Shown here in pieces: positions 1-64,000 of a stretch of DNA of 64,000 bases. The stretch is from contig JAFRAO010000016.1 of assembly GCA_017405375.1 (NCBI GenBank), forward strand, positions 1-64,000, in the 5' to 3' direction. This DNA comes from a bacterium. GTDB taxonomy: Bacteria > Cyanobacteriota > Vampirovibrionia > Gastranaerophilales > Gastranaerophilaceae. Numbering within the stretch: position 1 is the first letter of the stretch; every line of letters starts with the position of its first letter. Below the pieces are notes generated by a model. That model did not search any database, had not been told where the DNA came from, and saw only the letters and a program-made list of their open reading frames with translations. The translations under genes were made by a program, and so were the position numbers.

Positions 1-277
1 GACGACTCTGTTCACCGTTCACTCTGGACAGTTCACCTTTAAAGAGGTTACAAATAAAGGTTTTTAGAGATGGCAATAGGCTAAAAGCCTTGCTATATCT
101 AGCTTTGCCCCCCCCCCACCCCATTGGGAACACTTTCTGGGAGCCGGTTTGCGCCGTTTTAATTTTTTTCATAATAAACTCCTTTTATTAATTACTCACC
201 ACTTCATAATACACTGCTAACCTAATTTTTGCAAGTTTTTATTTTCCGGCTTTCGAAATCCGTTTATTTGTCTTTTA
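1..277. other. Intergenic left end, no gene recognised
   Basis: I see no convincing coding region here. The stretch holds a short hairpin (AGGCT-AAA-AGCCT near position 80) and a pure run of ten C residues at 108-117, followed by A and four more C. Such a run stands out in this AT-rich DNA. The left part may be the tail of something that lies outside the window. Confidence 0.5.
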
Positions 278-377
278 TGCTAGAATAATCATTGTAGGGC
301 AGTTCCTTGATGGTTAATCCTTTACTTATACACGACAAAACTTCTGCTATGTAAGGTGTAAAAGAAAGGAGGGTACC

Positions 378-464
378 ATGACAAAACAGCAAGTGTTAGT
401 AATAATAAAAGCTGTCCTTTGGATGCTTGGACAGCTTTTGTTAGTTATTTCTAACAACCTGTAG
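378..464 (+). CDS. Tiny hydrophobic peptide (28 aa), possible type I toxin-like
   Basis: The ATG at 378 follows an excellent Shine-Dalgarno (AAAGGAGGG at 367-373). It encodes a 28-residue peptide beginning MTKQQVLVII, with a single hydrophobic stretch that could span a membrane (residues about 6-24) and a polar end. I recognise no family. Size, one helix and a strong ribosome site recall membrane-acting toxins of type I systems, but a leader peptide or a chance ORF is possible. A perfect 11-bp inverted repeat (407-439) lies inside the coding sequence and could fold the mRNA. A second module with another tiny hydrophobic ORF follows at 656. Confidence 0.42.
   Translation: MTKQQVLVIIKAVLWMLGQLLLVISNNL
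407..439 (+). repeat. Perfect 11-bp inverted repeat inside small ORF
   Basis: AAAAGCTGTCC (407-417) and GGACAGCTTTT (429-439) are exact reverse complements around an 11-base loop. The second arm ends in TTTT, so it has the look of an intrinsic terminator placed inside the tiny reading frame. It may instead be a translation-controlling hairpin. Confidence 0.6.
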
Positions 465-655
465 GGGCTATGTAGAGGTCGAAAGGCCTCTCCCTACTCT
501 TATATTATTTATTATTTACCAAATTTTGTCAATCCCTATTTTACAATATATTACCATTATATTTATGCTAAAATAATCGCTGTAGGGCTCAGCACATGCT
601 ATAACTCCGTTACACACAATTTACGAAGAAATTGAACGGAAAGGAGGCAAAGCCT

Positions 656-721
656 ATGGTAGACAAACTAATAATGCTATTACTAGCATTGACTGTCGCA
701 GTAATAGCACTAAAATTGTAA
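656..721 (+). CDS. Tiny hydrophobic peptide (21 aa), possible type I toxin-like
   Basis: The ATG at 656 is preceded by GGAAAGGAGG (638-647). The 21-residue product starts MVDKLIMLLL, and all but its ends are hydrophobic, enough for one membrane helix. It has no recognised family. It occupies the same place in module 2 as the 28-aa peptide in module 1, which supports both as translated peptides rather than chance ORFs. The product could also be a regulatory leader peptide. Expression or toxicity is not shown by the sequence. Confidence 0.42.
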   Translation: MVDKLIMLLLALTVAVIALKL

Positions 722-739
722 ACTGTAGGGTGCGAAGAC

Positions 740-773
740 AAAGCTCTTAAGCTATCTATCCTTTAAGAGCTTT
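740..773 (+). terminator. 11-bp hairpin closing module 2
   Basis: AAAGCTCTTAA (740-750) and TTAAGAGCTTT (763-773) pair perfectly around a 12-base loop, just after the 21-aa ORF. It probably ends the small transcript. It is flanked by GTAGGG and CCCTAC arms, so it may form the top of a longer stem. Confidence 0.6.
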
Positions 774-957
774 CGCCCTACTATTATAGTATAACCTATC
801 TTAAACGAAAATTCAATCCCTATTTTGCAATATATTACCAATTATTTTTAATCAATACTAAACATTTTTACATAAATTAAACTGAATCTGTCATAGATTG
901 TATTTTTTGAATTCAATTTGATTTATTATATTTAAGTAATTTATTTGTGCTATTATA

Positions 958-986
958 TTGACAATCGCAATTATGTAAAATAACGA
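958..986 (+). promoter_or_regulatory. Sigma-70-type promoter of the CDF gene
   Basis: TTGACA (958-963), 17 bases, then TAACGA (981-986). Transcription would start about 2-3 bases before the ATG at 996, and no Shine-Dalgarno is visible. The mRNA is therefore probably leaderless or nearly so. Confidence 0.5.
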
Positions 987-995
987 GTAAATCTT

Positions 996-1922
996 ATGCA
1001 AATTAACAAAAAGAAAAAACTTGTAGCTGAATTATCTATATTATCAAATATATTTTTAACTGTTTTAAAAATAATTGTTGGTGTAATTTCGGGCAGTATA
1101 AGCATCATATCGGAAGCTATTCATTCTATGAGCGATTTATTTGCTTCTGTCATAACATTTTTTTCTGTTGTAAAATCGGCTGAGCCTGCAGACAAAGACC
1201 ATCCATATGGACACGGAAAATACGAAGATATGTCAGGCTTTATCGAAGGTTTATTAATTATCGGTGCTGCAATTTTTATTGTTTATGAATCGTCAAAAAA
1301 AATAATTTTTAACACATCTATGGAACCAAATAATAATCTTGGTATTGCCGTTATGTGTATTGCTGTTGTTATGAATATTTTTGTAAGCTCGATTATTTTC
1401 AAAACGGCGAAAGAGTCTAATTCAATATCTTTATACGCAGATGCACAACATTTAAGAACCGACGTTTATTGTTCTGCAGGAGTTTTTATAGGGTTAATCC
1501 TTATAAAAATAACAGGTTATTCAATTCTGGATTCAATTATAGCAATTTTAGTAGCAATGGTTATATACAGTGCCGGATATAAAATCTGTAAGCAATCATT
1601 GATGAATCTTTTAGACCATTCATTACCAACAGAAGATTTAGAAAAAATCAAACAAATCATAGAAAATTGTTCAAATGTAATTGTACTAAAGAAAGATGGC
1701 ATAAAAGCTCGTCAAGTCGGTCCGACAAAAGATATTGACATTGTATTACAATTTCCTCAAAACACATCCATTTGCAGTTGTCATAAAATTTGTGATGAGA
1801 TTGAGAAAAAAATTCAAAGTGTATATTTAAATTCATCAATATCAATTCACTCAGAGCCTATTTGCTACAATGCAGATTGCGAAAAGAGCTGTAATAACGA
1901 ATATTGCAAAAATAATGTGTAA
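996..1922 (+). CDS. Cation diffusion facilitator family exporter (zinc-type)
   Basis: A 308-aa inner-membrane exporter of divalent metals, using the proton gradient. It has the usual six membrane helices followed by a cytoplasmic domain (about residues 205-290). The metal site is H43-x3-D47 in helix 2 and H152-x3-D156 in helix 5. This HD/HD set is typical of zinc-selective members, unlike the DD/HD set of FieF. The conserved HPYGHGKYE loop (69-77) is intact. The C-terminus adds a short Cys-rich tail with four cysteines (from residue 292), which may bind metal and is not standard. The next gene follows ten bases after the stop and is probably co-transcribed. Zinc as substrate is inferred from family residues. 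Confidence 0.9.
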   Translation: MQINKKKKLVAELSILSNIFLTVLKIIVGVISGSISIISEAIHSMSDLFASVITFFSVVKSAEPADKDHPYGHGKYEDMSGFIEGLLIIGAAIFIVYESSKKIIFNTSMEPNNNLGIAVMCIAVVMNIFVSSIIFKTAKESNSISLYADAQHLRTDVYCSAGVFIGLILIKITGYSILDSIIAILVAMVIYSAGYKICKQSLMNLLDHSLPTEDLEKIKQIIENCSNVIVLKKDGIKARQVGPTKDIDIVLQFPQNTSICSCHKICDEIEKKIQSVYLNSSISIHSEPICYNADCEKSCNNEYCKNNV

Positions 1923-1932
1923 AAGGAAATTT

Positions 1933-2652
1933 ATGATTGATTGGTTATTACGAACGGAAATGTTAATAGGTGAAGAATCTATAAATAAACTTAAGAATTC
2001 AAAAGTTATTATTTTTGGTGTCGGCGGAGTCGGCGGGTATATTGTAGAAGCCTTGGCAAGAAGCGGAGTTGGATTTATTGATGTAGTTGATAACGATAAA
2101 TTTAGCGAAACAAACATTAATCGGCAAATATATGCAACACACAAAACTATCGGAAAATTTAAAGTTGAAGTTGCAAAAGAAAGAATACTTGATATAAATC
2201 CTGAAGCTATTGTTAATGCATACAAAACTTTTTACACACCCGATACTGCAAACAATTTTGATTTTAGCCAATACAACTATGTTATTGATGCGATTGACAC
2301 AGTTGTCGGAAAGCTAACATTGATAGAACAAGCTAAAAAATTTAATATTCCGATAATCTGTTCTATGGGAACAGGGAACAAAACAGATGCTACGAAATTT
2401 GAAGTTGCAGATATATCAAAAACATCTGTTTGCCCGCTTGCCAGAGTTATTAGAACAGAATTAAAAAAACGCGGAATTAAAGATGTAAAAGTCGTATATT
2501 CTAAGGAAATTCCACAAAAACCGATTAATAATCCGTTAATTGAAAAAGAAAAAGTTGCCGGTAAAAATCAAATTCCTGCAAGCTGCTCGTTTGTTCCGTC
2601 AGTTGCAGGATTAATTATCGCAGGCGAAGTTGTAAAAGATTTGATAAATTAA
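1933..2652 (+). CDS. tcdA: tRNA threonylcarbamoyladenosine dehydratase (TcdA)
   Basis: A 239-aa E1-like enzyme of the ThiF/MoeB superfamily. TcdA uses ATP to cyclise t6A at tRNA position 37 to ct6A. The nucleotide-binding GVGGVGG (residues 29-35), the D-x5-N-x-NRQ segment and the TSVCPLARV motif with its conserved cysteine are all present and match TcdA/CsdL rather than MoeB or ThiF. I chose the ATG at 1933 because AAAAGGA lies seven bases before it. An upstream in-frame ATG at 1870 would overlap the CDF gene and add residues foreign to the family. It is followed by a strong bidirectional terminator. Confidence 0.9.
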   Translation: MIDWLLRTEMLIGEESINKLKNSKVIIFGVGGVGGYIVEALARSGVGFIDVVDNDKFSETNINRQIYATHKTIGKFKVEVAKERILDINPEAIVNAYKTFYTPDTANNFDFSQYNYVIDAIDTVVGKLTLIEQAKKFNIPIICSMGTGNKTDATKFEVADISKTSVCPLARVIRTELKKRGIKDVKVVYSKEIPQKPINNPLIEKEKVAGKNQIPASCSFVPSVAGLIIAGEVVKDLIN

Positions 2653-2682
2653 AAGAGGTATCCATTACAGATACCTCTTTTA
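2651..2682. terminator. Bidirectional intrinsic terminator
   Basis: AAAAGAGGTATC pairs perfectly with GATACCTCTTTT around a short loop. It has a T run on the plus strand and the matching A run on the other side. It separates the convergent tcdA and the minus-strand gene at 2701. Confidence 0.9.
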
Positions 2683-2700
2683 ACGATATTTGAATAATTT

Positions 2701-3198
2701 TTAGTAAACATCACTGCCGTTTAATGCTTTTTCCCAAAGTTCATCGATTCCTTGAGTGTTTGCAACATTTTCAGCACCTTCTACAACTGCTTTTTCTGCT
2801 TTTGCAGCTGCACCTTCAGCTCCTTTTGTGGCTTCTGCTACTGCTTTTTCAGCCCCTTCACCATGGATTAGTTTTGATACAACATCCTTAATTGTATTAT
2901 ATGAAGTCTTTAAAAATCCTGGCTTTTCTGCTCCTTCTGCCAAACCTGCAAGAGCTTTTTGATTAGCTTTTCCTAATTTATACAACCCGACTGCTGCTGC
3001 TGCTGTCAAACCTGCTTTAAATAATTTACTTAATAATCCGCCGCTTTGTTCAGATTTTCCTAAAACTTTTCCGTTAAAATCATCAGGAATATAAGCCATT
3101 TGTGGAACAGGATAACTTACTTGTCCATCTACACCACCAGAAAAATTTTGACGAACTGTACCTACAGGTACCATAGAATAATTTTGTGAAATTGTCAT
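2701..3198 (-). CDS. Unknown Ala-rich protein with N-terminal QNFSG motif
   Basis: A 165-aa protein of no family I recognise. The start is supported by GGGGAAGG ahead of the ATG. The N-terminus has a QNFSGG motif (residues 18-23) also seen in the unrelated-looking proteins at 60-62 kb. Residues about 55-80 form a hydrophobic Ala/Gly/Leu segment that could insert in a membrane. The C-terminal half (residues 90-150) is rich in A, E, K and G with repeated EGAEKAV/KGAEGAA-like units, probably helical. No signal peptide is evident. It sits alone between a terminator and a 423-base gap, so context gives no function. Confidence 0.65.
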   Translation of the reverse strand: MTISQNYSMVPVGTVRQNFSGGVDGQVSYPVPQMAYIPDDFNGKVLGKSEQSGGLLSKLFKAGLTAAAAVGLYKLGKANQKALAGLAEGAEKPGFLKTSYNTIKDVVSKLIHGEGAEKAVAEATKGAEGAAAKAEKAVVEGAENVANTQGIDELWEKALNGSDVY

Positions 3199-3621
3199 AA
3201 TAACCTTCCCCTTATTTTAAGACCTATCTACTTACAGTTATATAAAAACATTTTGTTCAAAAGAATTGATTATTTTGTTTAATATATTAAGAAATATTAA
3301 GCAATAATTAATTTATTTACATACGTAGCTCTATCATACGACTGTAAATATTTGAAAATGCTGAACATTTCATGTTTTTCAACTTTTTCCGCATTATCTT
3401 TTGTAAAAAAATATTAATAATTACGCAAATGATGTTAGAAATTTTGTGATATGGGTATATATATAGTATGCACGGCTTTAAAATTTTCATATTAAGGCAA
3501 TAAGTGATTGGTTTTCAATATTACCCGTTTTAATTAAGAGTTGCAATATGAGATTTTAGAGTTTGTTTTATCATAAACGAGCAGAAACATTGATGTTGCT
3601 AAAAAACGTTATTATGCTTAG
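3199..3621. other. 423-base intergenic gap
   Basis: Very AT-rich. It must hold the promoter of the minus-strand gene ending its 5-prime side at 3198 and the 3-prime end of the receiver gene at 3622. I see no ORF with a ribosome site, no tRNA, and no strong hairpin. A TATATATATAG stretch near 3460 is AT-rich DNA without a clear partner box. Confidence 0.5.
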
Positions 3622-4026
3622 TTAATAATCTAATTTACTTTTCCTTGAGTTAAATTTTTGATAGATCGTTTTATCTTTGGCAACAACAGCTTTGGGGATA
3701 TAATTTACTCCAAAGGTTTCTGCTACGTTTTTTATTTGCATTGAACCCGAAATTATTATAATCTCTGTTTTATAGTATTGCTTTAATAATTTTATTTGTT
3801 CTATTAACCACTCACCTGCAAATTGCGGAGCAAAATCGTATTCCATAGATAAATCTGTTATTATAACATCGTATGGAGAATCAATGTTGTTATAAACTAA
3901 TTGGTACCCTGCTCTTGCAGATTCCGCTTCATCTATAAATATTTCACTTTTATATATATCTTTTAAATTATCTATATGATAACTTCTCCAACTTTGAGAA
4001 TCATCAACAACCAAAAATCTATCCAT
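3622..4026 (-). CDS. Stand-alone response-regulator receiver domain
   Basis: A 134-aa CheY-like receiver with no output domain. The acidic pair D8-D9, the phospho-acceptor D58 (ITDLSM), S95 and K114 (IPK) lie at expected spacing, so it can probably be phosphorylated. Its ATG shares one base with the stop codon of the cyclase gene (TAATG), so the two are translationally coupled. It most likely works with that cyclase or with a histidine kinase elsewhere. It may be a shuttle or a CheY-type single-domain regulator. The C-terminal tail after residue 115 is short and basic. Confidence 0.85.
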   Translation of the reverse strand: MDRFLVVDDSQSWRSYHIDNLKDIYKSEIFIDEAESARAGYQLVYNNIDSPYDVIITDLSMEYDFAPQFAGEWLIEQIKLLKQYYKTEIIIISGSMQIKNVAETFGVNYIPKAVVAKDKTIYQKFNSRKSKLDY

Positions 4027-5966
4027 TATGTCAACCTTAAAACTTCATATATATTTACTTTATTCGCCTTACCTCTGACTTTTACCTCAGATATTTTAAT
4101 TACATCAGCTATCCCTCTAACCTGATTATATGTAGATTCACTAATTAAAAATTGCGTTTTATATACTTTATTAAAACTTTCAATTCTGCTTGCAAAATTT
4201 ACCATATCACCTATAACCGTATATTCAAGTCTGTTTTCAGACCCAATATTCCCAACAAATGCATCACCTGTATTTATACCAATTCCTATTTCGATTTTTG
4301 GCTTACCCTCAATAAGCCACTTTTCACGTAATTCTGCAACTTTTTTTAACATCTCATCCGCACACAAAACAGCATCTATTGCATGATTTTTGTTCTGTAT
4401 GGGTTCGCCAAAAATTGCCATAATAGCATCACCGATAAATTTGTTTATAACTCCGTTATGCTTTGTGATTATCGGCTCTAATGCAATAAAATATTCATTA
4501 AGAATCATAGAAATTTCACTCGGTTCCATTTTTTCACTCATTGAGGTAAATCCTCTTATATCGGCGAACAAAACCGTAACATTAGCTTTTTTTCCGCCAA
4601 GACCTAAGTTATCAATATCTTTTACTACATTTTGCATAATGTCTTGAGAAATATATTTCCCCATTGCATTTTTTATTTTTTCCTTATTTTTAGCTTCAAC
4701 AATAAATTTTCTTGAATATCCGAAAATCATTGTTACTAATTGAAGAGTTATCGGTGTAACTATCGGAACAGCAAAATTCAATTTATATGAAGCAATTGCC
4801 ATAAAAATATATAAAACAACGGTTGCGACAGTAATTACAAGTCCTACAATAAGCGAATACTTTGCAACAATAAAAAACGTTAATATAAGTAATACTGCTA
4901 TTAAAAATAATTCTTGAGCAGAAGATATATAGTTTAATGTTTTATTATGTATAAGATTGTCCAAATTAGTGGCTTGAATATCAACTCCGGGGTGTTTAAC
5001 TTGTATTGGTGTCGGCAGAGCATCTTCAAGCCCTAGCCCTGAGGCTTTTGCATTTGCTCCCACAAAAACTATTTTATTATCAAAAACACTCGGATTAATT
5101 TTTGGTTCTTTACCAGCTCTAATTGCATCCATTGAATCTAAAATATCAACCGCAGAAAATGTTTTGTGAGTGTAATCCGAATTCGGATACGGTTTATAAA
5201 AATGTAAAAAATTATATAATCCGCCAAAACGTTTATTTATTTGAAGTTTTATTTTATCATCACCATTTATTATAATATGCTTTTTTGTGAGAGTTATATT
5301 CTGAACATTATTTAATTTTATATACATAGCAAGACCCAAGGACGGATAAAAATCTCCTTTGTAATAAATAACCTGAGGAATATCCTTTATAAAACCATCA
5401 ACAGGGTGGGTCAAAACATAAACAGAACCAATGTTTTTTAAAACCTCAAAATATCCGTCAGGCATGTTCGCAAGACTGTTAAAACTTCTGAATTTTTCAT
5501 TTCCGGTTTTTGTTATAATATTCAGTTTAAACTTTTCTTTAAACTTTTTATCATAGTTATTACCGACAGATTCATTACTGTACTTTTGTCTTAGCGGGTT
5601 GAATCCGCCTACAAAATTATCTAATTTGCTGATTTGATTATATAGCTCCAAATCAGACTGCGGATTATTTTCATCAGGTGTTGTTATAACAGCATCAAAT
5701 CCGATAATCTTTGCATTTGTATAATTTCCCAAATAATCAAAGATTTTTGCATACAAATCTCGTTTCCATGGCCAACGATGCCTTTCTATTGACTTATCAT
5801 CTATGACAATTAAAAATATTCCGTCAGACCCTTTATTTTCCGCAACAAAATTTTTAACAACCAAATTATATACCATCGGTTCAAAAAATACGTTCGAAAT
5901 AATATATACTACAAATATTAAGATTACGAATGATATGAATATAAATATGTTTTTTAAATTTTTCAT
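4026..5966 (-). CDS. CHASE2-domain class III adenylate cyclase
   Basis: A 646-aa membrane signalling enzyme expected to make cAMP from ATP. The order is an N-terminal membrane helix (about 8-28), an extracytoplasmic CHASE2 sensor (about 33-345), three membrane helices (about 350-425) and a C-terminal cyclase domain (about 455-640). The cyclase has the metal-binding FADIRGFT and GDAIMAIFG motifs. Lys in NKFIGD and Thr in EYTVIGD favour ATP over GTP. All catalytic positions I can check are intact, so it is probably active. CHASE2-cyclases are common in cyanobacteria. It is coupled to the receiver gene downstream. The CHASE2 ligand is unknown. Confidence 0.92.
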   Translation of the reverse strand: MKNLKNIFIFISFVILIFVVYIISNVFFEPMVYNLVVKNFVAENKGSDGIFLIVIDDKSIERHRWPWKRDLYAKIFDYLGNYTNAKIIGFDAVITTPDENNPQSDLELYNQISKLDNFVGGFNPLRQKYSNESVGNNYDKKFKEKFKLNIITKTGNEKFRSFNSLANMPDGYFEVLKNIGSVYVLTHPVDGFIKDIPQVIYYKGDFYPSLGLAMYIKLNNVQNITLTKKHIIINGDDKIKLQINKRFGGLYNFLHFYKPYPNSDYTHKTFSAVDILDSMDAIRAGKEPKINPSVFDNKIVFVGANAKASGLGLEDALPTPIQVKHPGVDIQATNLDNLIHNKTLNYISSAQELFLIAVLLILTFFIVAKYSLIVGLVITVATVVLYIFMAIASYKLNFAVPIVTPITLQLVTMIFGYSRKFIVEAKNKEKIKNAMGKYISQDIMQNVVKDIDNLGLGGKKANVTVLFADIRGFTSMSEKMEPSEISMILNEYFIALEPIITKHNGVINKFIGDAIMAIFGEPIQNKNHAIDAVLCADEMLKKVAELREKWLIEGKPKIEIGIGINTGDAFVGNIGSENRLEYTVIGDMVNFASRIESFNKVYKTQFLISESTYNQVRGIADVIKISEVKVRGKANKVNIYEVLRLT

Positions 5967-6032
5967 AAATTACCTTTAAAAATGTGTTTTCTTTCATGAT
6001 ATAATAAAACTTGAAAAAAGGATATAAAAATA

Positions 6033-6635
6033 ATGGAAAATGTAATGGATTTGATTTTGTCGGAAAAGATTTATCCGATTGTTAGAAATAATAATGCTCA
6101 AGCTGCAATAGATATAGCGCATGCTCTTATTGACGGCGGTATTAAAATTTTGGAAATTACCGTTGAAAATCCTTCTTTGTATTCTGCAATATCAGAAATT
6201 TCAAAAGATGTGATTGTTTGTGCAGGCGGAATAATTACTCAACAGCAAGCTGAGCAAGCATTTGAAAGCGGAGCAAAATTGTTTTCATCACCTATTTTTC
6301 AAATGAATATGGTAAAAATATCCAAAAGCAAAAGAAGATTGTTTATTGCCGGAACATCTACTCCAAATGAAGCGTATGAAGCTTGGAAAGCGAGAGTTCC
6401 TTTGATTAAAATATTTCCTGTAACTGCACTTGGCGGTGTTCAATATATTGCGGACATGTTAAGACCTATGCCGTTTTTGAATATTATGCCGATGGGACAT
6501 ATTCAATTACACGAAGTAAAAGATTACATAAGCGTAGGAGCAAAAGCTGTAGGTGTAGGAAGAAATTTTTATGAAGGTCTAAGTTTTAGTGAAATTACGC
6601 AACGCGCTAAAAAAGTTTTAAGTGAAATACATTAA
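6033..6635 (+). CDS. eda: KDPG/KHG-type aldolase
   Basis: A 200-aa class I aldolase of the Eda family, a TIM barrel that splits 2-keto-3-deoxy-6-phosphogluconate or 4-hydroxy-2-oxoglutarate to pyruvate and an aldehyde. The Schiff-base Lys is K126 in LIKIFPV. R18 (PIVR), E41 (LEITVE) and a GTST segment correspond to known active-site positions. The length is right for the family. AAAAGGA lies 11 bases before the chosen ATG, and a second ATG is four codons in. A TATAAT box lies near 5998, shared in the divergent region with the cyclase gene. No Edd dehydratase is nearby, so the physiological substrate is open. Confidence 0.88.
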   Translation: MENVMDLILSEKIYPIVRNNNAQAAIDIAHALIDGGIKILEITVENPSLYSAISEISKDVIVCAGGIITQQQAEQAFESGAKLFSSPIFQMNMVKISKSKRRLFIAGTSTPNEAYEAWKARVPLIKIFPVTALGGVQYIADMLRPMPFLNIMPMGHIQLHEVKDYISVGAKAVGVGRNFYEGLSFSEITQRAKKVLSEIH

Positions 6636-6653
6636 TTTATCAGGTAAACAATA

Positions 6654-7673
6654 ATGGGTAAAAAAGTTGTACTATCAGGATATTATGGAGCTGATAATTT
6701 TGGTGATGAGGCTATATTAAATACTTTAGTAAACAGATTAAAGAAAAATAATGCAGAAATTGTTGTATTATCTTCAAATCCTGATAAAACAATGCTTACT
6801 CATAAAAAATTACGAGCTATAAATAAATTTAGCTATTTTAATGTTATAAAGGAAATTCTTTCTTGTGATGTACTCATTTCCGGCGGCGGAAGCCTTTTAC
6901 AAGATGTTACAAGTTTAAAAAGTTTATTTTATTATTTATGGGTAATTTTTGTCGCTCAATTATTTGGTAAATCCGTTATTATTTTTGCACAAGGAATAGG
7001 CCCTATAAAAAATAAACTTGCTCAAATTTTAACAAAAAAATTGCTGAAAAATTGCAAATGGGTTTCTGTTAGAGATGATAAAAGTTTATTTTTATTAAGA
7101 GGATGGAAAATACAAGTTGAAAAAGTATGCGACCCTATATACGAAATAGAACTGCCTCAGCATTCACCTAAAAATATTCTGGGAGTACAATTAAGAAGTT
7201 TTAAAACTGTTTCCGAAAAGCTTTTATTAACTCTTGCAAGCAGAATAGCTGTTGATTTTGCTGATAAAGAAATTGAAATATATTCATTCCAAGATTCAAA
7301 CGATTTAGAAATTTGTCAACATTTTGAATCATTATTATTATCCATAAATTCGGAATTAAAAACATCTGTAATTCAAGGTTTGAATGTAAAAGAAATAGTA
7401 AACAGAATGGCAAATTTAGATTATCTTATTGCCATGAGATTTCACGCCGTTTTGGTTGCTCTTAAATACGGAATAAAAACATTAGCAATAAATTATGACT
7501 ACAAAGTAGAAAATCTTGCAAACGAATCAAATATTCCATCTCTATCAATGAGCGCAAATGAAGATTACGGATATATGTTCAAACTGTTAAAAAATGAAAA
7601 CCGCACAAAATTATTGGAATATTCAAACAGTAAACACTTTGACTGGGAAAAATTTGATTTATTGGTTCAATAA
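6654..7673 (+). CDS. csaB: Polysaccharide pyruvyl transferase, CsaB-like
   Basis: A 339-aa cytoplasmic enzyme of the polysaccharide pyruvyl transferase family, which adds ketal pyruvate from PEP to sugars of cell-wall polymers. The N-terminal SGYYGADNFGDEAIL and the ISGGGSLLQD motif are the typical CsaB signatures, and MRFHAVLVAL near residue 260 matches the family C-terminal half. In other bacteria CsaB products anchor S-layer-homology (SLH) proteins, which would fit an envelope of cyanobacterial relatives. It lies 18 bases after the aldolase gene and is probably in its operon. Its 3-prime end overlaps a convergent small gene by 15 bases. Confidence 0.88.
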   Translation: MGKKVVLSGYYGADNFGDEAILNTLVNRLKKNNAEIVVLSSNPDKTMLTHKKLRAINKFSYFNVIKEILSCDVLISGGGSLLQDVTSLKSLFYYLWVIFVAQLFGKSVIIFAQGIGPIKNKLAQILTKKLLKNCKWVSVRDDKSLFLLRGWKIQVEKVCDPIYEIELPQHSPKNILGVQLRSFKTVSEKLLLTLASRIAVDFADKEIEIYSFQDSNDLEICQHFESLLLSINSELKTSVIQGLNVKEIVNRMANLDYLIAMRFHAVLVALKYGIKTLAINYDYKVENLANESNIPSLSMSANEDYGYMFKLLKNENRTKLLEYSNSKHFDWEKFDLLVQ

Positions 7674-7937
7674 TTTTTTTATTAATGATTTAAAAAATTC
7701 AATTGTTTTTAGCAAAGGCGGCAAATCTACATAACTTGCATTTTTTGCATCTTCCAGTGAATATATATCTTTTTGATTAGATGTTTTATTATTTTGTTCC
7801 TGCTTTTGATTATTTTTTCCGCTTTGATTATCATTTCTTCGTTGAACATATCCAAGCCCGCCTGTCGTACCTTCATTTTGCGTTTTTGTTGTTCTTATCT
7901 GTGGTTCATTATTTATCGGATTTAGATTAAAGCCCAT
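7659..7937 (-). CDS. Small Asn/Gln-rich protein of unknown function
   Basis: A 92-aa reading frame with a good ribosome site (GAAAGGAAAC before ATG). Residues 1-60 are polar and low-complexity, rich in N, Q, K and T, probably disordered. Residues 60-92 include a predicted helix ending in KSLIKKLLNQ that is amphipathic. No family is recognised. It overlaps the end of csaB tail to tail. The start codon context and distinct N-terminus (MGFNLNPINN) make it likely real, but its size leaves doubt. Confidence 0.5.
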   Translation of the reverse strand: MGFNLNPINNEPQIRTTKTQNEGTTGGLGYVQRRNDNQSGKNNQKQEQNNKTSNQKDIYSLEDAKNASYVDLPPLLKTIEFFKSLIKKLLNQ

Positions 7938-8136
7938 AGATGTTTCCTTTCTTTTCCCTTATAAATATTATTCCCAATATTTCATTTTTTATTCATTTTA
8001 TATAAAAAAAGTTTTTAATAAAATAAAAATAATTAAAATAAACATTTTAAAAATTAATCTTTAGTAGTATAATCAAGTATTAGTGCAAGTTTTAATTATT
8101 GAACTTAATAAATCTTAACAATTGAAATCAAAAAAT

Positions 8137-8161
8137 GAACATTTTTTCATGCAAATCGTTA
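8137..8161 (+). promoter_or_regulatory. Possible ECF-sigma promoter
   Basis: GAAC (8137-8140) and CGTT (8157-8160) are separated by 16 bases, the geometry of many ECF promoters (-35 GAAC, -10 CGT). It lies 22 bases before the anti-sigma start, so the operon may activate itself. The boxes are short and this is only a suggestion. Confidence 0.3.
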
Positions 8162-8182
8162 TGTAAGTGTAAAGGATAAAAT

Positions 8183-8548
8183 ATGAACAAAAAATGTACA
8201 GAATTTGAAAAATTGTATTTATTCAGAACCGAATCAGAATTGGCAGAACATGTTAAAGATTGTCCTGATTGCCAAGCTGAAATGGAAAAAATGAATAAGG
8301 TTTCTGAGTTAATACAAGAAGTTAAACCATATTACATAAAGCAAAGGAAAATTGCTTCAACCAGATTAAAAGTAGCATGCATATTATGTTTTGGGATGTT
8401 AACATGTTTATCGGTAACATATTTTACACAATTAGCAGGGCAAAATATGCAAGCAACATACTATACAACGGACTCGGTACAATATTCACAAACAACAAAT
8501 GAATATGGAATACCATTGGATAATTATGGACTAATTGCGGTAAATTAA
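8183..8548 (+). CDS. Zinc-finger anti-sigma factor
   Basis: A 121-aa single-pass membrane protein. The cytoplasmic part has H23-x3-C27-x2-C30, the ZAS zinc motif of anti-sigma factors that hold ECF sigma factors inactive. A membrane helix follows at about 62-84, then a short extracytoplasmic tail of about 37 residues that could sense the signal. AAAGGA precedes the ATG. The stop codon overlaps the start of the sigma gene (TAATG), so production is coupled. The gene order is unusual because the anti-sigma comes before the sigma. The family call rests on the motif, helix and partner, not on overall similarity. Confidence 0.78.
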   Translation: MNKKCTEFEKLYLFRTESELAEHVKDCPDCQAEMEKMNKVSELIQEVKPYYIKQRKIASTRLKVACILCFGMLTCLSVTYFTQLAGQNMQATYYTTDSVQYSQTTNEYGIPLDNYGLIAVN

Positions 8549-9045
8549 TGAATATAAAAGATATAATAGATAATAATAAAAATAATGTAAAAAAAGTTAT
8601 AAGATTAGTTTTAGGCGAAGAAAATGAAGATATAGAACAAGAAGTATATATCAAGGCTTGGCAGAAAAAAAATCAATATAACGAATGCGGAAAATTTACA
8701 GGCTGGATTGGGACAATCGCTAAAAATTTTTCAAAAGATTATGCAAAATCATCACAAAATAAAGTAAAAAAAATATCAACTTCAGATGAAGAAACAGTAA
8801 ATTCAATAAAAGACAAATCTGATAATCCGGAATCAGCTTTGTTAAGAAAAGAAAGACAAAAAAGAATAGTAAAAGCAATAAATTCACTAAAACCAAAATT
8901 TAAAGAAGTAATTATGATGTATGAAATAGATGGGTTAAGCTATGAATATATTGCACATGTTCTAAATTGTCCGATTGGCACAGTAAAATCAAGATTATTC
9001 AACGCAAAACAACAACTTGCGGAAATGTTGAAAGATATGATATAA
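8548..9045 (+). CDS. ECF-type RNA polymerase sigma factor
   Basis: A 165-aa sigma-70 family factor with only regions 2 and 4. Region 2 covers about residues 10-75, with the typical E-D-x-x-Q-E-V-Y-x-K-A-W core and the GWIGTIAKN segment. Region 4 covers about 110-160, with SYEYIAHVLNCPIGTVKSRL as the helix-turn-helix. It recruits polymerase to a stress regulon, and the gene after it, a Spy-like periplasmic protein, is the likely target. It is coupled to the anti-sigma gene upstream. The signal is unknown, though the neighbour suggests envelope or metal stress. Confidence 0.92.
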   Translation: MNIKDIIDNNKNNVKKVIRLVLGEENEDIEQEVYIKAWQKKNQYNECGKFTGWIGTIAKNFSKDYAKSSQNKVKKISTSDEETVNSIKDKSDNPESALLRKERQKRIVKAINSLKPKFKEVIMMYEIDGLSYEYIAHVLNCPIGTVKSRLFNAKQQLAEMLKDMI

Positions 9046-9060
9046 GAAAGGATAAAAATT

Positions 9061-9576
9061 ATGAAAAGAACTTTAATTTTAACAGCATTATTATTAATGA
9101 CAGCATCAACAGTATTAGCAGCAGACAACACCATTGCAGATAACAGTCAAAAATCTCAAAAGAATTGTGTACCTTGCAACGGAAAAATGATGCCTCCACC
9201 ACCAATGAAAGGTCATGGTAATTTTCAAAAAAACAAACCAAATTTTGAAAACAGATTGAATTTAACAGAAGCTCAAAAAACAAAATTGAAGAAGAACCAT
9301 GAAGACAGTAAACAAAAAATGGAACCGTTAATTAATCAATTAAGACAAAAAGAAGAAGCTAAAAGAGAAATAATTAAGAAATACGAAGAAAAAGATGCAG
9401 ATTTAATAAAATTGAATAAAGAAATAAAAGATTTGCGAGCTAAATGTGATGTTATTCGTGATGAAAACAGAAAATATTTTGAATCAATTTTAACAAAAGA
9501 ACAAAAAGCCGAACTTGAAAAAATGAAACAAGAACGAAAAGATTTTGAAAGTAATATCAAAAAACAAAAGAAATAG
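9061..9576 (+). CDS. Spy/CpxP-like periplasmic LTXXQ protein
   Basis: A 171-aa exported protein. It has a signal peptide of about 20 residues ending VLA-AD, then a Pro/Met/Cys-containing stretch, then a long helical region with two LTxxQ motifs (LTEAQ near 75 and LTKEQ near 144). These are the hallmark of Spy and CpxP, periplasmic chaperones induced by envelope stress. The region between is very rich in K and E and probably forms a helical hairpin. CxxC at about 36-39 may bind metal or form a disulfide. It follows the ECF sigma gene after 15 bases with AGAAAGGA as ribosome site, so it belongs to the same operon. Confidence 0.85.
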   Translation: MKRTLILTALLLMTASTVLAADNTIADNSQKSQKNCVPCNGKMMPPPPMKGHGNFQKNKPNFENRLNLTEAQKTKLKKNHEDSKQKMEPLINQLRQKEEAKREIIKKYEEKDADLIKLNKEIKDLRAKCDVIRDENRKYFESILTKEQKAELEKMKQERKDFESNIKKQKK

Positions 9577-9585
9577 AAACAAAAT

Positions 9586-9624
9586 AAAAAAACAGAGATT
9601 GTATTATTACAATCTCTGTTTTTT
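9586..9624 (+). terminator. Strong intrinsic terminator after the ECF operon
   Basis: AAAAACAGAGATTGT pairs with ACAATCTCTGTTTTT around ATTATT, followed by more T. It ends the anti-sigma/sigma/Spy transcript. Confidence 0.92.
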
Positions 9625-9706
9625 CTAAGCTTAATTCAAAAGAATACAAGTTTTATAGGTGGTCATAACCTTAAAGTGTCAAGAACAATGTAGATAAGAT
9701 TAATTT

Positions 9707-11128
9707 CTATACAGTCTGCATATTTGCATTATTTTTCACAAATTCTATTGCCTGTTCTTTTGTTGTAATATTTCCGTTTAATTGTTCTTCGTGTAGCAAA
9801 TTTAATAAATCACCAAGCTCTTTCGACGGTTTCATCTTAACCAATGCCATAACTTCTTCGCCTGAAAGTAACTTTGGTAAAGGTTTTAGAGTTTCTCTTA
9901 CCCGTAAATAATAAGACAGAAGCTCTTGAAGCCCTGAAATATTTTTCTTTACCATTTCATCTGTTACAGCTTCACCGCGAGCTGAAAGTCTGTCTGACAT
10001 TGCCAAAATTATATTGTCTATAACGTTATTCTGCATTTTTCTTATATATCGCATTTTAACTTTATCGTTTAACCCTTCTGTTGCAATAATGTGTGAAGGA
10101 TAAATATGATATTTTATCATATCTGAAATGTATTCTGTTTGTTTTTTAGAGAATTTCAAGCCTCGTAATATTTTTAGGCTCATTTCGGCACCAATATATT
10201 CGTGTTTAATAAATCTGTGCCTTCCTGTATCTTCTTCTATCGTCCAACAGGAAAATTTACCTATATCATGCATAAATCCTGCAAGTTTTAAGTATGCAAG
10301 ACGTCTAAATGCACCAAAATCAATAGAATTTAAATGCTCTTTTACATCTTTATTTGCTATTTTATAAAAATTTTCTATCTGCCTTACTGTTTCAATAGAA
10401 TGTCCAATTAGCGGTAAATGGTGATGTGAATTCGGTGTAACTTTCTTTACATCTGAAAATATCGGTAAAATTTCGCACAAAAGGCCGCATTCATCTAAAT
10501 TTTTTAATGCTTTAACCGTATAATTAGCATCAAAAAGTTTCATTAATTCATAATTAACCCGCTCTTTTGCAGGATTATTGATTAATATACAATGTTTTTT
10601 TACTATCTTTTTTAAATCATCACTTATATCAAAACCCGTAACAGCCTGAAATCTAAATATTCTAAGCAACCTTAAAGGGTCATCAATTAAATTTTGTTCA
10701 TTAATAATGTTTATTTTTTCATTTTGTAAATCATCAAAACCGCCAAATAAATCAACAAACTTGTTATCAGATAAGTCAAACGCTATTGCATTCATCTTTA
10801 AATCCCGACGTGCTAAATCTTTTTCGATACTGTTTTCAATAGGATTTGTTATGTCTATGCAATTAATCTTATCTCTTAGAACAAGTCTATATATTTTATT
10901 TTCTTCATCGAGCGGAATGAAAGTTGCATCTAATTTTTCGGCTAAATTTTTTGCAAATATTTTTGCATCTTCATCTGCAACAATAATATCTTTATCAAAA
11001 TTATCTTTACCTAAACAAAAATCTCTGATGACACCACCTACAAGCAAAACTCTGGTTTTACAGGCAAATTCACGAATTTTTTGTATTAATTCATCATTTT
11101 GAATTTTATTGAATATTTGAGAATTCAT
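9707..11128 (-). CDS. cca: CCA tRNA nucleotidyltransferase / poly(A) polymerase family with HD domain
   Basis: A 473-aa class II nucleotidyltransferase that adds or repairs the CCA end of tRNAs, or part of it. The head has LLVGGVIRD and the catalytic D-x-D (FDKDIIVAD). RRDLKMNAIAFD and DDPLRLLRIFRF are the standard nucleotide-binding and neck motifs. A phosphohydrolase-type HD segment (GFMHDIGK) lies near residue 290. I start at the ATG at 11128, which overlaps rsmE by 23 bases. A TTG five codons upstream is possible but has no spacing for a ribosome site. The tRNA gene in this window lacks encoded CCA, so such an enzyme is needed. CCA-adding, A-adding and poly(A) activities cannot be told apart by eye. 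Confidence 0.88.
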   Translation of the reverse strand: MNSQIFNKIQNDELIQKIREFACKTRVLLVGGVIRDFCLGKDNFDKDIIVADEDAKIFAKNLAEKLDATFIPLDEENKIYRLVLRDKINCIDITNPIENSIEKDLARRDLKMNAIAFDLSDNKFVDLFGGFDDLQNEKINIINEQNLIDDPLRLLRIFRFQAVTGFDISDDLKKIVKKHCILINNPAKERVNYELMKLFDANYTVKALKNLDECGLLCEILPIFSDVKKVTPNSHHHLPLIGHSIETVRQIENFYKIANKDVKEHLNSIDFGAFRRLAYLKLAGFMHDIGKFSCWTIEEDTGRHRFIKHEYIGAEMSLKILRGLKFSKKQTEYISDMIKYHIYPSHIIATEGLNDKVKMRYIRKMQNNVIDNIILAMSDRLSARGEAVTDEMVKKNISGLQELLSYYLRVRETLKPLPKLLSGEEVMALVKMKPSKELGDLLNLLHEEQLNGNITTKEQAIEFVKNNANMQTV

Positions 11129-11846
11129 ATATAATATTTCCAAGTCCTACAATTACTGCTGTTTCTGCCTTTAAAATTAAATCTCCAAGTGTCAACATTA
11201 TAATATCACTTTTTTCAAACAATTCAAACTCACGCTTTGAAAATCCACCCTCTGGTCCTATTATAACTAAAACATTTTCATCTTTTTTTATCGGATTTTC
11301 TTTTGCAAATTCTTTTAATGTTTTCTTGTAATCCCTTTCACAAAATGCAATTACTTTATCAAAAAATTTATTTTTTATAACATCTTCCAATTTTGTTAAA
11401 TCAAAACATCGTGGAATGTCCGCTCTTTCGCATTGCTTTGAAGCCTCATACATAATTTTTTGCCACTTTGGAATTTTCTTTTCAATTACATTTTTTGCAA
11501 CAGAACAATTATCAGTTATAATAGGATAAATCCCCCTTACTCCCAGTTCAGTTGCCTTTTCAACAACTAAAGTCTGAAAATCACTCCTTAATGGCGATTG
11601 AGCCAAGTATAGATTAAATTTTAAACTATTCTCTGACGGATATTTTTTTTCAATTTGAACTTTTATATCCGATTTTGTAATTTCAACGATTTTACCTTCA
11701 ATTTTTATTTTGTTTTCATTAACCATCAAAATTTTTTCGCCAATTTTTGCACGCAAAGACCTTGCTATATGTTGATAATTTTCTTTATCATCAATTATAA
11801 CAAGGTCATCTGTAATATTATCGTTTTTAATAAAAAAATGCGGCAT
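11106..11846 (-). CDS. rsmE: 16S rRNA (uracil-1498-N3)-methyltransferase RsmE
   Basis: A 246-aa SPOUT-fold enzyme that methylates U1498 of 16S rRNA with SAM. The knot motifs VIIGPEGGFSKRE and LTLGDLILKAETA are clear; the second differs slightly from the common LGxRILRxETA. The N-terminal RNA-binding part begins MPHFFI, as in other RsmE, so I start at the ATG at 11846, one base after the stop of the pentapeptide gene. A longer start would overlap that gene. It sits in a minus-strand operon with the response regulator and pentapeptide genes above and cca below. Confidence 0.92.
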   Translation of the reverse strand: MPHFFIKNDNITDDLVIIDDKENYQHIARSLRAKIGEKILMVNENKIKIEGKIVEITKSDIKVQIEKKYPSENSLKFNLYLAQSPLRSDFQTLVVEKATELGVRGIYPIITDNCSVAKNVIEKKIPKWQKIMYEASKQCERADIPRCFDLTKLEDVIKNKFFDKVIAFCERDYKKTLKEFAKENPIKKDENVLVIIGPEGGFSKREFELFEKSDIIMLTLGDLILKAETAVIVGLGNIIYEFSNIQ

Positions 11847-11847
11847 A

Positions 11848-12378
11848 TTAATAATCTGATGGAACTGAGTCTTCATCGTCTTTTAGAGAAGACAAATCAT
11901 CATTATACGTTGAATCAAAATTTTCAGGCAGCAAGTCTGAATCAGGCCATACTGTTTCGCTATCGAATCTGCATGCACCCATATTTATTGATGCTGAAAA
12001 ATCAGAATTAGACAAATCACTTTCTTCAAAAATACAACCTGCTACATCTGCATCATTAAATGTGCAATAGTTTACTACCGCATAAGAAAAATCTACACTT
12101 GGTAATAAAGCATCAGTAAAATCACATTCTACTAAATTTGCTCTCGTAAAATCAACCGAAGTTAAATCGCAATTATTGAAATTTACTTCTGTTAAATTTG
12201 AATCGGCAAAAGAACTTGAATTCAAGTCAACATTTGAAAAATCAACTTCATTTAATACTACATTTGAAAAATCAACTTCGCTTAAATCAATATCATCTCT
12301 ATCTTTTTTCCAAGAATTGAATGTTTCCGGATTCTCTTGAACTAATTTTATTAACTCATCTTTTGTGTATTCGCTCAT
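11848..12378 (-). CDS. Pentapeptide-repeat protein
   Basis: A 176-aa protein with about 20 tandem A(D/N)Lxx-type pentapeptides (for example VDFSN, VDLNS, VNFNN, CDLTS) from residue 30 to 150, which fold as a right-handed quadrilateral beta helix. The N-terminal 28 residues are a short helical cap (TKDELIKLVQENPETF) and the C-terminus is acidic (DDEDSVPSDY). Such proteins are abundant in cyanobacteria, and most have no known role; a few mimic DNA and protect gyrase. Nothing here shows a DNA-mimic function. It lies between a response regulator (16 bases upstream) and rsmE. Confidence 0.88.
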   Translation of the reverse strand: MSEYTKDELIKLVQENPETFNSWKKDRDDIDLSEVDFSNVVLNEVDFSNVDLNSSSFADSNLTEVNFNNCDLTSVDFTRANLVECDFTDALLPSVDFSYAVVNYCTFNDADVAGCIFEESDLSNSDFSASINMGACRFDSETVWPDSDLLPENFDSTYNDDLSSLKDDEDSVPSDY

Positions 12379-12394
12379 TCGTGTCTCCTATATA

Positions 12395-13024
12395 TTATTG
12401 TGTAATCAGATTCATTTGCATTCCCAAAAGAACAGCTTGTGTTCTGTTTGTTACTTTTAATTTTTTAAAAATACTATTCATATGAGTTTTAACCGTAACT
12501 TCTTTTAAGAATAATTTTTCCGCTATATCGTGGTTACTTGCGCCTTTTGCAACCAAAGCCAATACCTCTTTTTCACGTTGTGTCAATGCTTCAACTTGCT
12601 CAGTTGAACCAAATGATATATCAACATTTTTTATTGTTTTTTTATTCCAATTTGAACGTCTTAAAACTGCTTCAATTCTTGCTAAAAGATTTGGCAGTAC
12701 AAACGGTTTTACAACATAATCGTCAGCACCTATCTTTAGTCCGGAAACTATTTTCTGTTCCTCACTAACTGCAGTTATCATAATTACAGGAATCATTTTT
12801 ATTTTTTCATTATTTCTGATAACTTTTAATGTATCCCAACCATTCATATTCGGCATCATAACGTCTAACAAAACTAAATCTACTTTTTCCGATTCTTTAG
12901 ATAAAATTTTTAAAGCCTGAATACCATCAACTGCCGTAACTACATCGTAACCATACATAGGAAGAACTTCTTCCAAATATTTCGGATTATCATCTACTAT
13001 CAAAATTCTAGCTATTTCTGACAT
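12395..13024 (-). CDS. Response regulator, REC + LuxR-type helix-turn-helix
   Basis: A 209-aa transcription factor. The receiver (1-125) has D11-D12, phospho-acceptor D54 (LLDVMMP), T84 and K106 (VVKPF), all intact. The LuxR/NarL DNA-binding domain (143-207) has LTQREKEVLALVAKGASNHD and the EVTVKTHMNSIFKKL recognition region. No histidine kinase gene is adjacent, so it is an orphan in this window. The HD-GYP/GAF and TPR genes start about 100 bases upstream on the same strand. Its targets are unknown. It is probably co-transcribed with the pentapeptide, rsmE and cca genes. Confidence 0.92.
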   Translation of the reverse strand: MSEIARILIVDDNPKYLEEVLPMYGYDVVTAVDGIQALKILSKESEKVDLVLLDVMMPNMNGWDTLKVIRNNEKIKMIPVIMITAVSEEQKIVSGLKIGADDYVVKPFVLPNLLARIEAVLRRSNWNKKTIKNVDISFGSTEQVEALTQREKEVLALVAKGASNHDIAEKLFLKEVTVKTHMNSIFKKLKVTNRTQAVLLGMQMNLITQ

Positions 13025-13128
13025 TTTACCTCGTCTGTATAAATTTTATCTTTCTCATATATCTTATTGTTTGAAGTTTATCATTAATTTGTTATTTTAG
13101 CAAGATGTTTTATGTACTTTTTTGTCTG

Positions 13129-14676
13129 CTATATCTTTAATTCTTTTTTAACTTCTGTAAATTTTGGGTTTAATTGTAAGCATTTTTGAAAATACAATTC
13201 CGCTATTTGAGTATCGTTTTTATATTTATATATCAATCCTTGATAATAATAATATCTATAATCATTTTTGTCTATATAATATACGGATGATAAATAATCA
13301 TGTGCGACCCCAAAATTATTTTTTTTGATTTCATTATTTGCCAATTCTAACCAAGCATTAGTATATTTTATGTTGATTCCGAGTGCTTTCTTTAAATTGT
13401 TTTCCGTATCTAATTTTCCAACGGTTGCTATACTATAATAGCCTTCATCAGAAATTTTTGATGATTTGTTCAAATTTTCATATATTTCATTTGACTTTTT
13501 AATATCATTTTTCTTACTATAAACTTCCGCAATTTTTATTTGAGATTCAAAATTTAATGTTTTATCCTTTTTTGATATTTCAAAATCTTTTAATGCTTCA
13601 TCATAATTTCCGTTTCTATAATTTAATTTTCCGCTTATCATTCTCGATTCAGCTAAATATTTATTCTTCTTTATTGCTTTTTGTGCATAATCCTTTGCTC
13701 TATCATAATCATTCATCGTGAAATATACTTTACTCAATAATGCATTTATTTTAGCATTGTTTGATTTATTTTTACCTAAAGCATTTTGCAAAGCTCTTAT
13801 AGATTTGTTGTATTCGGCCTGATAAAAATAATAGTAACCTAAATGATAATTTTTTAACCAATCCTTTTGCGCATTTTTATACAAAACATATTGTTCTATG
13901 GAATTTATACGTCTTTTAAATTCTGTAACCGATATATTTTGTTTCTTTAAATTTTCAACAACTTTTAATGCTGAATTAGGATTAGAACCATCTGCTAAAA
14001 TTTGTGCTTGTAATATTTTATAGTTCACATTATCCTGATTTTTCGAAACTGCATTATTTATATATTGTTTTGCTAAATTATTATTATTGGATTTGTAAGC
14101 TGCCAAAGCCAACATATAGTTTGCATAATCGGAATTCTTTAATAAATCCTTTTGTTTTAATAAATCGTCTAAAGACTCTTTAGATTGGTCATTATAAATT
14201 ATATTTGCATACATTTCAGCTAAATATATTTCATTTTTGGGTGTTAATTCTTTTGACGGATAAAAAAATTTTTTTAAATCCTCAGAGTGTTTTGATACAA
14301 TTTCTTTATCAGACATTTTTTTTATTGCTAATTCTGACAAATCAAAAAAACCGTATTCCGCAAATTTATTTGCCATCAAAACATAACCAAAATCGTTAAT
14401 TTTTGCACTGTTTAAAATATTTTTAAATTCATCATATGCAACTTCTATATTACTTTGTTTAAATTTGTCAACTGCATTTTGGAAATCGTCCATAGCACTT
14501 ATTTGCAAAGATAAAATATTTGATTCGTTGATAAATTCTTCGAAATTTAAAGAATTATCAATTATACCGGTTGAAAGATTTTCTGTTGTTTCTGTTTTTG
14601 AATCTTCTACAGCAAAAGAACTTTGTTGAATGAGAAAAAATATGAAGATTAAAGATAATAAATACTTTTTAAGCAT
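13129..14676 (-). CDS. Exported TPR-repeat protein
   Basis: A 515-aa protein with a signal peptide (residues 1-22, ending SSFA). The rest is almost entirely helical with tetratricopeptide-like repeats. They are clearest at 270-410 (the YYFYQAEYNKSIRALQNAL, ARDYAQKAI and ALKDFEIS-type units) and again near the C-terminus (DTQIAELYFQKCLQLNP). It probably acts outside the cytoplasmic membrane as a scaffold for protein-protein contacts. Its start overlaps the end of the GAF/HD-GYP gene by 8 bases, so the two are coupled. No enzymatic motif is seen. Confidence 0.85.
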   Translation of the reverse strand: MLKKYLLSLIFIFFLIQQSSFAVEDSKTETTENLSTGIIDNSLNFEEFINESNILSLQISAMDDFQNAVDKFKQSNIEVAYDEFKNILNSAKINDFGYVLMANKFAEYGFFDLSELAIKKMSDKEIVSKHSEDLKKFFYPSKELTPKNEIYLAEMYANIIYNDQSKESLDDLLKQKDLLKNSDYANYMLALAAYKSNNNNLAKQYINNAVSKNQDNVNYKILQAQILADGSNPNSALKVVENLKKQNISVTEFKRRINSIEQYVLYKNAQKDWLKNYHLGYYYFYQAEYNKSIRALQNALGKNKSNNAKINALLSKVYFTMNDYDRAKDYAQKAIKKNKYLAESRMISGKLNYRNGNYDEALKDFEISKKDKTLNFESQIKIAEVYSKKNDIKKSNEIYENLNKSSKISDEGYYSIATVGKLDTENNLKKALGINIKYTNAWLELANNEIKKNNFGVAHDYLSSVYYIDKNDYRYYYYQGLIYKYKNDTQIAELYFQKCLQLNPKFTEVKKELKI

Positions 14677-16420
14677 TTTCAGTATCCTCTGTTATTTCGT
14701 ATCCATAATAATACATATTAAACATACTTACGAAATTTTGTTGAGTATTGTCTAATGTATCAGGATCTAAATTTAATATATCATACAAATCTTTCATTGT
14801 ATAATTTGACAAAAATTGCTTATCAGATTCTTTTAAATCAAGATGGTTTTCAGTCAAAAAGACCTCAATAATATCATCACAATGTAAATTCATAAATATA
14901 TTAACAAGTTTTGTATCAAAATGTGTTCCGCTGTCTTGAATTAATATATTCATAACTTTAATTATAGGCATTTTATCGCGATAGTGCCTTTTTGAAGTAA
15001 TTGCATCAAAGACATCAGCAACAGCCAAAATTCTTCCGCCTAAAGGAATATCCTCGCCTGATAAATTTCTGTAATAACCTGTGCCATCCACTTTTTCATG
15101 ATGAGAACAAGCAATTTCCGTAACTTTTTTAAAATCATCAGACATATGTATTCTTTGTAGAATGTCATGCGTGATTTCTACATGGGATTGAATATGTTCA
15201 TATTCTTCAGGTGTTAATCTTCCTTCCTTTTGTAATACTGCATCACGTATTCCGATTTTACCGATATCATGCAAAATAGCAGCTTTTTCAATTATATTAA
15301 TTTCACTATCATTCAAACCCATAGATTTCGCGATTAAGGAAGAATACATTTTCACTCTTAATGAATGACCTGCTGTAATCTTATCTCTCGCATCTATTGA
15401 GGCTGCAAGTGTTTCTATAAAACTGTCAAATACTATTTTTTGCTCTTCTAACATCTTTTGTTGGGTTTTAAATAATTGAGCATTTTCCAACGCAATACCC
15501 GCAGATGAACCGATTGCAACCATCAAATCTTCGTCTAAATCTGAAAAACAACCTTCCAGTTTGTTTAAAACTTGAAATGCACCTATTATTTTCTGTTGCA
15601 GGTTTTTAATAGGCATACAAAGTATTGTTTTTGTTTTATATCCGGTTTTATTATCTATTTCAGGATTGAATCTTGGGTCATTATAAGCATCTTTTATGTT
15701 TATTGTTTCTCCTGTTTTAAAACAGTGTCCGGCTAAACCCTTATCCGCAGGGAATCTTATCTCTGCATCCTCGCCTAATGCGACTTTCGACCATAATTCA
15801 TTTGTTTCTTCATCATAAAGAAAAACAGTACATCTGTCTGCTTGAATCGCTTCTTTTGTTTCTTCTGCTATTGTTTTTATTAATTGGTCAATGTTTGTTT
15901 CTGCAGAAATTGATTGACTGATTTTTACCAGCGCAACTAAAGGGTCTCCTTTGTTTGATAATAAACCGTTTGAAATAGACTGAATTTCGGTTAAATTAAA
16001 ATTTATAACATCCAAAAGATTTAATTCGTCAGATTTGAAAGCCAAGTTTTTCGCTGTTTCAAATGCTAAACGTGCTAACTCATAGTTTTTATCAGCTTTA
16101 TATAAAAAACCAAAAGCAAATTCTACAAAAACGCGTACAGTCTTGTCATTTAAATATATAGCAAGATATTTTGCATCATTAGCTAATGAAAGTGCTTTTT
16201 CATAGTTCGATTTGTCTTTGATATATAAAAGTAAACTTTTTAATGCTAAACAAAGAGAAAAAAGCCGACTTTCTTTGTTTTCTTGTAATATCGACAGAGC
16301 TTCAGTTAATAAATTTTCGCTCATTGAATAATTATTTTTCTTAAATTCATTTATTGCGCTTTTTGTTAAGTCTTCCGCGTAAACTAAATCTTTTAATTTT
16401 ATTTCTTCCGTAATATCCAT
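14669..16420 (-). CDS. TPR-GAF-HD-GYP signalling protein (GYY variant)
   Basis: A 583-aa cytoplasmic protein. Residues 1-150 are TPR-like helices, about 165-325 a GAF sensor domain (SAETNIDQLIKTIAEET onward), and about 335-525 an HD-GYP domain. HD-GYP proteins hydrolyse cyclic di-GMP. The HDIGK metal motif, the HHEKVDGTGY region and DVFDAITSKRHYRD are present, but the proline of GYP is Tyr (GYYRNL), and the H-P-x-x-G position reads HVEIT. Activity is therefore likely but not certain. It is coupled to the exported TPR gene. The promoter region (16421-16499) is shared with the divergent glycosyltransferase and contains ATTGTACAAT, which can serve as a -10 box both ways. Confidence 0.9.
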   Translation of the reverse strand: MDITEEIKLKDLVYAEDLTKSAINEFKKNNYSMSENLLTEALSILQENKESRLFSLCLALKSLLLYIKDKSNYEKALSLANDAKYLAIYLNDKTVRVFVEFAFGFLYKADKNYELARLAFETAKNLAFKSDELNLLDVINFNLTEIQSISNGLLSNKGDPLVALVKISQSISAETNIDQLIKTIAEETKEAIQADRCTVFLYDEETNELWSKVALGEDAEIRFPADKGLAGHCFKTGETINIKDAYNDPRFNPEIDNKTGYKTKTILCMPIKNLQQKIIGAFQVLNKLEGCFSDLDEDLMVAIGSSAGIALENAQLFKTQQKMLEEQKIVFDSFIETLAASIDARDKITAGHSLRVKMYSSLIAKSMGLNDSEINIIEKAAILHDIGKIGIRDAVLQKEGRLTPEEYEHIQSHVEITHDILQRIHMSDDFKKVTEIACSHHEKVDGTGYYRNLSGEDIPLGGRILAVADVFDAITSKRHYRDKMPIIKVMNILIQDSGTHFDTKLVNIFMNLHCDDIIEVFLTENHLDLKESDKQFLSNYTMKDLYDILNLDPDTLDNTQQNFVSMFNMYYYGYEITEDTENA

Positions 16421-16499
16421 ATTTTTACCTTTATTATTATCTCATTTTATTGTACAATATTTACGCAAATATTTCAAAATTTTTTTTATAGGAAACATT

Positions 16500-17186
16500 A
16501 TGAAAAGAATTACAATATTAATTCCGGTCTATAACGAAGTAAATACACTGGAGAAAATTTTAAAAAAAGTTGAAAATACTGATTTTTGCGGACTTGAAAA
16601 AGAAATAATTTTAATTGATGATTGTTCAACTGACGGAACAAAAGAAATTTATAAAAGTTTACCATATAAAGTTTTATTTCACAATGTAAATAAAGGCAAA
16701 GGTGCCGCATTAAAAACAGGGTTTAAAGAAGCAACCGGAGATATTACAATAATTCAAGATGCAGATTTGGAATATGAACCGCAAGATTATAACGATTTGA
16801 TTAAATTAATTCTGGATGACAAAGCAGATGTAGTTTATGGCTCCAGATTAACCGGTGTAAAACCATCAAGAGCTTTTATGTTCCACCATTATGTAGGAAA
16901 CAAATTCCTTACTTTTATTACGAATTTACTATATTGCACAACATTAACCGATATGGAAACCTGTTACAAATGTTTTAGAACAGATTTTATAAAAGGAATA
17001 ACGATTCGTTCTGACAGATTTGATTTTGAACCCGAAATAACAGCCAAAATACTTAAAAAGGGCGCCAGATTGTATGAACTTCCTATATCTTATTACGGAA
17101 GAGAGTATAACGAAGGTAAGAAAATTACTTGGAAAGATGGCTTCTGCGCAATTTGGACACTAATTAAATACAGATTTGTCGATTAA
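16500..17186 (+). CDS. Family 2 glycosyltransferase (DPM1-like)
   Basis: A 228-aa GT-A fold enzyme without membrane helices. ITILIPVYNEVNTL starts the nucleotide-sugar fold, IDDCSTDGT follows, and QDADLEYEP contains the D-x-D metal site. Residue pattern and length match dolichol/undecaprenyl-phosphate sugar synthases that lack the membrane domain. It probably transfers a sugar from a nucleotide donor to a lipid or polymer acceptor. AGGA precedes the ATG. The next gene starts 64 bases later and may also concern surface polymers. Confidence 0.88.
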   Translation: MKRITILIPVYNEVNTLEKILKKVENTDFCGLEKEIILIDDCSTDGTKEIYKSLPYKVLFHNVNKGKGAALKTGFKEATGDITIIQDADLEYEPQDYNDLIKLILDDKADVVYGSRLTGVKPSRAFMFHHYVGNKFLTFITNLLYCTTLTDMETCYKCFRTDFIKGITIRSDRFDFEPEITAKILKKGARLYELPISYYGREYNEGKKITWKDGFCAIWTLIKYRFVD

Positions 17187-17250
17187 ATTTGAAATTTTAT
17201 TGTGTTTGTGTTAAATTTTTAACAACTTTTGTAAATATAACGTATATTGA

Positions 17251-18402
17251 ATGAAAGTATTACAAACAATGAATGAACAGTATTTATCATTTTACGACTA
17301 TCTACAATCAAATAATTTTGAAAATGTTTTAAATAAGCTAAAGTATAGATACAAAGATAAGAAAATTATACTTTTTGGAAATTATACTTTTTTATTGGTT
17401 GTTTTGAAAGAATTTAATATAACAAATTATTTGAATATTGTCGGACTTAGTAACATTGATGATTCAAATGTTAACGGGAGTGATTTGCTAAAAAACTGTA
17501 ATATTACGATTTATAGCCCTACAGAAATAAGAAGTGTTGATTTTGATATTATTCTTGATGTAAGCGAATCGTTGAAAGTAACAAAACAATATTTAAGGCA
17601 AAATCATTATGTTAAAAAAACTGTAGAAATTAATAGTTTGTCAGAAATTCCGTTGATTACGAGAATTAAAAATTTTATTAATAAACAAAAATATGTGTTC
17701 TTATACTTAAAAGAGAGTAAAAGTATTGTAAAAACCGTACTTTACGATATTATATGTAACAGTGAAGAAATAATATCTAAAACAAATTATTTAAAAAAGT
17801 TAAAGGATTTAAAAACTCAGAACAGAAAATTAAAAATAGCATTTGTGTGTTCTTCTGTTGAGGATAAAAATATTTTTGCATTATACAATTTAGTAAAAAA
17901 TGACAAGGATTTTAATGTATATCCGATAATATTTGTGCCAAACACATACTTGGAAACTGAAAGTGTTAATGAAGAATGTGAAGAACAAAAATTACAAGAG
18001 TTTGAAGAATCAAATAAAACAGAACTTATATATGGTTGGGATAAAAATACGAATGATTTAACATGTTTACACGCATTTAAACCGGACGTAATATTTTATC
18101 AAAATCCTATACACATTAAGAATAATTTTAGTCCTTATAAAATGTCAAAAACAGCACTTACATTCCATGTTCAATATCAATCAGTTGAGGGGAATTGTAA
18201 TGAAATTTGTTCAGGCTATTATAAAAAACAAGTTTCAAACATGTGGAAAATTTTTGTACAAAATACAACGCAACAAAATGAATTTGATAAATGTACAAAT
18301 TTACACAGAAAAGATGTTACGTATAATACGCATAATAAGTTAAATTTAAAGATTTTAGAATATTTAACGAAGCTAAAAGATAAAACTATAGAAATAGAGT
18401 AG
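17251..18402 (+). CDS. Possible surface-polymer transferase, family uncertain
   Basis: A 383-aa protein. Residues about 35-130 form a Rossmann-like unit (KKIILFGNYTFLLVVL). Residues about 195-365 look like the N-terminal half of CDP-glycerol glycerophosphotransferase-type enzymes: LKIAFVCSSVEDKNIFALY, then a change-of-name GW segment and PDVIFYQNPI. The protein seems to stop before the usual C-terminal donor-binding half, so it may be a shortened member or act as a partner. No good ribosome site precedes the ATG at 17251 or the one at 17269. The neighbouring glycosyltransferase supports a polysaccharide role. The function is an inference from weak resemblance. Confidence 0.55.
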   Translation: MKVLQTMNEQYLSFYDYLQSNNFENVLNKLKYRYKDKKIILFGNYTFLLVVLKEFNITNYLNIVGLSNIDDSNVNGSDLLKNCNITIYSPTEIRSVDFDIILDVSESLKVTKQYLRQNHYVKKTVEINSLSEIPLITRIKNFINKQKYVFLYLKESKSIVKTVLYDIICNSEEIISKTNYLKKLKDLKTQNRKLKIAFVCSSVEDKNIFALYNLVKNDKDFNVYPIIFVPNTYLETESVNEECEEQKLQEFEESNKTELIYGWDKNTNDLTCLHAFKPDVIFYQNPIHIKNNFSPYKMSKTALTFHVQYQSVEGNCNEICSGYYKKQVSNMWKIFVQNTTQQNEFDKCTNLHRKDVTYNTHNKLNLKILEYLTKLKDKTIEIE

Positions 18403-18437
18403 AGAATAGAGTATTATAGAGATAATACAAAAAGCAG

Positions 18438-18466
18438 TTGACATGTCAGAAAATTTTTAGTAGTAT
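18438..18466 (+). promoter_or_regulatory. Sigma-70 promoter of the tRNA gene
   Basis: TTGACA (18438-18443), 17 bases, then TAGTAT (18461-18466). Start of transcription would fall about 39 bases before the mature tRNA. Confidence 0.75.
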
Positions 18467-18511
18467 TGATATATCGAAGGCAAGAGGTTTGATAAAACCG
18501 AATGCATAGAT

Positions 18512-18583
<72 letters not shown>

Positions 18584-18593
18584 ATTTAATAAC

Positions 18594-18618
18594 AGAGAGC
18601 ATTTCAGCTCTCTTTTTT
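18594..18618 (+). terminator. Intrinsic terminator after the tRNA
   Basis: AGAGAGC pairs with GCTCTCT around ATTTCA and is followed by TTTTT. Confidence 0.9.
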
Positions 18619-18747
18619 AGTGAAAATTATCTAAATAATAAATACAAAAAACAAATATAATTGTAATATAAGAAATGAATAAAATTTTCATTTCTTTTAT
18701 TTTGCCTTGTTATTTCCTTTTTGGGTAATATTTTTTATCTGAAATAA

Positions 18748-18769
18748 CTGTTAATATTGATAATAACAG
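18748..18769 (+). promoter_or_regulatory. Imperfect palindrome before rubrerythrin
   Basis: CTGTTA and TAACAG face each other across ten AT-rich bases, 15 bases before the rubrerythrin ATG. It may be a repressor site of the kind used for peroxide or iron control, or chance. Confidence 0.3.
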
Positions 18770-18783
18770 GAAAGGAGAAAACA

Positions 18784-19323
18784 ATGCAGTTTAAGGGAAG
18801 CAAAACAGAAAAAAATTTGCTGGAAGCATTTGCAGGGGAGTCTATGGCTAGGAATAAATACACATTTTATGCTTCAAAAGCCAAGAAAGACGGTTATGAA
18901 CGTATTGCGAAAGTTTTTGAGGATACAGCTAACAATGAAAAAGAACATGCTGAAATATGGTTTAAATATTTACATAAAAATGAAATTCCGGATACGCAGG
19001 AAAATCTTATAGATGCTGCAAAAGGAGAATATTATGAGTGGACGGAAATGTATAAGAATTTTGCTAAAGTGGCAAGAGATGAAGGCTTTGTTGATATTGC
19101 ACTTCATTTTGATATGGTTGCGACCGTTGAGAAATTTCACAACGAAAGATACGACAAACTCTTAGAGGCTGTTAAACAAGATAGAATGTTCAAATCTCCC
19201 AAACCAATTTTATGGGAATGTTCAAATTGCGGATTTCATGTTTTAGCTGAAAATGCTCCTGAAGTTTGTCCGTTATGTAACCATAAAAAATCTTATTTTT
19301 TTAATAAAGAAGAAAAATTATAA
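18784..19323 (+). CDS. rbr: Rubrerythrin
   Basis: A 179-aa peroxide-reducing protein of anaerobes. The N-terminal ferritin-like four-helix domain (1-140) carries the diiron ligands, including the two E-x-x-H motifs EKEH and EKFH. The C-terminal rubredoxin-like domain has CSNC and CPLC, four cysteines for one iron. I start at the ATG at 18784 ([16 protein letters not shown]) because AAAGGAG lies just before it; an upstream in-frame ATG would place that ribosome site inside the gene. The protein protects against hydrogen peroxide and suggests an anaerobic or microaerobic life. It stands alone between the tRNA terminator and a convergent gene. Confidence 0.95.
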
Positions 19324-19327
19324 AAAT

Positions 19328-21157
19328 TTATTTTGCGGATTTCTGCTTTTGTAAAGTATATTTGCAGCCGCTATCTTCCGAATCAATTTTCCCGTCAAAA
19401 TCGTTATCTACGTTATCGAAGCAGGAACCAAGCGAGTCATGTGATTCGCTTCCTGCATTTTTATTAAGCCATTTATCCGGAATTTTTTCCCATTGATATA
19501 TAAAGAAATTTTTATAAAATTTTGTTAAATCAGGGTTTTCAATAACTAAAATATTTTCATCATTTTTTAAATTACCGCTCTTTGAAAGATTCATAGACCC
19601 GACAATTATGTATTTGTCATCTATAATTAAACTTTTTGAATGCATTTTACCTGCAAAATTTTCTGTTTTTATCGGAATTTTATTATCTCGTAATTTTTGA
19701 TGCGTAGAATATTTATTATTTGCATTTGTTGCATCAATTATTAATTTTACATCAACGTTTCTTGATTTCGCATCAATTAAAGCCTGTGTAACAGGTTTGT
19801 ACGTGATTATGAATGTAGGTATATAAATATATTTTTTAGCATTGTTTATTAACGGAATTATAACATTATCAATCGTGTTGTCTTTAGGTGAAAAATAAAC
19901 AGAAACAATGGAATCTCCCATCAAAATATTTTCTTTATTACTAATTTTAGATTTTTTATTATGAAATAAGTTTTCCGCCATTTGATTAAACTCTTCTTCA
20001 TAAATTTCTGCGATTTCGGGTGATTCAATTAAAATAATTGCGTTTGAATTAAACCCGCATACATCATTAAAACTTATGTTTGCAGATCCGGTCATCACAG
20101 TTTTTCTGTCAAAAATGAAAAATTTATTATGCATAATTGAATTCTGATATTCTGCTTCACCGTAATCTGCTTTACTTCCAACAATCATTTTTGCCATTTT
20201 AAATGTATCGGGGTAAAAATTACTGCCATTTACATTTATGTCATATACCATACGAACAGTAACACCGCGTTTTATAGCCCTTTCCAATGCAAACGTTATA
20301 TCAGGAATATTCGAATACCCGTACAATGCCATATCTATACTTTTATTTGCGTTGTTAATTTGAATAACCAATTCTTTGCAATATTCACTTGTACATTTAC
20401 CGCTTGGATATAGGTTTGTTGTTAAATCTGTCAAAAATAGTTTTATATTCTCCTTCGCTATTGAAAAGTTTTTAGGTTGAATTAGTTTTATTAAATTCTT
20501 TTCTTTGATAACCTCAAAAGATTGTTTAGAATCTATATTCTGAATTTTATTAATATCTTTACAAAAGCTACATTCTTGAGCATTTTTTGGCAGTTGACTT
20601 TTTGGTAAAATTACTGAGTCATGTGCTATTTGACCATATTTACAAGACAATTTATGATATTTATTGCTCTTATTGTTATAAATTCGAAGTTGAGCATTTT
20701 TAGCTAACTGTATTTGTTTTTCAAATTCTTTTTTATTTATCGGTTTTTCATCTTTTAGTGCAAATGGAGATGATTTTATTATTTGGTTATAATTTTTTCC
20801 GTTAAAAGTTATAATAACGTTTCCATTGTTTAATTTTTTATATTTTACTTGTCTGTCCTCAATTAAACTTTGAGCGTATTTTTCTGCGAAATAACCTATT
20901 GCCAAAGCTGTTTCTTCGTCTATTCCAATATTTTCGGCGATTGTTTTTTGATAATCGCTCACACTTGAAGTAAATGTATCAATACCGTCAACAACAAATT
21001 TTTCATTGAGTTCAATTTTTCCATTTCGGTTTATATCTAACGCAACTAAATTTGGTGTATATACATTTGCAACCCTTACAGTATTGTTTGTGAAAAAAAT
21101 ACTGATTACAAATATGATGAATGCTAAAATTATTGATATTATACTAAACGGTTTCAT
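19328..21157 (-). CDS. Exported phospholipase D-like protein with calcium-type motifs
   Basis: A 609-aa protein with an N-terminal membrane anchor or signal (about 5-24). Two PLD catalytic units are present, HNKFFIFD with GSANIS near 343 and HSKSLIID with GSMNLS near 510. Together they make one active site of the PLD/cardiolipin-synthase/nuclease superfamily. Flanking them are a DINRNGKIELNEKF loop (about 46-59), shaped like an EF-hand, and a C-terminal DNVDNDFDGKIDSED stretch, which resembles calcium-binding type 3 repeats. A small Cys-containing unit (LSCKYGQ...CSFC, about 170-200) is also present. The substrate could be phospholipid or DNA. It overlaps the YdjC gene by 14 bases and is co-transcribed with it. 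Confidence 0.85.
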   Translation of the reverse strand: MKPFSIISIILAFIIFVISIFFTNNTVRVANVYTPNLVALDINRNGKIELNEKFVVDGIDTFTSSVSDYQKTIAENIGIDEETALAIGYFAEKYAQSLIEDRQVKYKKLNNGNVIITFNGKNYNQIIKSSPFALKDEKPINKKEFEKQIQLAKNAQLRIYNNKSNKYHKLSCKYGQIAHDSVILPKSQLPKNAQECSFCKDINKIQNIDSKQSFEVIKEKNLIKLIQPKNFSIAKENIKLFLTDLTTNLYPSGKCTSEYCKELVIQINNANKSIDMALYGYSNIPDITFALERAIKRGVTVRMVYDINVNGSNFYPDTFKMAKMIVGSKADYGEAEYQNSIMHNKFFIFDRKTVMTGSANISFNDVCGFNSNAIILIESPEIAEIYEEEFNQMAENLFHNKKSKISNKENILMGDSIVSVYFSPKDNTIDNVIIPLINNAKKYIYIPTFIITYKPVTQALIDAKSRNVDVKLIIDATNANNKYSTHQKLRDNKIPIKTENFAGKMHSKSLIIDDKYIIVGSMNLSKSGNLKNDENILVIENPDLTKFYKNFFIYQWEKIPDKWLNKNAGSESHDSLGSCFDNVDNDFDGKIDSEDSGCKYTLQKQKSAK

Positions 21158-22004
21158 AATTAAGCTCTGCTATTTTTTTGTATGTTGTAAATTCAAAGTT
21201 ATTTTTCTCTATCCAATATTTCATTTCTTGATTTAGACCTATATTATATTCTTGCTGTTTTTCATTAAAATATGGATGTATAAGTGATTCAATTAGTAAG
21301 TTTTCCTGATTTTTGAAAACATTTAATCCGCTTTTTACGGTTTTATCGTCCATCATTCCTGTGTAACTTACACCAACAAGATAATCATTCGTTTTTATAT
21401 TTTGATATTTCTTTAAAGTATTTTTGTTCATTTTTGAAAATGTATTTAATAATATAACTTTTATTTGATTTATAGCATAATTCAAATTCAAATGTTTTTC
21501 CAATACCGGTGTTATATAAGGCTTTTCATATTGAGTCCTAACGTATGGGATATTATATTTATCTGCTAACCGGCATGTTAGTTCAAACAAATTCGGAATT
21601 CCATGCGTGTGGACATGTGAATCTATGTGAGCCGGTTTCAGGTATGTCTTAATTTTTTCAATTTGTGCACAAAATTCTATTTCAACTTGACGTAAAAATT
21701 CTTTATCAAAAGATTTTCTTAAAATTTCAGTCCAACTGTTATTAAAATTCCCGTAATTATCAACCAATAAAGGAGTTTTTTCAGGGCAAAGAGCTTTACC
21801 TTCGATAATATTCAAATGAACACCAATGCACAAATTAGGGCATTTTGGTAAAATATCATTTATTGCCAAATCAAAACACTCTCCGTTTGCACAAAGGCTT
21901 GTGGAATTAATTATTCCGCTGTTATATCCGTCTAAAACTCCTTTGTTTATATTTTGGTTTATACCAAAATCATCAGCATTTAATATAAATTTGTTACTAT
22001 TCAT
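21144..22004 (-). CDS. YdjC/ChbG-family carbohydrate deacetylase
   Basis: A 286-aa metal-dependent deacetylase of the YdjC superfamily. The N-terminal NADDFG, the GVHLNI segment and HIDSHVHTHG supply the Asp and His metal ligands typical for the family. ChbG removes acetyl from chito-oligosaccharides, and HpnK acts on hopanoid intermediates. Either sugar or lipid-linked sugar could be the substrate. The divergent glycosyltransferase at 22071 and the PLD-like protein downstream suggest an envelope glycolipid. The ATG follows a weak ribosome site. Confidence 0.85.
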   Translation of the reverse strand: MNSNKFILNADDFGINQNINKGVLDGYNSGIINSTSLCANGECFDLAINDILPKCPNLCIGVHLNIIEGKALCPEKTPLLVDNYGNFNNSWTEILRKSFDKEFLRQVEIEFCAQIEKIKTYLKPAHIDSHVHTHGIPNLFELTCRLADKYNIPYVRTQYEKPYITPVLEKHLNLNYAINQIKVILLNTFSKMNKNTLKKYQNIKTNDYLVGVSYTGMMDDKTVKSGLNVFKNQENLLIESLIHPYFNEKQQEYNIGLNQEMKYWIEKNNFEFTTYKKIAELNYETV

Positions 22005-22070
22005 AATAATTTGTTGCTCTTAAAGTAAGATTATTATAATATAAACATGTAAAGAGTAAAAGGATTAACA

Positions 22071-23024
22071 ATGAAAAAACCTATTTTAGCGATAACAATT
22101 CCTTGCTATAACGAGGAGCTATGTATTGAAAATACTGTGAATAGTTTATTTGAAGTTCTTGATGATTTAATTAAAAAAGATAAAATTGATTTATCCAGTT
22201 TTATTTATTTGGTTGACGACGGGTCAACTGATAAAACTTGGGAGATTATTTCAAAATTACATAACAAACATGCTCGTGTCAGGGGTTTGAAATTTATTAG
22301 AAATTATGGGAATCAAAAAGCTCATATTGCCGGTTTGTTAGGTGTCAGAAAACTTTGTTGCGACTGTGTTGTTTCTATTGATGCTGATTTACAACAAGAC
22401 CAATGGGCTATTGAAAAATTTATTGATAAGTTTATGCAAGGTTATGATATTGTATCAGGAATAAGAAATAGCAGAGATACAGATACTTTTTGGAAAAAAA
22501 CAACTGCAATTTGTTTTTATAAAACGATGAATTTGTTAGGTGTAAAAATTCCTATGAATCATTCTGATTTTAGATTGGTTAGTAAGAAAGCCTTGGATAT
22601 TTTAGCTCAATATCCTGAAAAAGAAATATTTTTAAGAGGTTTTTTTAATGAAGTCGGTTTAAAATCGTCTATTGTAAATTTTGATGTTAAACCAAGAGAA
22701 CAAGGCGAATCAAAGTTTAATTATATGACACTTTTTGCACTTGCTCTAAACGGTATAACTTCATTTAGCATAATGCCTTTGAGAATAATTGCAGCCGTTG
22801 GATTTTTAATGGCATTATTCGCTGTTGGTTTGGGATTAGAAGTTATTTATGAAAAAGTTATACTGGATTCAACTCCAAATGGCTGGGCAACTTTAGTAAT
22901 CTTGCTTGCATTCTTTGGCGGGTTACAATTATTTTGCATGGGAATTATAGGTGAATACGTCGGTCAAGTGTTCAAAGAAGTTAAAGCCAGACCAAGATAT
23001 ATTATCGAAACAGAACTAATATAA
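22071..23024 (+). CDS. Family 2 glycosyltransferase, GtrB/DPM1 type, membrane-anchored
   Basis: A 317-aa enzyme expected to load a sugar from a nucleotide donor onto undecaprenyl phosphate. ITIPCYNEELCIENTV and VDDGSTDKTWE begin the GT-A domain, and SIDADLQQD contains the D-x-D. Two C-terminal membrane helices (about 232-255 and 270-295) match the GtrB/DPM1-like class rather than the soluble enzyme at 16500. Its 3-prime end overlaps a convergent gene by 9 bases. A flippase gene (GtrA) is not nearby. The sugar is unknown. Confidence 0.9.
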   Translation: MKKPILAITIPCYNEELCIENTVNSLFEVLDDLIKKDKIDLSSFIYLVDDGSTDKTWEIISKLHNKHARVRGLKFIRNYGNQKAHIAGLLGVRKLCCDCVVSIDADLQQDQWAIEKFIDKFMQGYDIVSGIRNSRDTDTFWKKTTAICFYKTMNLLGVKIPMNHSDFRLVSKKALDILAQYPEKEIFLRGFFNEVGLKSSIVNFDVKPREQGESKFNYMTLFALALNGITSFSIMPLRIIAAVGFLMALFAVGLGLEVIYEKVILDSTPNGWATLVILLAFFGGLQLFCMGIIGEYVGQVFKEVKARPRYIIETELI

Positions 23025-24185
23025 TCCGTTTTCTCGGTCTTGTTCGTTAATTTTTTTAATAAAATCTTTCATCATACATGCTTCGGTTGTACTTATGCAA
23101 ATTTCAAAATCCGGAACGACTTCTTGAATTTCGTTTTGCATATCTGAGAGTAATCCCGGAATAAATATTCTTTTTATTTTTACTTTGTCATATAAATTGG
23201 AATCTTTAACTGCTTTAGATACAATATTCGCTGTAAATTTTTCTGCTGACCAAGCAGTTAAAACACTCATTCCGTCTGATGGTGTTACAATCAAATACGC
23301 TCCTCTGTCAATCGATTCGAGCTCATTTGCTACTGAAAAATACGTTAGTGCAAAATTTGTTGTTAAAAATATTAGTGCATTCTCATCAGGATTATTAAAT
23401 TCATATACTTTCGGTTCAATTTGTAAAGGCTTTTGCGGGTCAGTAAATATATTTTGCCTTAGGGTTAAAAGTGAAGCAAACATTGATTCATCAAAATCTT
23501 CAAATACAATCATGTTTGCATATTTACATAAATAATAGCTTGCTTTTGCGCATAAATCATACAAATTATTTTGAGATTTTAAATATACATAAGTCGGATT
23601 TGAAAATTCTTCGGCTTTTGTTTTAATCGCAGTCCTTCTGATTAATGTGAGCTTTTCAATATTTTTTCCAAAAGAATCTTCATCAACTTTCATTAAATCT
23701 TTTGGCAGTTCTTGAATAGCCGTAATACCTTTACTTTCAATTTTATTAATGAGTTCAAAAGTTATATTTGAACCTTTTAATAAAACTGCATCAATTTTGA
23801 AATTCTCATTTATTCTTGTGATTTCAAAATCTAAAATGCGTTTGAGTTTTGATTCATAAGGTGTATCTGTATCAATAACAACACAAAAAACTGTCGGATT
23901 GATAAAAGTTTTGTCGTGTCTGAATAGAACTTCTTCTCCACCTATTTTTAAATTGTTTTTTTTACTCAAAACTATTTCTTTTTGAGCTTTTTTCATTGTA
24001 TGAGAAAAAATTCCTTTTAATTCATCAGGCACATAAGGGCATTTTTCAATTTCGACTTCATTTTTTGCTAATTTTAAAGCAAAAGACATGCAAGTCGGAA
24101 ATCCGCATGCTTTACAATTTGAATGTTCTTCCTTTTTGGCTGCGGGTAAGTATTTAAAAATTTGCAATCCGGATAATTCTGCCAT
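23016..24185 (-). CDS. acsC: Corrinoid iron-sulfur protein, gamma (large) subunit-like
   Basis: A 389-aa relative of AcsC/CdhE, the subunit of the corrinoid iron-sulfur protein that carries a 4Fe-4S cluster and cobamide in the Wood-Ljungdahl pathway. The N-terminal C-x2-C-x4-C-x16-C (NCKACGFPTC...KCPY) is the Fes-cluster module. GGEEVLFRHDKTFINP is a strong family signature of the TIM-barrel part. The C-terminal VLTAWSAEKF and IFIPGLLSDM regions correspond to the cobamide-binding end, but this end is shorter and less conserved than usual. The AcsD gene overlaps it by one base upstream. No CODH, acetyl-CoA synthase or methyltransferase gene is present here. Confidence 0.85.
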   Translation of the reverse strand: MAELSGLQIFKYLPAAKKEEHSNCKACGFPTCMSFALKLAKNEVEIEKCPYVPDELKGIFSHTMKKAQKEIVLSKKNNLKIGGEEVLFRHDKTFINPTVFCVVIDTDTPYESKLKRILDFEITRINENFKIDAVLLKGSNITFELINKIESKGITAIQELPKDLMKVDEDSFGKNIEKLTLIRRTAIKTKAEEFSNPTYVYLKSQNNLYDLCAKASYYLCKYANMIVFEDFDESMFASLLTLRQNIFTDPQKPLQIEPKVYEFNNPDENALIFLTTNFALTYFSVANELESIDRGAYLIVTPSDGMSVLTAWSAEKFTANIVSKAVKDSNLYDKVKIKRIFIPGLLSDMQNEIQEVVPDFEICISTTEACMMKDFIKKINEQDRENGLY

Positions 24186-25078
24186 TAATCTAACCCTTTC
24201 AATGTTTCAATACTTTTCGGGTGGTTTAAAACGACAATGTTTGCTCCCGCTGCCGAAATTGCTGAACCTGCTGTTATTTCAAGCATGATTGCTCTATGAT
24301 TTAAATCACCCCAACTGCTTGAAATTTCTTCTGTTTTCGCTTCCTTTGTTTTAAGAGTTTCTTCTCCCGCAAAAGCAATAATTGGCATGTTTAGCATAGA
24401 ATCACCGTCAAATCCGGCAAGTTTTATACGTTCCATAATACTGTAACCGTATTCCAATCCGTATCCTAAACCACCCATGTCAGGATCAATAAGAATTTTA
24501 TCCGGCGAAAGTCCCATCTCTGTTGTTAAAATGTTCATTTCTTTTGCTAAATTTATATCAATCGGTGTTCTTAAGACAAGTACGTGGTTTCCTTTTATAA
24601 CAGAAGGAACAATATTTTTATATGTTTTTTCACTTGCAAATGCTATTATACATTCTCTGTCTAAAACACTTATTAATTCTGGTAATAAAACGCTATCAAT
24701 ATCTGTTTTGTTTATACCTCTAATCATTAAAGGTTTTTTAATAAAAGGTAACAATGACTTTAAAAGATTCTTAGCTTGATTAATCTGCCCTAAATCTTCA
24801 TCAATGTTAAATTTTAATCCCAAAATATCACAAGATGTTTTTTGGGCAAGCTCAATTATCTGTTGCGGATTAGAGTTTGCTTTTGAAAAATATTCTTTTA
24901 CAACAGGATTTGATAATTCCGGATTAAAAATATCTAATTCAAGCGCATATAAAGTTTTTGATGAATTAGAATTTTCGCTTAAAAAACGAAAAGACTTATC
25001 GTTTCCTATCTTTAAGGAATTTATTTCAACAGTTCGTATAGGTTGTTTTATTTCAAAATCAGACATCTTTTCTGGCAT
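24185..25078 (-). CDS. acsD: Corrinoid iron-sulfur protein, delta (small) subunit-like
   Basis: A 297-aa TIM-barrel protein homologous to AcsD/Cdh[21 protein letters not shown], the [10 protein letters not shown] stretch and [17 protein letters not shown] are close to the family consensus. The partner AcsC is translationally coupled (TAATG). It follows ftsH: the 5-prime end overlaps the ftsH stop, with possible starts at 25078 or 25066, neither having a good ribosome site. The pair would form the CFeSP methyl carrier. Its use in a bacterium with no visible CODH/ACS genes here is unclear; other methyl-transfer roles are possible. Confidence 0.85.
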
Positions 25079-26939
25079 TTTTTATTTGTTCCATTAATTC
25101 AACAAATTCTTTTTCGTCCAAAGTTTCCATTTCAAGTAAACGTTTTGCTATTGCATCAAGCATATCACGATTATCGTTTAACAAATCCTTTGCCAAATTA
25201 TACTGTTCATTCACAATTCGTTGAACTTCAGCATCAATTTCAGCAGCAATTTCTTCAGAATAATCTCTTGAATGACCGAAATCTCTGCCCATAAATACGT
25301 GGTCTTGGCTTTTTCCGTATGCTAAATTACCTAATTTTTCACTCATACCATATTTTGTAACCATAGCACGCGCCATTTCGGTAACTTTTTCTAAATCATT
25401 TGATGCGCCTGTTGTTATGAATTCTTTTCCGTAAATTATTTCTTCTGCAATTCTGCCGCCAAGTGTCATTGCTATTTTATCCAACAGTTGAACTTTTTTA
25501 AGGGTTAAATGGTCTTTTTCAGGTAATACCATTGTAACTCCAAGAGCCATACCACGAGGAATAATTGAAACCTTGTGTAGCGGGTCACAATTTTTTAGTA
25601 ATTTTGCTAAAAGAGCATGCCCAACTTCATGATATGCTGTGTTTTCTTTTTCTTCGTCAGAAATGATTTTACTTTTCTTTTCAGGTCCTGCCATAACTTT
25701 ATCTATAGCTTCTTCTAAATCGTCCATATAAATTCTTGTTTTATTATGTCTTGCAGCAAGTAATGCAGCTTCATTTAAAAGATTTTGCAAATCTGCACCT
25801 GTAAATCCCGGAGTACGTTTTGCTAAAGTTTTCAATTCAACTTCTTCCGCTAACGGTTTATTTTTTGCGTGAACTTTCAATATTTGTTCTCTGCCCAAAA
25901 TATCAGGTCTATTGATAACAATTTGTCTGTCAAATCTGCCCGGACGTAAAAGAGCATTATCTAAAATATCAGGTCTGTTTGTTGCTGCAATTACAATAAT
26001 GTTTGTATTTTCGTCGAATCCGTCCATTTCAACGAGTAATTGGTTAAGTGTTTGTTCACGTTCATCATGTCCGCCACCTAAGCCTGCACCGCGTTGTCTG
26101 CCGACTGCATCGATTTCATCAATAAAAATTATGCAAGGTTGATGTTTTTTTGCTTGTTCAAACAAATCTCTAACTCTGCTGGCACCGACACCGACAAACA
26201 TTTCAACAAAGTCTGAACCTGAAATAGAGAAAAACGGAACACCTGCTTCACCGGCAACAGCTTTAGCCATTAACGTTTTACCTGTTCCCGGCGGGCCTAC
26301 TAATAATACGCCTTTTGGAATTTTTGCACCAAGTTTGATATATTTTTCGCCATTTTTTAGAAAATCAACGATTTCTTCAAGTTCTTTTTTCTCTTCGTCA
26401 ATACCCGCAACGTCACTAAACAAAACTTTAACTTTGCTATCCAAAAGCATTTTAGCTCTGCTTTTACCGAATGACATAGCCTGAGAGCCGCCTGCAGAAA
26501 GTCCTTTTGCCATAAGTATTAAAAATATAATAACAAAAACAGGTAAAGCCAATGAACCGATTAGATTTAATATTTTAGAAGATTCGCTCGGTTTCATAAC
26601 AGATATATCAACCTTTGCTTCTTCTAATTTCTTAATCAGATTAGGGTCATTGGGTGTCAAAACCTTATACTGCAAAGTCGGAGTGTTTGATTGAAAATTT
26701 GTATAAATTTTTGGAGTATTTTGAACATTTTTTGCCTTAGGTTGTTCAATAGGCATAGCTAACAAGAAAGTTTTTTCCATTTCAACGGATTTAATTTCTT
26801 TGTTAGCGACTTTTTGCAAGAAGTTAGTGTAAGACAATTCTTGCGTTGTGGTAGTAGGTCCTGTAAAGAGCATGGAAATAAATGCTAAGACCATAATACC
26901 CAATATAATGTACATTCCGAGTGATTGACTTTTATTCAT
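25059..26939 (-). CDS. ftsH: ATP-dependent zinc metalloprotease FtsH
   Basis: A 626-aa membrane protease that removes misfolded and regulatory proteins. It has membrane helices at about 7-25 and 128-148 around an extracytoplasmic loop. The AAA domain has Walker A GPPGTGKT (about 214) and Walker [12 protein letters not shown], followed by the second region of homology. The zinc site is HEVGH (near 440). AAAGGTG precedes the ATG. The downstream CFeSP genes overlap it and are probably on the same transcript. The divergent S74-type gene cluster starts 156 bases away. Confidence 0.96.
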
Positions 26940-27039
26940 AATAACACCTTTGTTTTGTAATTAATTAAATGATATAACAATCAAGATATTTTTACAACCA
27001 CCCATATTTTAAATATCTTTATAAAATAAGAAAAAATAC

Positions 27040-27068
27040 TTGAAAAAAATAAATTAATGGTACATAAT
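27040..27068 (+). promoter_or_regulatory. Sigma-70 promoter of the pilin/S74 gene cluster
   Basis: TTGAAA (27040-27045), 17 bases, CATAAT (27063-27068). It lies 28 bases before the GTG start and should drive at least the first of three closely spaced genes. Confidence 0.6.
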
Positions 27069-27095
27069 ATTAAATATAAGTAAACTGGAGATTTT

Positions 27096-29639
27096 GTGGG
27101 CAAATCACAAATTAAAAAGAGATTATTAGCTTTCACGTTGGCCGAAATGTTAATCATTTTGGGGATTTTTAGTGTAATTGCGGCGGCAACTTTGCCGATA
27201 TTTACGGCACATAATCGGCTTGGTTCAACTAATTATGATATATCGGGAAACGATGCTTCAGACAAGTGGATTTACGGTTCAAACGGGGCTATGTCGAATG
27301 TTTATAGTTCAGATGCGGGCAAAACTGTTGTTGCGATAGGAATGGAGCCTGTTAGCGGTGATATAGCGGATGGTGCAAAACCGCAGTTGATGATAAACAA
27401 AAATTTAGATAGTGGATATGGTGTTCCAAATTCAAGTCATATAGCGTTTTTGGGAACATCAGGCACAAAAGTTTATAGTAACGGACGTATGTCGCTTTTG
27501 GGTGAAAATGTTGTTATGGGTAATGATGCACTATTTATTTCTCTACATGATGGAGATATTGAACAACACAACATAGCTATAGGTTCAAAATCAGCAAACA
27601 GAGAATCTATGGTATCAGGTGTAACGATAAATTCTGGAGGTATGAAACTACACGATACGGTTGCACTAGGTTATAAATCATTATTTGGCGGTTCAGGACC
27701 ATATAATGTTGCAGTAGGGTCATTTGCAGGATATAAACAATACGGTGAAGCCAACGTTATGTTAGGCAATAAAGCCGGATATAATTCAATAATTGCTGAC
27801 GAAAAAAAAATGTATGGCATTCATATTGGCAATCATGCAGGATTTGACCAGCATAGCTTATCTGCAACGGAGGGCTATCCCATAAATATAGGCTATTACG
27901 TTGCTGAAAAACAGCATGTCTTATTATATCCTGCTGGGATAAAGTATCCCATAAATATTGGTTACTATGCTGCTGCCAATGGATCTCTTGTTGAGGTTGC
28001 CTCAGCTTCATATACTCGTCCAATAAATATAGGAACATTTGCCGGACATGCTTTTTCATATAGCAATAACGCAGGTCAAGTTGACACAATAAATATAGGA
28101 CATTACGCCGGATATAAACATAATTATACAAGTAAAAACAATATGTATTATACCATAAATATAGGTTCTTATGCCGGTGTTGGCGGTGATGATACTACTA
28201 TTGGTATTACTCAAACAAATGATTCATATCCTATAACTGCGATAAACATAGGTAACTTTGCAGGTTATTTGCAGATGGCAAAAAAATCGATTAGTTACCC
28301 TCTAAATGTAGGTACATATGCAGGATATAAACAAATTGCTAAAAGCAATTATGTTTATTATCCAATAAATATAGGTACATTTGCCGGGGCTGAGCAAAGT
28401 TATTACAACTATATTTGCTATCCTATCAATATTGGAATGTATGCAGGGTATAATTACAAAAATACAAGCGGCATTACTTATTATCCAATAAACATAGGAA
28501 ACTATGCGGGTGCTGATAGAACAGAATCCGGTACCCGAGGATATAATATTTGTATAGGTACGGATGCATGCAGAGGTGGTTATGCAAACTATGATATACG
28601 TATAGGTGCAAGAGGCAATTCCATAGGCCTTAGTAGTACTATAATAGGTCTGGCATATGGCGGCGTGTCTACCAAAGACTTGATTGAAAGACGTAGTTAC
28701 TTAGGTTCCGGTTATCCTCACAAAGATGTATATGTAAAAGAAGCCGGGCCTTCAATTACGAATTATTCAGGGTATGGTAATTGTAGTGATTCTGGAACTA
28801 CCAAGACATGTGTAAAGCAGCGAGTAACCTATACTTATTCAAATAAGGCTTGGTCGCCTATTTCGCCTGTTTATTCTGCAGTGTATACATATGAAAAGAG
28901 ATGTGTATTTTATTCTAATTCATTTTCTAATTATGATGGAGCTTATGCAAATTCTTGGAAAAATTATAATTGTTGTGGTTATTACATAAGCACTTCTAAT
29001 ATGTGTGCACCCAGATTTGAGCTAACAAGTGGATCTGGAACTGGTTATGCTATTTCTGTTACTAACCCGACTCCGCAAGAAAATACAAGTAGTTCTAAAT
29101 ACAGCCAATTATTAATTGCTCCTGGAAACACAGCAGGTAATGCATTAACTGATACTGAATATAACAGTAGTTCTATTTTGTTGTATTCTTCACATATTTA
29201 TGGTCCATCAACCTCATTTTTAACTTATTCAGATAAACTTTTAAAAGAGAATATTCACCTATCAAAATATTCCTTGAAGGATTTAAGAAAAATAAACATA
29301 TACGAATATAATTATAAAAACGATAAAAATAGAACAAAAAGAATCGGTGTAATAGCTCAAGAATTACAAAAAATTATTCCGCAAGCTGTTGTTGAAAACA
29401 GAGGATTTTTGAATATCAATTCATGCTGGATAAATTATACTGTCCTAAATTCGGTAAAAGAACTTGTAAATATGGTTGATGAAATGAAAGCGGAATTTGT
29501 TTCTTATGTAAAAGAATTTGTTGCTCTTGTTACACGGGTTAATGATTTAGAAAAAGAAATATCAAATCTTGAACAAGAAAACAAAAAACTTTTGATAACG
29601 GTCGATAAAATGTATAAAAAAGCAAAGGCGATAAAATAA
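27096..29639 (+). CDS. Prepilin-like / NIG-repeat / S74 chaperone surface protein A
   Basis: An 847-aa protein, first of three tandem relatives. GTG start with CTGGAG before it. Residues 1-40 look like a type IV prepilin: a positively charged leader, A-FTLAEM (Ala instead of the usual Gly before the cleavage point) and a hydrophobic helix. The middle (about 180-490) has about ten N-I-G-x-x-A-G repeats roughly 20-30 residues apart, a pattern of trimeric beta-helical tail-fibre and YadA-head proteins. The C-terminus is a Peptidase_S74 intramolecular chaperone. Catalytic dyad S712/K717 sits in SDKLLKENI, so cleavage before S712 would release about 136 residues. These include IGVIAQELQ and a final coiled coil. 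It is probably trimeric and cell-surface; the role is unknown. Confidence 0.85.
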   Translation: MGKSQIKKRLLAFTLAEMLIILGIFSVIAAATLPIFTAHNRLGSTNYDISGNDASDKWIYGSNGAMSNVYSSDAGKTVVAIGMEPVSGDIADGAKPQLMINKNLDSGYGVPNSSHIAFLGTSGTKVYSNGRMSLLGENVVMGNDALFISLHDGDIEQHNIAIGSKSANRESMVSGVTINSGGMKLHDTVALGYKSLFGGSGPYNVAVGSFAGYKQYGEANVMLGNKAGYNSIIADEKKMYGIHIGNHAGFDQHSLSATEGYPINIGYYVAEKQHVLLYPAGIKYPINIGYYAAANGSLVEVASASYTRPINIGTFAGHAFSYSNNAGQVDTINIGHYAGYKHNYTSKNNMYYTINIGSYAGVGGDDTTIGITQTNDSYPITAINIGNFAGYLQMAKKSISYPLNVGTYAGYKQIAKSNYVYYPINIGTFAGAEQSYYNYICYPINIGMYAGYNYKNTSGITYYPINIGNYAGADRTESGTRGYNICIGTDACRGGYANYDIRIGARGNSIGLSSTIIGLAYGGVSTKDLIERRSYLGSGYPHKDVYVKEAGPSITNYSGYGNCSDSGTTKTCVKQRVTYTYSNKAWSPISPVYSAVYTYEKRCVFYSNSFSNYDGAYANSWKNYNCCGYYISTSNMCAPRFELTSGSGTGYAISVTNPTPQENTSSSKYSQLLIAPGNTAGNALTDTEYNSSSILLYSSHIYGPSTSFLTYSDKLLKENIHLSKYSLKDLRKINIYEYNYKNDKNRTKRIGVIAQELQKIIPQAVVENRGFLNINSCWINYTVLNSVKELVNMVDEMKAEFVSYVKEFVALVTRVNDLEKEISNLEQENKKLLITVDKMYKKAKAIK

Positions 29640-29642
29640 AAA

Positions 29643-31649
29643 ATGGCAAAAAACAGGTTAAACAATTTAATAGCGTTTACTTTATCTGAAATGATGGTTG
29701 TTATATTAATTTTTTCTGTTATTTCTGCTGCTATTTTGCCATCAGTTTTGGGTAAAAAACAAACTATCCAAAATTATAATGATGAAACACCTGTTACCCG
29801 TTGGCAAGGTGAAAGTGCAACAAATGGGATATATTATCAAAATGGCAGTACCAATACGCAAATATTTATGGGGCTTCCGTTAGGTACAGCGCTTCCTACC
29901 GATACTCCTAATCCTACACTTACAATAGCAAATTCTGAAAATTCTAAAGATAATCCAGACAAACGCAGTGATATAGAATTTTTTGATAATGGCAAGAATG
30001 TTGGACGTTTAGCTGTTGATGTTTTGTATAAAAATGTTTTATTGGGGAAAAATAATTCTTTGTCGCTAAATTCAGATAATCCGGGTTATAATATTTTGTT
30101 AGGGAATACAAATAAATTATCTAATTCAAATAGAAATGTTTTGATAGGAAATTATATTGACATATCTAAAAGTTCCGATTCAAACTATAATGTTATTATG
30201 GGTTATGGAATTTCAAATATCAATGCTGCAATAGCAAGAAGCGTAAATTTGGGGTATTATACAGGTTCAAATACAGCAGGTGTACAGTCTTATAATGTAA
30301 ACATAGGTCCTTATGCCTCATACAATATTCAACAAGCATCAAGTTATAACGTAAATATCGGTAATGCAGCAGGCAGTTCTTCCAATACCAATACTAAAAA
30401 TACATATAATACGAATATAGGATACTATTCAGGATATGTTGTAAATGATAGTAATACCAATACAAGAACCTTTACGAATGGTGTAAATATAGGCTATTAT
30501 GCAGGGTATATGTATAATTCGCAGGCAGCTATTAGTAATGACGTAAATATAGGAACGTTTTCAGGAACATATTCTGTAAATTATGCCAGTTGTATTGTAG
30601 AGTCCAATGTAAATATAGGCTATTATGCAGGGTATTCAGGGTGTTCATCTAATGAGATGTTTCATAATGTTAGTATAGGAGCTAATGCAGGTCAATATCA
30701 ATCCCGATATAAAAATACTTACCTTGGTGTTAACGCAGGAAATAATTCATCCGGATGGAATAATACTTTTATTGGTTATAGTTCTGGTAAGAGTCAAAAT
30801 AGTAGGAGTAATACATTTATAGGATATAATGCTGGTGTATCACAAAGTGGTTATGATAATGTATTTATAGGATATAATGCCGGTCGTTATCATAAAGGAA
30901 GTTGTAATACATTTGTTGGAATTAATGCCGGACAGTATAATACAAGTTCTACCAGTACGAATTCATATGATGGAAATACTATTATAAGAACATATCATTC
31001 AGATTCAGGAAATTCTCTTTATTCAAGTGATATGACATTGATATCCGGTTATTATGCCGGCACAAGCAATATTTCAACCGGTTGGGCTCCAAAAACAACA
31101 AGTAGTAAAAGACAAACATTAATTGTTGCTCCATATGATGGAACTACTAAATACCCATATAGTAAATCTGTAATAACACTATATGCAAATAAGGTATATG
31201 CGTTTACAAGTACTATAACGTCATATTCTGATAGACGTTTGAAAGAAAACATTGTTCCTGTTGAAAAATCATTAGATAAAATTAAAAAAATCAATGTATA
31301 TGAATTTTCTATGAAATCAGACAAAAATCATGAACCAAGAATTGGTGTTATTGCACAGGAAATTAAAGATATTATCCCGCAAGCTGTTGGTATTCATCCG
31401 TTTACCAAATATTATTACATAAACAGTGACTGGATTATGTTTAACCTTATAAATGCTATAAAAGAGTTAGATAAATATGTACAAGATTTCCAAAGTGATT
31501 TAAAAAGTTATATTACACAGTTGTTTGATATAAAAAATAAACTCGAAATATTAGAAACAAAAATGGAAAATATTGCACATTCTCAAAGTATTATGCAAGT
31601 TAAATTGAAAGAAATAGATAAAAGATTAGACAAAGTGGAGAGTAAGTAA
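29643..31649 (+). CDS. Prepilin-like / NIG-repeat / S74 chaperone surface protein B
   Basis: A 668-aa relative of protein A, starting 3 bases after its stop with no clear ribosome site, so probably translated by coupling. N-terminal A-FTLSEM and a hydrophobic helix repeat the prepilin pattern. About 13 repeats of N-I-G-x-x-A-G or F-I-G-x-x-A-G run from residue 200 to 440. Two of them are coded by an identical 27-base stretch. The C-terminal S74 domain has S529/K534 in SDRRLKENIV, IGVIAQEIK, and a coiled coil to residue 668. Autocleavage would remove about 140 residues. The repeat region is unlike that of A and C in sequence while the ends are conserved. Confidence 0.85.
   Translation: MAKNRLNNLIAFTLSEMMVVILIFSVISAAILPSVLGKKQTIQNYNDETPVTRWQGESATNGIYYQNGSTNTQIFMGLPLGTALPTDTPNPTLTIANSENSKDNPDKRSDIEFFDNGKNVGRLAVDVLYKNVLLGKNNSLSLNSDNPGYNILLGNTNKLSNSNRNVLIGNYIDISKSSDSNYNVIMGYGISNINAAIARSVNLGYYTGSNTAGVQSYNVNIGPYASYNIQQASSYNVNIGNAAGSSSNTNTKNTYNTNIGYYSGYVVNDSNTNTRTFTNGVNIGYYAGYMYNSQAAISNDVNIGTFSGTYSVNYASCIVESNVNIGYYAGYSGCSSNEMFHNVSIGANAGQYQSRYKNTYLGVNAGNNSSGWNNTFIGYSSGKSQNSRSNTFIGYNAGVSQSGYDNVFIGYNAGRYHKGSCNTFVGINAGQYNTSSTSTNSYDGNTIIRTYHSDSGNSLYSSDMTLISGYYAGTSNISTGWAPKTTSSKRQTLIVAPYDGTTKYPYSKSVITLYANKVYAFTSTITSYSDRRLKENIVPVEKSLDKIKKINVYEFSMKSDKNHEPRIGVIAQEIKDIIPQAVGIHPFTKYYYINSDWIMFNLINAIKELDKYVQDFQSDLKSYITQLFDIKNKLEILETKMENIAHSQSIMQVKLKEIDKRLDKVESK
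30483..30509 (+). repeat. 27-bp direct repeat, copy 1
   Basis: The 27 bases are identical to 30609-30635, both coding V-N-I-G-Y-Y-A-G-Y in gene B. Homologous recombination between them would delete one repeat block in frame. Confidence 0.9.
30609..30635 (+). repeat. 27-bp direct repeat, copy 2
   Basis: Second copy of the repeat at 30483-30509. The spacing is 126 bases, a multiple of three, so deletion or expansion keeps the reading frame. Confidence 0.9.
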
Positions 31650-31654
31650 CGGAT

Positions 31655-33670
31655 ATGAAAAAAATGATTATTAAAAATTACATAGCGTTTACTTTAGCAG
31701 AAATGACTCTGGTTTTACTTATCATGAGTATTCTTGCGGCTGTACTTACTCCGTCTATCACAAAAAGTATTTCTTACAATGCAGAAAAAAATGCTCTTTT
31801 TAGCAGTATATCTTCTCCTTGGAAAAATATAACAACAGATTTTCCTTATCCTGGGATGTTTTTTATTCACCCGACATACAACAGTTTTGCACCCCACGGT
31901 ATTGTTTCTATGGGTTATTATACCAATAAAGAGCCAAGTAGTTATAGATACCCTGCATTGATTATACGTTCAAAAAATGACAGTGGTAAATCTAATTTTT
32001 ATTCTAATCCTCAAATAGCTGTCCTTTACAAAAATGGTGCAAGTGTTACAGGTGCTCCTTCTTATAAAATTGGTGTTGATAACAATGACAATACCACAAT
32101 TTTATCAAACAGTTTCTTAAATCCGAAAAAAACAGTTGGACAAACCGGTAACGTTAGTTCTGTATTTATCGGCTATGCAATAAATGCTAATCAGGTAGAA
32201 AGTTATGCTAACAAATCTGTTTACATTGGTAATTATTTATCTCACCTTTATGGTTCGTTAAACACAATAGATATTGGATATGATAATTCTGTTGACAGAT
32301 ATGATTCGAATAATGTTTTGATAGGTAATTATATTCAATTAAAAGCAAATGGTAAAGCTGTAAAGGATTCTGTTTTTATTGGATATAATACAGGTAATAA
32401 TTCAAGTGCACAGTATGATGTTGCAATAGGGGCAAGTGCACATAATAATAACGTAGGAAGCGAAAGAAATATTTCTATTGGTTATCTTGCAGGGGAAAAT
32501 GGTAGCTCAACAAGTGTAAGTGATAATATTTCAATTGGTGCACTTGCTGGGTGGATTGGGATTACTGCTACCAATAGCAGAAGTCAGAATATAAATATTG
32601 GTTTTTCAACATATGGTAGAAATCAAAATAAATGTATAAATATTGGAGCTGATGCTGGGTTTATAGCTTCAGATGAGTCTTCTGAAAACAACATTTTTGT
32701 AGGAAATCGGGCCGGATATTTTGTTTATGGTAATAGTAATATTGCCATTGGAGCTTCTGCAATGGTAAATGATGTTGAAGTTCGTCCATTTTCTAATTCA
32801 ATAAACATCGGTTCCCAAGTTGGAAATAAATCATATAATGTCGATAATGCTATATTGATTGGTGCAGATGATCAAGTTCATAGTATGAGTAGCGATTATT
32901 TATCAAATGATGCTATATTTATTGGGTACATAGGTAGGAATGAAAGTGTGGCTCTTGGACTCCAAAAATCAATAAAAATTGGTGCAGGTGATCAAAATTT
33001 GGGCAAATGGATAAATAATGTAGCAATAGGTTTTAATGCTTGCGGAACAGCAAATATAAAAAATAAATTATGTATAGGTACTAATAGCGGTTTAGGCTCT
33101 GCTATATCTGGTAATGGTTATACTGCTTGGGATCCATCAAATGATAGATTGCAAGCATTTATTGGAAATGCATACGGAAGTAATGCTTATGCAAATAACT
33201 ATATAACTTTATACGCGGCAATGGTATTTGCTCCTACTGCAAGTCCTACTCCTCTAGCCACATCCGACAGGCGTTTGAAAGAAAACATTGTACCATCAAA
33301 GCATTCACTTGATGATATTAGAAAAATCAACATTTACAACTTCAACATGAAAGGTGACAATGAAAAAACTCCGCACATCGGGGTTATCGCTCAGGAACAC
33401 AAAAAAATATTCCCTCTTGCTGTTGTAAAACACCCTGACACAAAATACTACACCGTTTCTGCTGAATGGATGAACTATACTGCGGTTAATGCCGTTAAAG
33501 AAATCGACAAAACAGTTCAACAACTCCAAAAATCATTAAAAGAATTTATCCACGACTTTTTGGGCTTAAAATCACGCGTAGCAAAACTTGAGATAAAATT
33601 AGCTCAACTCAAAAAAGAAAACGAAGATATCAAAAATCATATAAGAATTATTCAAGCACGAATGAAATAA
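31655..33670 (+). CDS. Prepilin-like / NIG-repeat / S74 chaperone surface protein C
   Basis: A 671-aa third member, 6 bases after gene B. It has A-FTLAEM near residue 14, a hydrophobic helix, then a middle with scattered V/S/N-I-G-x-x-A-G-type repeats (about 170-480), looser than in A and B. S537/K542 in SDRRLKENIV starts the S74 domain, followed by IGVIAQEHK and a long coiled coil. The codon choice changes at the S74 boundary: the last 130 codons use C-ending codons (AAC, TAC, CAC, ATC) much more than the middle part. Twenty bases around the catalytic lysine are identical to gene B. Domain exchange is a reasonable inference. Confidence 0.85.
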   Translation: MKKMIIKNYIAFTLAEMTLVLLIMSILAAVLTPSITKSISYNAEKNALFSSISSPWKNITTDFPYPGMFFIHPTYNSFAPHGIVSMGYYTNKEPSSYRYPALIIRSKNDSGKSNFYSNPQIAVLYKNGASVTGAPSYKIGVDNNDNTTILSNSFLNPKKTVGQTGNVSSVFIGYAINANQVESYANKSVYIGNYLSHLYGSLNTIDIGYDNSVDRYDSNNVLIGNYIQLKANGKAVKDSVFIGYNTGNNSSAQYDVAIGASAHNNNVGSERNISIGYLAGENGSSTSVSDNISIGALAGWIGITATNSRSQNINIGFSTYGRNQNKCINIGADAGFIASDESSENNIFVGNRAGYFVYGNSNIAIGASAMVNDVEVRPFSNSINIGSQVGNKSYNVDNAILIGADDQVHSMSSDYLSNDAIFIGYIGRNESVALGLQKSIKIGAGDQNLGKWINNVAIGFNACGTANIKNKLCIGTNSGLGSAISGNGYTAWDPSNDRLQAFIGNAYGSNAYANNYITLYAAMVFAPTASPTPLATSDRRLKENIVPSKHSLDDIRKINIYNFNMKGDNEKTPHIGVIAQEHKKIFPLAVVKHPDTKYYTVSAEWMNYTAVNAVKEIDKTVQQLQKSLKEFIHDFLGLKSRVAKLEIKLAQLKKENEDIKNHIRIIQARMK

Positions 33671-33792
33671 TCTAATTTTTAAATTTTTCGAGGTCTTGAC
33701 AGCTAAATTCAATTATATCTTTAAATGAGCTGATTGTTTTTTTAACTTGTAAAATTTTGTTACATAAATTTATACTCTTTTGCACGTATTAT

Positions 33793-33820
33793 TTGACTAT
33801 TTATCTTTATGCAGTACCAT
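33793..33820 (+). promoter_or_regulatory. Candidate promoter of the rpoB operon
   Basis: TTGACT (33793-33798), 16 bases, TACCAT (33815-33820), about 90 bases before rpoB. Other AT-rich boxes closer to the gene (TACAAT near 33880) cannot be excluded. Confidence 0.4.
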
Positions 33821-33908
33821 GAATTAGCATGCATTTTTAATTATACTATAGTTGAAATGTAAAGAAATGTAAAACGTACGTACAATAGAATAAAAAGAGG
33901 TTAATTTG

Positions 33909-36900
33909 ATGTCGACTAAATTCGCAAAAAGAGTTACTCCAATGGGTATTCCGGCTACTAACTTGGATTATTTACCCGATTTGATTGAAGTGCAAAAAAA
34001 ATCATTTGAATGGTTTTTAAAAGAAGGTTTAAAAGAAGAATTACTTGCTTTTTCACCTATTAAAGACTATACAGGAAGATTAGAATTACATTTTCTTCCT
34101 AACTACACTTTCGATAATGCAAAATACACTATCGAAGAAGCCAGAATTCATGATGCAACTTACGCTAAACAACTTCGTGTTATGGTAAGACTTGTAAACC
34201 GTGATTCAGGTGAAATTAAAGAGCAAGAAGTATACATCGGTGATATTCCTACAATGACTGACAAAGGTACTTTCATTGTAAACGGTGCAGAACGTGTTAT
34301 CGTATCTCAAATCGTTCGTTCTCCTGGTGTTTACTTCAAACGCGAAGTATCTCCGACAGGTAAACGTTTGTATAACGCTACAATTATTCCTAACAGAGGT
34401 GCTTGGATTAAAATCGAAACTGATTCTAACGATTTGATTTACGTTAAAATTGATAAAAACAGAAAAATTTTGGCAACAACTCTGTTAAAAGCTATGGGCT
34501 TATCTGTTGCTGAAATGGAAGCATCTTTCTCACACTTTGATTTCTTGAAGAAAACTTTAGAAAAAGATACTGCAGAAACTACAGAAGATGCATTGATTGA
34601 TGTTTATAAAAAACTAAGACCTGGTGATCCTGCATCTGCTCAAGGCGGACGCCAAATTATCGAAGCTCGTTTCTTTGATGAAAAGAAATACGATATCGGT
34701 CGTGTAGGTCGTTATAAATTAAATAAAAAATTAAACTTGAATATTCCTGCTTCTCAAAGAACTTTGACTATTCAAGATATTGTTTCATCAATAGAATACT
34801 TGATTAACTTAACTTATGATGAAGGTTCAGTTGATGATATTGACCACTTAGGAAACAGACGTGTTCGTTCAGTTGGTGAATTGTTACAAAACCAATTCAG
34901 AGTTGGTTTAAGCCGTATTGAAAGAATCGTTAAGGAAAGAATGACACTACAAGATAGTGAAACTCTTACTCCATTGAATTTATTAAATACAAAACCATTG
35001 ATAGCTTCATTGAAAGAGTTTTTCGGAAGTTCTCAATTATCGCAATTTATGGACCAAATCAATCCGTTAGCTGAATTAACTCACAAAAGACGTATTTCAG
35101 CTTTAGGACCCGGTGGTTTGCAAAGAGAACGCGCAGGATTTGCTGTACGTGATATTCACCCTTCTCACTACGGACGTATTTGTCCTATAGAAACTCCTGA
35201 AGGTCCAAACGCTGGTTTGATTGGTTCTTTGGCAACTCACGCTAAAGTTAATGATTACGGATTCATTGAATCTCCATTCTTTGTTGTAAAAGATGGTGTA
35301 GTAACTGATGAAGTAGTTTATATGTCAGCAGACGAAGATGAAAACTATCGTTGCGCTCCTGCTGACGTTGAAATGAACGAAGACAGAACATTTAAAGATG
35401 CGCAAGTTCCTGTTCGTTACAGATCGGAATTTATCATGTGCGAATCTTCAAAAGTTGACTTTGTTGGAGTTTGTCCAATCCAAATTATTTCGGTTGCAAC
35501 TTCTGTAATTCCATTTATTGAGCACGATGATGCCAACCGTGCATTGATGGGTTCAAACATGCAACGTCAATCTGTTCCTTTGTTAATTACAGAAAGACCA
35601 AGAGTTGCAACAGGTATGGAAGCAAGAGCTGCAAGAGATTCAGGTATGCTTGTTATTTCTGAATATGATGGTGTTGTTGAAAGAGTTGTAGGTGAAGAAA
35701 TTACAATTCGTGATACGCAAGGTGTTCCTCACGTATATCAATTAATGAAATATGTAAGAAGTAACCAAGATACTTGCATAAATCAAAAAGCTATAGTAAA
35801 AGAAGGCGATGAAGTAAAAGCAGGCGATGTAATTGCAGATGGTGCTTCAACATGCGGTGGTGAACTTTCATTAGGTAAAAATGTTTTAATTGCATATATG
35901 CCTTGGGAAGGATATAACTTCGAAGATGCTATTCTTTTATCAGAAAGATGCGTTCACGATGATATATTCACATCTGTTCATATTGAAAAATTAGAAATAG
36001 ATGCAAGACAAACAAAATTAGGACCTGAAGAAATTACTCGTGAAATTCCGAATGTTTCAGAAGATTCATTAAGACACTTGGATGAACGTGGTATTGTTCG
36101 TATTGGTGCTCGTGTTTATGCAGATGATATATTGGTAGGTAAAGTTACACCGAAAGGTGAATCAGATCATCCGCCTGAAGAAAAATTATTAAGAGCAATC
36201 TTTGCAGAAAAAGCAAGAGATGTAAAAGATAATTCATTAAGAGTTCCTCACGGTGAAGGTGGTAGAGTTCTTGATGTTAAGGTATTTGACAGAGAAAAAG
36301 GTGATGAATTACCACCGGGAGCAAATACAGTAATCAGAGTTTATATAGCTCAAAAACGTAAAGTATCAGTAGGCGACAAACTTTCAGGACGTTATGGTAA
36401 TAAAGGTATTGTATCAAGAATTCTTGCAAAAGAAGATATGCCATTCTTGCCTGATGGTACTCCTGTTGATGTTGTGTTGAACCCTCTTGGTGTTCCTTCT
36501 CGTATGAATGTGGGTCAAACTTATGAACACTTATTAGGTTTAGCTTCATATTTAACAAACGACTATTATGCAGCACCTTCATTTGATGAACGTTTCGGTA
36601 AAAATATGTCTGAAAAAGTTACAAAAGAAGAATTGTTGCGTGGTATAAAAGAAACAGGCTGCGATTGGGTAGGTGAAGATGGAAAAGTTCGTTTAATCGA
36701 CGGTCGTACAGGTGAACCGTTTGATGAACCTGTTGCTGTTGGTTTAACTTACTTCTTAAAACTTGTTCACTTGGTTGATGATAAAATTCATGCTCGTTCA
36801 ACAGGTCCTTACTCATTAGTTACACAACAACCTTTGGGTGGTAAAGCACAATTTGGCGGTCAAAGATTCGGTGAAATGGAAGTTTGGGCGTTAGAAGCAT

Positions 36901-37223
36901 ATGGTGCAGCTTATACACTTCAAGAAATGCTTACAATCAAATCTGATGATGTCAACGGACGTAACAGAGCATACGAAGCAATCGTAAAAGGTGATAATAT
37001 TCCAAGACCCGGTATTCCTGAATCATTTAAGGTACTTGTAAGAGAACTGCAAAGTATTGGTTTGGATATTACGGTTGCTAAGAAAGATGGCGTTGAAGTT
37101 GACTTAATGAGTGATATTGATGATTTAAGAAAAGCAGCTCCAAAACGTACATTATCTGATATTGATTCAGAATTATTAAATATTAATTTCTTTGAAACAC
37201 CAACAACTTTCGGTGATATATAA
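33909..37223 (+). CDS. rpoB: RNA polymerase beta subunit
   Basis: A 1104-aa subunit of about the size of the cyanobacterial beta. All the major conserved blocks are visible, such as the GRMTL-type fork region ([33 protein letters not shown]) and the C-terminal [21 protein letters not shown] start at ATG 33909 after AGAGG; a TTG one codon earlier is less likely. Ribosomal protein genes rplKAJL do not precede it, unlike in many bacteria. rpoC1 follows after 93 bases that contain a long hairpin. Confidence 0.98.
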
Positions 37224-37228
37224 AATTT

Positions 37229-37260
37229 AATTTCTTCAAGGAGCAATCCTTGAAGAAATT
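37229..37260 (+). promoter_or_regulatory. 14-bp perfect hairpin between rpoB and rpoC1
   Basis: AATTTCTTCAAGGA pairs exactly with TCCTTGAAGAAATT around a GCAA tetraloop. There is no T run after it, so it is not a normal terminator. It may be an mRNA processing site or a partial attenuator that sets the beta/beta-prime ratio. Confidence 0.75.
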
Positions 37261-37316
37261 TCATATCAAAAGAAAAAGTAAAAGACAAACTAGCTCAATA
37301 AAGGAGAAAAATATAA

Positions 37317-39026
37317 ATGTCAACAAGTATAGATTATTTTGACTATATACGAATCAGTATAGCATCACCGGAGAGAATTCTAAAATGGTCATACGGTGAA
37401 GTTACAAAACCTGAAACTATTAATTACCGTACATTAAAACCGGAAAGAGACGGTTTATTCTGTGAAAGAATTTTTGGACCAACAAAGGATTGGGAATGCT
37501 ATTGCGGTAAGTACAAAAGAGTAAGACACAAAGGTATCATTTGTGAACGATGTGGTGTAGAAGTTACAGATTCAAAAGTACGTCGTCATAGAATGGGACA
37601 CATAAAATTAGCTGCTCCTGTTTCTCACATTTGGTTTTTAAAAGGTATTCCTTCTTATTTAGGTTTACTTTTAGATATGACATTAAAAGATTTGGAACAG
37701 GTAATATATTTCAATAGCTATGTAGTTATTGATCCGGCAGATACAGAATTCAGAAAACTTCAATTATTAAATGAAGAAGAATACGAAGATTATTTAATGG
37801 AACATGAAGAAACTGAATTAAAAGTAGGTATTGGCGCAGAGGCAATTAAAGAATTACTTGGCGAAATTGATGTAAAAGCATTGGCTGAAGAAATCAGAAA
37901 TGAATTGGCTGCAGGTGTAAATTCAGTTCAAAGAAAAGGTAAACTAATTAAACGTTTAAGATTATTGGATTCATTAATTTCAAGTGAAACAGATCCAACT
38001 TGGATGATAATGGATGTACTTCCTGTAACACCACCTGATTTAAGACCAATGGTTCAGCTAGACGGCGGACGTTTTGCAACATCAGATTTAAACGATTTAT
38101 ACAGACGTGTAATTAACAGAAACAACCGTTTACAAAGATTATTGGAAATGGGTGCTCCTGAAATTATTGTAAGAAACGAAAAACGTATGTTACAAGAAGC
38201 AGTAGATGCTCTAATTGATAATGGTCGTCGCGGTAGAACAGTTGTTGGTCCAAATAACAGACCATTAAAATCATTGTCTAACATCATTGAAGGTAAACAA
38301 GGTCGTTTCCGTCAAAACTTGTTAGGTAAACGTGTTGACTATTCAGGTCGTTCAGTAATCGTAGTTGGTCCAACATTAGAATTGAACCAATGCGGTTTAC
38401 CAAAAGAAATGGCAATTGAATTATTCAAACCGTTTGTTGTGAATAAATTAATCGAACGCGGATATGTTCAGAATATAAAATCTGCGAAGAAACGAATTGA
38501 GCGTTCAGAAGCTATTGTATGGGATATATTGGAAGAAGTAATTGACGGACATCCGGTAATGTTAAACCGTGCTCCGACCCTTCACAGACTTGGTATTCAA
38601 GCATTTGAACCGAAACTTGTAGAAGGTCGTGCAATTCAATTACACCCATTGGTATGTACAGCATTCAACGCTGACTTTGATGGCGACCAAATGGCAGTTC
38701 ACGTTCCATTAAGTATTGAAGCTCAAACAGAAGCAAGAATGTTGATGTTAGCTACAAATAATATATTGGCTCCTGCAACAGGAAAACCTATCATAACTCC
38801 ATCACAGGATATGGTTATGGGTATGTATTATTTAACACTTATCAGGGACGAAAATATGGTTCCGACAAAATATTTCTACAATTTCCAAGATGCGATAGCC
38901 GCTTTGGAAGCTAATGTTATCAAATTACATGACAAAATCTATGTAAGAGATGAACGCGGTAAACGTTTTGAAACAACCGTAGGTAGAATTATTTTTAATG
39001 AAGCAGTAAGAAACGCAATTTTATAA
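37317..39026 (+). CDS. rpoC1: RNA polymerase gamma subunit (N-terminal part of beta-prime)
   Basis: A 569-aa protein equal to the N-terminal third of beta-prime. It has the zinc motif with paired cysteines (CYCGKYK... CERCGVE), and the catalytic [12 protein letters not shown] near residue 455 that binds the active-site magnesium. It ends where cyanobacterial and plastid RpoC1 end, and RpoC2 follows on the same transcript. This split is the best lineage marker in the window. It is slightly shorter than the roughly 620-residue cyanobacterial protein. GGAG precedes the ATG. Confidence 0.97.
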
Positions 39027-39046
39027 TAAATAAGGGTAGAATAATA

Positions 39047-42000
39047 ATGACAAATACATATACAACACAGAAAAAAACGATTGATTTCATTAATAAACAA
39101 ATGGATAAAGGCGCTTTAAAAAATTTATTGGCACAAATTTATCTTGAATTCGGTGGTGCAAAAACAGCAACATTGGCAAATACGCTAAAGAATTTAGGTT
39201 ATCATTATGCTACTAAATCAGGCGTAACAATTTCAATTTCGGATTTATCAGTTCCTGAAATAAAACAACAATTATTAAAAGAAGCTGATGAAGAAATCGG
39301 AAAATCAACAAAAAGATACTTAAAGGGTGAAATTACCGAAGTAGAAAGATATACAAAGGTTATTGACACTTGGTCAGAAACAACAGCAAAATTAACAGAG
39401 CAAGTAGTTAAAAACTTTGACAGATTGAATCCGGTATATATGATGGCATTCTCAGGTGCCAGAGGTAACTTATCACAAGTATCGCAATTGGTTGGTATGC
39501 GTGGTTTGATGGCTGATGCGCAAGGTCAAATCATTGACTTGCCTATCCGTTCAAACTTTAAGGAAGGTCTTTCTTGTACTGAATATATCATTTCTTCATA
39601 CGGTGCACGTAAAGGTCTTGTAGATACAGCGTTGAAAACAGCCGATTCAGGTTATTTGACAAGACGTTTGGTTGACGTTGCTCAAGATGTTATTATCCGC
39701 GATCACGATTGTCATGGTAAAAAACATATCATGTTGAGAGGTATCTATGATGGCGATATTTGTATTGTTCCTTTAATTGACAGGTTATTGGGCAGAACAA
39801 TCGCTCAGGATATATTAGACAAAGACGGTAACTTATTAGTTGCATCTAATACAACATTAGACAGAAACGACATTAAGAAAATCGAACGTTCAGGTATTGA
39901 ATTAAATGAATTAGCTGTTCGTTCAGGTTTAACTTGTGAATTGGAATATGGTATTTGCCAAAAATGTTACGGTTGGGCAATGACAACTCAGAAATTAGTT
40001 GATATTGGTGAATCAATCGGTATTATTGCAGCTCAATCAATCGGTGAACCCGGAACACAATTAACAATGAGAACATTCCACACAGGTGGTGTATTCAAAG
40101 GTTCAGGTGCAATGAAACATATTATTGCAGAAGAAGCCGGAGAAATTGTTTCAGACGTTAAAACTCGTGAAGTAAGAACTCGTCATGGTGATGTTGTTCA
40201 AATCTTGATTATTGAATCTGATATTGAAGTTAAAGGTGAAAAGAAATCAAGAAAATATCACATTCCTGCAGGTGCAAAAATTTTATTCAAAAAAGGTCAA
40301 AAAATTGAAAAAGGATTTGAACTTGCAGAATACGAACCTGTATCACAAGGTGATGGTTCTCGTTTAACAGAAAAAGCTACAAAGGATATTACATCTGACT
40401 TATCAGGCGAAGTTGTTTACTATGATTTTACTGCAGATGAAAAGAAAGACAGACAAGGTAATGTTTCAAGAACAGCAAACAAGAGCGGTGTAGTTTGGGT
40501 TTTAGGTGGCGATGTTTATAACTTACCGGGCGGTTCAAAAGTTCTTGTAAAAGATGAACAAACAATAAAAGAAGGTGAAAAATTAGCCGAAACCTTAACT
40601 ATATGTGAACATGGCGGTGAAGTTAGAGTTGGCGATGATTTAGAAATAGAAGAAGTAAAATTTGAAGGCAAGAAGATTAAAAAGATTGTTTCAGGTAAAG
40701 AATTAACAATTGTAATAGCATCTATTTCGCCATCAAATGCTACATTCGAACAAACTAAAAAAGAACAACTTTGGACAGTTGATAAGACAGGTGAAAAATA
40801 TATTGTTAAATCTCCTGTTGATACAACAGTTGAAAACGGTATGATTATTGCGGAATTGATTAGTGAAGATTGTACTGTTTCTTCATCAGGTGAAATAAAA
40901 TATATTGATGTAGAAGTTGATGAAAATCAAATTATTACGAAAGCCGGTGATGTAGTATTTATTCCTGAAGAAGTTCATCAAATAAATAAAGAATCTTCTT
41001 TAAAAATGGTTGAATCAGGAACGCATGTTACAGCAGGTACTGAAGTTGTAAAAGATATATATTGTCATTTGGATGGTATTGTTGAAATCAAGGAATACAA
41101 CGATATAATTCATGAAGTATCAATCAGACCTGGTGAAATACATCAACTGGCAAATGTTTCAGAATTAAAAGTTGAAGAAGGCGAAGTTATCAAGAAGGGT
41201 ACCGTAATTGCAGAGGGTATCGTTGCAAAACAAACTTCAATGGTAACAATTTTAGATTCTGACATTGATGATTTGGATATTGAAAATTTGGATGATGAAA
41301 TGGATTCATCTTTGGGACTTGATGAAGATAATCTTGCAAATCAACCTATTCAAATTTTGGTAAGACCGGTTCAAGTTATTAAAGTTGAACAAAAAGGTGT
41401 TTCTATTGATTTCAATACAACGGATGAATTAATTGATATTGTTCCTGTAACTCAACTGCAATATAAAGATGGTGCAAGAGTTAGAAACTTAGATGGTGCG
41501 ACATTAATCAGAACAAGTTTAGTTCTTCAAATGCAAGGTTATTTATCACACTTAAAAGGTATGGTAGAACTTGATGAAAAAGGTGCATTAAAAATTGTTG
41601 TATTAGATAAGTTAATTGTTCGTCGTGAAATTGAGTCAAATTCTAAATTAAATGATTCATTGCAAACAGAATTATTAGTTAAAAACGGTCAACAAATTGA
41701 ACCAAAGACACCTGTTGCAAAAACTTGTGTTTTAGCTATAAATTCAGGTATAGCATCAATTAAAAATGAATCAGAAGATGCGAGAAGATTGTTATTAATT
41801 TGTGAAAACAATAAAACAAAAGTAGCAATCAAATCAAAATCAGTTGTAAAAGCAGGTCAATTTATAAAAGAAGATGATTTATTAACAGAAGGCGAAGACA
41901 GAGCACCTGTTTCAGGTCAAATAGTTGATGTAACTAAATCAGAAATCACAATAAGAAATGGCAGACCATACTTAATCAGCCCGGGTACAATGCTTCAGGT

Positions 42001-42913
42001 TGCTGCTGGTTCATTGGTACAACGTGGTGATATGCTTGTTACATTGGTTTATGAAAGACAAAAAACAGGTGATATTGTACAGGGTCTTCCAAGAGTTGAA
42101 GAATTGCTAGAAGGAAGAAAGCCAAAAGATTCTGCAATATTAGCTGAACAAGATGGTATCGCAATTATTGAAACTGATGATGATATGCCAAGATTATATT
42201 TGCAAACAGAAGATGGTTCAAGAACAGAAATTAAGTTTGCGATAGATTCAAATATTGTAGTACAAAACAAACAGAAGATTAAAAAGGGTCAACCATTAAC
42301 AAGCGGACCTTTAAATCCACATGATGTTATGAGATTATGCGGACCTGAAGTTGCACAACAATATTTAGTAGATGAAGTACAAAGAGTATATCGTTCACAA
42401 GGTGTAGAAATTGCAGATAAGCACGTTGAAATCATCGTAAGACAAATGACTAAGAAAGTTAGAGTTGTTGATGCGGGTGATACAAACTTATTGCCTGGTG
42501 AATTAATTGAAGTACAGATATTTGAAAAAGAAAATGAAGCTGTAGCAGCAAATGGCGGTCAGCTTGCAACTTGTGAATATATGTTGTTAGGTATAACAAA
42601 GGCTTCATTAAATACTGAATCATTTATTTCAGCAGCATCATTCCAAGAAACAACGAGAATTCTTACAGAAGCTGCAGTAGATGGTAAGAAAGACTTATTA
42701 AGAGGTTTGAAAGAAAACGTTATTATTGGTCGTTTGATTCCTGCAGGTACAGGCTATTATCACTTAACTCATGCAAATGAAGAAAGAGATAAAGAAGCAC
42801 AAAGACGTGCAGCACAAAGAAATCAGGCAAGAAAACCATCAGCAATTTTAGAGGAAATTGAAGGGATGTTCGGTGCTCCTGAATTTTCTATTGATGATGA
42901 TATAATTGGCTAA
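39047..42913 (+). CDS. rpoC2: RNA polymerase beta-prime subunit, C-terminal part (RpoC2)
   Basis: A 1288-aa continuation of beta-prime. The start has the RpoC2-type helical rim ([17 protein letters not shown]). The trigger-loop and bridge-helix region includes [20 protein letters not shown], and a zinc ligand set is [11 protein letters not shown]. Between about residues 350 and 1000 lies a long insertion of beta-rich repeat units (many G-D-x-V and I-x-x-G turns), the place of the SI3 insertion of cyanobacterial RpoC2. The C-terminus resumes the conserved jaw/clamp ([10 protein letters not shown]... LLPGELI). AAGGG precedes the ATG. A strong terminator follows at 42931. Confidence 0.97.
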
Positions 42914-42930
42914 GAGCTAATATATAGTGC

Positions 42931-42966
42931 AAAAAAGAGCAATCAATCGGTTGCTCTTTTTGTTTT
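42931..42966 (+). terminator. Terminator of the rpoB-rpoC1-rpoC2 operon
   Basis: AAAAAAGAGCAA pairs with TTGCTCTTTTT around TCAATCGG and ends in a T-rich tail. Confidence 0.92.
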
Positions 42967-43045
42967 TCTATTTATTTGCTACTTATTTTTAAATATTTAT
43001 ATTAGAAACAATCCATTGCCTGCTTTCATAGGTAAATAATATGTT

Positions 43046-45640
43046 TTAATTAACACCGCGTTTGAATTTTATTTCGTCATTTTCAGCATCAATTATTAAA
43101 ATATCACCTTTTGCAAATTTCTGTTCCAATATCAATTTTGATAAAGGATTTTCTACCATTTGGCGTATTGTACGTTTTAGCGGTCTTGCACCATATATCG
43201 GATTAAAGCCTCTGTTTGCAAGAAGTTCTTTAGCCTCAGGTGTGATTTCTAAACCAATCTCTTGTTCAAGAAGTCGTTTTCCTAGATATTCCATTTGTAT
43301 ATCAACAATTTTTTGTAAATCGCAAAGTGTTAAACCTTTGAAGAAAATAGTTTCGTCAACCCTGTTCAAAAATTCAGGCTTAAATCTTTCCTTCATAATA
43401 TCCATAACTTTTTCTTTTGTATCTTCAAAATTGCCTTTTAAAGAATCTTCAAGAATTATATCGCTACCGATATTACTTGTCATAATTATCAATGTGTTTT
43501 TGAAATCAACTGTTCTGCCTTTTGAATCTGTCAAACGACCGTCATCAAATATTTGCAACATAAGATTAAATACATCAGGGTGCGCTTTTTCTATTTCATC
43601 AAAAAGCACAACTGAATATGGTTTTCTTCTTACTGCCTCTGTTAATTGACCGCCTTCATCGTACCCCACATATCCCGGAGGCGCACCAACAAGTCTTGCA
43701 ACATTATGCTTTTCCATATATTCAGACATATCAATTCTTATCATTGCATCTTCGTCATTGAACATAAAATCTGCTAATGCCTTTGCAAGTTCAGTTTTAC
43801 CTACACCTGTCGGACCTAAGAATATAAATGTACCTATCGGACGTTTTGGATCTTTTAAGCCTGAACGAGCACGACGAATTGCATCAGAAACAGTTGTAAC
43901 AGCCTCGTCTTGACCGATTAATCTTTGATGAAGAACGTCTTCCATTGAAATAAGTTTCTTCATTTCGCTTTCCATCAATTTTGTAACAGGAACACCTGTC
44001 CATTTGCTTACAACCTCGGCAATATCATCACCATCAATTTCTTCTTTAAGCAATTGATTATCTTTTTTATCCATTCCTTGCAAATCTTCTAATTTCTTTT
44101 GCAATTCCATTAATTTGCCGTATTTTAATTCAGCGGCTTTTTGTAAATCTGTACTTCTTTCCGCTTTTTCTATTTCAAGTTTAACTTGCTCAATTTCTTC
44201 TTTTATTGAGGCTTCACCCTGAATTGATGCTTTTTCTCTGTTCCATTGTTCTTTCATTACGGAAATTTTAGATTCCAATTCATTAATTTCGTTTGTAATT
44301 TCAAGAATTTTTCTTTCACAATCAGGATTGTTTTCCTCTTTTTTCAAAGCTTCACGTTCAATTTCCAATTGAACTTTTTGTCTTGACATAATATCAATTT
44401 CTTCAGGCATTGAATCAATTTCAATACGCAAAGAAGAGGCTGCTTCATCAATCAAATCAATCGCTTTATCCGGTAAAAATCTATCTGTAATGTATCTGTC
44501 TGATAATTTTGCTGCTTGGATTAATGCACTATCTAAAATACGAACACCATGATGAACTTCGTATTTTTCTTTTAGTCCTCTTAAAATACTTATTGTATCT
44601 TCTACAGATGGCTCACCAACTAAAACAGGTTGAAAACGTCTTTCTAATGCAGGATCTTTTTCAATATATTTTCGATATTCATTTATTGTTGTTGCACCAA
44701 TTGTCCTTAGAACACCTCTTGCAAGCATTGGTTTTAATAAGTTACCCGCATCCATTGAACCTTCTGTTGCACCTGCACCGACAACTGTATGTAATTCATC
44801 AATGAACATTACAATATGACCGTCTGATTCTTCAACCTCTTTTAATACGGCTTTTAAACGTTCTTCAAATTCACCTCTGAATTTTGCGCCCGCAACTAAT
44901 GCACCCAAATCAAGTGAAATTAATTTATCGTTCTTTAAACTTTCCGGAACATCACCTCTTACCATACGTTGAGCCAAACCCTCGATTATTGCTGTTTTGC
45001 CGACACCGGGTTCACCTATTAATACAGGGTTGTTTTTTGTACGTCTGTTTAAAACTTGTATAATTCTTCTGATTTCTTCATCTCTGCCAATTACAGGGTC
45101 CAACTTGCCTTTTTTTGCAAGTTCTGTTAAATCAGTTGAATATTTTTCAAGAGCTTTCATGTTTTCTTCAGCGTTTTTATTATCCACTTTCTTATTACCT
45201 CTTATTTTTTTCATCGCATTTAAAACCGTATTTGTATTTACATGCGCTTTTTCCAATAATGATTTTATGTTGCTGTTTTCTAATTTTGTCATCGCCAGTA
45301 ATATGCTTTCTATCGCGACGAATTCATCTTTTAATTCATTGGATGTTTCTTGAGCAATATCTAATAATGCAGATGTATTATTGGATAAGTATATCTGCTG
45401 TGTGTTTTGAATTCCGCTTACTGTCGGAAAACTATTAACAGCCTTAGTAATATCTGTTACAAAATTTTGGTTTAATAATTTCAGCTCTGTTAAATAATCT
45501 CTTGACAATCCACTATCTTGTATCATTGTCATCATTATGTGTTCAGGCTCAATTTGTGTGTTTTTCTTCGACATTGTTAGTGCATTTGCTGCCGAAAGAA
45601 TTTCTTGTACATAGTTTGTTAAATTATCAAAGTTTATCAT
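43046..45640 (-). CDS. clpB: ATP-dependent disaggregase ClpB
   Basis: An 864-aa Hsp100 chaperone. It has the N-terminal Clp domain (1-150), then the first AAA module with Walker A GEPGVGKT and Walker [10 protein letters not shown] coiled-coil middle domain of about 400-530 with heptads follows, then the second AAA module with GPTGVGKT and a C-terminal D2-small domain. The middle domain shows it is ClpB, which rescues aggregated proteins with DnaK, and not ClpA or ClpC. I see no CIRCE element before it, so heat control by HrcA is not supported. No Shine-Dalgarno is obvious. Confidence 0.96.
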
Positions 45641-45702
45641 ATTATTATTTTAACTCTATTTTTCTTATTATTTAAAAAAATTCATATTTTATTAATTATT
45701 TA

Positions 45703-45731
45703 TTGCTTAATCTTTTTATTAATAATATAAT
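45703..45731 (+). promoter_or_regulatory. Sigma-70 promoter of the GT39 gene
   Basis: TTGCTT (45703-45708), 17 bases, TATAAT (45726-45731). The start of transcription falls 2-3 bases before the ATG at 45741, with no ribosome site, so the mRNA is probably leaderless. Confidence 0.6.
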
Positions 45732-45740
45732 TTACTTATT

Positions 45741-47438
45741 ATGGAAAAGATTAGAAAATATTATATACACATTATTTTATTATTATTAGTTTTGGTTGGT
45801 TTTGAATTAAGATTTGCAGTTTCAAATGTTCCTTTATGGTACGATGAAGGTCATTCTGTTTTGGTCGCTATTCAAAAATTCCCGTTTGGAATAGATAATT
45901 TCTTATTTACAAAGGATTTTCAGCATACTCCGTTTTATTTTTACTTTTTACATTTTTGGTTGAAAATATTTGGAAATTCAGAAATTCTTATGAGAATGTC
46001 CTCTGTTATTTTTGGATTGGCATGTATTCCAATGTGTTATGTTGTCGGAAATAAATTATGTAATAAAAAAGTCGGATTGATTTCTGCTTTGTTAATTACT
46101 GTAAGTCCTTTGTTTATTTATTATTCTATTGAAATAAGAATGTACATTATGGTTACTTTCCTTTCACTTGTTTCAATGAATTATCTGTTAGATTTTGATG
46201 CTAACCACGATAAAAAATCTTTAATTAAATTGTTAGCTGCAAATACATTGATTCCTTATTTATTAATCGGTGGAATTGTATTTAATATAGGTCAATTCAT
46301 TTCTTATACTATTTATTTTATGGTAACACAAAGAGAATGTGTCAGAAAATTTATGGAATATATAACATATCAGGTGTATCAACTTATTTTGTTAATACCA
46401 TATTTTGCGATAGCTATATATTACGCGGTTAAGCGCAGCGGATTTATTATGTTTCATATCCCGTCATTGTCATTTATGCATATTATGGGTAATTTGCAAA
46501 ATTTCTTTTCTGCTCGTGTAGGTGCTTTGTTTTGGGTAAATTATTCACCTTGGTATATTGATTTTATGTTCTTTATAACAGTTATAATACCTATAATTTA
46601 CTTTATATGCGCGCTTGTTAGTGCATTTAAAGAAAAGGATTCAAAGTTATACTTGGTATTTTCAATTGTGCTGATTTCTTATATTATAGTTTTACTTTCA
46701 GGTATTTTTAGAGTTATTGTAATTGTACCAAGATATATAATATTTGTGGTACCGTTTATGTTCATATTAGCATCTGTCGGTTTTTCAAAATTGAAAAAAT
46801 GGCATTTAGCATTATTTTTAATATTTTTCTCACTATTTAGTACATATTTTTTGTTTAAAGACGAATCGTACTATAAAACCAAATATAACGCAATTTATGA
46901 TTCTATAAATTACTATAAATCCAGAAATTTGACCAATGAAGATATTGTTTATAAACCATTTTCTTCAAGTGTTGCATTTATATACGATGACGGGACTGTT
47001 CCAAAAACTCCGCCTATTGAATTATTACACGAAATGCGTAAACCTTATAATGAGTTGATATATGATGGTTATCAAATTGTGCAAATGCGTTACGGATTTG
47101 TTGATGAAACTTGGTATAATATTGTAAAAAGTGAAGGACATATATCAAACAGTTATTATCGATTCTTGAAAAAAACATATATAGATGCAATTAAACCGGG
47201 AAGATATATTGTAATGGCCGTGTATGGTCCGGATAATCAAGCATTGGTTGATAGAGCAGAATATTTAAAACGTATAAATTCAATACAGGCAGTTCATAAT
47301 GATAGAATTTTGGCTGCATTATACAAGGCATTTGATGATTCTAAAAATATTTTTATGGAATATTGCGATTTAATCGAAGTTGCGCCGATAAACGATACAA
47401 CTTATTTCTTATTCAGAAAACGCCCGTATAAGAAATAA
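45741..47438 (+). CDS. Membrane glycosyltransferase, GT39/ArnT-PMT type
   Basis: A 565-aa membrane protein with about ten helices and a soluble C-terminal domain (about 385-565). The first outer loop contains WYDEGHS, the D-E metal/catalytic motif of lipid-linked sugar transferases of the GT39/PMT superfamily. GYSG-like and RMYIMVTFL segments follow in helices as in that family. It probably takes a sugar from a polyprenyl-phosphate donor to lipid A, a protein or a glycan. The GtrB-like enzyme at 22071 could make such donors. Acceptor unknown. Confidence 0.85.
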   Translation: MEKIRKYYIHIILLLLVLVGFELRFAVSNVPLWYDEGHSVLVAIQKFPFGIDNFLFTKDFQHTPFYFYFLHFWLKIFGNSEILMRMSSVIFGLACIPMCYVVGNKLCNKKVGLISALLITVSPLFIYYSIEIRMYIMVTFLSLVSMNYLLDFDANHDKKSLIKLLAANTLIPYLLIGGIVFNIGQFISYTIYFMVTQRECVRKFMEYITYQVYQLILLIPYFAIAIYYAVKRSGFIMFHIPSLSFMHIMGNLQNFFSARVGALFWVNYSPWYIDFMFFITVIIPIIYFICALVSAFKEKDSKLYLVFSIVLISYIIVLLSGIFRVIVIVPRYIIFVVPFMFILASVGFSKLKKWHLALFLIFFSLFSTYFLFKDESYYKTKYNAIYDSINYYKSRNLTNEDIVYKPFSSSVAFIYDDGTVPKTPPIELLHEMRKPYNELIYDGYQIVQMRYGFVDETWYNIVKSEGHISNSYYRFLKKTYIDAIKPGRYIVMAVYGPDNQALVDRAEYLKRINSIQAVHNDRILAALYKAFDDSKNIFMEYCDLIEVAPINDTTYFLFRKRPYKK

Positions 47439-47455
47439 ATATAAATAAAGTCTTT

Positions 47456-47487
47456 AGGGTTTTTCATTATATATAATGAAAAACCCT
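47456..47487. terminator. Bidirectional terminator, perfect palindrome
   Basis: AGGGTTTTTCATTAT and ATAATGAAAAACCCT are exact reverse complements. It lies between the convergent GT39 gene and the phage-tail-like genes and serves both. Confidence 0.9.
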
Positions 47488-47496
47488 TATAATATA

Positions 47497-47805
47497 TTAT
47501 AATTGCGCTCTTAATGCTTGGACTTCTTGATTATAATATTCAAGCCAGCTTTGATTTTCTGTTTTCATAGACGGTTCACAAACGGCTCGTATTCTTTTTT
47601 TATCAAGTTCGTCAAGTTGTTTTTGAATTTCCGTTCTTTCATTTTGTATCGCTATTTCAGCAAGTTCTTCCTGCGTTTTACCAAGCGCATTTAAACTTTC
47701 TTCTGTTTCTTCAATTTTATATCCTTTGTTATGATTATTGTCTACTATAAAGTCTAATCGCTGTTTTTCCGTATAAGGTTTACTTAAAGTTGCTTTTATT
47801 TCCAT
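47497..47805 (-). CDS. Phage-tail-assembly-like small protein
   Basis: A 102-aa protein. It starts MEIKATLSKPYTEKQRLDFI, is mostly charged helices, and ends KTENQSWLEYYNQEVQALRAQL. The Trp-Leu-x-x-Tyr and Val-x-x-Leu-Arg C-terminus is like the small tail-fibre-assembly or accessory proteins next to phage tail-fibre genes. It lies 11 bases after the tail-fibre-like gene, which supports this. The family is not certain. No other phage gene is near. Confidence 0.6.
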   Translation of the reverse strand: MEIKATLSKPYTEKQRLDFIVDNNHNKGYKIEETEESLNALGKTQEELAEIAIQNERTEIQKQLDELDKKRIRAVCEPSMKTENQSWLEYYNQEVQALRAQL

Positions 47806-47816
47806 TTTAATCCTTT

Positions 47817-48794
47817 CTAATTTATATAACCTTGTGCTGTATACATAATAGGTACACCCGCAACAGGTGCTGCAACATATGCCGCTAATGCAGTTTTATC
47901 TGTGCCATAATAATATCCATAATTTCCTGTGCCATACCAAGTAATATTAATTGTGTAGTTTATATCTTTATATGGTTTTAAAAAATAAAACCAATAACCT
48001 GAATATCCCACTCCGCCTTGTTCACACCAGCCGTCGGAATATATACGATACCAAGAACCACCGTTATAATATGTTTCAACTACTTCTGCAGTTGAATTAT
48101 GATTCGCATTTGTTACAAGTTTTGAGTTAAACGGATAAGATTGTAAATTACTTACAGTAGCAGAAGAAACAGTAAATTTCCCGATTGCGACTTTTTTAAA
48201 ATCAACTAAGTCATTTCCTATTGATTGTTTTATAATAGCAGGAGAACTTGATGTATCAACCCAAACATCATTCACTAATAATGTAGGTTGATTGGGTTGT
48301 ATATATATTTTATTATTTAATACAGAAATATTACCTTCTTTGTCAATAAAAATGTTGTAATTACCATCTGCAAATCCTGTAATATCATAGTTATTAACAT
48401 CTGAAATTTCGATATTAGTATTATCTGTATAAATTTCTAAGTTTTTATAACCTGTTCCTATTTTAAATATTAAATTAGAACCTGAAATATCAACAATATC
48501 TGCTTTTCCATCAGAATCTGTATTACCGTTTATTGCAAAAATATGACCGTTGAATCCGGATAATTTATATACAAGTTCATCTTTTAATTCATTAATATAT
48601 TCTTCAGCTTGAGCTTTGTTAATGGCATGAGAATTATTTGTTGCATTTGCAACAGCAAACGTTGTATTAGAATCTCCGCCTAAATCACATTTGTTATTCA
48701 ATTCATCTTTAATAGCTGAAAAATTTTCATTAACTTCTTGTGCTTTGGCTTTTGTTCCCGGAATGAAAAGATTTGGAACTATAAAGTTACTCAT
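47817..48794 (-). CDS. Phage tail-fibre-like protein
   Basis: A 325-aa protein. Residues 1-70 are helical and contain FIPGTKAKAQEVNENFSAIK and then GGDSNTTFAVANATNNSHAI, a form of the G-x-S-x-x-F-x-V-A-x-A-x-x-x-x-H-A-x-N-K motif found at trimeric fibre regions of many phages. The C-terminal part has beta-rich Gly/Tyr segments (WCEQGG, NYGYYYGTDK) as in fibre tips. I start at the ATG at 48794 because AAAGGAAAATTT precedes it; a TTG five codons earlier would place that site inside the gene. It lies directly downstream of flagellin but after a terminator. It could belong to a tailocin or a remnant prophage, yet no capsid, portal or integrase gene is seen. Confidence 0.7.
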   Translation of the reverse strand: MSNFIVPNLFIPGTKAKAQEVNENFSAIKDELNNKCDLGGDSNTTFAVANATNNSHAINKAQAEEYINELKDELVYKLSGFNGHIFAINGNTDSDGKADIVDISGSNLIFKIGTGYKNLEIYTDNTNIEISDVNNYDITGFADGNYNIFIDKEGNISVLNNKIYIQPNQPTLLVNDVWVDTSSSPAIIKQSIGNDLVDFKKVAIGKFTVSSATVSNLQSYPFNSKLVTNANHNSTAEVVETYYNGGSWYRIYSDGWCEQGGVGYSGYWFYFLKPYKDINYTINITWYGTGNYGYYYGTDKTALAAYVAAPVAGVPIMYTAQGYIN

Positions 48795-48921
48795 AAATTT
48801 TCCTTTCAAAAATTTATCATAACCTTATAATCATTAGGGCATATAATTATTAGAACATTTTTTTTTGATATTGTCAAATTTTTTTGATTTATAAAACATT
48901 GGATTATGGGAATATTTAACT

Positions 48922-48953
48922 AAAAAAAAGGTCTGAAAAAATTTTTTCAGACC
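48922..48953 (-). terminator. Terminator after flagellin
   Basis: GGTCTGAAAAAA and TTTTTTCAGACC pair perfectly. On the minus strand a run of eight T follows. It ends flagellin mRNA. Confidence 0.9.
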
Positions 48954-48986
48954 CATAAAACTCTATCATTACTATTAAACTATTTA

Positions 48987-49826
48987 TTATACTAAGTTTA
49001 AGGCAATTGATGGTGATTGGTTTGCTGTTGCTAACAATGTTGCTGATGTTTGTTGTAGAATTTGTTGTTTGATGTAATTTGAAGATTCTGCAGCTATATC
49101 AGCATCTTTAATTAATGAACTTGATGATGTCAAGTTAGTTTGCATTACATTTGCAGCATCTATTGCAGATGTAATTGCAGCTTGTTTACCACCGATTGCA
49201 GTTGTTGCATCTGTAACACTTGCAATTGCTGCATCAACACTAGTTAAGAATGTTCTTGCATCTGTATCTGACCAGCTTGTAGAAACATCAGACAAACCTA
49301 AACCTGCTTGAGCTTGGCAATTTTGGAATAATGATGCTTCCAATGTAATTTGAGATTCTGTACCGCCTGTAATACCAACTTGAAGTTGAATAGGATCAGT
49401 AATTGAACCATTAATCAAATTTTTACCATTGAATTCAGTTGAATTTGCTGTACGTGTAATTTCAGCCAATCTTGAGTTAATTTCAGTTGCCATTGCTTTC
49501 ATAGCATCTGATCCATAAGTACCGTTTGCAGCTTGTTCGGTTAAGTCCCTGATACGATTCAAATTGTCATTTACAACGCCCATAACACCTTCCATAGTGT
49601 CTAACATTGATGCACCCATTTGAGCATTTGATTGAGCTACGCTTAATGAACTTGTTTTGTAGTCTAATTTTCTTGATACTGCTAAACCAGCTGCATCGTC
49701 TTTAGATGAGTTGATTTTCAAGCCTGTTGACATACGTTCCATTGCTGTGTTCATTTTGGTTGTAGCTTTGTTCAATGAGTGTTGAGCTGTAAGTGATGCT
49801 ACGTTTGTGTTTACTGTAATTGCCAT
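48987..49826 (-). CDS. fliC: Flagellin
   Basis: A 279-aa filament protein. It has the conserved N-terminal D0/D1 part (MAITVNTNVASLTAQHSLNK, MSTGLKINSSKDDAAGLAVS) and the C-terminal helices (SLIKDADIAAESSNYIKQQI ... LATANQSPSIALNLV). The middle variable region is short (about 140-210), so the filament surface is small. The ATG has an excellent GAAAGGAG. Upstream is a structured leader with a CsrA-type hairpin; csrA and fliW are 1.4-2.2 kb away. No sigma-28 promoter is recognised by eye. It follows hsp20 on the same strand but with a separate terminator-like palindrome between. Confidence 0.97.
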   Translation of the reverse strand: MAITVNTNVASLTAQHSLNKATTKMNTAMERMSTGLKINSSKDDAAGLAVSRKLDYKTSSLSVAQSNAQMGASMLDTMEGVMGVVNDNLNRIRDLTEQAANGTYGSDAMKAMATEINSRLAEITRTANSTEFNGKNLINGSITDPIQLQVGITGGTESQITLEASLFQNCQAQAGLGLSDVSTSWSDTDARTFLTSVDAAIASVTDATTAIGGKQAAITSAIDAANVMQTNLTSSSSLIKDADIAAESSNYIKQQILQQTSATLLATANQSPSIALNLV

Positions 49827-49833
49827 AATAGAT

Positions 49834-49890
49834 CTCCTTTCGTGATTAATACACTGCGTCCTTGCAGCGTACTGCTACGGTTTCCCGTAA
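49834..49890 (-). promoter_or_regulatory. Flagellin leader with CsrA-type binding sites
   Basis: On the minus strand, ACGCTGC and GCAGTGT (49851-49870) form a 7-bp stem with one G-U pair and a six-base loop, AAGGAC. The GGA sits in the loop exactly as in high-affinity CsrA sites. A second GGA is in the Shine-Dalgarno AAAGGAG (49834-49840), 24 bases away. A further TACGG-GAAA-CCGTA hairpin (49876-49889) lies just upstream, and a GCAG-TACG-CTGC pairing can compete with the CsrA hairpin. The two sites match the double-site arrangement of the Bacillus hag leader. Confidence 0.7.
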
Positions 49891-50030
49891 CGGTTAGTGT
49901 GACAACATACACATATCTTTTTATGTACAGTTTTCTTATTCCACAGATTAAAAATTTTATAACACCCATGCTTTTTTTATTTTACATAAGTTTACAAATT
50001 GAAGATAAAAATCTTTAATCTTTTATACGC

Positions 50031-50064
50031 AAAAGCGTTGTATTATCTCTAATACAACGCTTTA
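50031..50064 (-). terminator. Terminator-like palindrome after hsp20
   Basis: AAAGCGTTGTATTA pairs with AATACAACGCTTT around a short loop, on the minus strand downstream of hsp20 (ends 50097). The T run is short, so termination may be partial. Confidence 0.7.
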
Positions 50065-50096
50065 AATTTTTGTCTGATTTTTATAAAATTTTGTAA

Positions 50097-50528
50097 CTAT
50101 TCTATTGTTAATTTCTTAATATTCTTTTTTTCGTCCATTTTTTTTAATGTTATTCTTAATATACCATTTTTAAATTCACATTTTGAATTTTCAGTATCAA
50201 TATCATTTATAAATTCGAACGATTTATTAAATTTTCCGTATTTGATATTCGAATAATGCATTCTTTCGTTATCTTGCAACTCTTCGTGTTTTAATTCCGC
50301 AGAAATTGTAAGAATTTTATCTTCAACTTCTATATTAATATCTTCTTTTTCAATTCCGGGTAGTTGAAGTTTCACGATATACTCGTTATCATTTTCTCTA
50401 ATTTCGCTCATAGGAGCAAACTCATTCGCTTCTTTTTCTACAACTGCATCCCAAATGCCTTCTAAATTGCTGCGAATGTCTGAAGGAATATAACATTCAG
50501 GATCTCTTTCAATAACACTAAATCTCAT
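50097..50528 (-). CDS. hsp20: Hsp20-family small heat-shock protein
   Basis: A 143-aa alpha-crystallin-type holdase chaperone. The core domain runs from about residue 42 to 135, with YIVKLQLPGIEKEDINIEVE, the GILRITL motif near the end and a final I-x-I/L-like tail (LTIE). It binds unfolding proteins without ATP. GGAGGTG lies close to the ATG. It stands between the csrA operon and flagellin, separated by palindromes. Confidence 0.92.
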   Translation of the reverse strand: MRFSVIERDPECYIPSDIRSNLEGIWDAVVEKEANEFAPMSEIRENDNEYIVKLQLPGIEKEDINIEVEDKILTISAELKHEELQDNERMHYSNIKYGKFNKSFEFINDIDTENSKCEFKNGILRITLKKMDEKKNIKKLTIE

Positions 50529-50630
50529 AATTTACACCTCCATATTTGTTTTATCTACATTCATGTTATAACACTTTTTTGAATGATTTATTGTTTTTTT
50601 AACATTTAATTAATTATTGAGGGTAATTAT

Positions 50631-51215
50631 TTATATTTTGTTAAGCATCTTTTTTGCCGGAAAATAATTTGGTAATATATCCAAGCATTTTTGTATCTCT
50701 TTTTTGGCAAATTTTACATTTTTATATGATAGGTAATATAATCCGTATAAAAAATGAAGTTCAGGGTCATTGTAACATTTTTCAGTACCTTTTTTGAGAA
50801 AGATTTTAGCAATAGTAGGATATTTGTAGTTGAGCATTACTCGCGCAATAAATTTATAACTTTCCTGATTTATTTCATAAAATATATCACAGGCATTTAT
50901 AACATTTTCAACCGATTCCAGCATTTTTGCTTTCAGAAGTAAGCCAATATCCACTTCCAAAAAATTTCTTATCTGCAAATATGATGGCAAAAATTGGATA
51001 TAATTATTCATAAATTGTGTGAGTAAAAATGCCCAATCTGCCCTTAAATCCATTTCTCTAAGTGATGAAAAGATTTTTTTAGCATCGTTTATTTGCCCGC
51101 TAAGAAGTTTACAATACCCATATTCAAGTAAATAATTGTTTCTTAAAAAATAATTCTCACATTCAGATGAAATTTTTATATCTAATAAATCGTTTCTTGC
51201 TGTTATATAATCCAT
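50631..51215 (-). CDS. TPR-like helical protein of the csrA operon
   Basis: A 194-aa all-helical protein without a signal peptide. TPR-like units appear at about 30-55 (YGYCKLLSGQINDAKKIFSSL) and 150-190 (PELHFLYGLYYLSYKNVKFAKKEIQKCL). Its ATG overlaps the csrA stop by one base (TAATG), so it is coupled to csrA. Proteins in this position are sometimes flagellar chaperones or regulators, but no such family is recognised. It may bind a flagellar or secretion partner. Confidence 0.7.
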   Translation of the reverse strand: MDYITARNDLLDIKISSECENYFLRNNYLLEYGYCKLLSGQINDAKKIFSSLREMDLRADWAFLLTQFMNNYIQFLPSYLQIRNFLEVDIGLLLKAKMLESVENVINACDIFYEINQESYKFIARVMLNYKYPTIAKIFLKKGTEKCYNDPELHFLYGLYYLSYKNVKFAKKEIQKCLDILPNYFPAKKMLNKI

Positions 51216-51499
51216 TAATTTGTTTTTTTCTTGATGATAACTTTTTTGTTTTGAAGTTTTTGTTCATTTGTATTTTTAGGCATTAAATCTGATAAATTGC
51301 CCAATGCATCAATAGAAACACTTTCAGATTCTTTATTAGCTGCTTGTATTAATGCATAAACTTCTTCCCTGTATATTTTTACATCTTTTGGTGCATTTAT
51401 TGCAATTTTACAGTTATCAATCTTTGAATCCAATATTGTAATTTCAATAACATCATTAATTATAATTTTTTGTCCGTTCTTACGAGATAAAACTAGCAT
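51215..51499 (-). CDS. csrA: Carbon storage/flagellin regulator CsrA
   Basis: A 94-aa RNA-binding protein. The N-terminal 60 residues are typical of CsrA, with L4 and R6 in MLVLSRK and R44 in YREEVY, the residues that contact GGA in RNA. It carries an unusual C-terminal extension of about 30 residues ending in KKVIIKKKTN, which is basic. It should bind the flagellin leader (49834-49890). fliW is 6 bases upstream and a TPR gene overlaps downstream. GGAG precedes the ATG. Confidence 0.95.
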   Translation of the reverse strand: MLVLSRKNGQKIIINDVIEITILDSKIDNCKIAINAPKDVKIYREEVYALIQAANKESESVSIDALGNLSDLMPKNTNEQKLQNKKVIIKKKTN

Positions 51500-51505
51500 A
51501 ATAAC

Positions 51506-51976
51506 TTATTCTCCTTTCGTCTCAGACAATTCTTTTTCTTCTTCGTTGTTGTTTTGAAAAAGAGGATAAGTTACATCAAAGCCCGTTCCGGATAAAATTA
51601 CCTGACCTGCTTTATGATTTGTTATATTAAAAATAAGCGGTGCAAGTAAATTTATTGTCGCTTCTCTTGGTTTGTTATTAGGAATTTTTGTAATATTTAA
51701 AACTACTAATTCTTCTGCTGTTTTTATATCTAATGCTGCTTCTGCCTCATCAGGAAGTTCAAAAACATAATCTATACCAAAAAATGTAGGTGCTGTTACT
51801 AAAAAAGCTAAGTCAGGTGTAATTGTTGATTGCAACCACCTAAAAACAGAGGCATCTTTTGATTCTATTAGCAAAAATTCTTTTTCTTCGTTATATCCTA
51901 AAATTGGCATATCAAATTGGAAAATGTTTTTTTCATCTCCTTCAATTTCGCCAAAACGTGTTGTATTAATTTTCAT
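51506..51976 (-). CDS. fliW: Flagellar assembly factor FliW
   Basis: A 156-aa beta-barrel protein. In Bacillus FliW binds either flagellin or CsrA; when flagellin is exported, free FliW blocks CsrA and flagellin translation resumes. MKINTTRFGEIE, FQFDMPILGY, FRWLQSTITPDLAFLV and the C-terminal GTGFDVTYPL are family signatures. The C-terminus has an acidic tail (NNNEEEKELSETKGE) beyond the usual end. It is in one operon with csrA, and the preceding TPR gene ends 8 bases upstream. Confidence 0.95.
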   Translation of the reverse strand: MKINTTRFGEIEGDEKNIFQFDMPILGYNEEKEFLLIESKDASVFRWLQSTITPDLAFLVTAPTFFGIDYVFELPDEAEAALDIKTAEELVVLNITKIPNNKPREATINLLAPLIFNITNHKAGQVILSGTGFDVTYPLFQNNNEEEKELSETKGE

Positions 51977-51984
51977 ATCTATCC

Positions 51985-52986
51985 TTATTTGCTTTCCGTA
52001 TTAAAATTTAAATTAGGTATCATTGAGTTCATCATCATAGTTTGCAACATTTCTGGGGGTACTTGTTGTTGTCCGCTTTGTCCTTGCTGCATCATAAGAT
52101 AAGGTAACATATTTACCATATTGTTATTCATTGAATTGTTTTGATTATTTGTATCTCCAAACAAAGAATTTATATCAGGTTGACTCATTAACGCCATTTG
52201 CGCCTGTATATATTCTTGTTGAAGTTGTTTTTGGTATTCCTCTTGAGAAATAGTTTCTGTATTATTTTTTGCCATAGCGGCATTATTGTTACCGTTTGAA
52301 TCGCTTGTATTGTTTACATTGTTTTCGTATTGTTTTGCAATATTGTTTAATCCTGCATCATTCAAAACTTTTAATGCTTTTACTATTTCTGCATCTGTAG
52401 GTTTTGAAGTTGCAATCTTTTCGTTTGTAACATCATGTGAGCCTTTTTTCTTAGAAAAATTTTTGTAGTCTTTAAACTCATATCTGTTTAATTCTTGTTC
52501 TGTGTTCATTTCTTTTCTTAAACGTTCAACATGACTACGATTGATTTGTTGTGTTAATTCGGAAGAAAGACCGTTTCCGTAGTTAGATCTTACAAACACG
52601 TCTAATTCTGTTAAATTTTCTTTTGGTGCTGTTTCTTTTATCCTATTGTAGCAATTACTTGGGTCCTCTATGCAAACTAAACCTTTTTGTGCATATTCGC
52701 CCAAAGTATTATTTGGATTTAATGCTTTAGTTTTGTTATAAAATTGTACGGCTTTTTCTCTATCCCCTATTTTTGTGTATGCCATAGCCAAATAGTAATT
52801 TCCCAGTTGATTTGAAGTGTTTTTTTGTAAATATTCATCTAAATCTTGTATGCAGCCAACGTAGTTACCTGCTTTATATTTTTGTATTGCAACTTGAACT
52901 TCATTATTAATATTTTGTGTTGCAGCAAATAACTTTGGCGCAAATATTGAAATTATTAAAATTGTTAATAAAATTCTTTTTATCAT
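51985..52986 (-). CDS. Exported TPR protein with Asn/Met/Gln-rich tail
   Basis: A 333-aa protein with a signal peptide (1-22, ending LFA). About residues 26-105 hold two to three TPR units (YKAGNYVGCIQDLDEYLQK and AMAYTKIGDREKAVQFYNK). The remaining 230 residues are low-complexity: a charged helical part, then poly-N/S and a C-terminus very rich in M, N and Q (NNNMVNMLPYLMMQQGQSGQ). No family is known to me. It is the first gene of the fliW-csrA operon, so a link to flagella or to the envelope is possible. Confidence 0.78.
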   Translation of the reverse strand: MIKRILLTILIISIFAPKLFAATQNINNEVQVAIQKYKAGNYVGCIQDLDEYLQKNTSNQLGNYYLAMAYTKIGDREKAVQFYNKTKALNPNNTLGEYAQKGLVCIEDPSNCYNRIKETAPKENLTELDVFVRSNYGNGLSSELTQQINRSHVERLRKEMNTEQELNRYEFKDYKNFSKKKGSHDVTNEKIATSKPTDAEIVKALKVLNDAGLNNIAKQYENNVNNTSDSNGNNNAAMAKNNTETISQEEYQKQLQQEYIQAQMALMSQPDINSLFGDTNNQNNSMNNNMVNMLPYLMMQQGQSGQQQVPPEMLQTMMMNSMIPNLNFNTESK

Positions 52987-53133
52987 AATTATTCTCCCAA
53001 AAGCTATTTTAATAAATTTATGAAAAAAATCAACTTTGTTACATTATATAATTTTTGTAACAGTTTTTTATAGTACAAATAATTGATTTTGTTAAAAATT
53101 TTCTGTTAATTGTAATAATTATTTGTATTTTTA

Positions 53134-54117
53134 TTACAATATCATTGCTACTACCATCAGAACCATCATCCCAATTTGTAATGCCGTACCTATTTTTTGT
53201 TGGATACTGTTTGAATCATATTTTCTTGCGCTGGTTTGAGCTTGTACTGCACTTGATATTCTTCTAAGTCTGGTATTGTTGCTGTCTTTATTAAATTGTG
53301 TATTGAAAATTGTATTTTCAAGTCTGCTTAAACGATTGTTAATTGAATCTGAAGAGTAGCTGTTTTTAAACACTTTCCTTTCAATTTTGTTTAAATCGGA
53401 ACGAAAATCAGCATCAGAAATTTCTTTGTCTAAATAATTATTACTTTTAAACATATTTTTTGAAGAATTATTTTCTGTTGCTTTTGGAGAATAATCTTCG
53501 TATTCTGAACCTGCGTAATTATCCATATTTTGAGCTAAATAATTATCATAATATTGATATTGGAATGGTTTTTTGTCTTGTTTGTATGCAAGTTTTGTTT
53601 TTAAACGTTCAACTCTGTCTGAAAAAGCATCATCGTATGTTTTCTTTAATGAATGCTGTTCTAATTTTGAAAGTCTTGTATTCAAGTCAAGTTCTTTGTA
53701 AGTTTTTCCAAATGCCTTTTCTTCCAGTTCATTTACAACAGGATAGTCAATATTTGGATTTGAGTTATTTTGAAGATTATTTGAATGTGATTTGTTTTGT
53801 TTAGCAAGTTTGTTATAGGTATATGTTTCAGATTCTTCTTCAAAAGTATCTCTTTTAGGAGATATTTCTTGTCCCATTTGATTTGCGGAAATGTCTTTGT
53901 ATAAATTGTCCAATCTTAATTTTATATTACCTTTTTTTGCTTCTCCGTAAACCGTTTCTTCAATTCTTTCCAAACGCTTTTCTTCACTTTGATTAGTGTA
54001 TTCTATTTCATATAATGAATTTTCTATTCTTGAAAGAATATCTCCTGTTTTTGTTTGAGCAAATACGTTGTTTGATAATAATAATATCATTAAAATTGTA
54101 ATAAAATGTTTGTGCAT
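53134..54117 (-). CDS. Exported protein with E-x3-[FY]-G / RLxxLE repeats
   Basis: A 327-aa protein with a signal peptide (1-20, ending VFA) and a C-terminal hydrophobic helix (about 305-325), so it may be anchored. Three or four similar units contain an E-x3-[FY]-[GK] step followed some 15-20 residues later by RLxxLE or RLxxI. Examples are RLERIEETVYGEAKKG, LEEKAFGKTYKELDLNTRLS and LNKIERKVFKNSYSSDSIN. They look like helical hairpin repeats of a lineage-specific type. Long Asn/Ser-rich linkers lie between. No function is known. Confidence 0.7.
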   Translation of the reverse strand: MHKHFITILMILLLSNNVFAQTKTGDILSRIENSLYEIEYTNQSEEKRLERIEETVYGEAKKGNIKLRLDNLYKDISANQMGQEISPKRDTFEEESETYTYNKLAKQNKSHSNNLQNNSNPNIDYPVVNELEEKAFGKTYKELDLNTRLSKLEQHSLKKTYDDAFSDRVERLKTKLAYKQDKKPFQYQYYDNYLAQNMDNYAGSEYEDYSPKATENNSSKNMFKSNNYLDKEISDADFRSDLNKIERKVFKNSYSSDSINNRLSRLENTIFNTQFNKDSNNTRLRRISSAVQAQTSARKYDSNSIQQKIGTALQIGMMVLMVVAMIL

Positions 54118-54298
54118 AATTTATCAACCTCAAAATTAGGTTAAAACATTTGCATAATAATCACTATTGCCCATTATTACAGTATTCACAAAATATAATT
54201 AGTAATAGTAATTAAGAAGAATAGATAAGAAAAATGGGCAAAATGTGTGGGAAATTTTGCCCAAGTAACTAAAGAAGATATGATATGATAAAATAAAA

Positions 54299-55561
54299 TT
54301 ATGATTTTAAGTTTACGGTAAGTGCGTTTGAAAGTGCTATTCCGCCTTTTACTTTTGGTCTGTTTGTAACCTTTCCGCTTACATACATTACGCTTGAACC
54401 GCCACCGTCAAGATTCATAGCGTTTATACAACCAATGGATTTCATATATATTGCCAATTCATTTAGTGTCATACCCACAGATGCACCTTCTCTGCCATCT
54501 ACTGTTATCATAATTAAGTTATTATCTTTTGTATATCCGATTGCTGTTCTTGGATTTTTCCCTCCGATAGCCTGCAATTTCTGTTCGTTTACATCTATAT
54601 AAATCTCTCCGTTTTTAACTAAATATGGTCCGCCACTTATTATATGATTTACATTATCCCATTCAGGTATGGTTTTTATATCTAATGTTATTTTTTTGTA
54701 TTTTTCTAAAATTTCTAATTTCTGTTTAGGTCCGATTATAACATACCCACCTTCAGGAATTTGCATGGATTGAGTTGAAATTCCGACAATTTTATCATCT
54801 TTTACGGCGATTTGTATTCCGTATTTCGGTGTTGCAGGGGAATTTGTTCCCCAATCGCTCGTATATACCAAAACGTATGTCGATAACATTCTTGGTTGAT
54901 TTATATTATCAACTTTTATGCTGTTATTTTTAAATTTTATTGATGCATTTAATTCAAGCCTTGCCATATCATAACCGTTATCAAAAAAGCCCATTGCTAC
55001 ACGATTATAAATAGGTCCTGTATATAGTTTTTTATTTATCATTAAGGTTCCTAGCGGAACTCCTGTTTGCGGTTTAAAATACGTACCGTTTATGGCTATT
55101 ATAGAATTGTTTCTGTTCGCAATATTTGTAATCGTTGATTTTGATGTTAATTTGTTATTTGATGCTAATTGAGGATTTATTTTTATATTTGAATTTAATT
55201 TTGTGTTTATCTCAACTACGTTAATCAAAACAGGTCGCCCTTGACATATCTTTTTTATTTTTATATGTTTTATTCCGGGTGCAATTGTGTATATCAAACT
55301 ATTAGGGTATCTCTTTTTTATACTGTTATCAAATTCTTGTGATTGCTCATCGGCAGTTACTCTTTTTATATCATTACTAATTGTTTCTTTTTGTAAAATC
55401 GGTGTTACAACGTTGCCACGAGCTATTATTGTTTCATTTGCTATTATCGGTTGAATCTTAAAAATGGAACAGGTTAAAACTATAATACAACCAAAGATAA
55501 AGAATTTTACTGCGAAACAGTGCATTTTTAACAGTTGTATTTTTAGAATTTCGATATTCAT
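54299..55561 (-). CDS. Phosphodiester glycosidase / DUF2233-type exported protein
   Basis: A 420-aa protein with an N-terminal membrane segment (about 15-38). The catalytic domain is like NAGPA and the DUF2233 family, with AINGTYFKPQTGVPLGTLMI, SGGPYLVKNG, NPRTAIGYTKDN, the VDGREG stretch and MNLDGGGSSVMYV, all characteristic. The family removes phosphodiester-linked sugars and appears in exopolysaccharide contexts. GGAGAG precedes the ATG at 55561. The leader upstream (55640-55731) looks like a transcription attenuator. It is transcribed alone. Confidence 0.88.
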   Translation of the reverse strand: MNIEILKIQLLKMHCFAVKFFIFGCIIVLTCSIFKIQPIIANETIIARGNVVTPILQKETISNDIKRVTADEQSQEFDNSIKKRYPNSLIYTIAPGIKHIKIKKICQGRPVLINVVEINTKLNSNIKINPQLASNNKLTSKSTITNIANRNNSIIAINGTYFKPQTGVPLGTLMINKKLYTGPIYNRVAMGFFDNGYDMARLELNASIKFKNNSIKVDNINQPRMLSTYVLVYTSDWGTNSPATPKYGIQIAVKDDKIVGISTQSMQIPEGGYVIIGPKQKLEILEKYKKITLDIKTIPEWDNVNHIISGGPYLVKNGEIYIDVNEQKLQAIGGKNPRTAIGYTKDNNLIMITVDGREGASVGMTLNELAIYMKSIGCINAMNLDGGGSSVMYVSGKVTNRPKVKGGIALSNALTVNLKS

Positions 55562-55639
55562 AGCTCTCCATCAATGCAGTCAAACAAAAGTAGATTAAAA
55601 ACTACTTTGTATAATGTATTACCTGAATACCTTTTTTTT

Positions 55640-55731
55640 AAAAGAGTGGTACAATTTTTAGCTGCATGGGGAATAACACTCTAGAGCGTATCTTGTAGAG
55701 TTTAGCCTGTGGTAAAATCGCTTTCGCTCTA
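55640..55731 (-). promoter_or_regulatory. Switch-like leader: alternative hairpins with terminator
   Basis: On the minus strand the leader begins TAGAGCG (55725-55731), which pairs with CGCTCTA (55682-55688). Downstream, AGAGTG (from 55682) pairs with CACTCT (55643-55648), followed by TTTT, forming a terminator. A third pairing, ACTCTA with TAGAGT, spans both and would break them. This is the classical layout of a riboswitch or attenuator. It matches no riboswitch class I recognise. Confidence 0.5.
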
Positions 55732-55736
55732 CTACT

Positions 55737-55765
55737 ATTGTAACATATTTTTAACATAATCTCAA
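55737..55765 (-). promoter_or_regulatory. Sigma-70 promoter of the phosphodiester glycosidase gene
   Basis: On the minus strand: TTGAGA (55760-55765), 17 bases, TACAAT (55737-55742) with TG two bases before. Transcription would start at the first arm of the leader hairpin. Confidence 0.75.
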
Positions 55766-55845
55766 GTGTGATTTTATTAAAAATCACATGAAATTTACAA
55801 AAATTAATATTTTAAAACCCTTTATTTATAATAGTTTTAGTGTAT

Positions 55846-58185
55846 TTAATACAGTTTTAAGTATTTGTATTTTTCTTTGTCAAAGGTGTAAATATTTGTT
55901 TGATTTTTATCAGTAGAAATTTTAATGGAATTGTTTATATCAGTTCTTAGAACATTAGATTTTCTTAAAACGTTTTGAGTTAATATATGCGGGTGCTTGC
56001 TGTCGTTTGAAGCGTTTGAAATTAATACATATTTAGGGTTTAGTTCATTAAGCATGTTTTTATCTATAACATTTTTTGCACCGTGATGACCGAGTTTTAA
56101 AACTGATATATTTTTCGGTAAAATTGTTTTAAGTTTATTATAAGCCGTTATACCTGCATCACCCATAAACAACATATCAAAATCGTTACTTTTTAATTCA
56201 GTTATTATTGAATTTTCGTTATCATTCTTAGTGATGTTGGTTATATATGTTTTTAGATAAAAATTTTCTTCTTGATAAATAATCTTGTCATTTTTTGTCA
56301 AAATAACAGGGTTTATTGTTTTATATATTTTTTGAGATGTTTTAGAATTATCATTTAATGAATTTACATAAACATTTTTTACGTTCAAATTATTATACAA
56401 ATCTATTGCACCGCCTGAGTGGTCGTTATCAAAATGAGTTATAATTATACCTTCAAGATTTTTTATACCTTTATCTTTTAAGTATTTAAGAATAATTATT
56501 TCTGCTTGCGATTTTCCGCCTAAATAACCTGATTTTGCAGTATCTATCATAAAATATTTATTATGCGGCGTTTTAATTAAAAATGCATCTGCATTTTGAA
56601 CAGAAAAAGCTATTATTTCTGTTTTATTATTTGGAATATTTATTGTAGAAATCAATAAAATGAAAATCAGACCGAAAATAACATTAAGCAATTTTTTGCT
56701 GAATTTATTAAGCAGTAAAACGAATAATAGTACTATAATGTAATAGAGTATAATTTGCATAATATTTGGGTGTGTAGTAGTTATCAAAGCCATCGGTAAG
56801 TTTGCGAAAAAAGTTGAAATTGAAACCAGTCCTGTTAAAAAAAATTCTAATATTATGTCAAAAATTTTGCAGATAATATTTTGAAAAAGCGGGATTAGTG
56901 CCATTATTGAGCTTATGAATCCGCCAAACGATATAAAAGGTAAAAATATTACTGATACAATATTTGCAAAAACAGAATATACACAGAATGTATTAAAATA
57001 AAACATTTGCAGCGGAGCAACCCAAATTTGAGCAATAATCGGAATTAGGATAGTGTCTTTGCAGAACATAATAAATTTATTTGAATCTTTTGTCAGTAAA
57101 TTTGAAGATATAAGTAACCCAAAAGTTACTAAAAATGATAATTGGAATCCTACGTCGTTTATAAAAGCCGGATTGTAAATAAGCATTAGCATAGCGACGA
57201 GAGATAATAATGCTATTGAATGAGTATCTCTGTCAATAAGTTTACCGGCTAATATGAATAGAATCATTATAGTTGCTCTTATTACAGAAGCTCCCAATCC
57301 TGTCATGAGTGAATAAAGTACTATAACCAGCATACCTGTAAGCACAGTAATTTTGAAAGGACATTTAAGGCATTTGTTTAGAATAAAGAACCAAAATCCG
57401 TATATAAACGCAACGTTCATACCGCTTGCAGCAAGTATGTGCAACAAACCTGAATTAATGAATGTTGTTTTTATATAATCCGGCGGAGCGACTGCATCAT
57501 CACCAAAAACAATTCCGCCAAGAATTTCCAAATACGGACTTTTTAAATATTGTTTGTGTGTATCAATAATTTTTATCCTTAAATTATTTAGATGTTGTAT
57601 AAATTTCCATTTGAATTCCAAATTCTTGGGAATTAATGTAACATTTGTTTTGTCTGCATAAAATACAGTAAATACACCGAAATTTTTCAAATATTTTCCA
57701 TAATCGAATTGTGAAGGATTAACAGCTTCGAATGGGATTCTCAATTTGCCGTTTATTTTATAATAGCTGCCGATTTTTAGGTTAGAAAAATCTTCATCTT
57801 TTGAATTTATGGTAACGAGAGTTTTTCCTTTATCAGTTTCAAAAAAGAATTTTGCTTTATCAGAGAAGTTACTGTTTGGAATACTTACAATTTGACCTTC
57901 AATAGAGCATTTTTGCGGTGCAATTTGATATAATTCGTCAGTATTCTTTATTCTAAAAATACAATTTACAAAACCGAGATAAAAAATAAATATCCAAAAT
58001 AATATTAATTTTGGGGGAAAGAAGTTTTTACAAATACTAATAATACCTAATAACGATACAATTATGCTTAAAACAATACCTGTATTTGAGAAATAAGCAC
58101 TTATTCCAAGAATATAAAGAAGTGCTGTTACAAACATTAGCAGGTTTTTATTTTGAGCGGCATAATTAAGAATTTGCTTTAACAT
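55846..58185 (-). CDS. comEC: ComEC/Rec2 DNA-uptake channel
   Basis: A 779-aa membrane protein that carries single-stranded DNA across the inner membrane in natural transformation. The N-terminal part has membrane helices and the soluble ComEC_N unit. The middle (about 215-500) has the Competence domain with ILAASGMNVAFIYGF. The C-terminal metallo-beta-lactamase domain (about 520-770) has HFDNDHSGG and KLGHHGAKN. All three parts are present, so it is full length. I start at ATG 58185, overlapping the XRE gene upstream by 20 bases; a TTG three codons earlier is the alternative. Confidence 0.92.
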   Translation of the reverse strand: MLKQILNYAAQNKNLLMFVTALLYILGISAYFSNTGIVLSIIVSLLGIISICKNFFPPKLILFWIFIFYLGFVNCIFRIKNTDELYQIAPQKCSIEGQIVSIPNSNFSDKAKFFFETDKGKTLVTINSKDEDFSNLKIGSYYKINGKLRIPFEAVNPSQFDYGKYLKNFGVFTVFYADKTNVTLIPKNLEFKWKFIQHLNNLRIKIIDTHKQYLKSPYLEILGGIVFGDDAVAPPDYIKTTFINSGLLHILAASGMNVAFIYGFWFFILNKCLKCPFKITVLTGMLVIVLYSLMTGLGASVIRATIMILFILAGKLIDRDTHSIALLSLVAMLMLIYNPAFINDVGFQLSFLVTFGLLISSNLLTKDSNKFIMFCKDTILIPIIAQIWVAPLQMFYFNTFCVYSVFANIVSVIFLPFISFGGFISSIMALIPLFQNIICKIFDIILEFFLTGLVSISTFFANLPMALITTTHPNIMQIILYYIIVLLFVLLLNKFSKKLLNVIFGLIFILLISTINIPNNKTEIIAFSVQNADAFLIKTPHNKYFMIDTAKSGYLGGKSQAEIIILKYLKDKGIKNLEGIIITHFDNDHSGGAIDLYNNLNVKNVYVNSLNDNSKTSQKIYKTINPVILTKNDKIIYQEENFYLKTYITNITKNDNENSIITELKSNDFDMLFMGDAGITAYNKLKTILPKNISVLKLGHHGAKNVIDKNMLNELNPKYVLISNASNDSKHPHILTQNVLRKSNVLRTDINNSIKISTDKNQTNIYTFDKEKYKYLKLY

Positions 58186-58399
58186 AATCCTCAAAATCTT
58201 TTAAAAATTCAGATACTGATTGATTATAAAATTTTGCTATCTTAGCAATATTATCTATATTTATATCACTAATATTATTTTCGTTCCTTGAAAGAGTGGA
58301 AGATTCCATCTCTACTTCAATGGCAAACTTATTTAAAGATATTTCAGCATTTTCACGTCTGAATCTAATATACGCGCCTAACTTATCCGAATATTTCAT
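58166..58399 (-). CDS. XRE-type helix-turn-helix regulator 1
   Basis: A 77-aa DNA-binding protein, about residues 5-60 of XRE/Cro type (LGAYIRFRRENAEISLNKFA ... STLSRNENNIS). I use the ATG at 58399, since the paralogue at 58507 aligns with it from MKYSDKLGAYI; a longer start at 58426 has no ribosome site either. The last 21 residues (KFYNQSVSEFLKDFEDYVK) are almost the same as in regulator 2 and coded by nearly identical DNA. It overlaps comEC and is probably co-transcribed. It may control comEC. Confidence 0.78.
   Translation of the reverse strand: MKYSDKLGAYIRFRRENAEISLNKFAIEVEMESSTLSRNENNISDINIDNIAKIAKFYNQSVSEFLKDFEDYVKANS
58184..58234 (-). repeat. 51-bp near-identical repeat, copy 1
   Basis: Differs from 58516-58566 at one base. 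It codes for the common C-terminus of the two XRE regulators. Confidence 0.9.
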
Positions 58400-58506
58400 A
58401 AGTACATTATCAAAAAACCATTGCATTTATGCATTACATACTTGCAATAGTTTGGTATTATATTCTTAATACTCTCTTTCCAATAACGGTTTAATAAATG
58501 CTCTAT

Positions 58507-58731
58507 TTATTTTAAATAATCCTCAAAATCTTTTAAAAATTCGGATACTGATTGATTATAAAATTTGGATATTTTTATTAATGCTTCAAGAGATACTTTT
58601 CTTTTCCCTGATTCATATCTTGATAAAGATGCAGGTTCAATTTCTGCATCAAAACAAAACTTATTTAGGGAATATCCTGATTTAATTCTTTTTTCTTTAA
58701 TATATAAAGATAATCTTTTTATGTAGCTCAT
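58507..58731 (-). CDS. XRE-type helix-turn-helix regulator 2
   Basis: A 74-aa paralogue of the regulator at 58166-58399. It has the helix-turn-helix (SGYSLNKFCFDAEIEPASLS, RYESGKRKVSLEALIKI) followed by the shared tail KFYNQSVSEFLKDFEDYLK. Length and sequence are typical for small XRE repressors. The N-terminal DNA-binding halves of the two differ widely, while the tails are nearly the same in DNA. The tail may be the dimer or partner-binding part. The gap to the hisS promoter (58732-58866) is shared. Confidence 0.82.
   Translation of the reverse strand: MSYIKRLSLYIKEKRIKSGYSLNKFCFDAEIEPASLSRYESGKRKVSLEALIKISKFYNQSVSEFLKDFEDYLK
58516..58566 (-). repeat. 51-bp near-identical repeat, copy 2
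   Basis: Second copy of the repeat at 58184-58234, in the 3-prime end of the other XRE gene. One mismatch in 51 bases. Confidence 0.9.
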
Positions 58732-58866
58732 AATGAAATTATCTGTTGATTTTTGGTAATATTCATTGACTAATGGTAAAAGACTTATGTTTATATTTTA
58801 TAATTGATAAAATATAATGTAAATGTTGCGCTAAACCGGACATTTTTTACTTTATTATAAGCCCTC

Positions 58867-58895
58867 TTGAAATGTTAACTAATTTGTAATAATAT
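58867..58895 (+). promoter_or_regulatory. Sigma-70 promoter of hisS
   Basis: TTGAAA (58867-58872), 17 bases, TAATAT (58890-58895). The start of transcription falls at the ATG (58902) itself, with no ribosome site visible, so hisS mRNA is probably leaderless. Confidence 0.65.
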
Positions 58896-58901
58896 CGTTA
58901 T

Positions 58902-60152
58902 ATGGCAAAGATAATTACAGTACAAAAGGGAACAAAAGATATTCTTCCCACAGAAATCGACAGTTGGCACTTTATTGAAAATGCCGCAAATGAAGTTTTT
59001 TCAAATGCAGGCTACAAAGAAATAAGAACACCAATATTTGAAGCAACCGAATTGTTTGCTCGCGGCGTTGGTGATACAACTGATATTGTGAACAAAGAAA
59101 TGTACACATTTGAAAAATCGGAACGTTCGCTAACTTTACGTCCTGAAAATACGGCAGGTGTTGTTCGTTCATATATTGAAAACGGTATGCACAGGCTTTC
59201 TGCACCTGTAAAATTATGGTACAAAGGTCCGATGTTCAGGTACGAACGTCCACAAGCAGGACGCCAAAGACAATTTCATCAAGTTGGTATGGAAATGTTC
59301 GGTATTGCTCAACCAACAGCGGATGCTGAAGCAATTTCTTTAGCTGTAAATTATTTAAATAAAATCGGATTAAATGATTTGGATGTCGAAATAAATACTC
59401 TTGGCTGCCCGACTTGTCGTGAAGAATACAAAAAGAAATTAAAAGAAGTTTTAAAACCATATTTATCTGAACTTTGTCCTGATTGTCAAAAAAGATACGA
59501 AAAAAATCCGTTAAGATTATTAGATTGCAAAGTTGAAGAATGCAAGGCAATATATGAAAAACCTGAAGTTAAAAAAGTTATAACCTCAGATTTTGTATGT
59601 CCTGAATGTCATGAACATTTTGAATCGGTAAAAAGATATTTAAATATTTTAAAAATAAAATATACAGTAAATAAACTTCTTGTAAGGGGTTTGGACTACT
59701 ATAACAGAACTGTTTTTGAAATAAAATCAAACAATCTTGGTTCACAAAATGCCGTATGTGGTGGCGGACGTTATGATAGTCTGGTTAAAAACCTTGGCGG
59801 AGAAGATACTCCTGCTGTAGGATTCGCTATGGGTATGGAAAGATTGATTTCTTTGATTCCAAAACAAAATGAAAATAAACTCGATGCTTATGTCGTTTCA
59901 ACAAATATTGAAGAAACTTTAAAACTTGTTAGCACATTGAGAAATGCAGGCATAAAAGTTGATTTTGATATGACAAGTAAAAAATTTACAAAACAATTGG
60001 AAAAGGCATCAAAACTTGCAAAATATGCGCTAATTTTAGGTGAAGACGAAATCGCCAACGGCAAAATTTCTGTTAAAAATCTTGAAAAATCAGAACAAGT
60101 TACTTTAAAAATTAATGAATTGAAGGAGTACCTTTTTAATTGTCAAATCTGA
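58902..60152 (+). CDS. hisS: Histidyl-tRNA synthetase
   Basis: A 416-aa class II synthetase that charges tRNA-His. Motif 1 is around residue 40 and motif 2 has GPMFRYERPQAGRQRQFHQ. The HisA box is LVRGLDYYNRTVFE, motif 3 is near 310 (AVGFAMGMERL), and a C-terminal anticodon-binding domain covers 325-416. All expected active-site parts are intact. A Cys-containing insert (CPDCQKRY ... CPECHEHF) in the middle could bind zinc, as in some bacterial HisS. A downstream gene overlaps the stop by 13 bases. Confidence 0.97.
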   Translation: MAKIITVQKGTKDILPTEIDSWHFIENAANEVFSNAGYKEIRTPIFEATELFARGVGDTTDIVNKEMYTFEKSERSLTLRPENTAGVVRSYIENGMHRLSAPVKLWYKGPMFRYERPQAGRQRQFHQVGMEMFGIAQPTADAEAISLAVNYLNKIGLNDLDVEINTLGCPTCREEYKKKLKEVLKPYLSELCPDCQKRYEKNPLRLLDCKVEECKAIYEKPEVKKVITSDFVCPECHEHFESVKRYLNILKIKYTVNKLLVRGLDYYNRTVFEIKSNNLGSQNAVCGGGRYDSLVKNLGGEDTPAVGFAMGMERLISLIPKQNENKLDAYVVSTNIEETLKLVSTLRNAGIKVDFDMTSKKFTKQLEKASKLAKYALILGEDEIANGKISVKNLEKSEQVTLKINELKEYLFNCQI

Positions 60153-60466
60153 TTGATGATATAGTTGTTGAATTAATAAAAGATATTAAAGTACTGAACT
60201 TAGGATTTCGGGGGGTTTATCTTTTTGGGTTGTTTGTTGATGGAAAAATGCACAAAGATGAAGATATAGAATTTGTAGCAATCTTTGATAAACCTATTGA
60301 TAAAGTTAATCGAGAACAAATTTGGCGAGTAATTGGAAAAATCGAAGAAGATTTTGATATATACATTGATTTACACCCGCTTTCATTAAGCGAGTTTAAA
60401 TCAGACACAAATTTCTACAAATACGTAATCGAAGAAGGTATTTTTTTTAATTCTGAAAGTATTTAA
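60140..60466 (+). CDS. Nucleotidyltransferase-fold protein with degenerate motif
   Basis: A 108-aa protein of the minimal nucleotidyltransferase fold (MNT/KNTase-like). LFGLFVDGKMHKDEDIEFVA takes the place of the G-S-x10-D-x-D motif. The Ser is Leu and the second Asp is Glu (D-I-E), so catalysis may be lost. It uses a TTG start 11 bases after AAGGAG and overlaps hisS. A second Asp (DIYIDLHPL) matches the third family acid. No HEPN partner gene, which would make it a MntA/HepT toxin-antitoxin unit, is adjacent. It may regulate or bind RNA. Confidence 0.6.
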   Translation: MSNLIDDIVVELIKDIKVLNLGFRGVYLFGLFVDGKMHKDEDIEFVAIFDKPIDKVNREQIWRVIGKIEEDFDIYIDLHPLSLSEFKSDTNFYKYVIEEGIFFNSESI

Positions 60467-61062
60467 TCAGAAGATAATATTTGCTTAACAGTATAATTGT
60501 CATTATTCGACAATTCTTTAATCAAATTTTTTATATCTGTTTGTATTTGATTTTGTTGTTTCAATAAATCTGCTTTATTTGTACCTGATTTAACATTATT
60601 TATTTCTTTTTTTATGTCAGCTAATTTTACAGATAGATTTATAATTTTGCCTAATTCTTTAGAATTTTCATTTTGAAAATCATTCATATTTCCATTCAAT
60701 GTATCAATAATAACCTTATTATTATATTTATTACCAATTTCTCTGGCACCTTTATTTGGTTTTTTAATAATATAATATTCTGTACCGTCATAACGCAAAG
60801 AAGACATTTGATTTTTCAATCTTTTCATATTTACAAGATCAACAATGACCGATACATATCCTGGTATTGAATCTATTTCATTTTCATTGTTTTTGCTTGT
60901 TTTTTTATCAAAAATATCAAATTTGTTATCATATACATTTGGCACAAAAACTTTTTTAGGAAATACAACTTTGTTCGAATCACTTGTATTCATAGCTTTG
61001 TATTGCGCGTTTTGACCGCTTAAATTTAATTTAACATTCGGAATCATTTCACTTAACCCCAT
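60463..61062 (-). CDS. DGTE-motif family protein 1, unknown
   Basis: A 199-aa protein, first in position of three tandem paralogues (60463-62183). The N-terminus MIPNVKLNLSGQ (from residue 6) resembles the starts of the others and includes an L-N-L-S-G motif. The core SSLRYDGTEYYIIKK (about 98-112) is the family hallmark. A C-terminal helical region follows (about 130-180, IINLSVKLADIKKEINN), ending YTVKQILSSD. AAGGAAG precedes the ATG at 61062, though a second ATG at 61047 agrees better with the paralogues. The 3-prime end overlaps the nucleotidyltransferase-like gene by four bases. Confidence 0.7.
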   Translation of the reverse strand: MGLSEMIPNVKLNLSGQNAQYKAMNTSDSNKVVFPKKVFVPNVYDNKFDIFDKKTSKNNENEIDSIPGYVSVIVDLVNMKRLKNQMSSLRYDGTEYYIIKKPNKGAREIGNKYNNKVIIDTLNGNMNDFQNENSKELGKIINLSVKLADIKKEINNVKSGTNKADLLKQQNQIQTDIKNLIKELSNNDNYTVKQILSSD

Positions 61063-61091
61063 TTCTTCCTTTTTATCTATATATCCGTAAA

Positions 61092-61532
61092 TTATTTTTT
61101 ATATTCAAGATTTTCTTGCAAATTGTTTTTCTTATCGTCTTTGATAGGTATAATTATGTAATTTTTATTCTCGTATTTTGCTTTTTCATCAGCTTTTATG
61201 AGAAATCCTTTTTTACTATCATTTTTAAAACATACCAAAATTTCTGTACCGTCTAAATCTTCAATATTATTGTTTATTATGTAATCTAATATTTTTTGCT
61301 TTTCTTTTGATAAAGTTTTCTTAAGCTCTAAAAATTTACTAAGAGTCAATTTAGCATTTTTTATTTTAGATTTTTTATAATAATCCTCTTGAATATTAAA
61401 TGAATTTTCAGCATTTGGTGCAAGATTTTTATTAATAGTATTTTTTTGAGTCGTTGTAGTAGAACCGCTAAAATTTTGTGCTAAATTTCTTGAAACATAA
61501 TTATATTTTCCTAAGCTAACTTTTGGTATCAT
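61092..61532 (-). CDS. DGTE-motif family protein 2, unknown
   Basis: A 146-aa paralogue. I start at ATG 61532 (MIPKVSLGKYNY) since GGAG lies six bases before it; an upstream in-frame ATG at 61553 would cover that site. The N-terminus has QNFSG (residues 19-23), as in the protein at 2701-3198. The core is the shortened form EDLDGTEILVCFKN, with Gly-Phe-Leu after it instead of the long helical tail. About 40 residues are rich in lysine. No catalytic residues are evident. It may be a degraded or specialised copy. Confidence 0.68.
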   Translation of the reverse strand: MIPKVSLGKYNYVSRNLAQNFSGSTTTTQKNTINKNLAPNAENSFNIQEDYYKKSKIKNAKLTLSKFLELKKTLSKEKQKILDYIINNNIEDLDGTEILVCFKNDSKKGFLIKADEKAKYENKNYIIIPIKDDKKNNLQENLEYKK

Positions 61533-61562
61533 TGCATTCTCCTTTAATTTCATTTATTTTGT

Positions 61563-62183
61563 TTAAGCAAGTTTATTAATACTTGGAATGGTATTCTTAT
61601 ATATTGGAAGAACTGAATAATCTTTATCTCGAGCCAATTTCATAAGTGCAGCTCTAAGCTCCCATTGAGCATCTTTATAATCAGCATCTCTGTTTCTATC
61701 AACTCGTGAAGTATTTGTTTCATTATATTTTTCTGTAAATTTAATTAAATCTTGAGATTTTCTATAAAGGTTATTTATTTCTTTATCATTTCCCAAAAAC
61801 AAACTGGCCTTCGAACCATACTCAGAGTCAACGAAACACTCAGCAGCAGGAGAATCACCAAAACGTGCATTTCTTTTTGTACAAACATAATATTCAGTTC
61901 CATCACCTCTCAATGAACTCAAATTATTTTTTGATCTGAAATCTAAAAACCTTTTCTCTGCTGATACTATAGGCAAATCTAACGCTGAACGACCTTTAGA
62001 AATTATACCACATGCAGGCGTTTTCGGTTGAGCACTTACATTATTGGGTGTTAACTGTTGTTTACCTAAATTTTTAATTTGGCTGTTTTCCCAAACAAAA
62101 ACTCCGCTGCCGCTATCTCGTTCAAAACCTCTCATTGGTATATTTTTACCGGAATAATTTGCTAAATTAATTTTTGAAATCAC
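61563..62183 (-). CDS. DGTE-motif family protein 3, unknown
   Basis: A 206-aa paralogue. It starts MISKINLANYSGK, again with the N-x-S-G N-terminal motif. Core SSLRGDGTEYYVCTK (about 93-107) is nearly the same as in protein 1. It is followed by a helical part with NNLYRKSQDLIKFTEKYNE, then an ending DKDYSVLPIYK that matches NYTVKQIL of protein 1. This end also contains arginines (VDRNRDADYKDAQWELRAAL). Three intact copies on one strand suggest a working family. No signal peptide or membrane helix is visible. Confidence 0.7.
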   Translation of the reverse strand: MISKINLANYSGKNIPMRGFERDSGSGVFVWENSQIKNLGKQQLTPNNVSAQPKTPACGIISKGRSALDLPIVSAEKRFLDFRSKNNLSSLRGDGTEYYVCTKRNARFGDSPAAECFVDSEYGSKASLFLGNDKEINNLYRKSQDLIKFTEKYNETNTSRVDRNRDADYKDAQWELRAALMKLARDKDYSVLPIYKNTIPSINKLA

Positions 62184-62473
62184 TTTTCAATACTCCATAT
62201 TAACTAAATTATGTACACTTACACTAATCAAATTATAATAAATTACTTTTTATAAATTTTCGGGTTTATGTACTACGTGTACTTATTGAAAACCTATAAA
62301 AACTTTTTTTGCTACTTATTTAATAAAAGTTTACATTTACATTTACACTTGACATTTTATAACTAATATTATCAAAAATGCAACATTATTAATAATATTA
62401 ACAATAAAACTACCAAGCACACCAAAATTAATTGGGCTGTAATTGTACCATATTCGCCACCTAAAGTAAATAT

Positions 62474-63106
62474 CTATTTTAAAATTAAAGATTTTATTCT
62501 GTTAATTGGCCAAACCAAAGTTACAGCACGTCCGATAATTCTTTCTTTTGCCAAGAATCCCCAATAACGGCTATCTTGAGAATTACCTCTGTTATCACCC
62601 ATCATAAAATAATGACCTTCCGGAATAACAAAAGGACCGCAATACATTTGTTCTGAACAATCATTATAATCATATTTACTTTTAATATAAGGTTCATCTA
62701 AAGGTTTACCGTTAATATAGACATAAAATGCTCCGTCTTTTGGGTCTTTTTTTATTTCAAATTCTTCGCCGGGGAGTCCTACTATACGTTTAATAAATGC
62801 TATATCAGAGCAGAAAAATCCGGTTAAACGTTCGAAAACTTTAACAAAATTTGAACTTAATTCAGTCATTGGCGGATAAAATACCATTATATCGCCACGT
62901 TGAGGTTCTCTGTAAAATCTTGAAACTCTTTCAACGATTATTCTATCTTTTTCAACTAACGTCGGGTGCATTGAACCTGATGGAATCCATCTTATTTCAC
63001 CCAAGAAAAATTTTATAATTATAACCATAACAACAACAAAAACTATTGTTTCTACTGTTTCTTTTAAAAATGGTTTTAGCTTTTGTTCATAGAATTCTTT
63101 ATTCAT
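62474..63106 (-). CDS. lepB: Signal peptidase I
   Basis: A 210-aa membrane-bound serine protease that removes signal peptides from exported proteins, including many in this window. One N-terminal helix is at about 15-35. The catalytic Ser is in SGSMHPTL and the Lys in FIKRIVGLPGE, and GDNRGNSQDSRYWG is the family box. Overall it is close to typical bacterial LepB. Its ATG overlaps the stop of the prenyl synthase by four bases. The A-FTL prepilin-like signals of the S74 proteins would need a separate prepilin peptidase. Confidence 0.95.
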   Translation of the reverse strand: MNKEFYEQKLKPFLKETVETIVFVVVMVIIIKFFLGEIRWIPSGSMHPTLVEKDRIIVERVSRFYREPQRGDIMVFYPPMTELSSNFVKVFERLTGFFCSDIAFIKRIVGLPGEEFEIKKDPKDGAFYVYINGKPLDEPYIKSKYDYNDCSEQMYCGPFVIPEGHYFMMGDNRGNSQDSRYWGFLAKERIIGRAVTLVWPINRIKSLILK

Positions 63107-63978
63107 AATTCGCCTAATATTCCTAATAAATCAATCAATTCTTGTTTAAATTTATTATTAGGAGCTGTTTCTAATAATAAATTTAATTCTCTGAGATAAT
63201 TATCTAACAATTCTTTTGTTTTGGCAATGCCAACATCTAAATTTTTTATATTTTCAGAATATATAACAGGTGCATTGTATATTCCGTTTGTTATATCACT
63301 TTTTGAAGGTTTATCTGATTCGTTTTTAATTATATCCGATAAATCATCTCTGATTTGAAATGCGATACCGAATAATTCGGCAAATTTTTCCGCTGATTCA
63401 ACGTTCAGATTTGCACAAATTGCAGAACTTTTTAGCCCTGCAACAAATAATTTAGCAGTTTTGTTTTTACATTTTTCTATATAATTTTCAATAGGCGGAA
63501 CTTTAAATTTCCAAATATATTGATTCAATTCTCCTTTGCACAAACACATTAATGAATCATTAAAAATTTCAAATATTTCTTTTGAATCAAGTCGCAACAG
63601 CTTTTGAATTGCAATAGTCAGCAAATAATCACCCATAACAACAGCCAAATTATTACCAAAACTGTAATTTAGAGTTTTAACATTCCTTCTTGTATCAGAA
63701 TTATCAATAACATCATCATGAATTAATGATGCATTATGTATCAGTTCGACGGCCGATTGAATTATGATTTGTTTTTTAGTTATTTCGGCACCATACATTT
63801 TTAAATATAGTAAATTCAATACAGGACGAATTTTTTTTGAAGGAGCTGTTACAACAGATATTAAATTTTCTTGCAGTGATTGAATACCACAATAAAATTC
63901 GCACATATTTTTTTCAATTTCTGTCAACTCATTTTTCAGCAAACTTTTTATTTTGTTATATTTCTGTTCAAACTGCAT
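63103..63978 (-). CDS. Polyprenyl diphosphate synthase
   Basis: A 291-aa all-helical enzyme that condenses isopentenyl diphosphate to allylic chains. The first Asp-rich motif is HDDVID (DDxxD) and the second is QIRDDLSDI. Both, and the surrounding helices, are intact. The product length cannot be told safely; farnesyl, geranylgeranyl or longer chains are possible. The small size near the first motif hints at a long-chain (octaprenyl-like) or medium-chain product, but this is weak. It is upstream of lepB in one operon. The gene starts near the right edge of the window, and its promoter may lie outside. Confidence 0.9.
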   Translation of the reverse strand: MQFEQKYNKIKSLLKNELTEIEKNMCEFYCGIQSLQENLISVVTAPSKKIRPVLNLLYLKMYGAEITKKQIIIQSAVELIHNASLIHDDVIDNSDTRRNVKTLNYSFGNNLAVVMGDYLLTIAIQKLLRLDSKEIFEIFNDSLMCLCKGELNQYIWKFKVPPIENYIEKCKNKTAKLFVAGLKSSAICANLNVESAEKFAELFGIAFQIRDDLSDIIKNESDKPSKSDITNGIYNAPVIYSENIKNLDVGIAKTKELLDNYLRELNLLLETAPNNKFKQELIDLLGILGEL

Positions 63979-64000
63979 TTCAACCCCATAGTCCGATAAT

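Follow-up and report, generated by a model that had tools for sequence, protein, structure and literature searches.

Modular type IV pilins, such as PilB and PilC of Streptococcus sanguinis, consist of a prepilin N-terminus onto which an effector has been grafted, and are proposed to sit at the pilus tip (PMC8179133). A pilin plus S74 architecture (IPR012902–IPR030392) was listed in 2021 among the common architectures of this class, though only as a 'predicted peptidase', and a Gracilibacteria protein is named among the modular pilins in the same work (PMC8179133); IPR030392 is an intramolecular chaperone domain. CofB and TcpB, the tip minor pilins of type IVb pili, are also large, trimeric proteins of the pilus tip (as described in PMC8179133). 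Away from pili, Bdellovibrio bacteriovorus displays on its surface a repertoire of mosaic adhesive trimers (MATs), which are long beta fibres of trimeric build that terminate in an S74 domain with an SDxxxK motif, and self-cleavage has been demonstrated for the bacterial S74 fibre Bd3182 (PMC10769870). The S74 chaperones of phage endosialidase and of MYRF (3GW6, 7DC3) combine a Ser/Lys dyad with a C-terminal coiled coil, residues S587 and K592 of MYRF being essential and equivalent to S911 and K916 of the endosialidase (PMC8326128). Finally, the heads of the trimeric autotransporter adhesins YadA and CbpF are left-handed beta-rolls with SVAIG-like repeats.

Three tandem genes of a Gastranaerophilales bacterium, described here, resemble each of these systems in part. 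In common with the S. sanguinis proteins they have a prepilin N-terminus and a grafted effector, but the effector is a beta-roll of trimeric type, there is no recognisable pilin globular domain and S74 probably serves to mature the protein and is not itself the effector. They are S74-terminated beta fibres, as are the members of the MAT S74 subgroup, but they open with a prepilin start in the position of the signal peptide of MATs, which in those proteins leads into a conserved beta domain of ~130 aa. CofB and TcpB, going by their published description, differ in that neither S74 nor a beta-roll is mentioned for them. Unlike the trimeric autotransporters, they end in S74 and a coiled coil, the anchor barrel is absent among the Pfam matches and export and anchoring would follow the pilin route; unlike endosialidase and MYRF, they carry S74 on a bacterial, pilin-anchored fibre.

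We propose that these genes code for modular type IV pilins with a trimeric adhesive beta-roll effector, matured by a self-cutting S74 chaperone, and put the probability of this at roughly two in three. Such proteins would unite the modular adhesin of pilus tips with the phage chaperone that helps a trimeric fibre to fold and afterwards detaches itself by self-cleavage. Their host lineage, a gut relative of cyanobacteria, is widespread but has received little study. A literature search, with subscription journals mostly outside its coverage, found no paper joining prepilin or pilin with S74 names apart from the listing in PMC8179133. What is new is the lineage-wide linkage of the two modules, a probable effector in the form of the YadA-like roll, the interpretation of S74 as a maturation device, the conservation of the triplet and the pattern of constant ends and variable middles.

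The locus and its neighbourhood

The window, that is the whole stretch of DNA analysed, is 64,000 nucleotides long and comes from a draft genome of 1.78 Mb that is 88.6% complete. Three ORFs, of 847, 668 and 671 aa, lie in tandem on its forward strand (27096..29639, 29643..31649 and 31655..33670) with spacers of 3 and 5 bp; an ORF check returned exactly the coordinates and sizes given for these neighbouring genes in an earlier sequence-only reading. Gene 1 has a GTG start preceded by a GGAG-like ribosome site, and a search for a terminator 3' of gene 3 found no stable hairpin.

To the left, on the reverse strand, lies a 626 aa ORF (25059..26939) which, from its sequence, we take to be FtsH, and to the right, on the forward strand, an ORF of 1105 aa (33906..37223) that on the same basis is presumably RpoB. 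Both fall outside the pilin-S74 system, and the FtsH flank shows that the neighbourhood is a chromosomal, housekeeping one. The same FtsH/RpoB-flanked site holds pilin-S74 genes in four congeners; the congener genomes as a group have origins that include sheep ileum, reindeer and other sources. Further out, and judged by eye, two reverse-strand ORFs (23016-25078) resemble corrinoid iron-sulfur protein subunits of the acetyl-CoA pathway, and on the forward strand (37317-42913) rpoC apparently exists as two separate genes (569 and 1288 aa), an arrangement also found in cyanobacteria.

The prepilin N-terminus

Each protein opens with a short predicted prepilin leader: 12 aa in protein 1 (27096..27131, predicted cut A12/F13 within the motif A/FTLAEM, with a hydrophobic helix next), 11 aa in protein 2 (29643..29675, A11/F12, followed by a helix at residues 14-36) and 11 aa in protein 3 (31655..31687, A11/F12, from motif alignment). 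In any single protein the motif is weak (Pfam N_methyl E 0.01-0.02, under the cut-off; ComGC model against protein 2 E 6.5e-6, under the model's own cut-off), and the signature was therefore tested across homologues, as [AG]/[FY][TS]L.E plus a hydrophobic helix. It is found in 57 of the 59 S74 ORFs encoded by the window and 40 family contigs, and the remaining two have lost their 5' ends at contig ends, so that every intact N-terminus (57/57) is positive. This survey of pilin plus S74 proteins bears out the claim, made from the sequence, that the S74 fibres are fused to prepilin N-termini.

The strict signature is present in none of the 181 other ORFs of at least 300 aa on the same contigs, ruling out a chance motif. 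Nor is a prepilin start seen in any of 64 viral S74 ORFs with complete N-termini, or in the S74 ORFs sampled from Bacteroidota, Streptococcus, Verrucomicrobia and others; in a profile search of genome contigs, all 12 pilin-positive S74 matches came from congeners. The alignment of all 57 proteins has no residue other than A or G at position -1 and shows no variation at L3, E5 or P22. Of these features, E5 was demanded by the search pattern; L3, P22 and the restriction at -1 were not.

The glutamate at position 5 of pilins has a role in methylation and assembly, not in cutting, and its invariance thus argues for a function beyond anchoring. The pilin part here consists of the N-terminal helix only (residues 14-36 or 14-45), with no pilin globular domain recognised by Pfam or evident in the AF2 models, which have low confidence there. 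That these proteins enter a pilus is therefore less sure than it would be for complete modular pilins. It is conceivable that the fibres are processed by prepilin peptidase and held in the membrane but never built into a pilus, the helix serving only to anchor a trimer of the periplasm or cell surface, or to export it as a class III signal. A recognisable pilin helix without a recognisable globular domain speaks for such an arrangement, but mere anchoring should need neither E5 nor P22, and a secretin and a pilus motor accompany the genes in congeners; we regard it as unlikely, though not negligible.

The S74 chaperone and its coiled coil

At the other end of each protein is an S74 domain, with Pfam scores of 48.8, 63.3 and 56.0 bits for genes 1 to 3 (E 8.5e-13, 2.5e-17 and 5e-15) against a curated cut-off of 22. 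In gene 1 the domain lies at 29229..29504 (Pfam and alignment; predicted cut before S712), in gene 2 at 31227..31502 (Pfam, profile, model and Foldseek) and in gene 3 at 33263..33538 (Pfam and alignment). The Ser/Lys dyads S712/K717, S529/K534 and S537/K542 are exactly those claimed in the sequence-only reading, and the SDxxxK motif is invariant in 57 of 57 aligned proteins. MYRF S587/K592 align on S529/K534 of protein 2 and, in our own reading of the alignments, MYRF R590, Q639 and K671 correspond to R532, Q572 and K607.

Behind each S74 domain follows a C-terminal coiled coil, at 29505..29636 in gene 1 (by alignment; proteins 2 and 3 are modelled as helical in the equivalent region), at 31503..31646 in gene 2 (helix 595-667 in the model) and at 33539..33667 in gene 3 (helix 603-670).

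The beta-roll middle

Between the ends lie repeats, at 27579..28637 in gene 1 (motif count), 30000..30929 in gene 2 (profile, AF2 model, structure comparison and motif count) and 32171..33088 in gene 3 (motif count and AF2 model). That all three middles are repetitive had been noticed from the sequence, but the motif is better written [IVLF]Gxx[AS] than [NF]-I-G-x-x-A-G: in this form it occurs 16, 13 and 10 times in proteins 1, 2 and 3, compared with 3.2, 1.8 and 2.5 expected from shuffles. The spacing is mostly 16-29 residues and exactly 16 for the last repeats of protein 2. Conserved cysteines, possibly forming disulphides, are found near the end of the roll in gene 1 (C486/C492) and gene 3 (C463/C473).

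Searched against the PDB, a profile built from 40 proteins matched the YadA head (1p9h, E 4e-8), as well as S74 structures (phage tail fibre 8jov, MYRF 7dc3, 6f45 and 3gud) and type IV pilins. The AF2 monomer model of protein 2 (mean pLDDT 75) runs from the helix at 14-36 through a beta-roll predicted with confidence to the C-terminal coiled coil; that of protein 3 (mean pLDDT 70) has the same order of parts. Confidence is low around the cleavage site and stalk (residues 457-534 of protein 2), which would fit a segment that perhaps acquires its fold only on trimerisation. VIA-align superposed the roll on CbpF (Z 13) and on YadA (Z 11.4), with 15-16% of residues identical, and also on enzymes with a left-handed beta-helix. 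Z by itself cannot tell the two groups apart, but identity to trimeric adhesins is 12-16% compared with 2-11% for the enzymes. The best Foldseek matches were to the MYRF chaperone, none of them below E 0.001. On these models and comparisons, the middle is a predicted YadA/CbpF-like left-handed beta-roll.

Constant ends and variable middles

In six genomes of the genus, every gene of the triplet is matched by an orthologue at its own position, and the order is kept (the first position in five congeners). Between orthologues, identity falls from 68% at the N-terminus to 54% in S74, 47% in the coiled coil and 36% in the middle, the last close to the 31.5% seen between paralogues; for the neighbouring FtsH the figure is 88-89% (four congeners) and for RpoB 97% (one congener). 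Dispersed copies within one genome show the pattern as well. Eight copies in G404 are 95.5% identical at the N-terminus and 93.8% in the S74-coiled coil region but 44.9% in the middle, and for six copies in G206 the corresponding values are 92.5, 82.7 and 55.8%. The earlier suggestion that the middles differ while the ends are kept thus holds both between orthologues and within genomes. From these identities, the constant ends would be the handling parts and the fast-changing middle the binding part.

Might the three paralogues together form one heterotrimeric fibre? This is a sub-question of the modular-pilin reading, and the two are not exclusive of one another. The positional orthologues in the genus, together with a tandem triplet of the same kind in another family of the order (G449, L291), would fit such a fibre, but many genomes of the family have one, two, four or up to 12 copies and the coiled coils of the paralogues are only ~24% identical. 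To our knowledge, S74 proteins with solved structures are homotrimers, which also counts against it. We consider a heterotrimer distinctly improbable; the conserved triplet suggests instead three fibres of different specificity.

A model for assembly and function

Under the modular-pilin reading, the precursor would be exported by Sec and the prepilin helix would retain it in the inner membrane, with prepilin peptidase presumably cutting after A(-1). Three copies would meet in the periplasm where, by analogy with S74 and YadA homologues, S74 and the C-terminal coiled coil would pair the chains and fold the roll into a trimeric fibre. The Ser/Lys dyad is then predicted to cut before Ser, freeing a chaperone-coiled-coil fragment of 135-140 residues (all catalytic residues are present). 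The PilB/PilC/PilQ machinery would take up the finished trimer, most likely at the pilus tip, and the fibre would be displayed outside the cell as an adhesin, its role probably being to grip surfaces or other cells.

More tentatively, and with slightly less than even confidence, we suggest that Gastranaerophilales keep a diversifying repertoire of pilus-borne, self-trimming trimeric adhesins for gripping host or microbial surfaces, with middles in rapid turnover through repeat change or through recombination between dispersed copies. The pilin S74 module, so far listed as a predicted peptidase, is recast by this model as a folding and maturation tool, and the constant-end, variable-middle families provide proteins whose ligands could be sought.

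Pilus machinery

In the 88.6% complete draft of the organism itself, Peptidase A24, T2SSF and secretin models had no match, and neither did the PilD protein of congener G025: PilB, PilC, PilQ and PilD were not found, only two shorter PilT-like ATPases. PilD and a long PilB-type ATPase are each present in 6/6 congeners, however, the G025 PilD being 58-61% identical to the other five, and in G025 the genes for PilQ, PilB and PilC adjoin. Draft gaps are therefore the simplest and most likely reason for the absence, and loss of the machinery from this organism is disfavoured. More broadly, prepilin peptidase is encoded by 217 of 228 family genomes. A search for PilY1 gave no match at all, the controls included, and is uninformative.

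The sequence-only reading had allowed for assembly by either pilin or type II secretion machinery. What we find is a type IV pilus-like system with PilT, rather than one for type II secretion. That the proteins cap a type II secretion-like pseudopilus and not an adhesive pilus is very unlikely: GspG and GspH models do match the N-terminus weakly, but N-terminal motif models do not separate pilins from pseudopilins, and the PilT-like ATPases are a type IV pilus feature.

Distribution of pilin-S74 proteins

S74 is encoded in 106 of 239 family genomes. Up to 12 copies per genome occur in G020, G206 and G404, several of them cut at contig ends. Beyond the order, an S74 ORF of another member of the Cyanobacteriota (G251, L292) lacks the prepilin signature. 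Three Gracilibacteria S74 ORFs, read with code 25, showed no prepilin start, but two of the three are truncated where the locus ends, so that the combination may still occur in that lineage. In a tree built from S74 domains, which is short of columns, the pilin-S74 group needs two changes; as far as these sequences go, the combination may have a single origin.

Although the S74 domains match phage tail fibre families and phage records, we reject derivation of the locus from a remnant prophage or phage tail fibre genes as scarcely credible, given the housekeeping FtsH/RpoB flanks at the same site in four congeners, the lack of prepilin starts among the viral S74 ORFs, the clustering of pilin-S74 domains on the tree and an N-terminus left uncovered by phage matches, among the matches listed.

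Other prepilin-motif genes

The organism's own draft genome contains 54 prepilin-motif matches in its 1.78 Mb (L073-L102, for example). Many of these ORFs are paralogues of ~220-345 aa with near-identical starts (FTLAETLIVMGIIGVVAALTIPN), possibly a variable pilin family, and several of them lie at contig ends, as if repeated 5' DNA had broken the assembly.

Follow-up and report, generated by a model that had tools for sequence, protein, structure and literature searches.

In Bacillus subtilis, the hag leader contains two CsrA sites, one of which overlaps the Shine-Dalgarno sequence (PMC7652899). The flaA leader of Campylobacter jejuni has two stem-loops in tandem whose loops contain GGA and whose stems show compensatory changes, and FliW acts as the antagonist (PMC4894983). 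Cyanobacteria are not among the groups with FliW in a published survey (PMC4682653), and our literature search returned no paper joining CsrA with Melainabacteria or Gastranaerophilales. We analyzed a 64,000-nucleotide stretch of DNA (the window) from a Candidatus Gastranaerophilales MAG (1.78 Mb, 49 contigs), the closest named relatives of which are other Candidatus Gastranaerophilales MAGs, many of rumen or gut origin. The results make it very probable that a CsrA-FliW-flagellin homeostasis circuit operates in this group; CsrA binding, repression and partner switching by FliW are the steps that we infer for this organism.

The presumed target and the elements of its leader are as follows.

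48987..49826, minus strand: flagellin gene, presumed regulated target (279 aa; Pfam Flagellin_N 8.5e-34 and Flagellin_C 4.3e-15; NCBIfam flagellin models)
49831..49840, minus strand: Shine-Dalgarno sequence AAAGGAGATC, candidate CsrA site that overlaps the ribosome-binding site, identified by sequence (second GGA at 49837-49835)
49850..49871, minus strand: hairpin H2 with loop AAGGAC, primary candidate CsrA site (loop GGA at 49861-49859)
49874..49891, minus strand: hairpin H1 (GTTACG-GGAAAC-CGTAGC), 5' of H2 (pair probabilities of at least 0.996; structure conserved in the genus)

Hairpin H2 reads TACGCTGC-AAGGAC-GCAGTGTA on the minus strand of the flagellin leader. The initial annotation had proposed this hairpin with a 7-bp stem and an exposed GGA. 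Predicted folding agrees as to the hairpin and its loop, in which all bases are unpaired with a probability of 1.0 above a closing pair with a probability of 0.998, but the stem is longer than proposed, with 8 contiguous pairs by eye (including one G-U) and 10 in the MFE structure. The second GGA had been placed 24 bases downstream in the Shine-Dalgarno sequence, which is exactly the start-to-start distance found. The leader has at least two GGA motifs, in the H2 loop and at the ribosome-binding site. What the earlier description had missed is the additional conserved hairpin H1 upstream. The leader as a whole is more stable than its shuffles (z -2.97; only 2 of 200 shuffles were as good), and a search of it for Rfam riboswitches gave no match.

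The surroundings of the flagellin gene include a perfect 14-bp inverted repeat with a 4-nt loop (50032-50063), located between an hsp20 gene and the flagellin leader and terminator-like on the plus strand. Downstream of the flagellin gene (47497-48809, minus strand) are two ORFs of 102 and about 330 aa without a Pfam match, and the start of the larger one resembles phage tail-fibre proteins.

Conservation of the loop GGA in orthologous leaders had been set beforehand as the refutation test for the CsrA reading. The GGA in the H2 loop is kept in 7 of 7 orthologous leaders of the same flagellin type from the genus, and the stems around it covary. In a manual register of the genus leaders, three have T-A and four have C-G at H2 pair 6; pair 7 occurs as G-C, G-T or A-T, with one T-T mismatch, so that two stem pairs have undergone two-sided, compensatory changes (T-A/C-G and G-C/A-T). 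H1 is found upstream in all six genus leaders that extend far enough; pair 5 of this hairpin covaries as well (C-G, T-G or T-A). GGA is present in the apical region of H1 in four of the six. The genus has a second flagellin type, with GGA in the first hairpin of three leaders (L067, L068, and L071); in L074 GGA has been lost from the loop of the first hairpin and acquired by the second. Within the genome itself, GGA-loop hairpins are present in the leaders of three of the four flagellin genes, two of them above the strict threshold, and none is evident in the leader of the fourth.

For a wider view, 121 leaders of flagellin-like genes were gathered across the order, and the 109 suitable for consensus scoring were compared with RTACARGGATGT, which we take to be the E. 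coli CsrA SELEX consensus, requiring at least 10 of 12 matching positions with GGA fixed. Sites at this level occur in 32 of the 109 flagellin leaders, in none of the 98 control leaders taken from other genes of these loci, and in 0.6% of shuffles. Counted by genome, 29 of 38 carry one or more strict sites in a flagellin leader (shuffles: mean 3.3, maximum 7). The site thresholds were chosen after inspection of the leaders, but the consensus itself is external. The distance from the site GGA to the Shine-Dalgarno GGA clusters at 19-21 nt. The examined leaders of the other nine genomes, including G003, G004, G030, and G033-G035, have no strict site, meaning either that some flagellins are outside this control or that weak sites were missed. 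The H2 loop of G000 matches the SELEX string at only 8 of 12 positions, although its hairpin is among the strongest. Nearly every leader (117 of 120) has a GGA in its Shine-Dalgarno sequence, which is thus uninformative on its own. Across the whole genome of this organism the SELEX motif is not in excess (131 occurrences vs. 234 for the reversed pattern), and consequently no further CsrA targets can be named. The conserved loop GGA, the covarying stems and the order-wide sites above shuffles and controls support the earlier reading of the flagellin leader as a probable CsrA target. L136 and L137 (G005:C34 and G001:C72) are open frames of more than 600 aa that begin with a flagellin N-terminal domain and have a GTG start.

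The predicted regulators and their neighbors in the window are listed below.

50631..51215, minus strand: TPR protein overlapping the csrA stop codon, conserved neighbor (194 aa)
51215..51499, minus strand: csrA (94 aa; Pfam 2.5e-21; RNA-binding residues L4 and R44; FliW-contact residues I51 and N55)
51506..51976, minus strand: fliW, predicted CsrA antagonist (156 aa; Pfam FliW 2.1e-32; matches to the solved FliW structures 2aj7 and 5dmb_A)
51985..52986, minus strand: TPR protein with an apparent signal sequence, upstream of fliW, conserved neighbor (333 aa)

Both csrA and fliW are present as first annotated, and their sequences retain the residues expected of the Bacillus and Campylobacter circuit. 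Among 26 aligned CsrA proteins the RNA-binding residues are intact, R44 being invariant and L4 nearly so, and the FliW-contact positions are kept in all 26 (I or V at position 51, and N55). Alanine at V51 and N55 of C. jejuni CsrA reduced FliW binding (PMC7829508). Among solved structures, the CsrA encoded here is closest in sequence to CsrA in the 5dmb complex with FliW. Its structural model has an extended helix (residues 45-72) followed by a disordered, poorly predicted tail from about residue 73 (pLDDT about 50). This is the long basic tail that had been pointed out before, and it is real, with 7 K and 1 E in the last 21 residues. A long tail is found throughout the order, but among the 26 sequences only those from the family have a basic ending such as KKVIIKKK; the KKVIIKKK end encoded here (51215-51290, minus strand) is conserved in the family and not in its sister families. 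FliS was also found in the genome.

Presence of the two genes was compared in 59 relatives, 40 with a flagellin match and 19 without. CsrA and FliW were found in the same 33 genomes, so that presence and absence agree in 59 of 59; all 33 are among the 40 flagellin-bearing genomes, and neither protein is in any of the 19 genomes without a flagellin match. Flagellin-bearing genomes without CsrA are mostly incomplete. In two more complete ones in which csrA and fliW were not found (G025 and G050), the flagellin leaders have strong GGA hairpins (L021 and L028), which suggests that the genes may be missing from those assemblies. This co-occurrence, together with the CsrA and FliW residues described above, argues for a three-part loop like that of Bacillus, as had been proposed.

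The order fliW-csrA-TPR gene is kept across families of the order. Seven members of the family that have no flagella lack the fliW-csrA pair at this locus, where the two flanking TPR genes are direct neighbors. The TPR protein tree requires only two changes of csrA presence, and the co-occurrence hence amounts to few independent events. The proximity of flagellin to fliW-csrA (1.4 kb), also part of the original proposal, holds for this window but is not conserved, as no relative has a flagellin gene closer than about 1.5 kb to csrA in the csrA loci examined. We considered the TPR gene 3' of csrA as a third component and rejected it. Its product (50631-51215, minus strand) is predicted to be all-helical (pLDDT 97), and a fold search with it returned generic TPR proteins only. 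The gene overlaps or closely follows csrA across the order, but 49 of the 59 relatives have it, flagella-less genomes among them; because it is kept in genomes without csrA, it is probably a mere neighbor outside the switch. The TPR protein at 51985..52986 is likewise kept in genomes without fliW-csrA.

The leader hairpins could instead be a CsrA-independent structure, serving as an mRNA stabilizer or as a spacer that opens the ribosome-binding site, with the loop GGA incidental. The H1 stem is kept in two leaders with a loop lacking GGA (G005a and G005b), and stems may accordingly serve stability too. Stem sequences vary, however, yet the H2-loop GGA is kept in all seven genus leaders; in the second flagellin type GGA shifts between the two hairpins, and control leaders have no sites, all of which leaves this explanation improbable. 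We give even less credence to a version in which CsrA does bind the leader but is antagonized mainly by CsrB-like RNAs, FliW being a flagellin chaperone only. CsrB-type RNAs are fast-diverging, and a single family model can overlook them. Our whole-genome search covered RF00018 only; it found no match, with the E. coli control positive. FliW and CsrA are, however, perfectly co-distributed, the FliW-contact residues of CsrA are retained, and FliW and the sRNA route are mutually exclusive in surveys (PMC4682653).

Least credible of all is a two-state RNA switch in the leader formed with a competing GCAG-TACG-CTGC hairpin, which according to the initial annotation could add another switch. The complementary tetramers do exist, at 49864-49875, but the hairpin has a computed equilibrium probability of about 4e-7, its energy in isolation is -3.1 kcal/mol vs. 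-12.7 for H2, and it is absent from the genus orthologues; as far as predicted folding goes, such a switch is already refuted at equilibrium.

In the favored CsrA-FliW-flagellin circuit, a CsrA dimer would bridge the GGA of the H2 loop and the GGA of the Shine-Dalgarno sequence on the flagellin mRNA, with H1 as a possible extra site, and would in this way keep the ribosome off. FliW, encoded in the same operon as CsrA, would bind the C-terminal helix of CsrA and release the mRNA, and cytoplasmic flagellin would in turn bind FliW, bringing repression back until the flagellin is exported. At the level of sequence it is well supported that Gastranaerophilales represent a new case of this known switch, conserved across the order. 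The known brake on flagellin would thereby extend to a non-photosynthetic sister lineage of the cyanobacteria, a gut relative. Across this order, csrA and fliW are kept or lost along with flagella. This speaks for control of flagellin as a core function of CsrA, and flagella-less genomes without csrA are natural knock-outs for asking about other CsrA targets. A stronger statement, which we judge evenly balanced between true and false, is that CsrA in Gastranaerophilales is a device dedicated to flagellin rather than a global regulator, forming with FliW a two-gene unit kept or lost with flagella, while the GGA wanders between tandem hairpins.

Compared to described systems, the locus shares with Hag-FliW-CsrA of B. 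subtilis the adjacent fliW and csrA genes, a flagellin leader with two sites for CsrA (candidate sites here), of which one is on the Shine-Dalgarno sequence, and a CsrA with a C-terminal extension (PMC7652899). It differs in belonging to another phylum, in its multiple flagellin genes (of the four here, at least three have a GGA-loop hairpin), in the second upstream hairpin H1, and in a longer CsrA with a basic end conserved in part of the family. With CsrA-FliW and flaA of C. jejuni it has in common two covarying tandem stem-loops with GGA, as well as FliW; here, however, the Shine-Dalgarno GGA is outside both hairpins, and fliW and csrA are adjacent. The gammaproteobacterial Csr/Rsm systems share the CsrA fold, the RNA-binding residues and recognition of GGA in loops, whereas in Gastranaerophilales no CsrB RNA (RF00018) was found, FliW is present, and CsrA tracks flagella.
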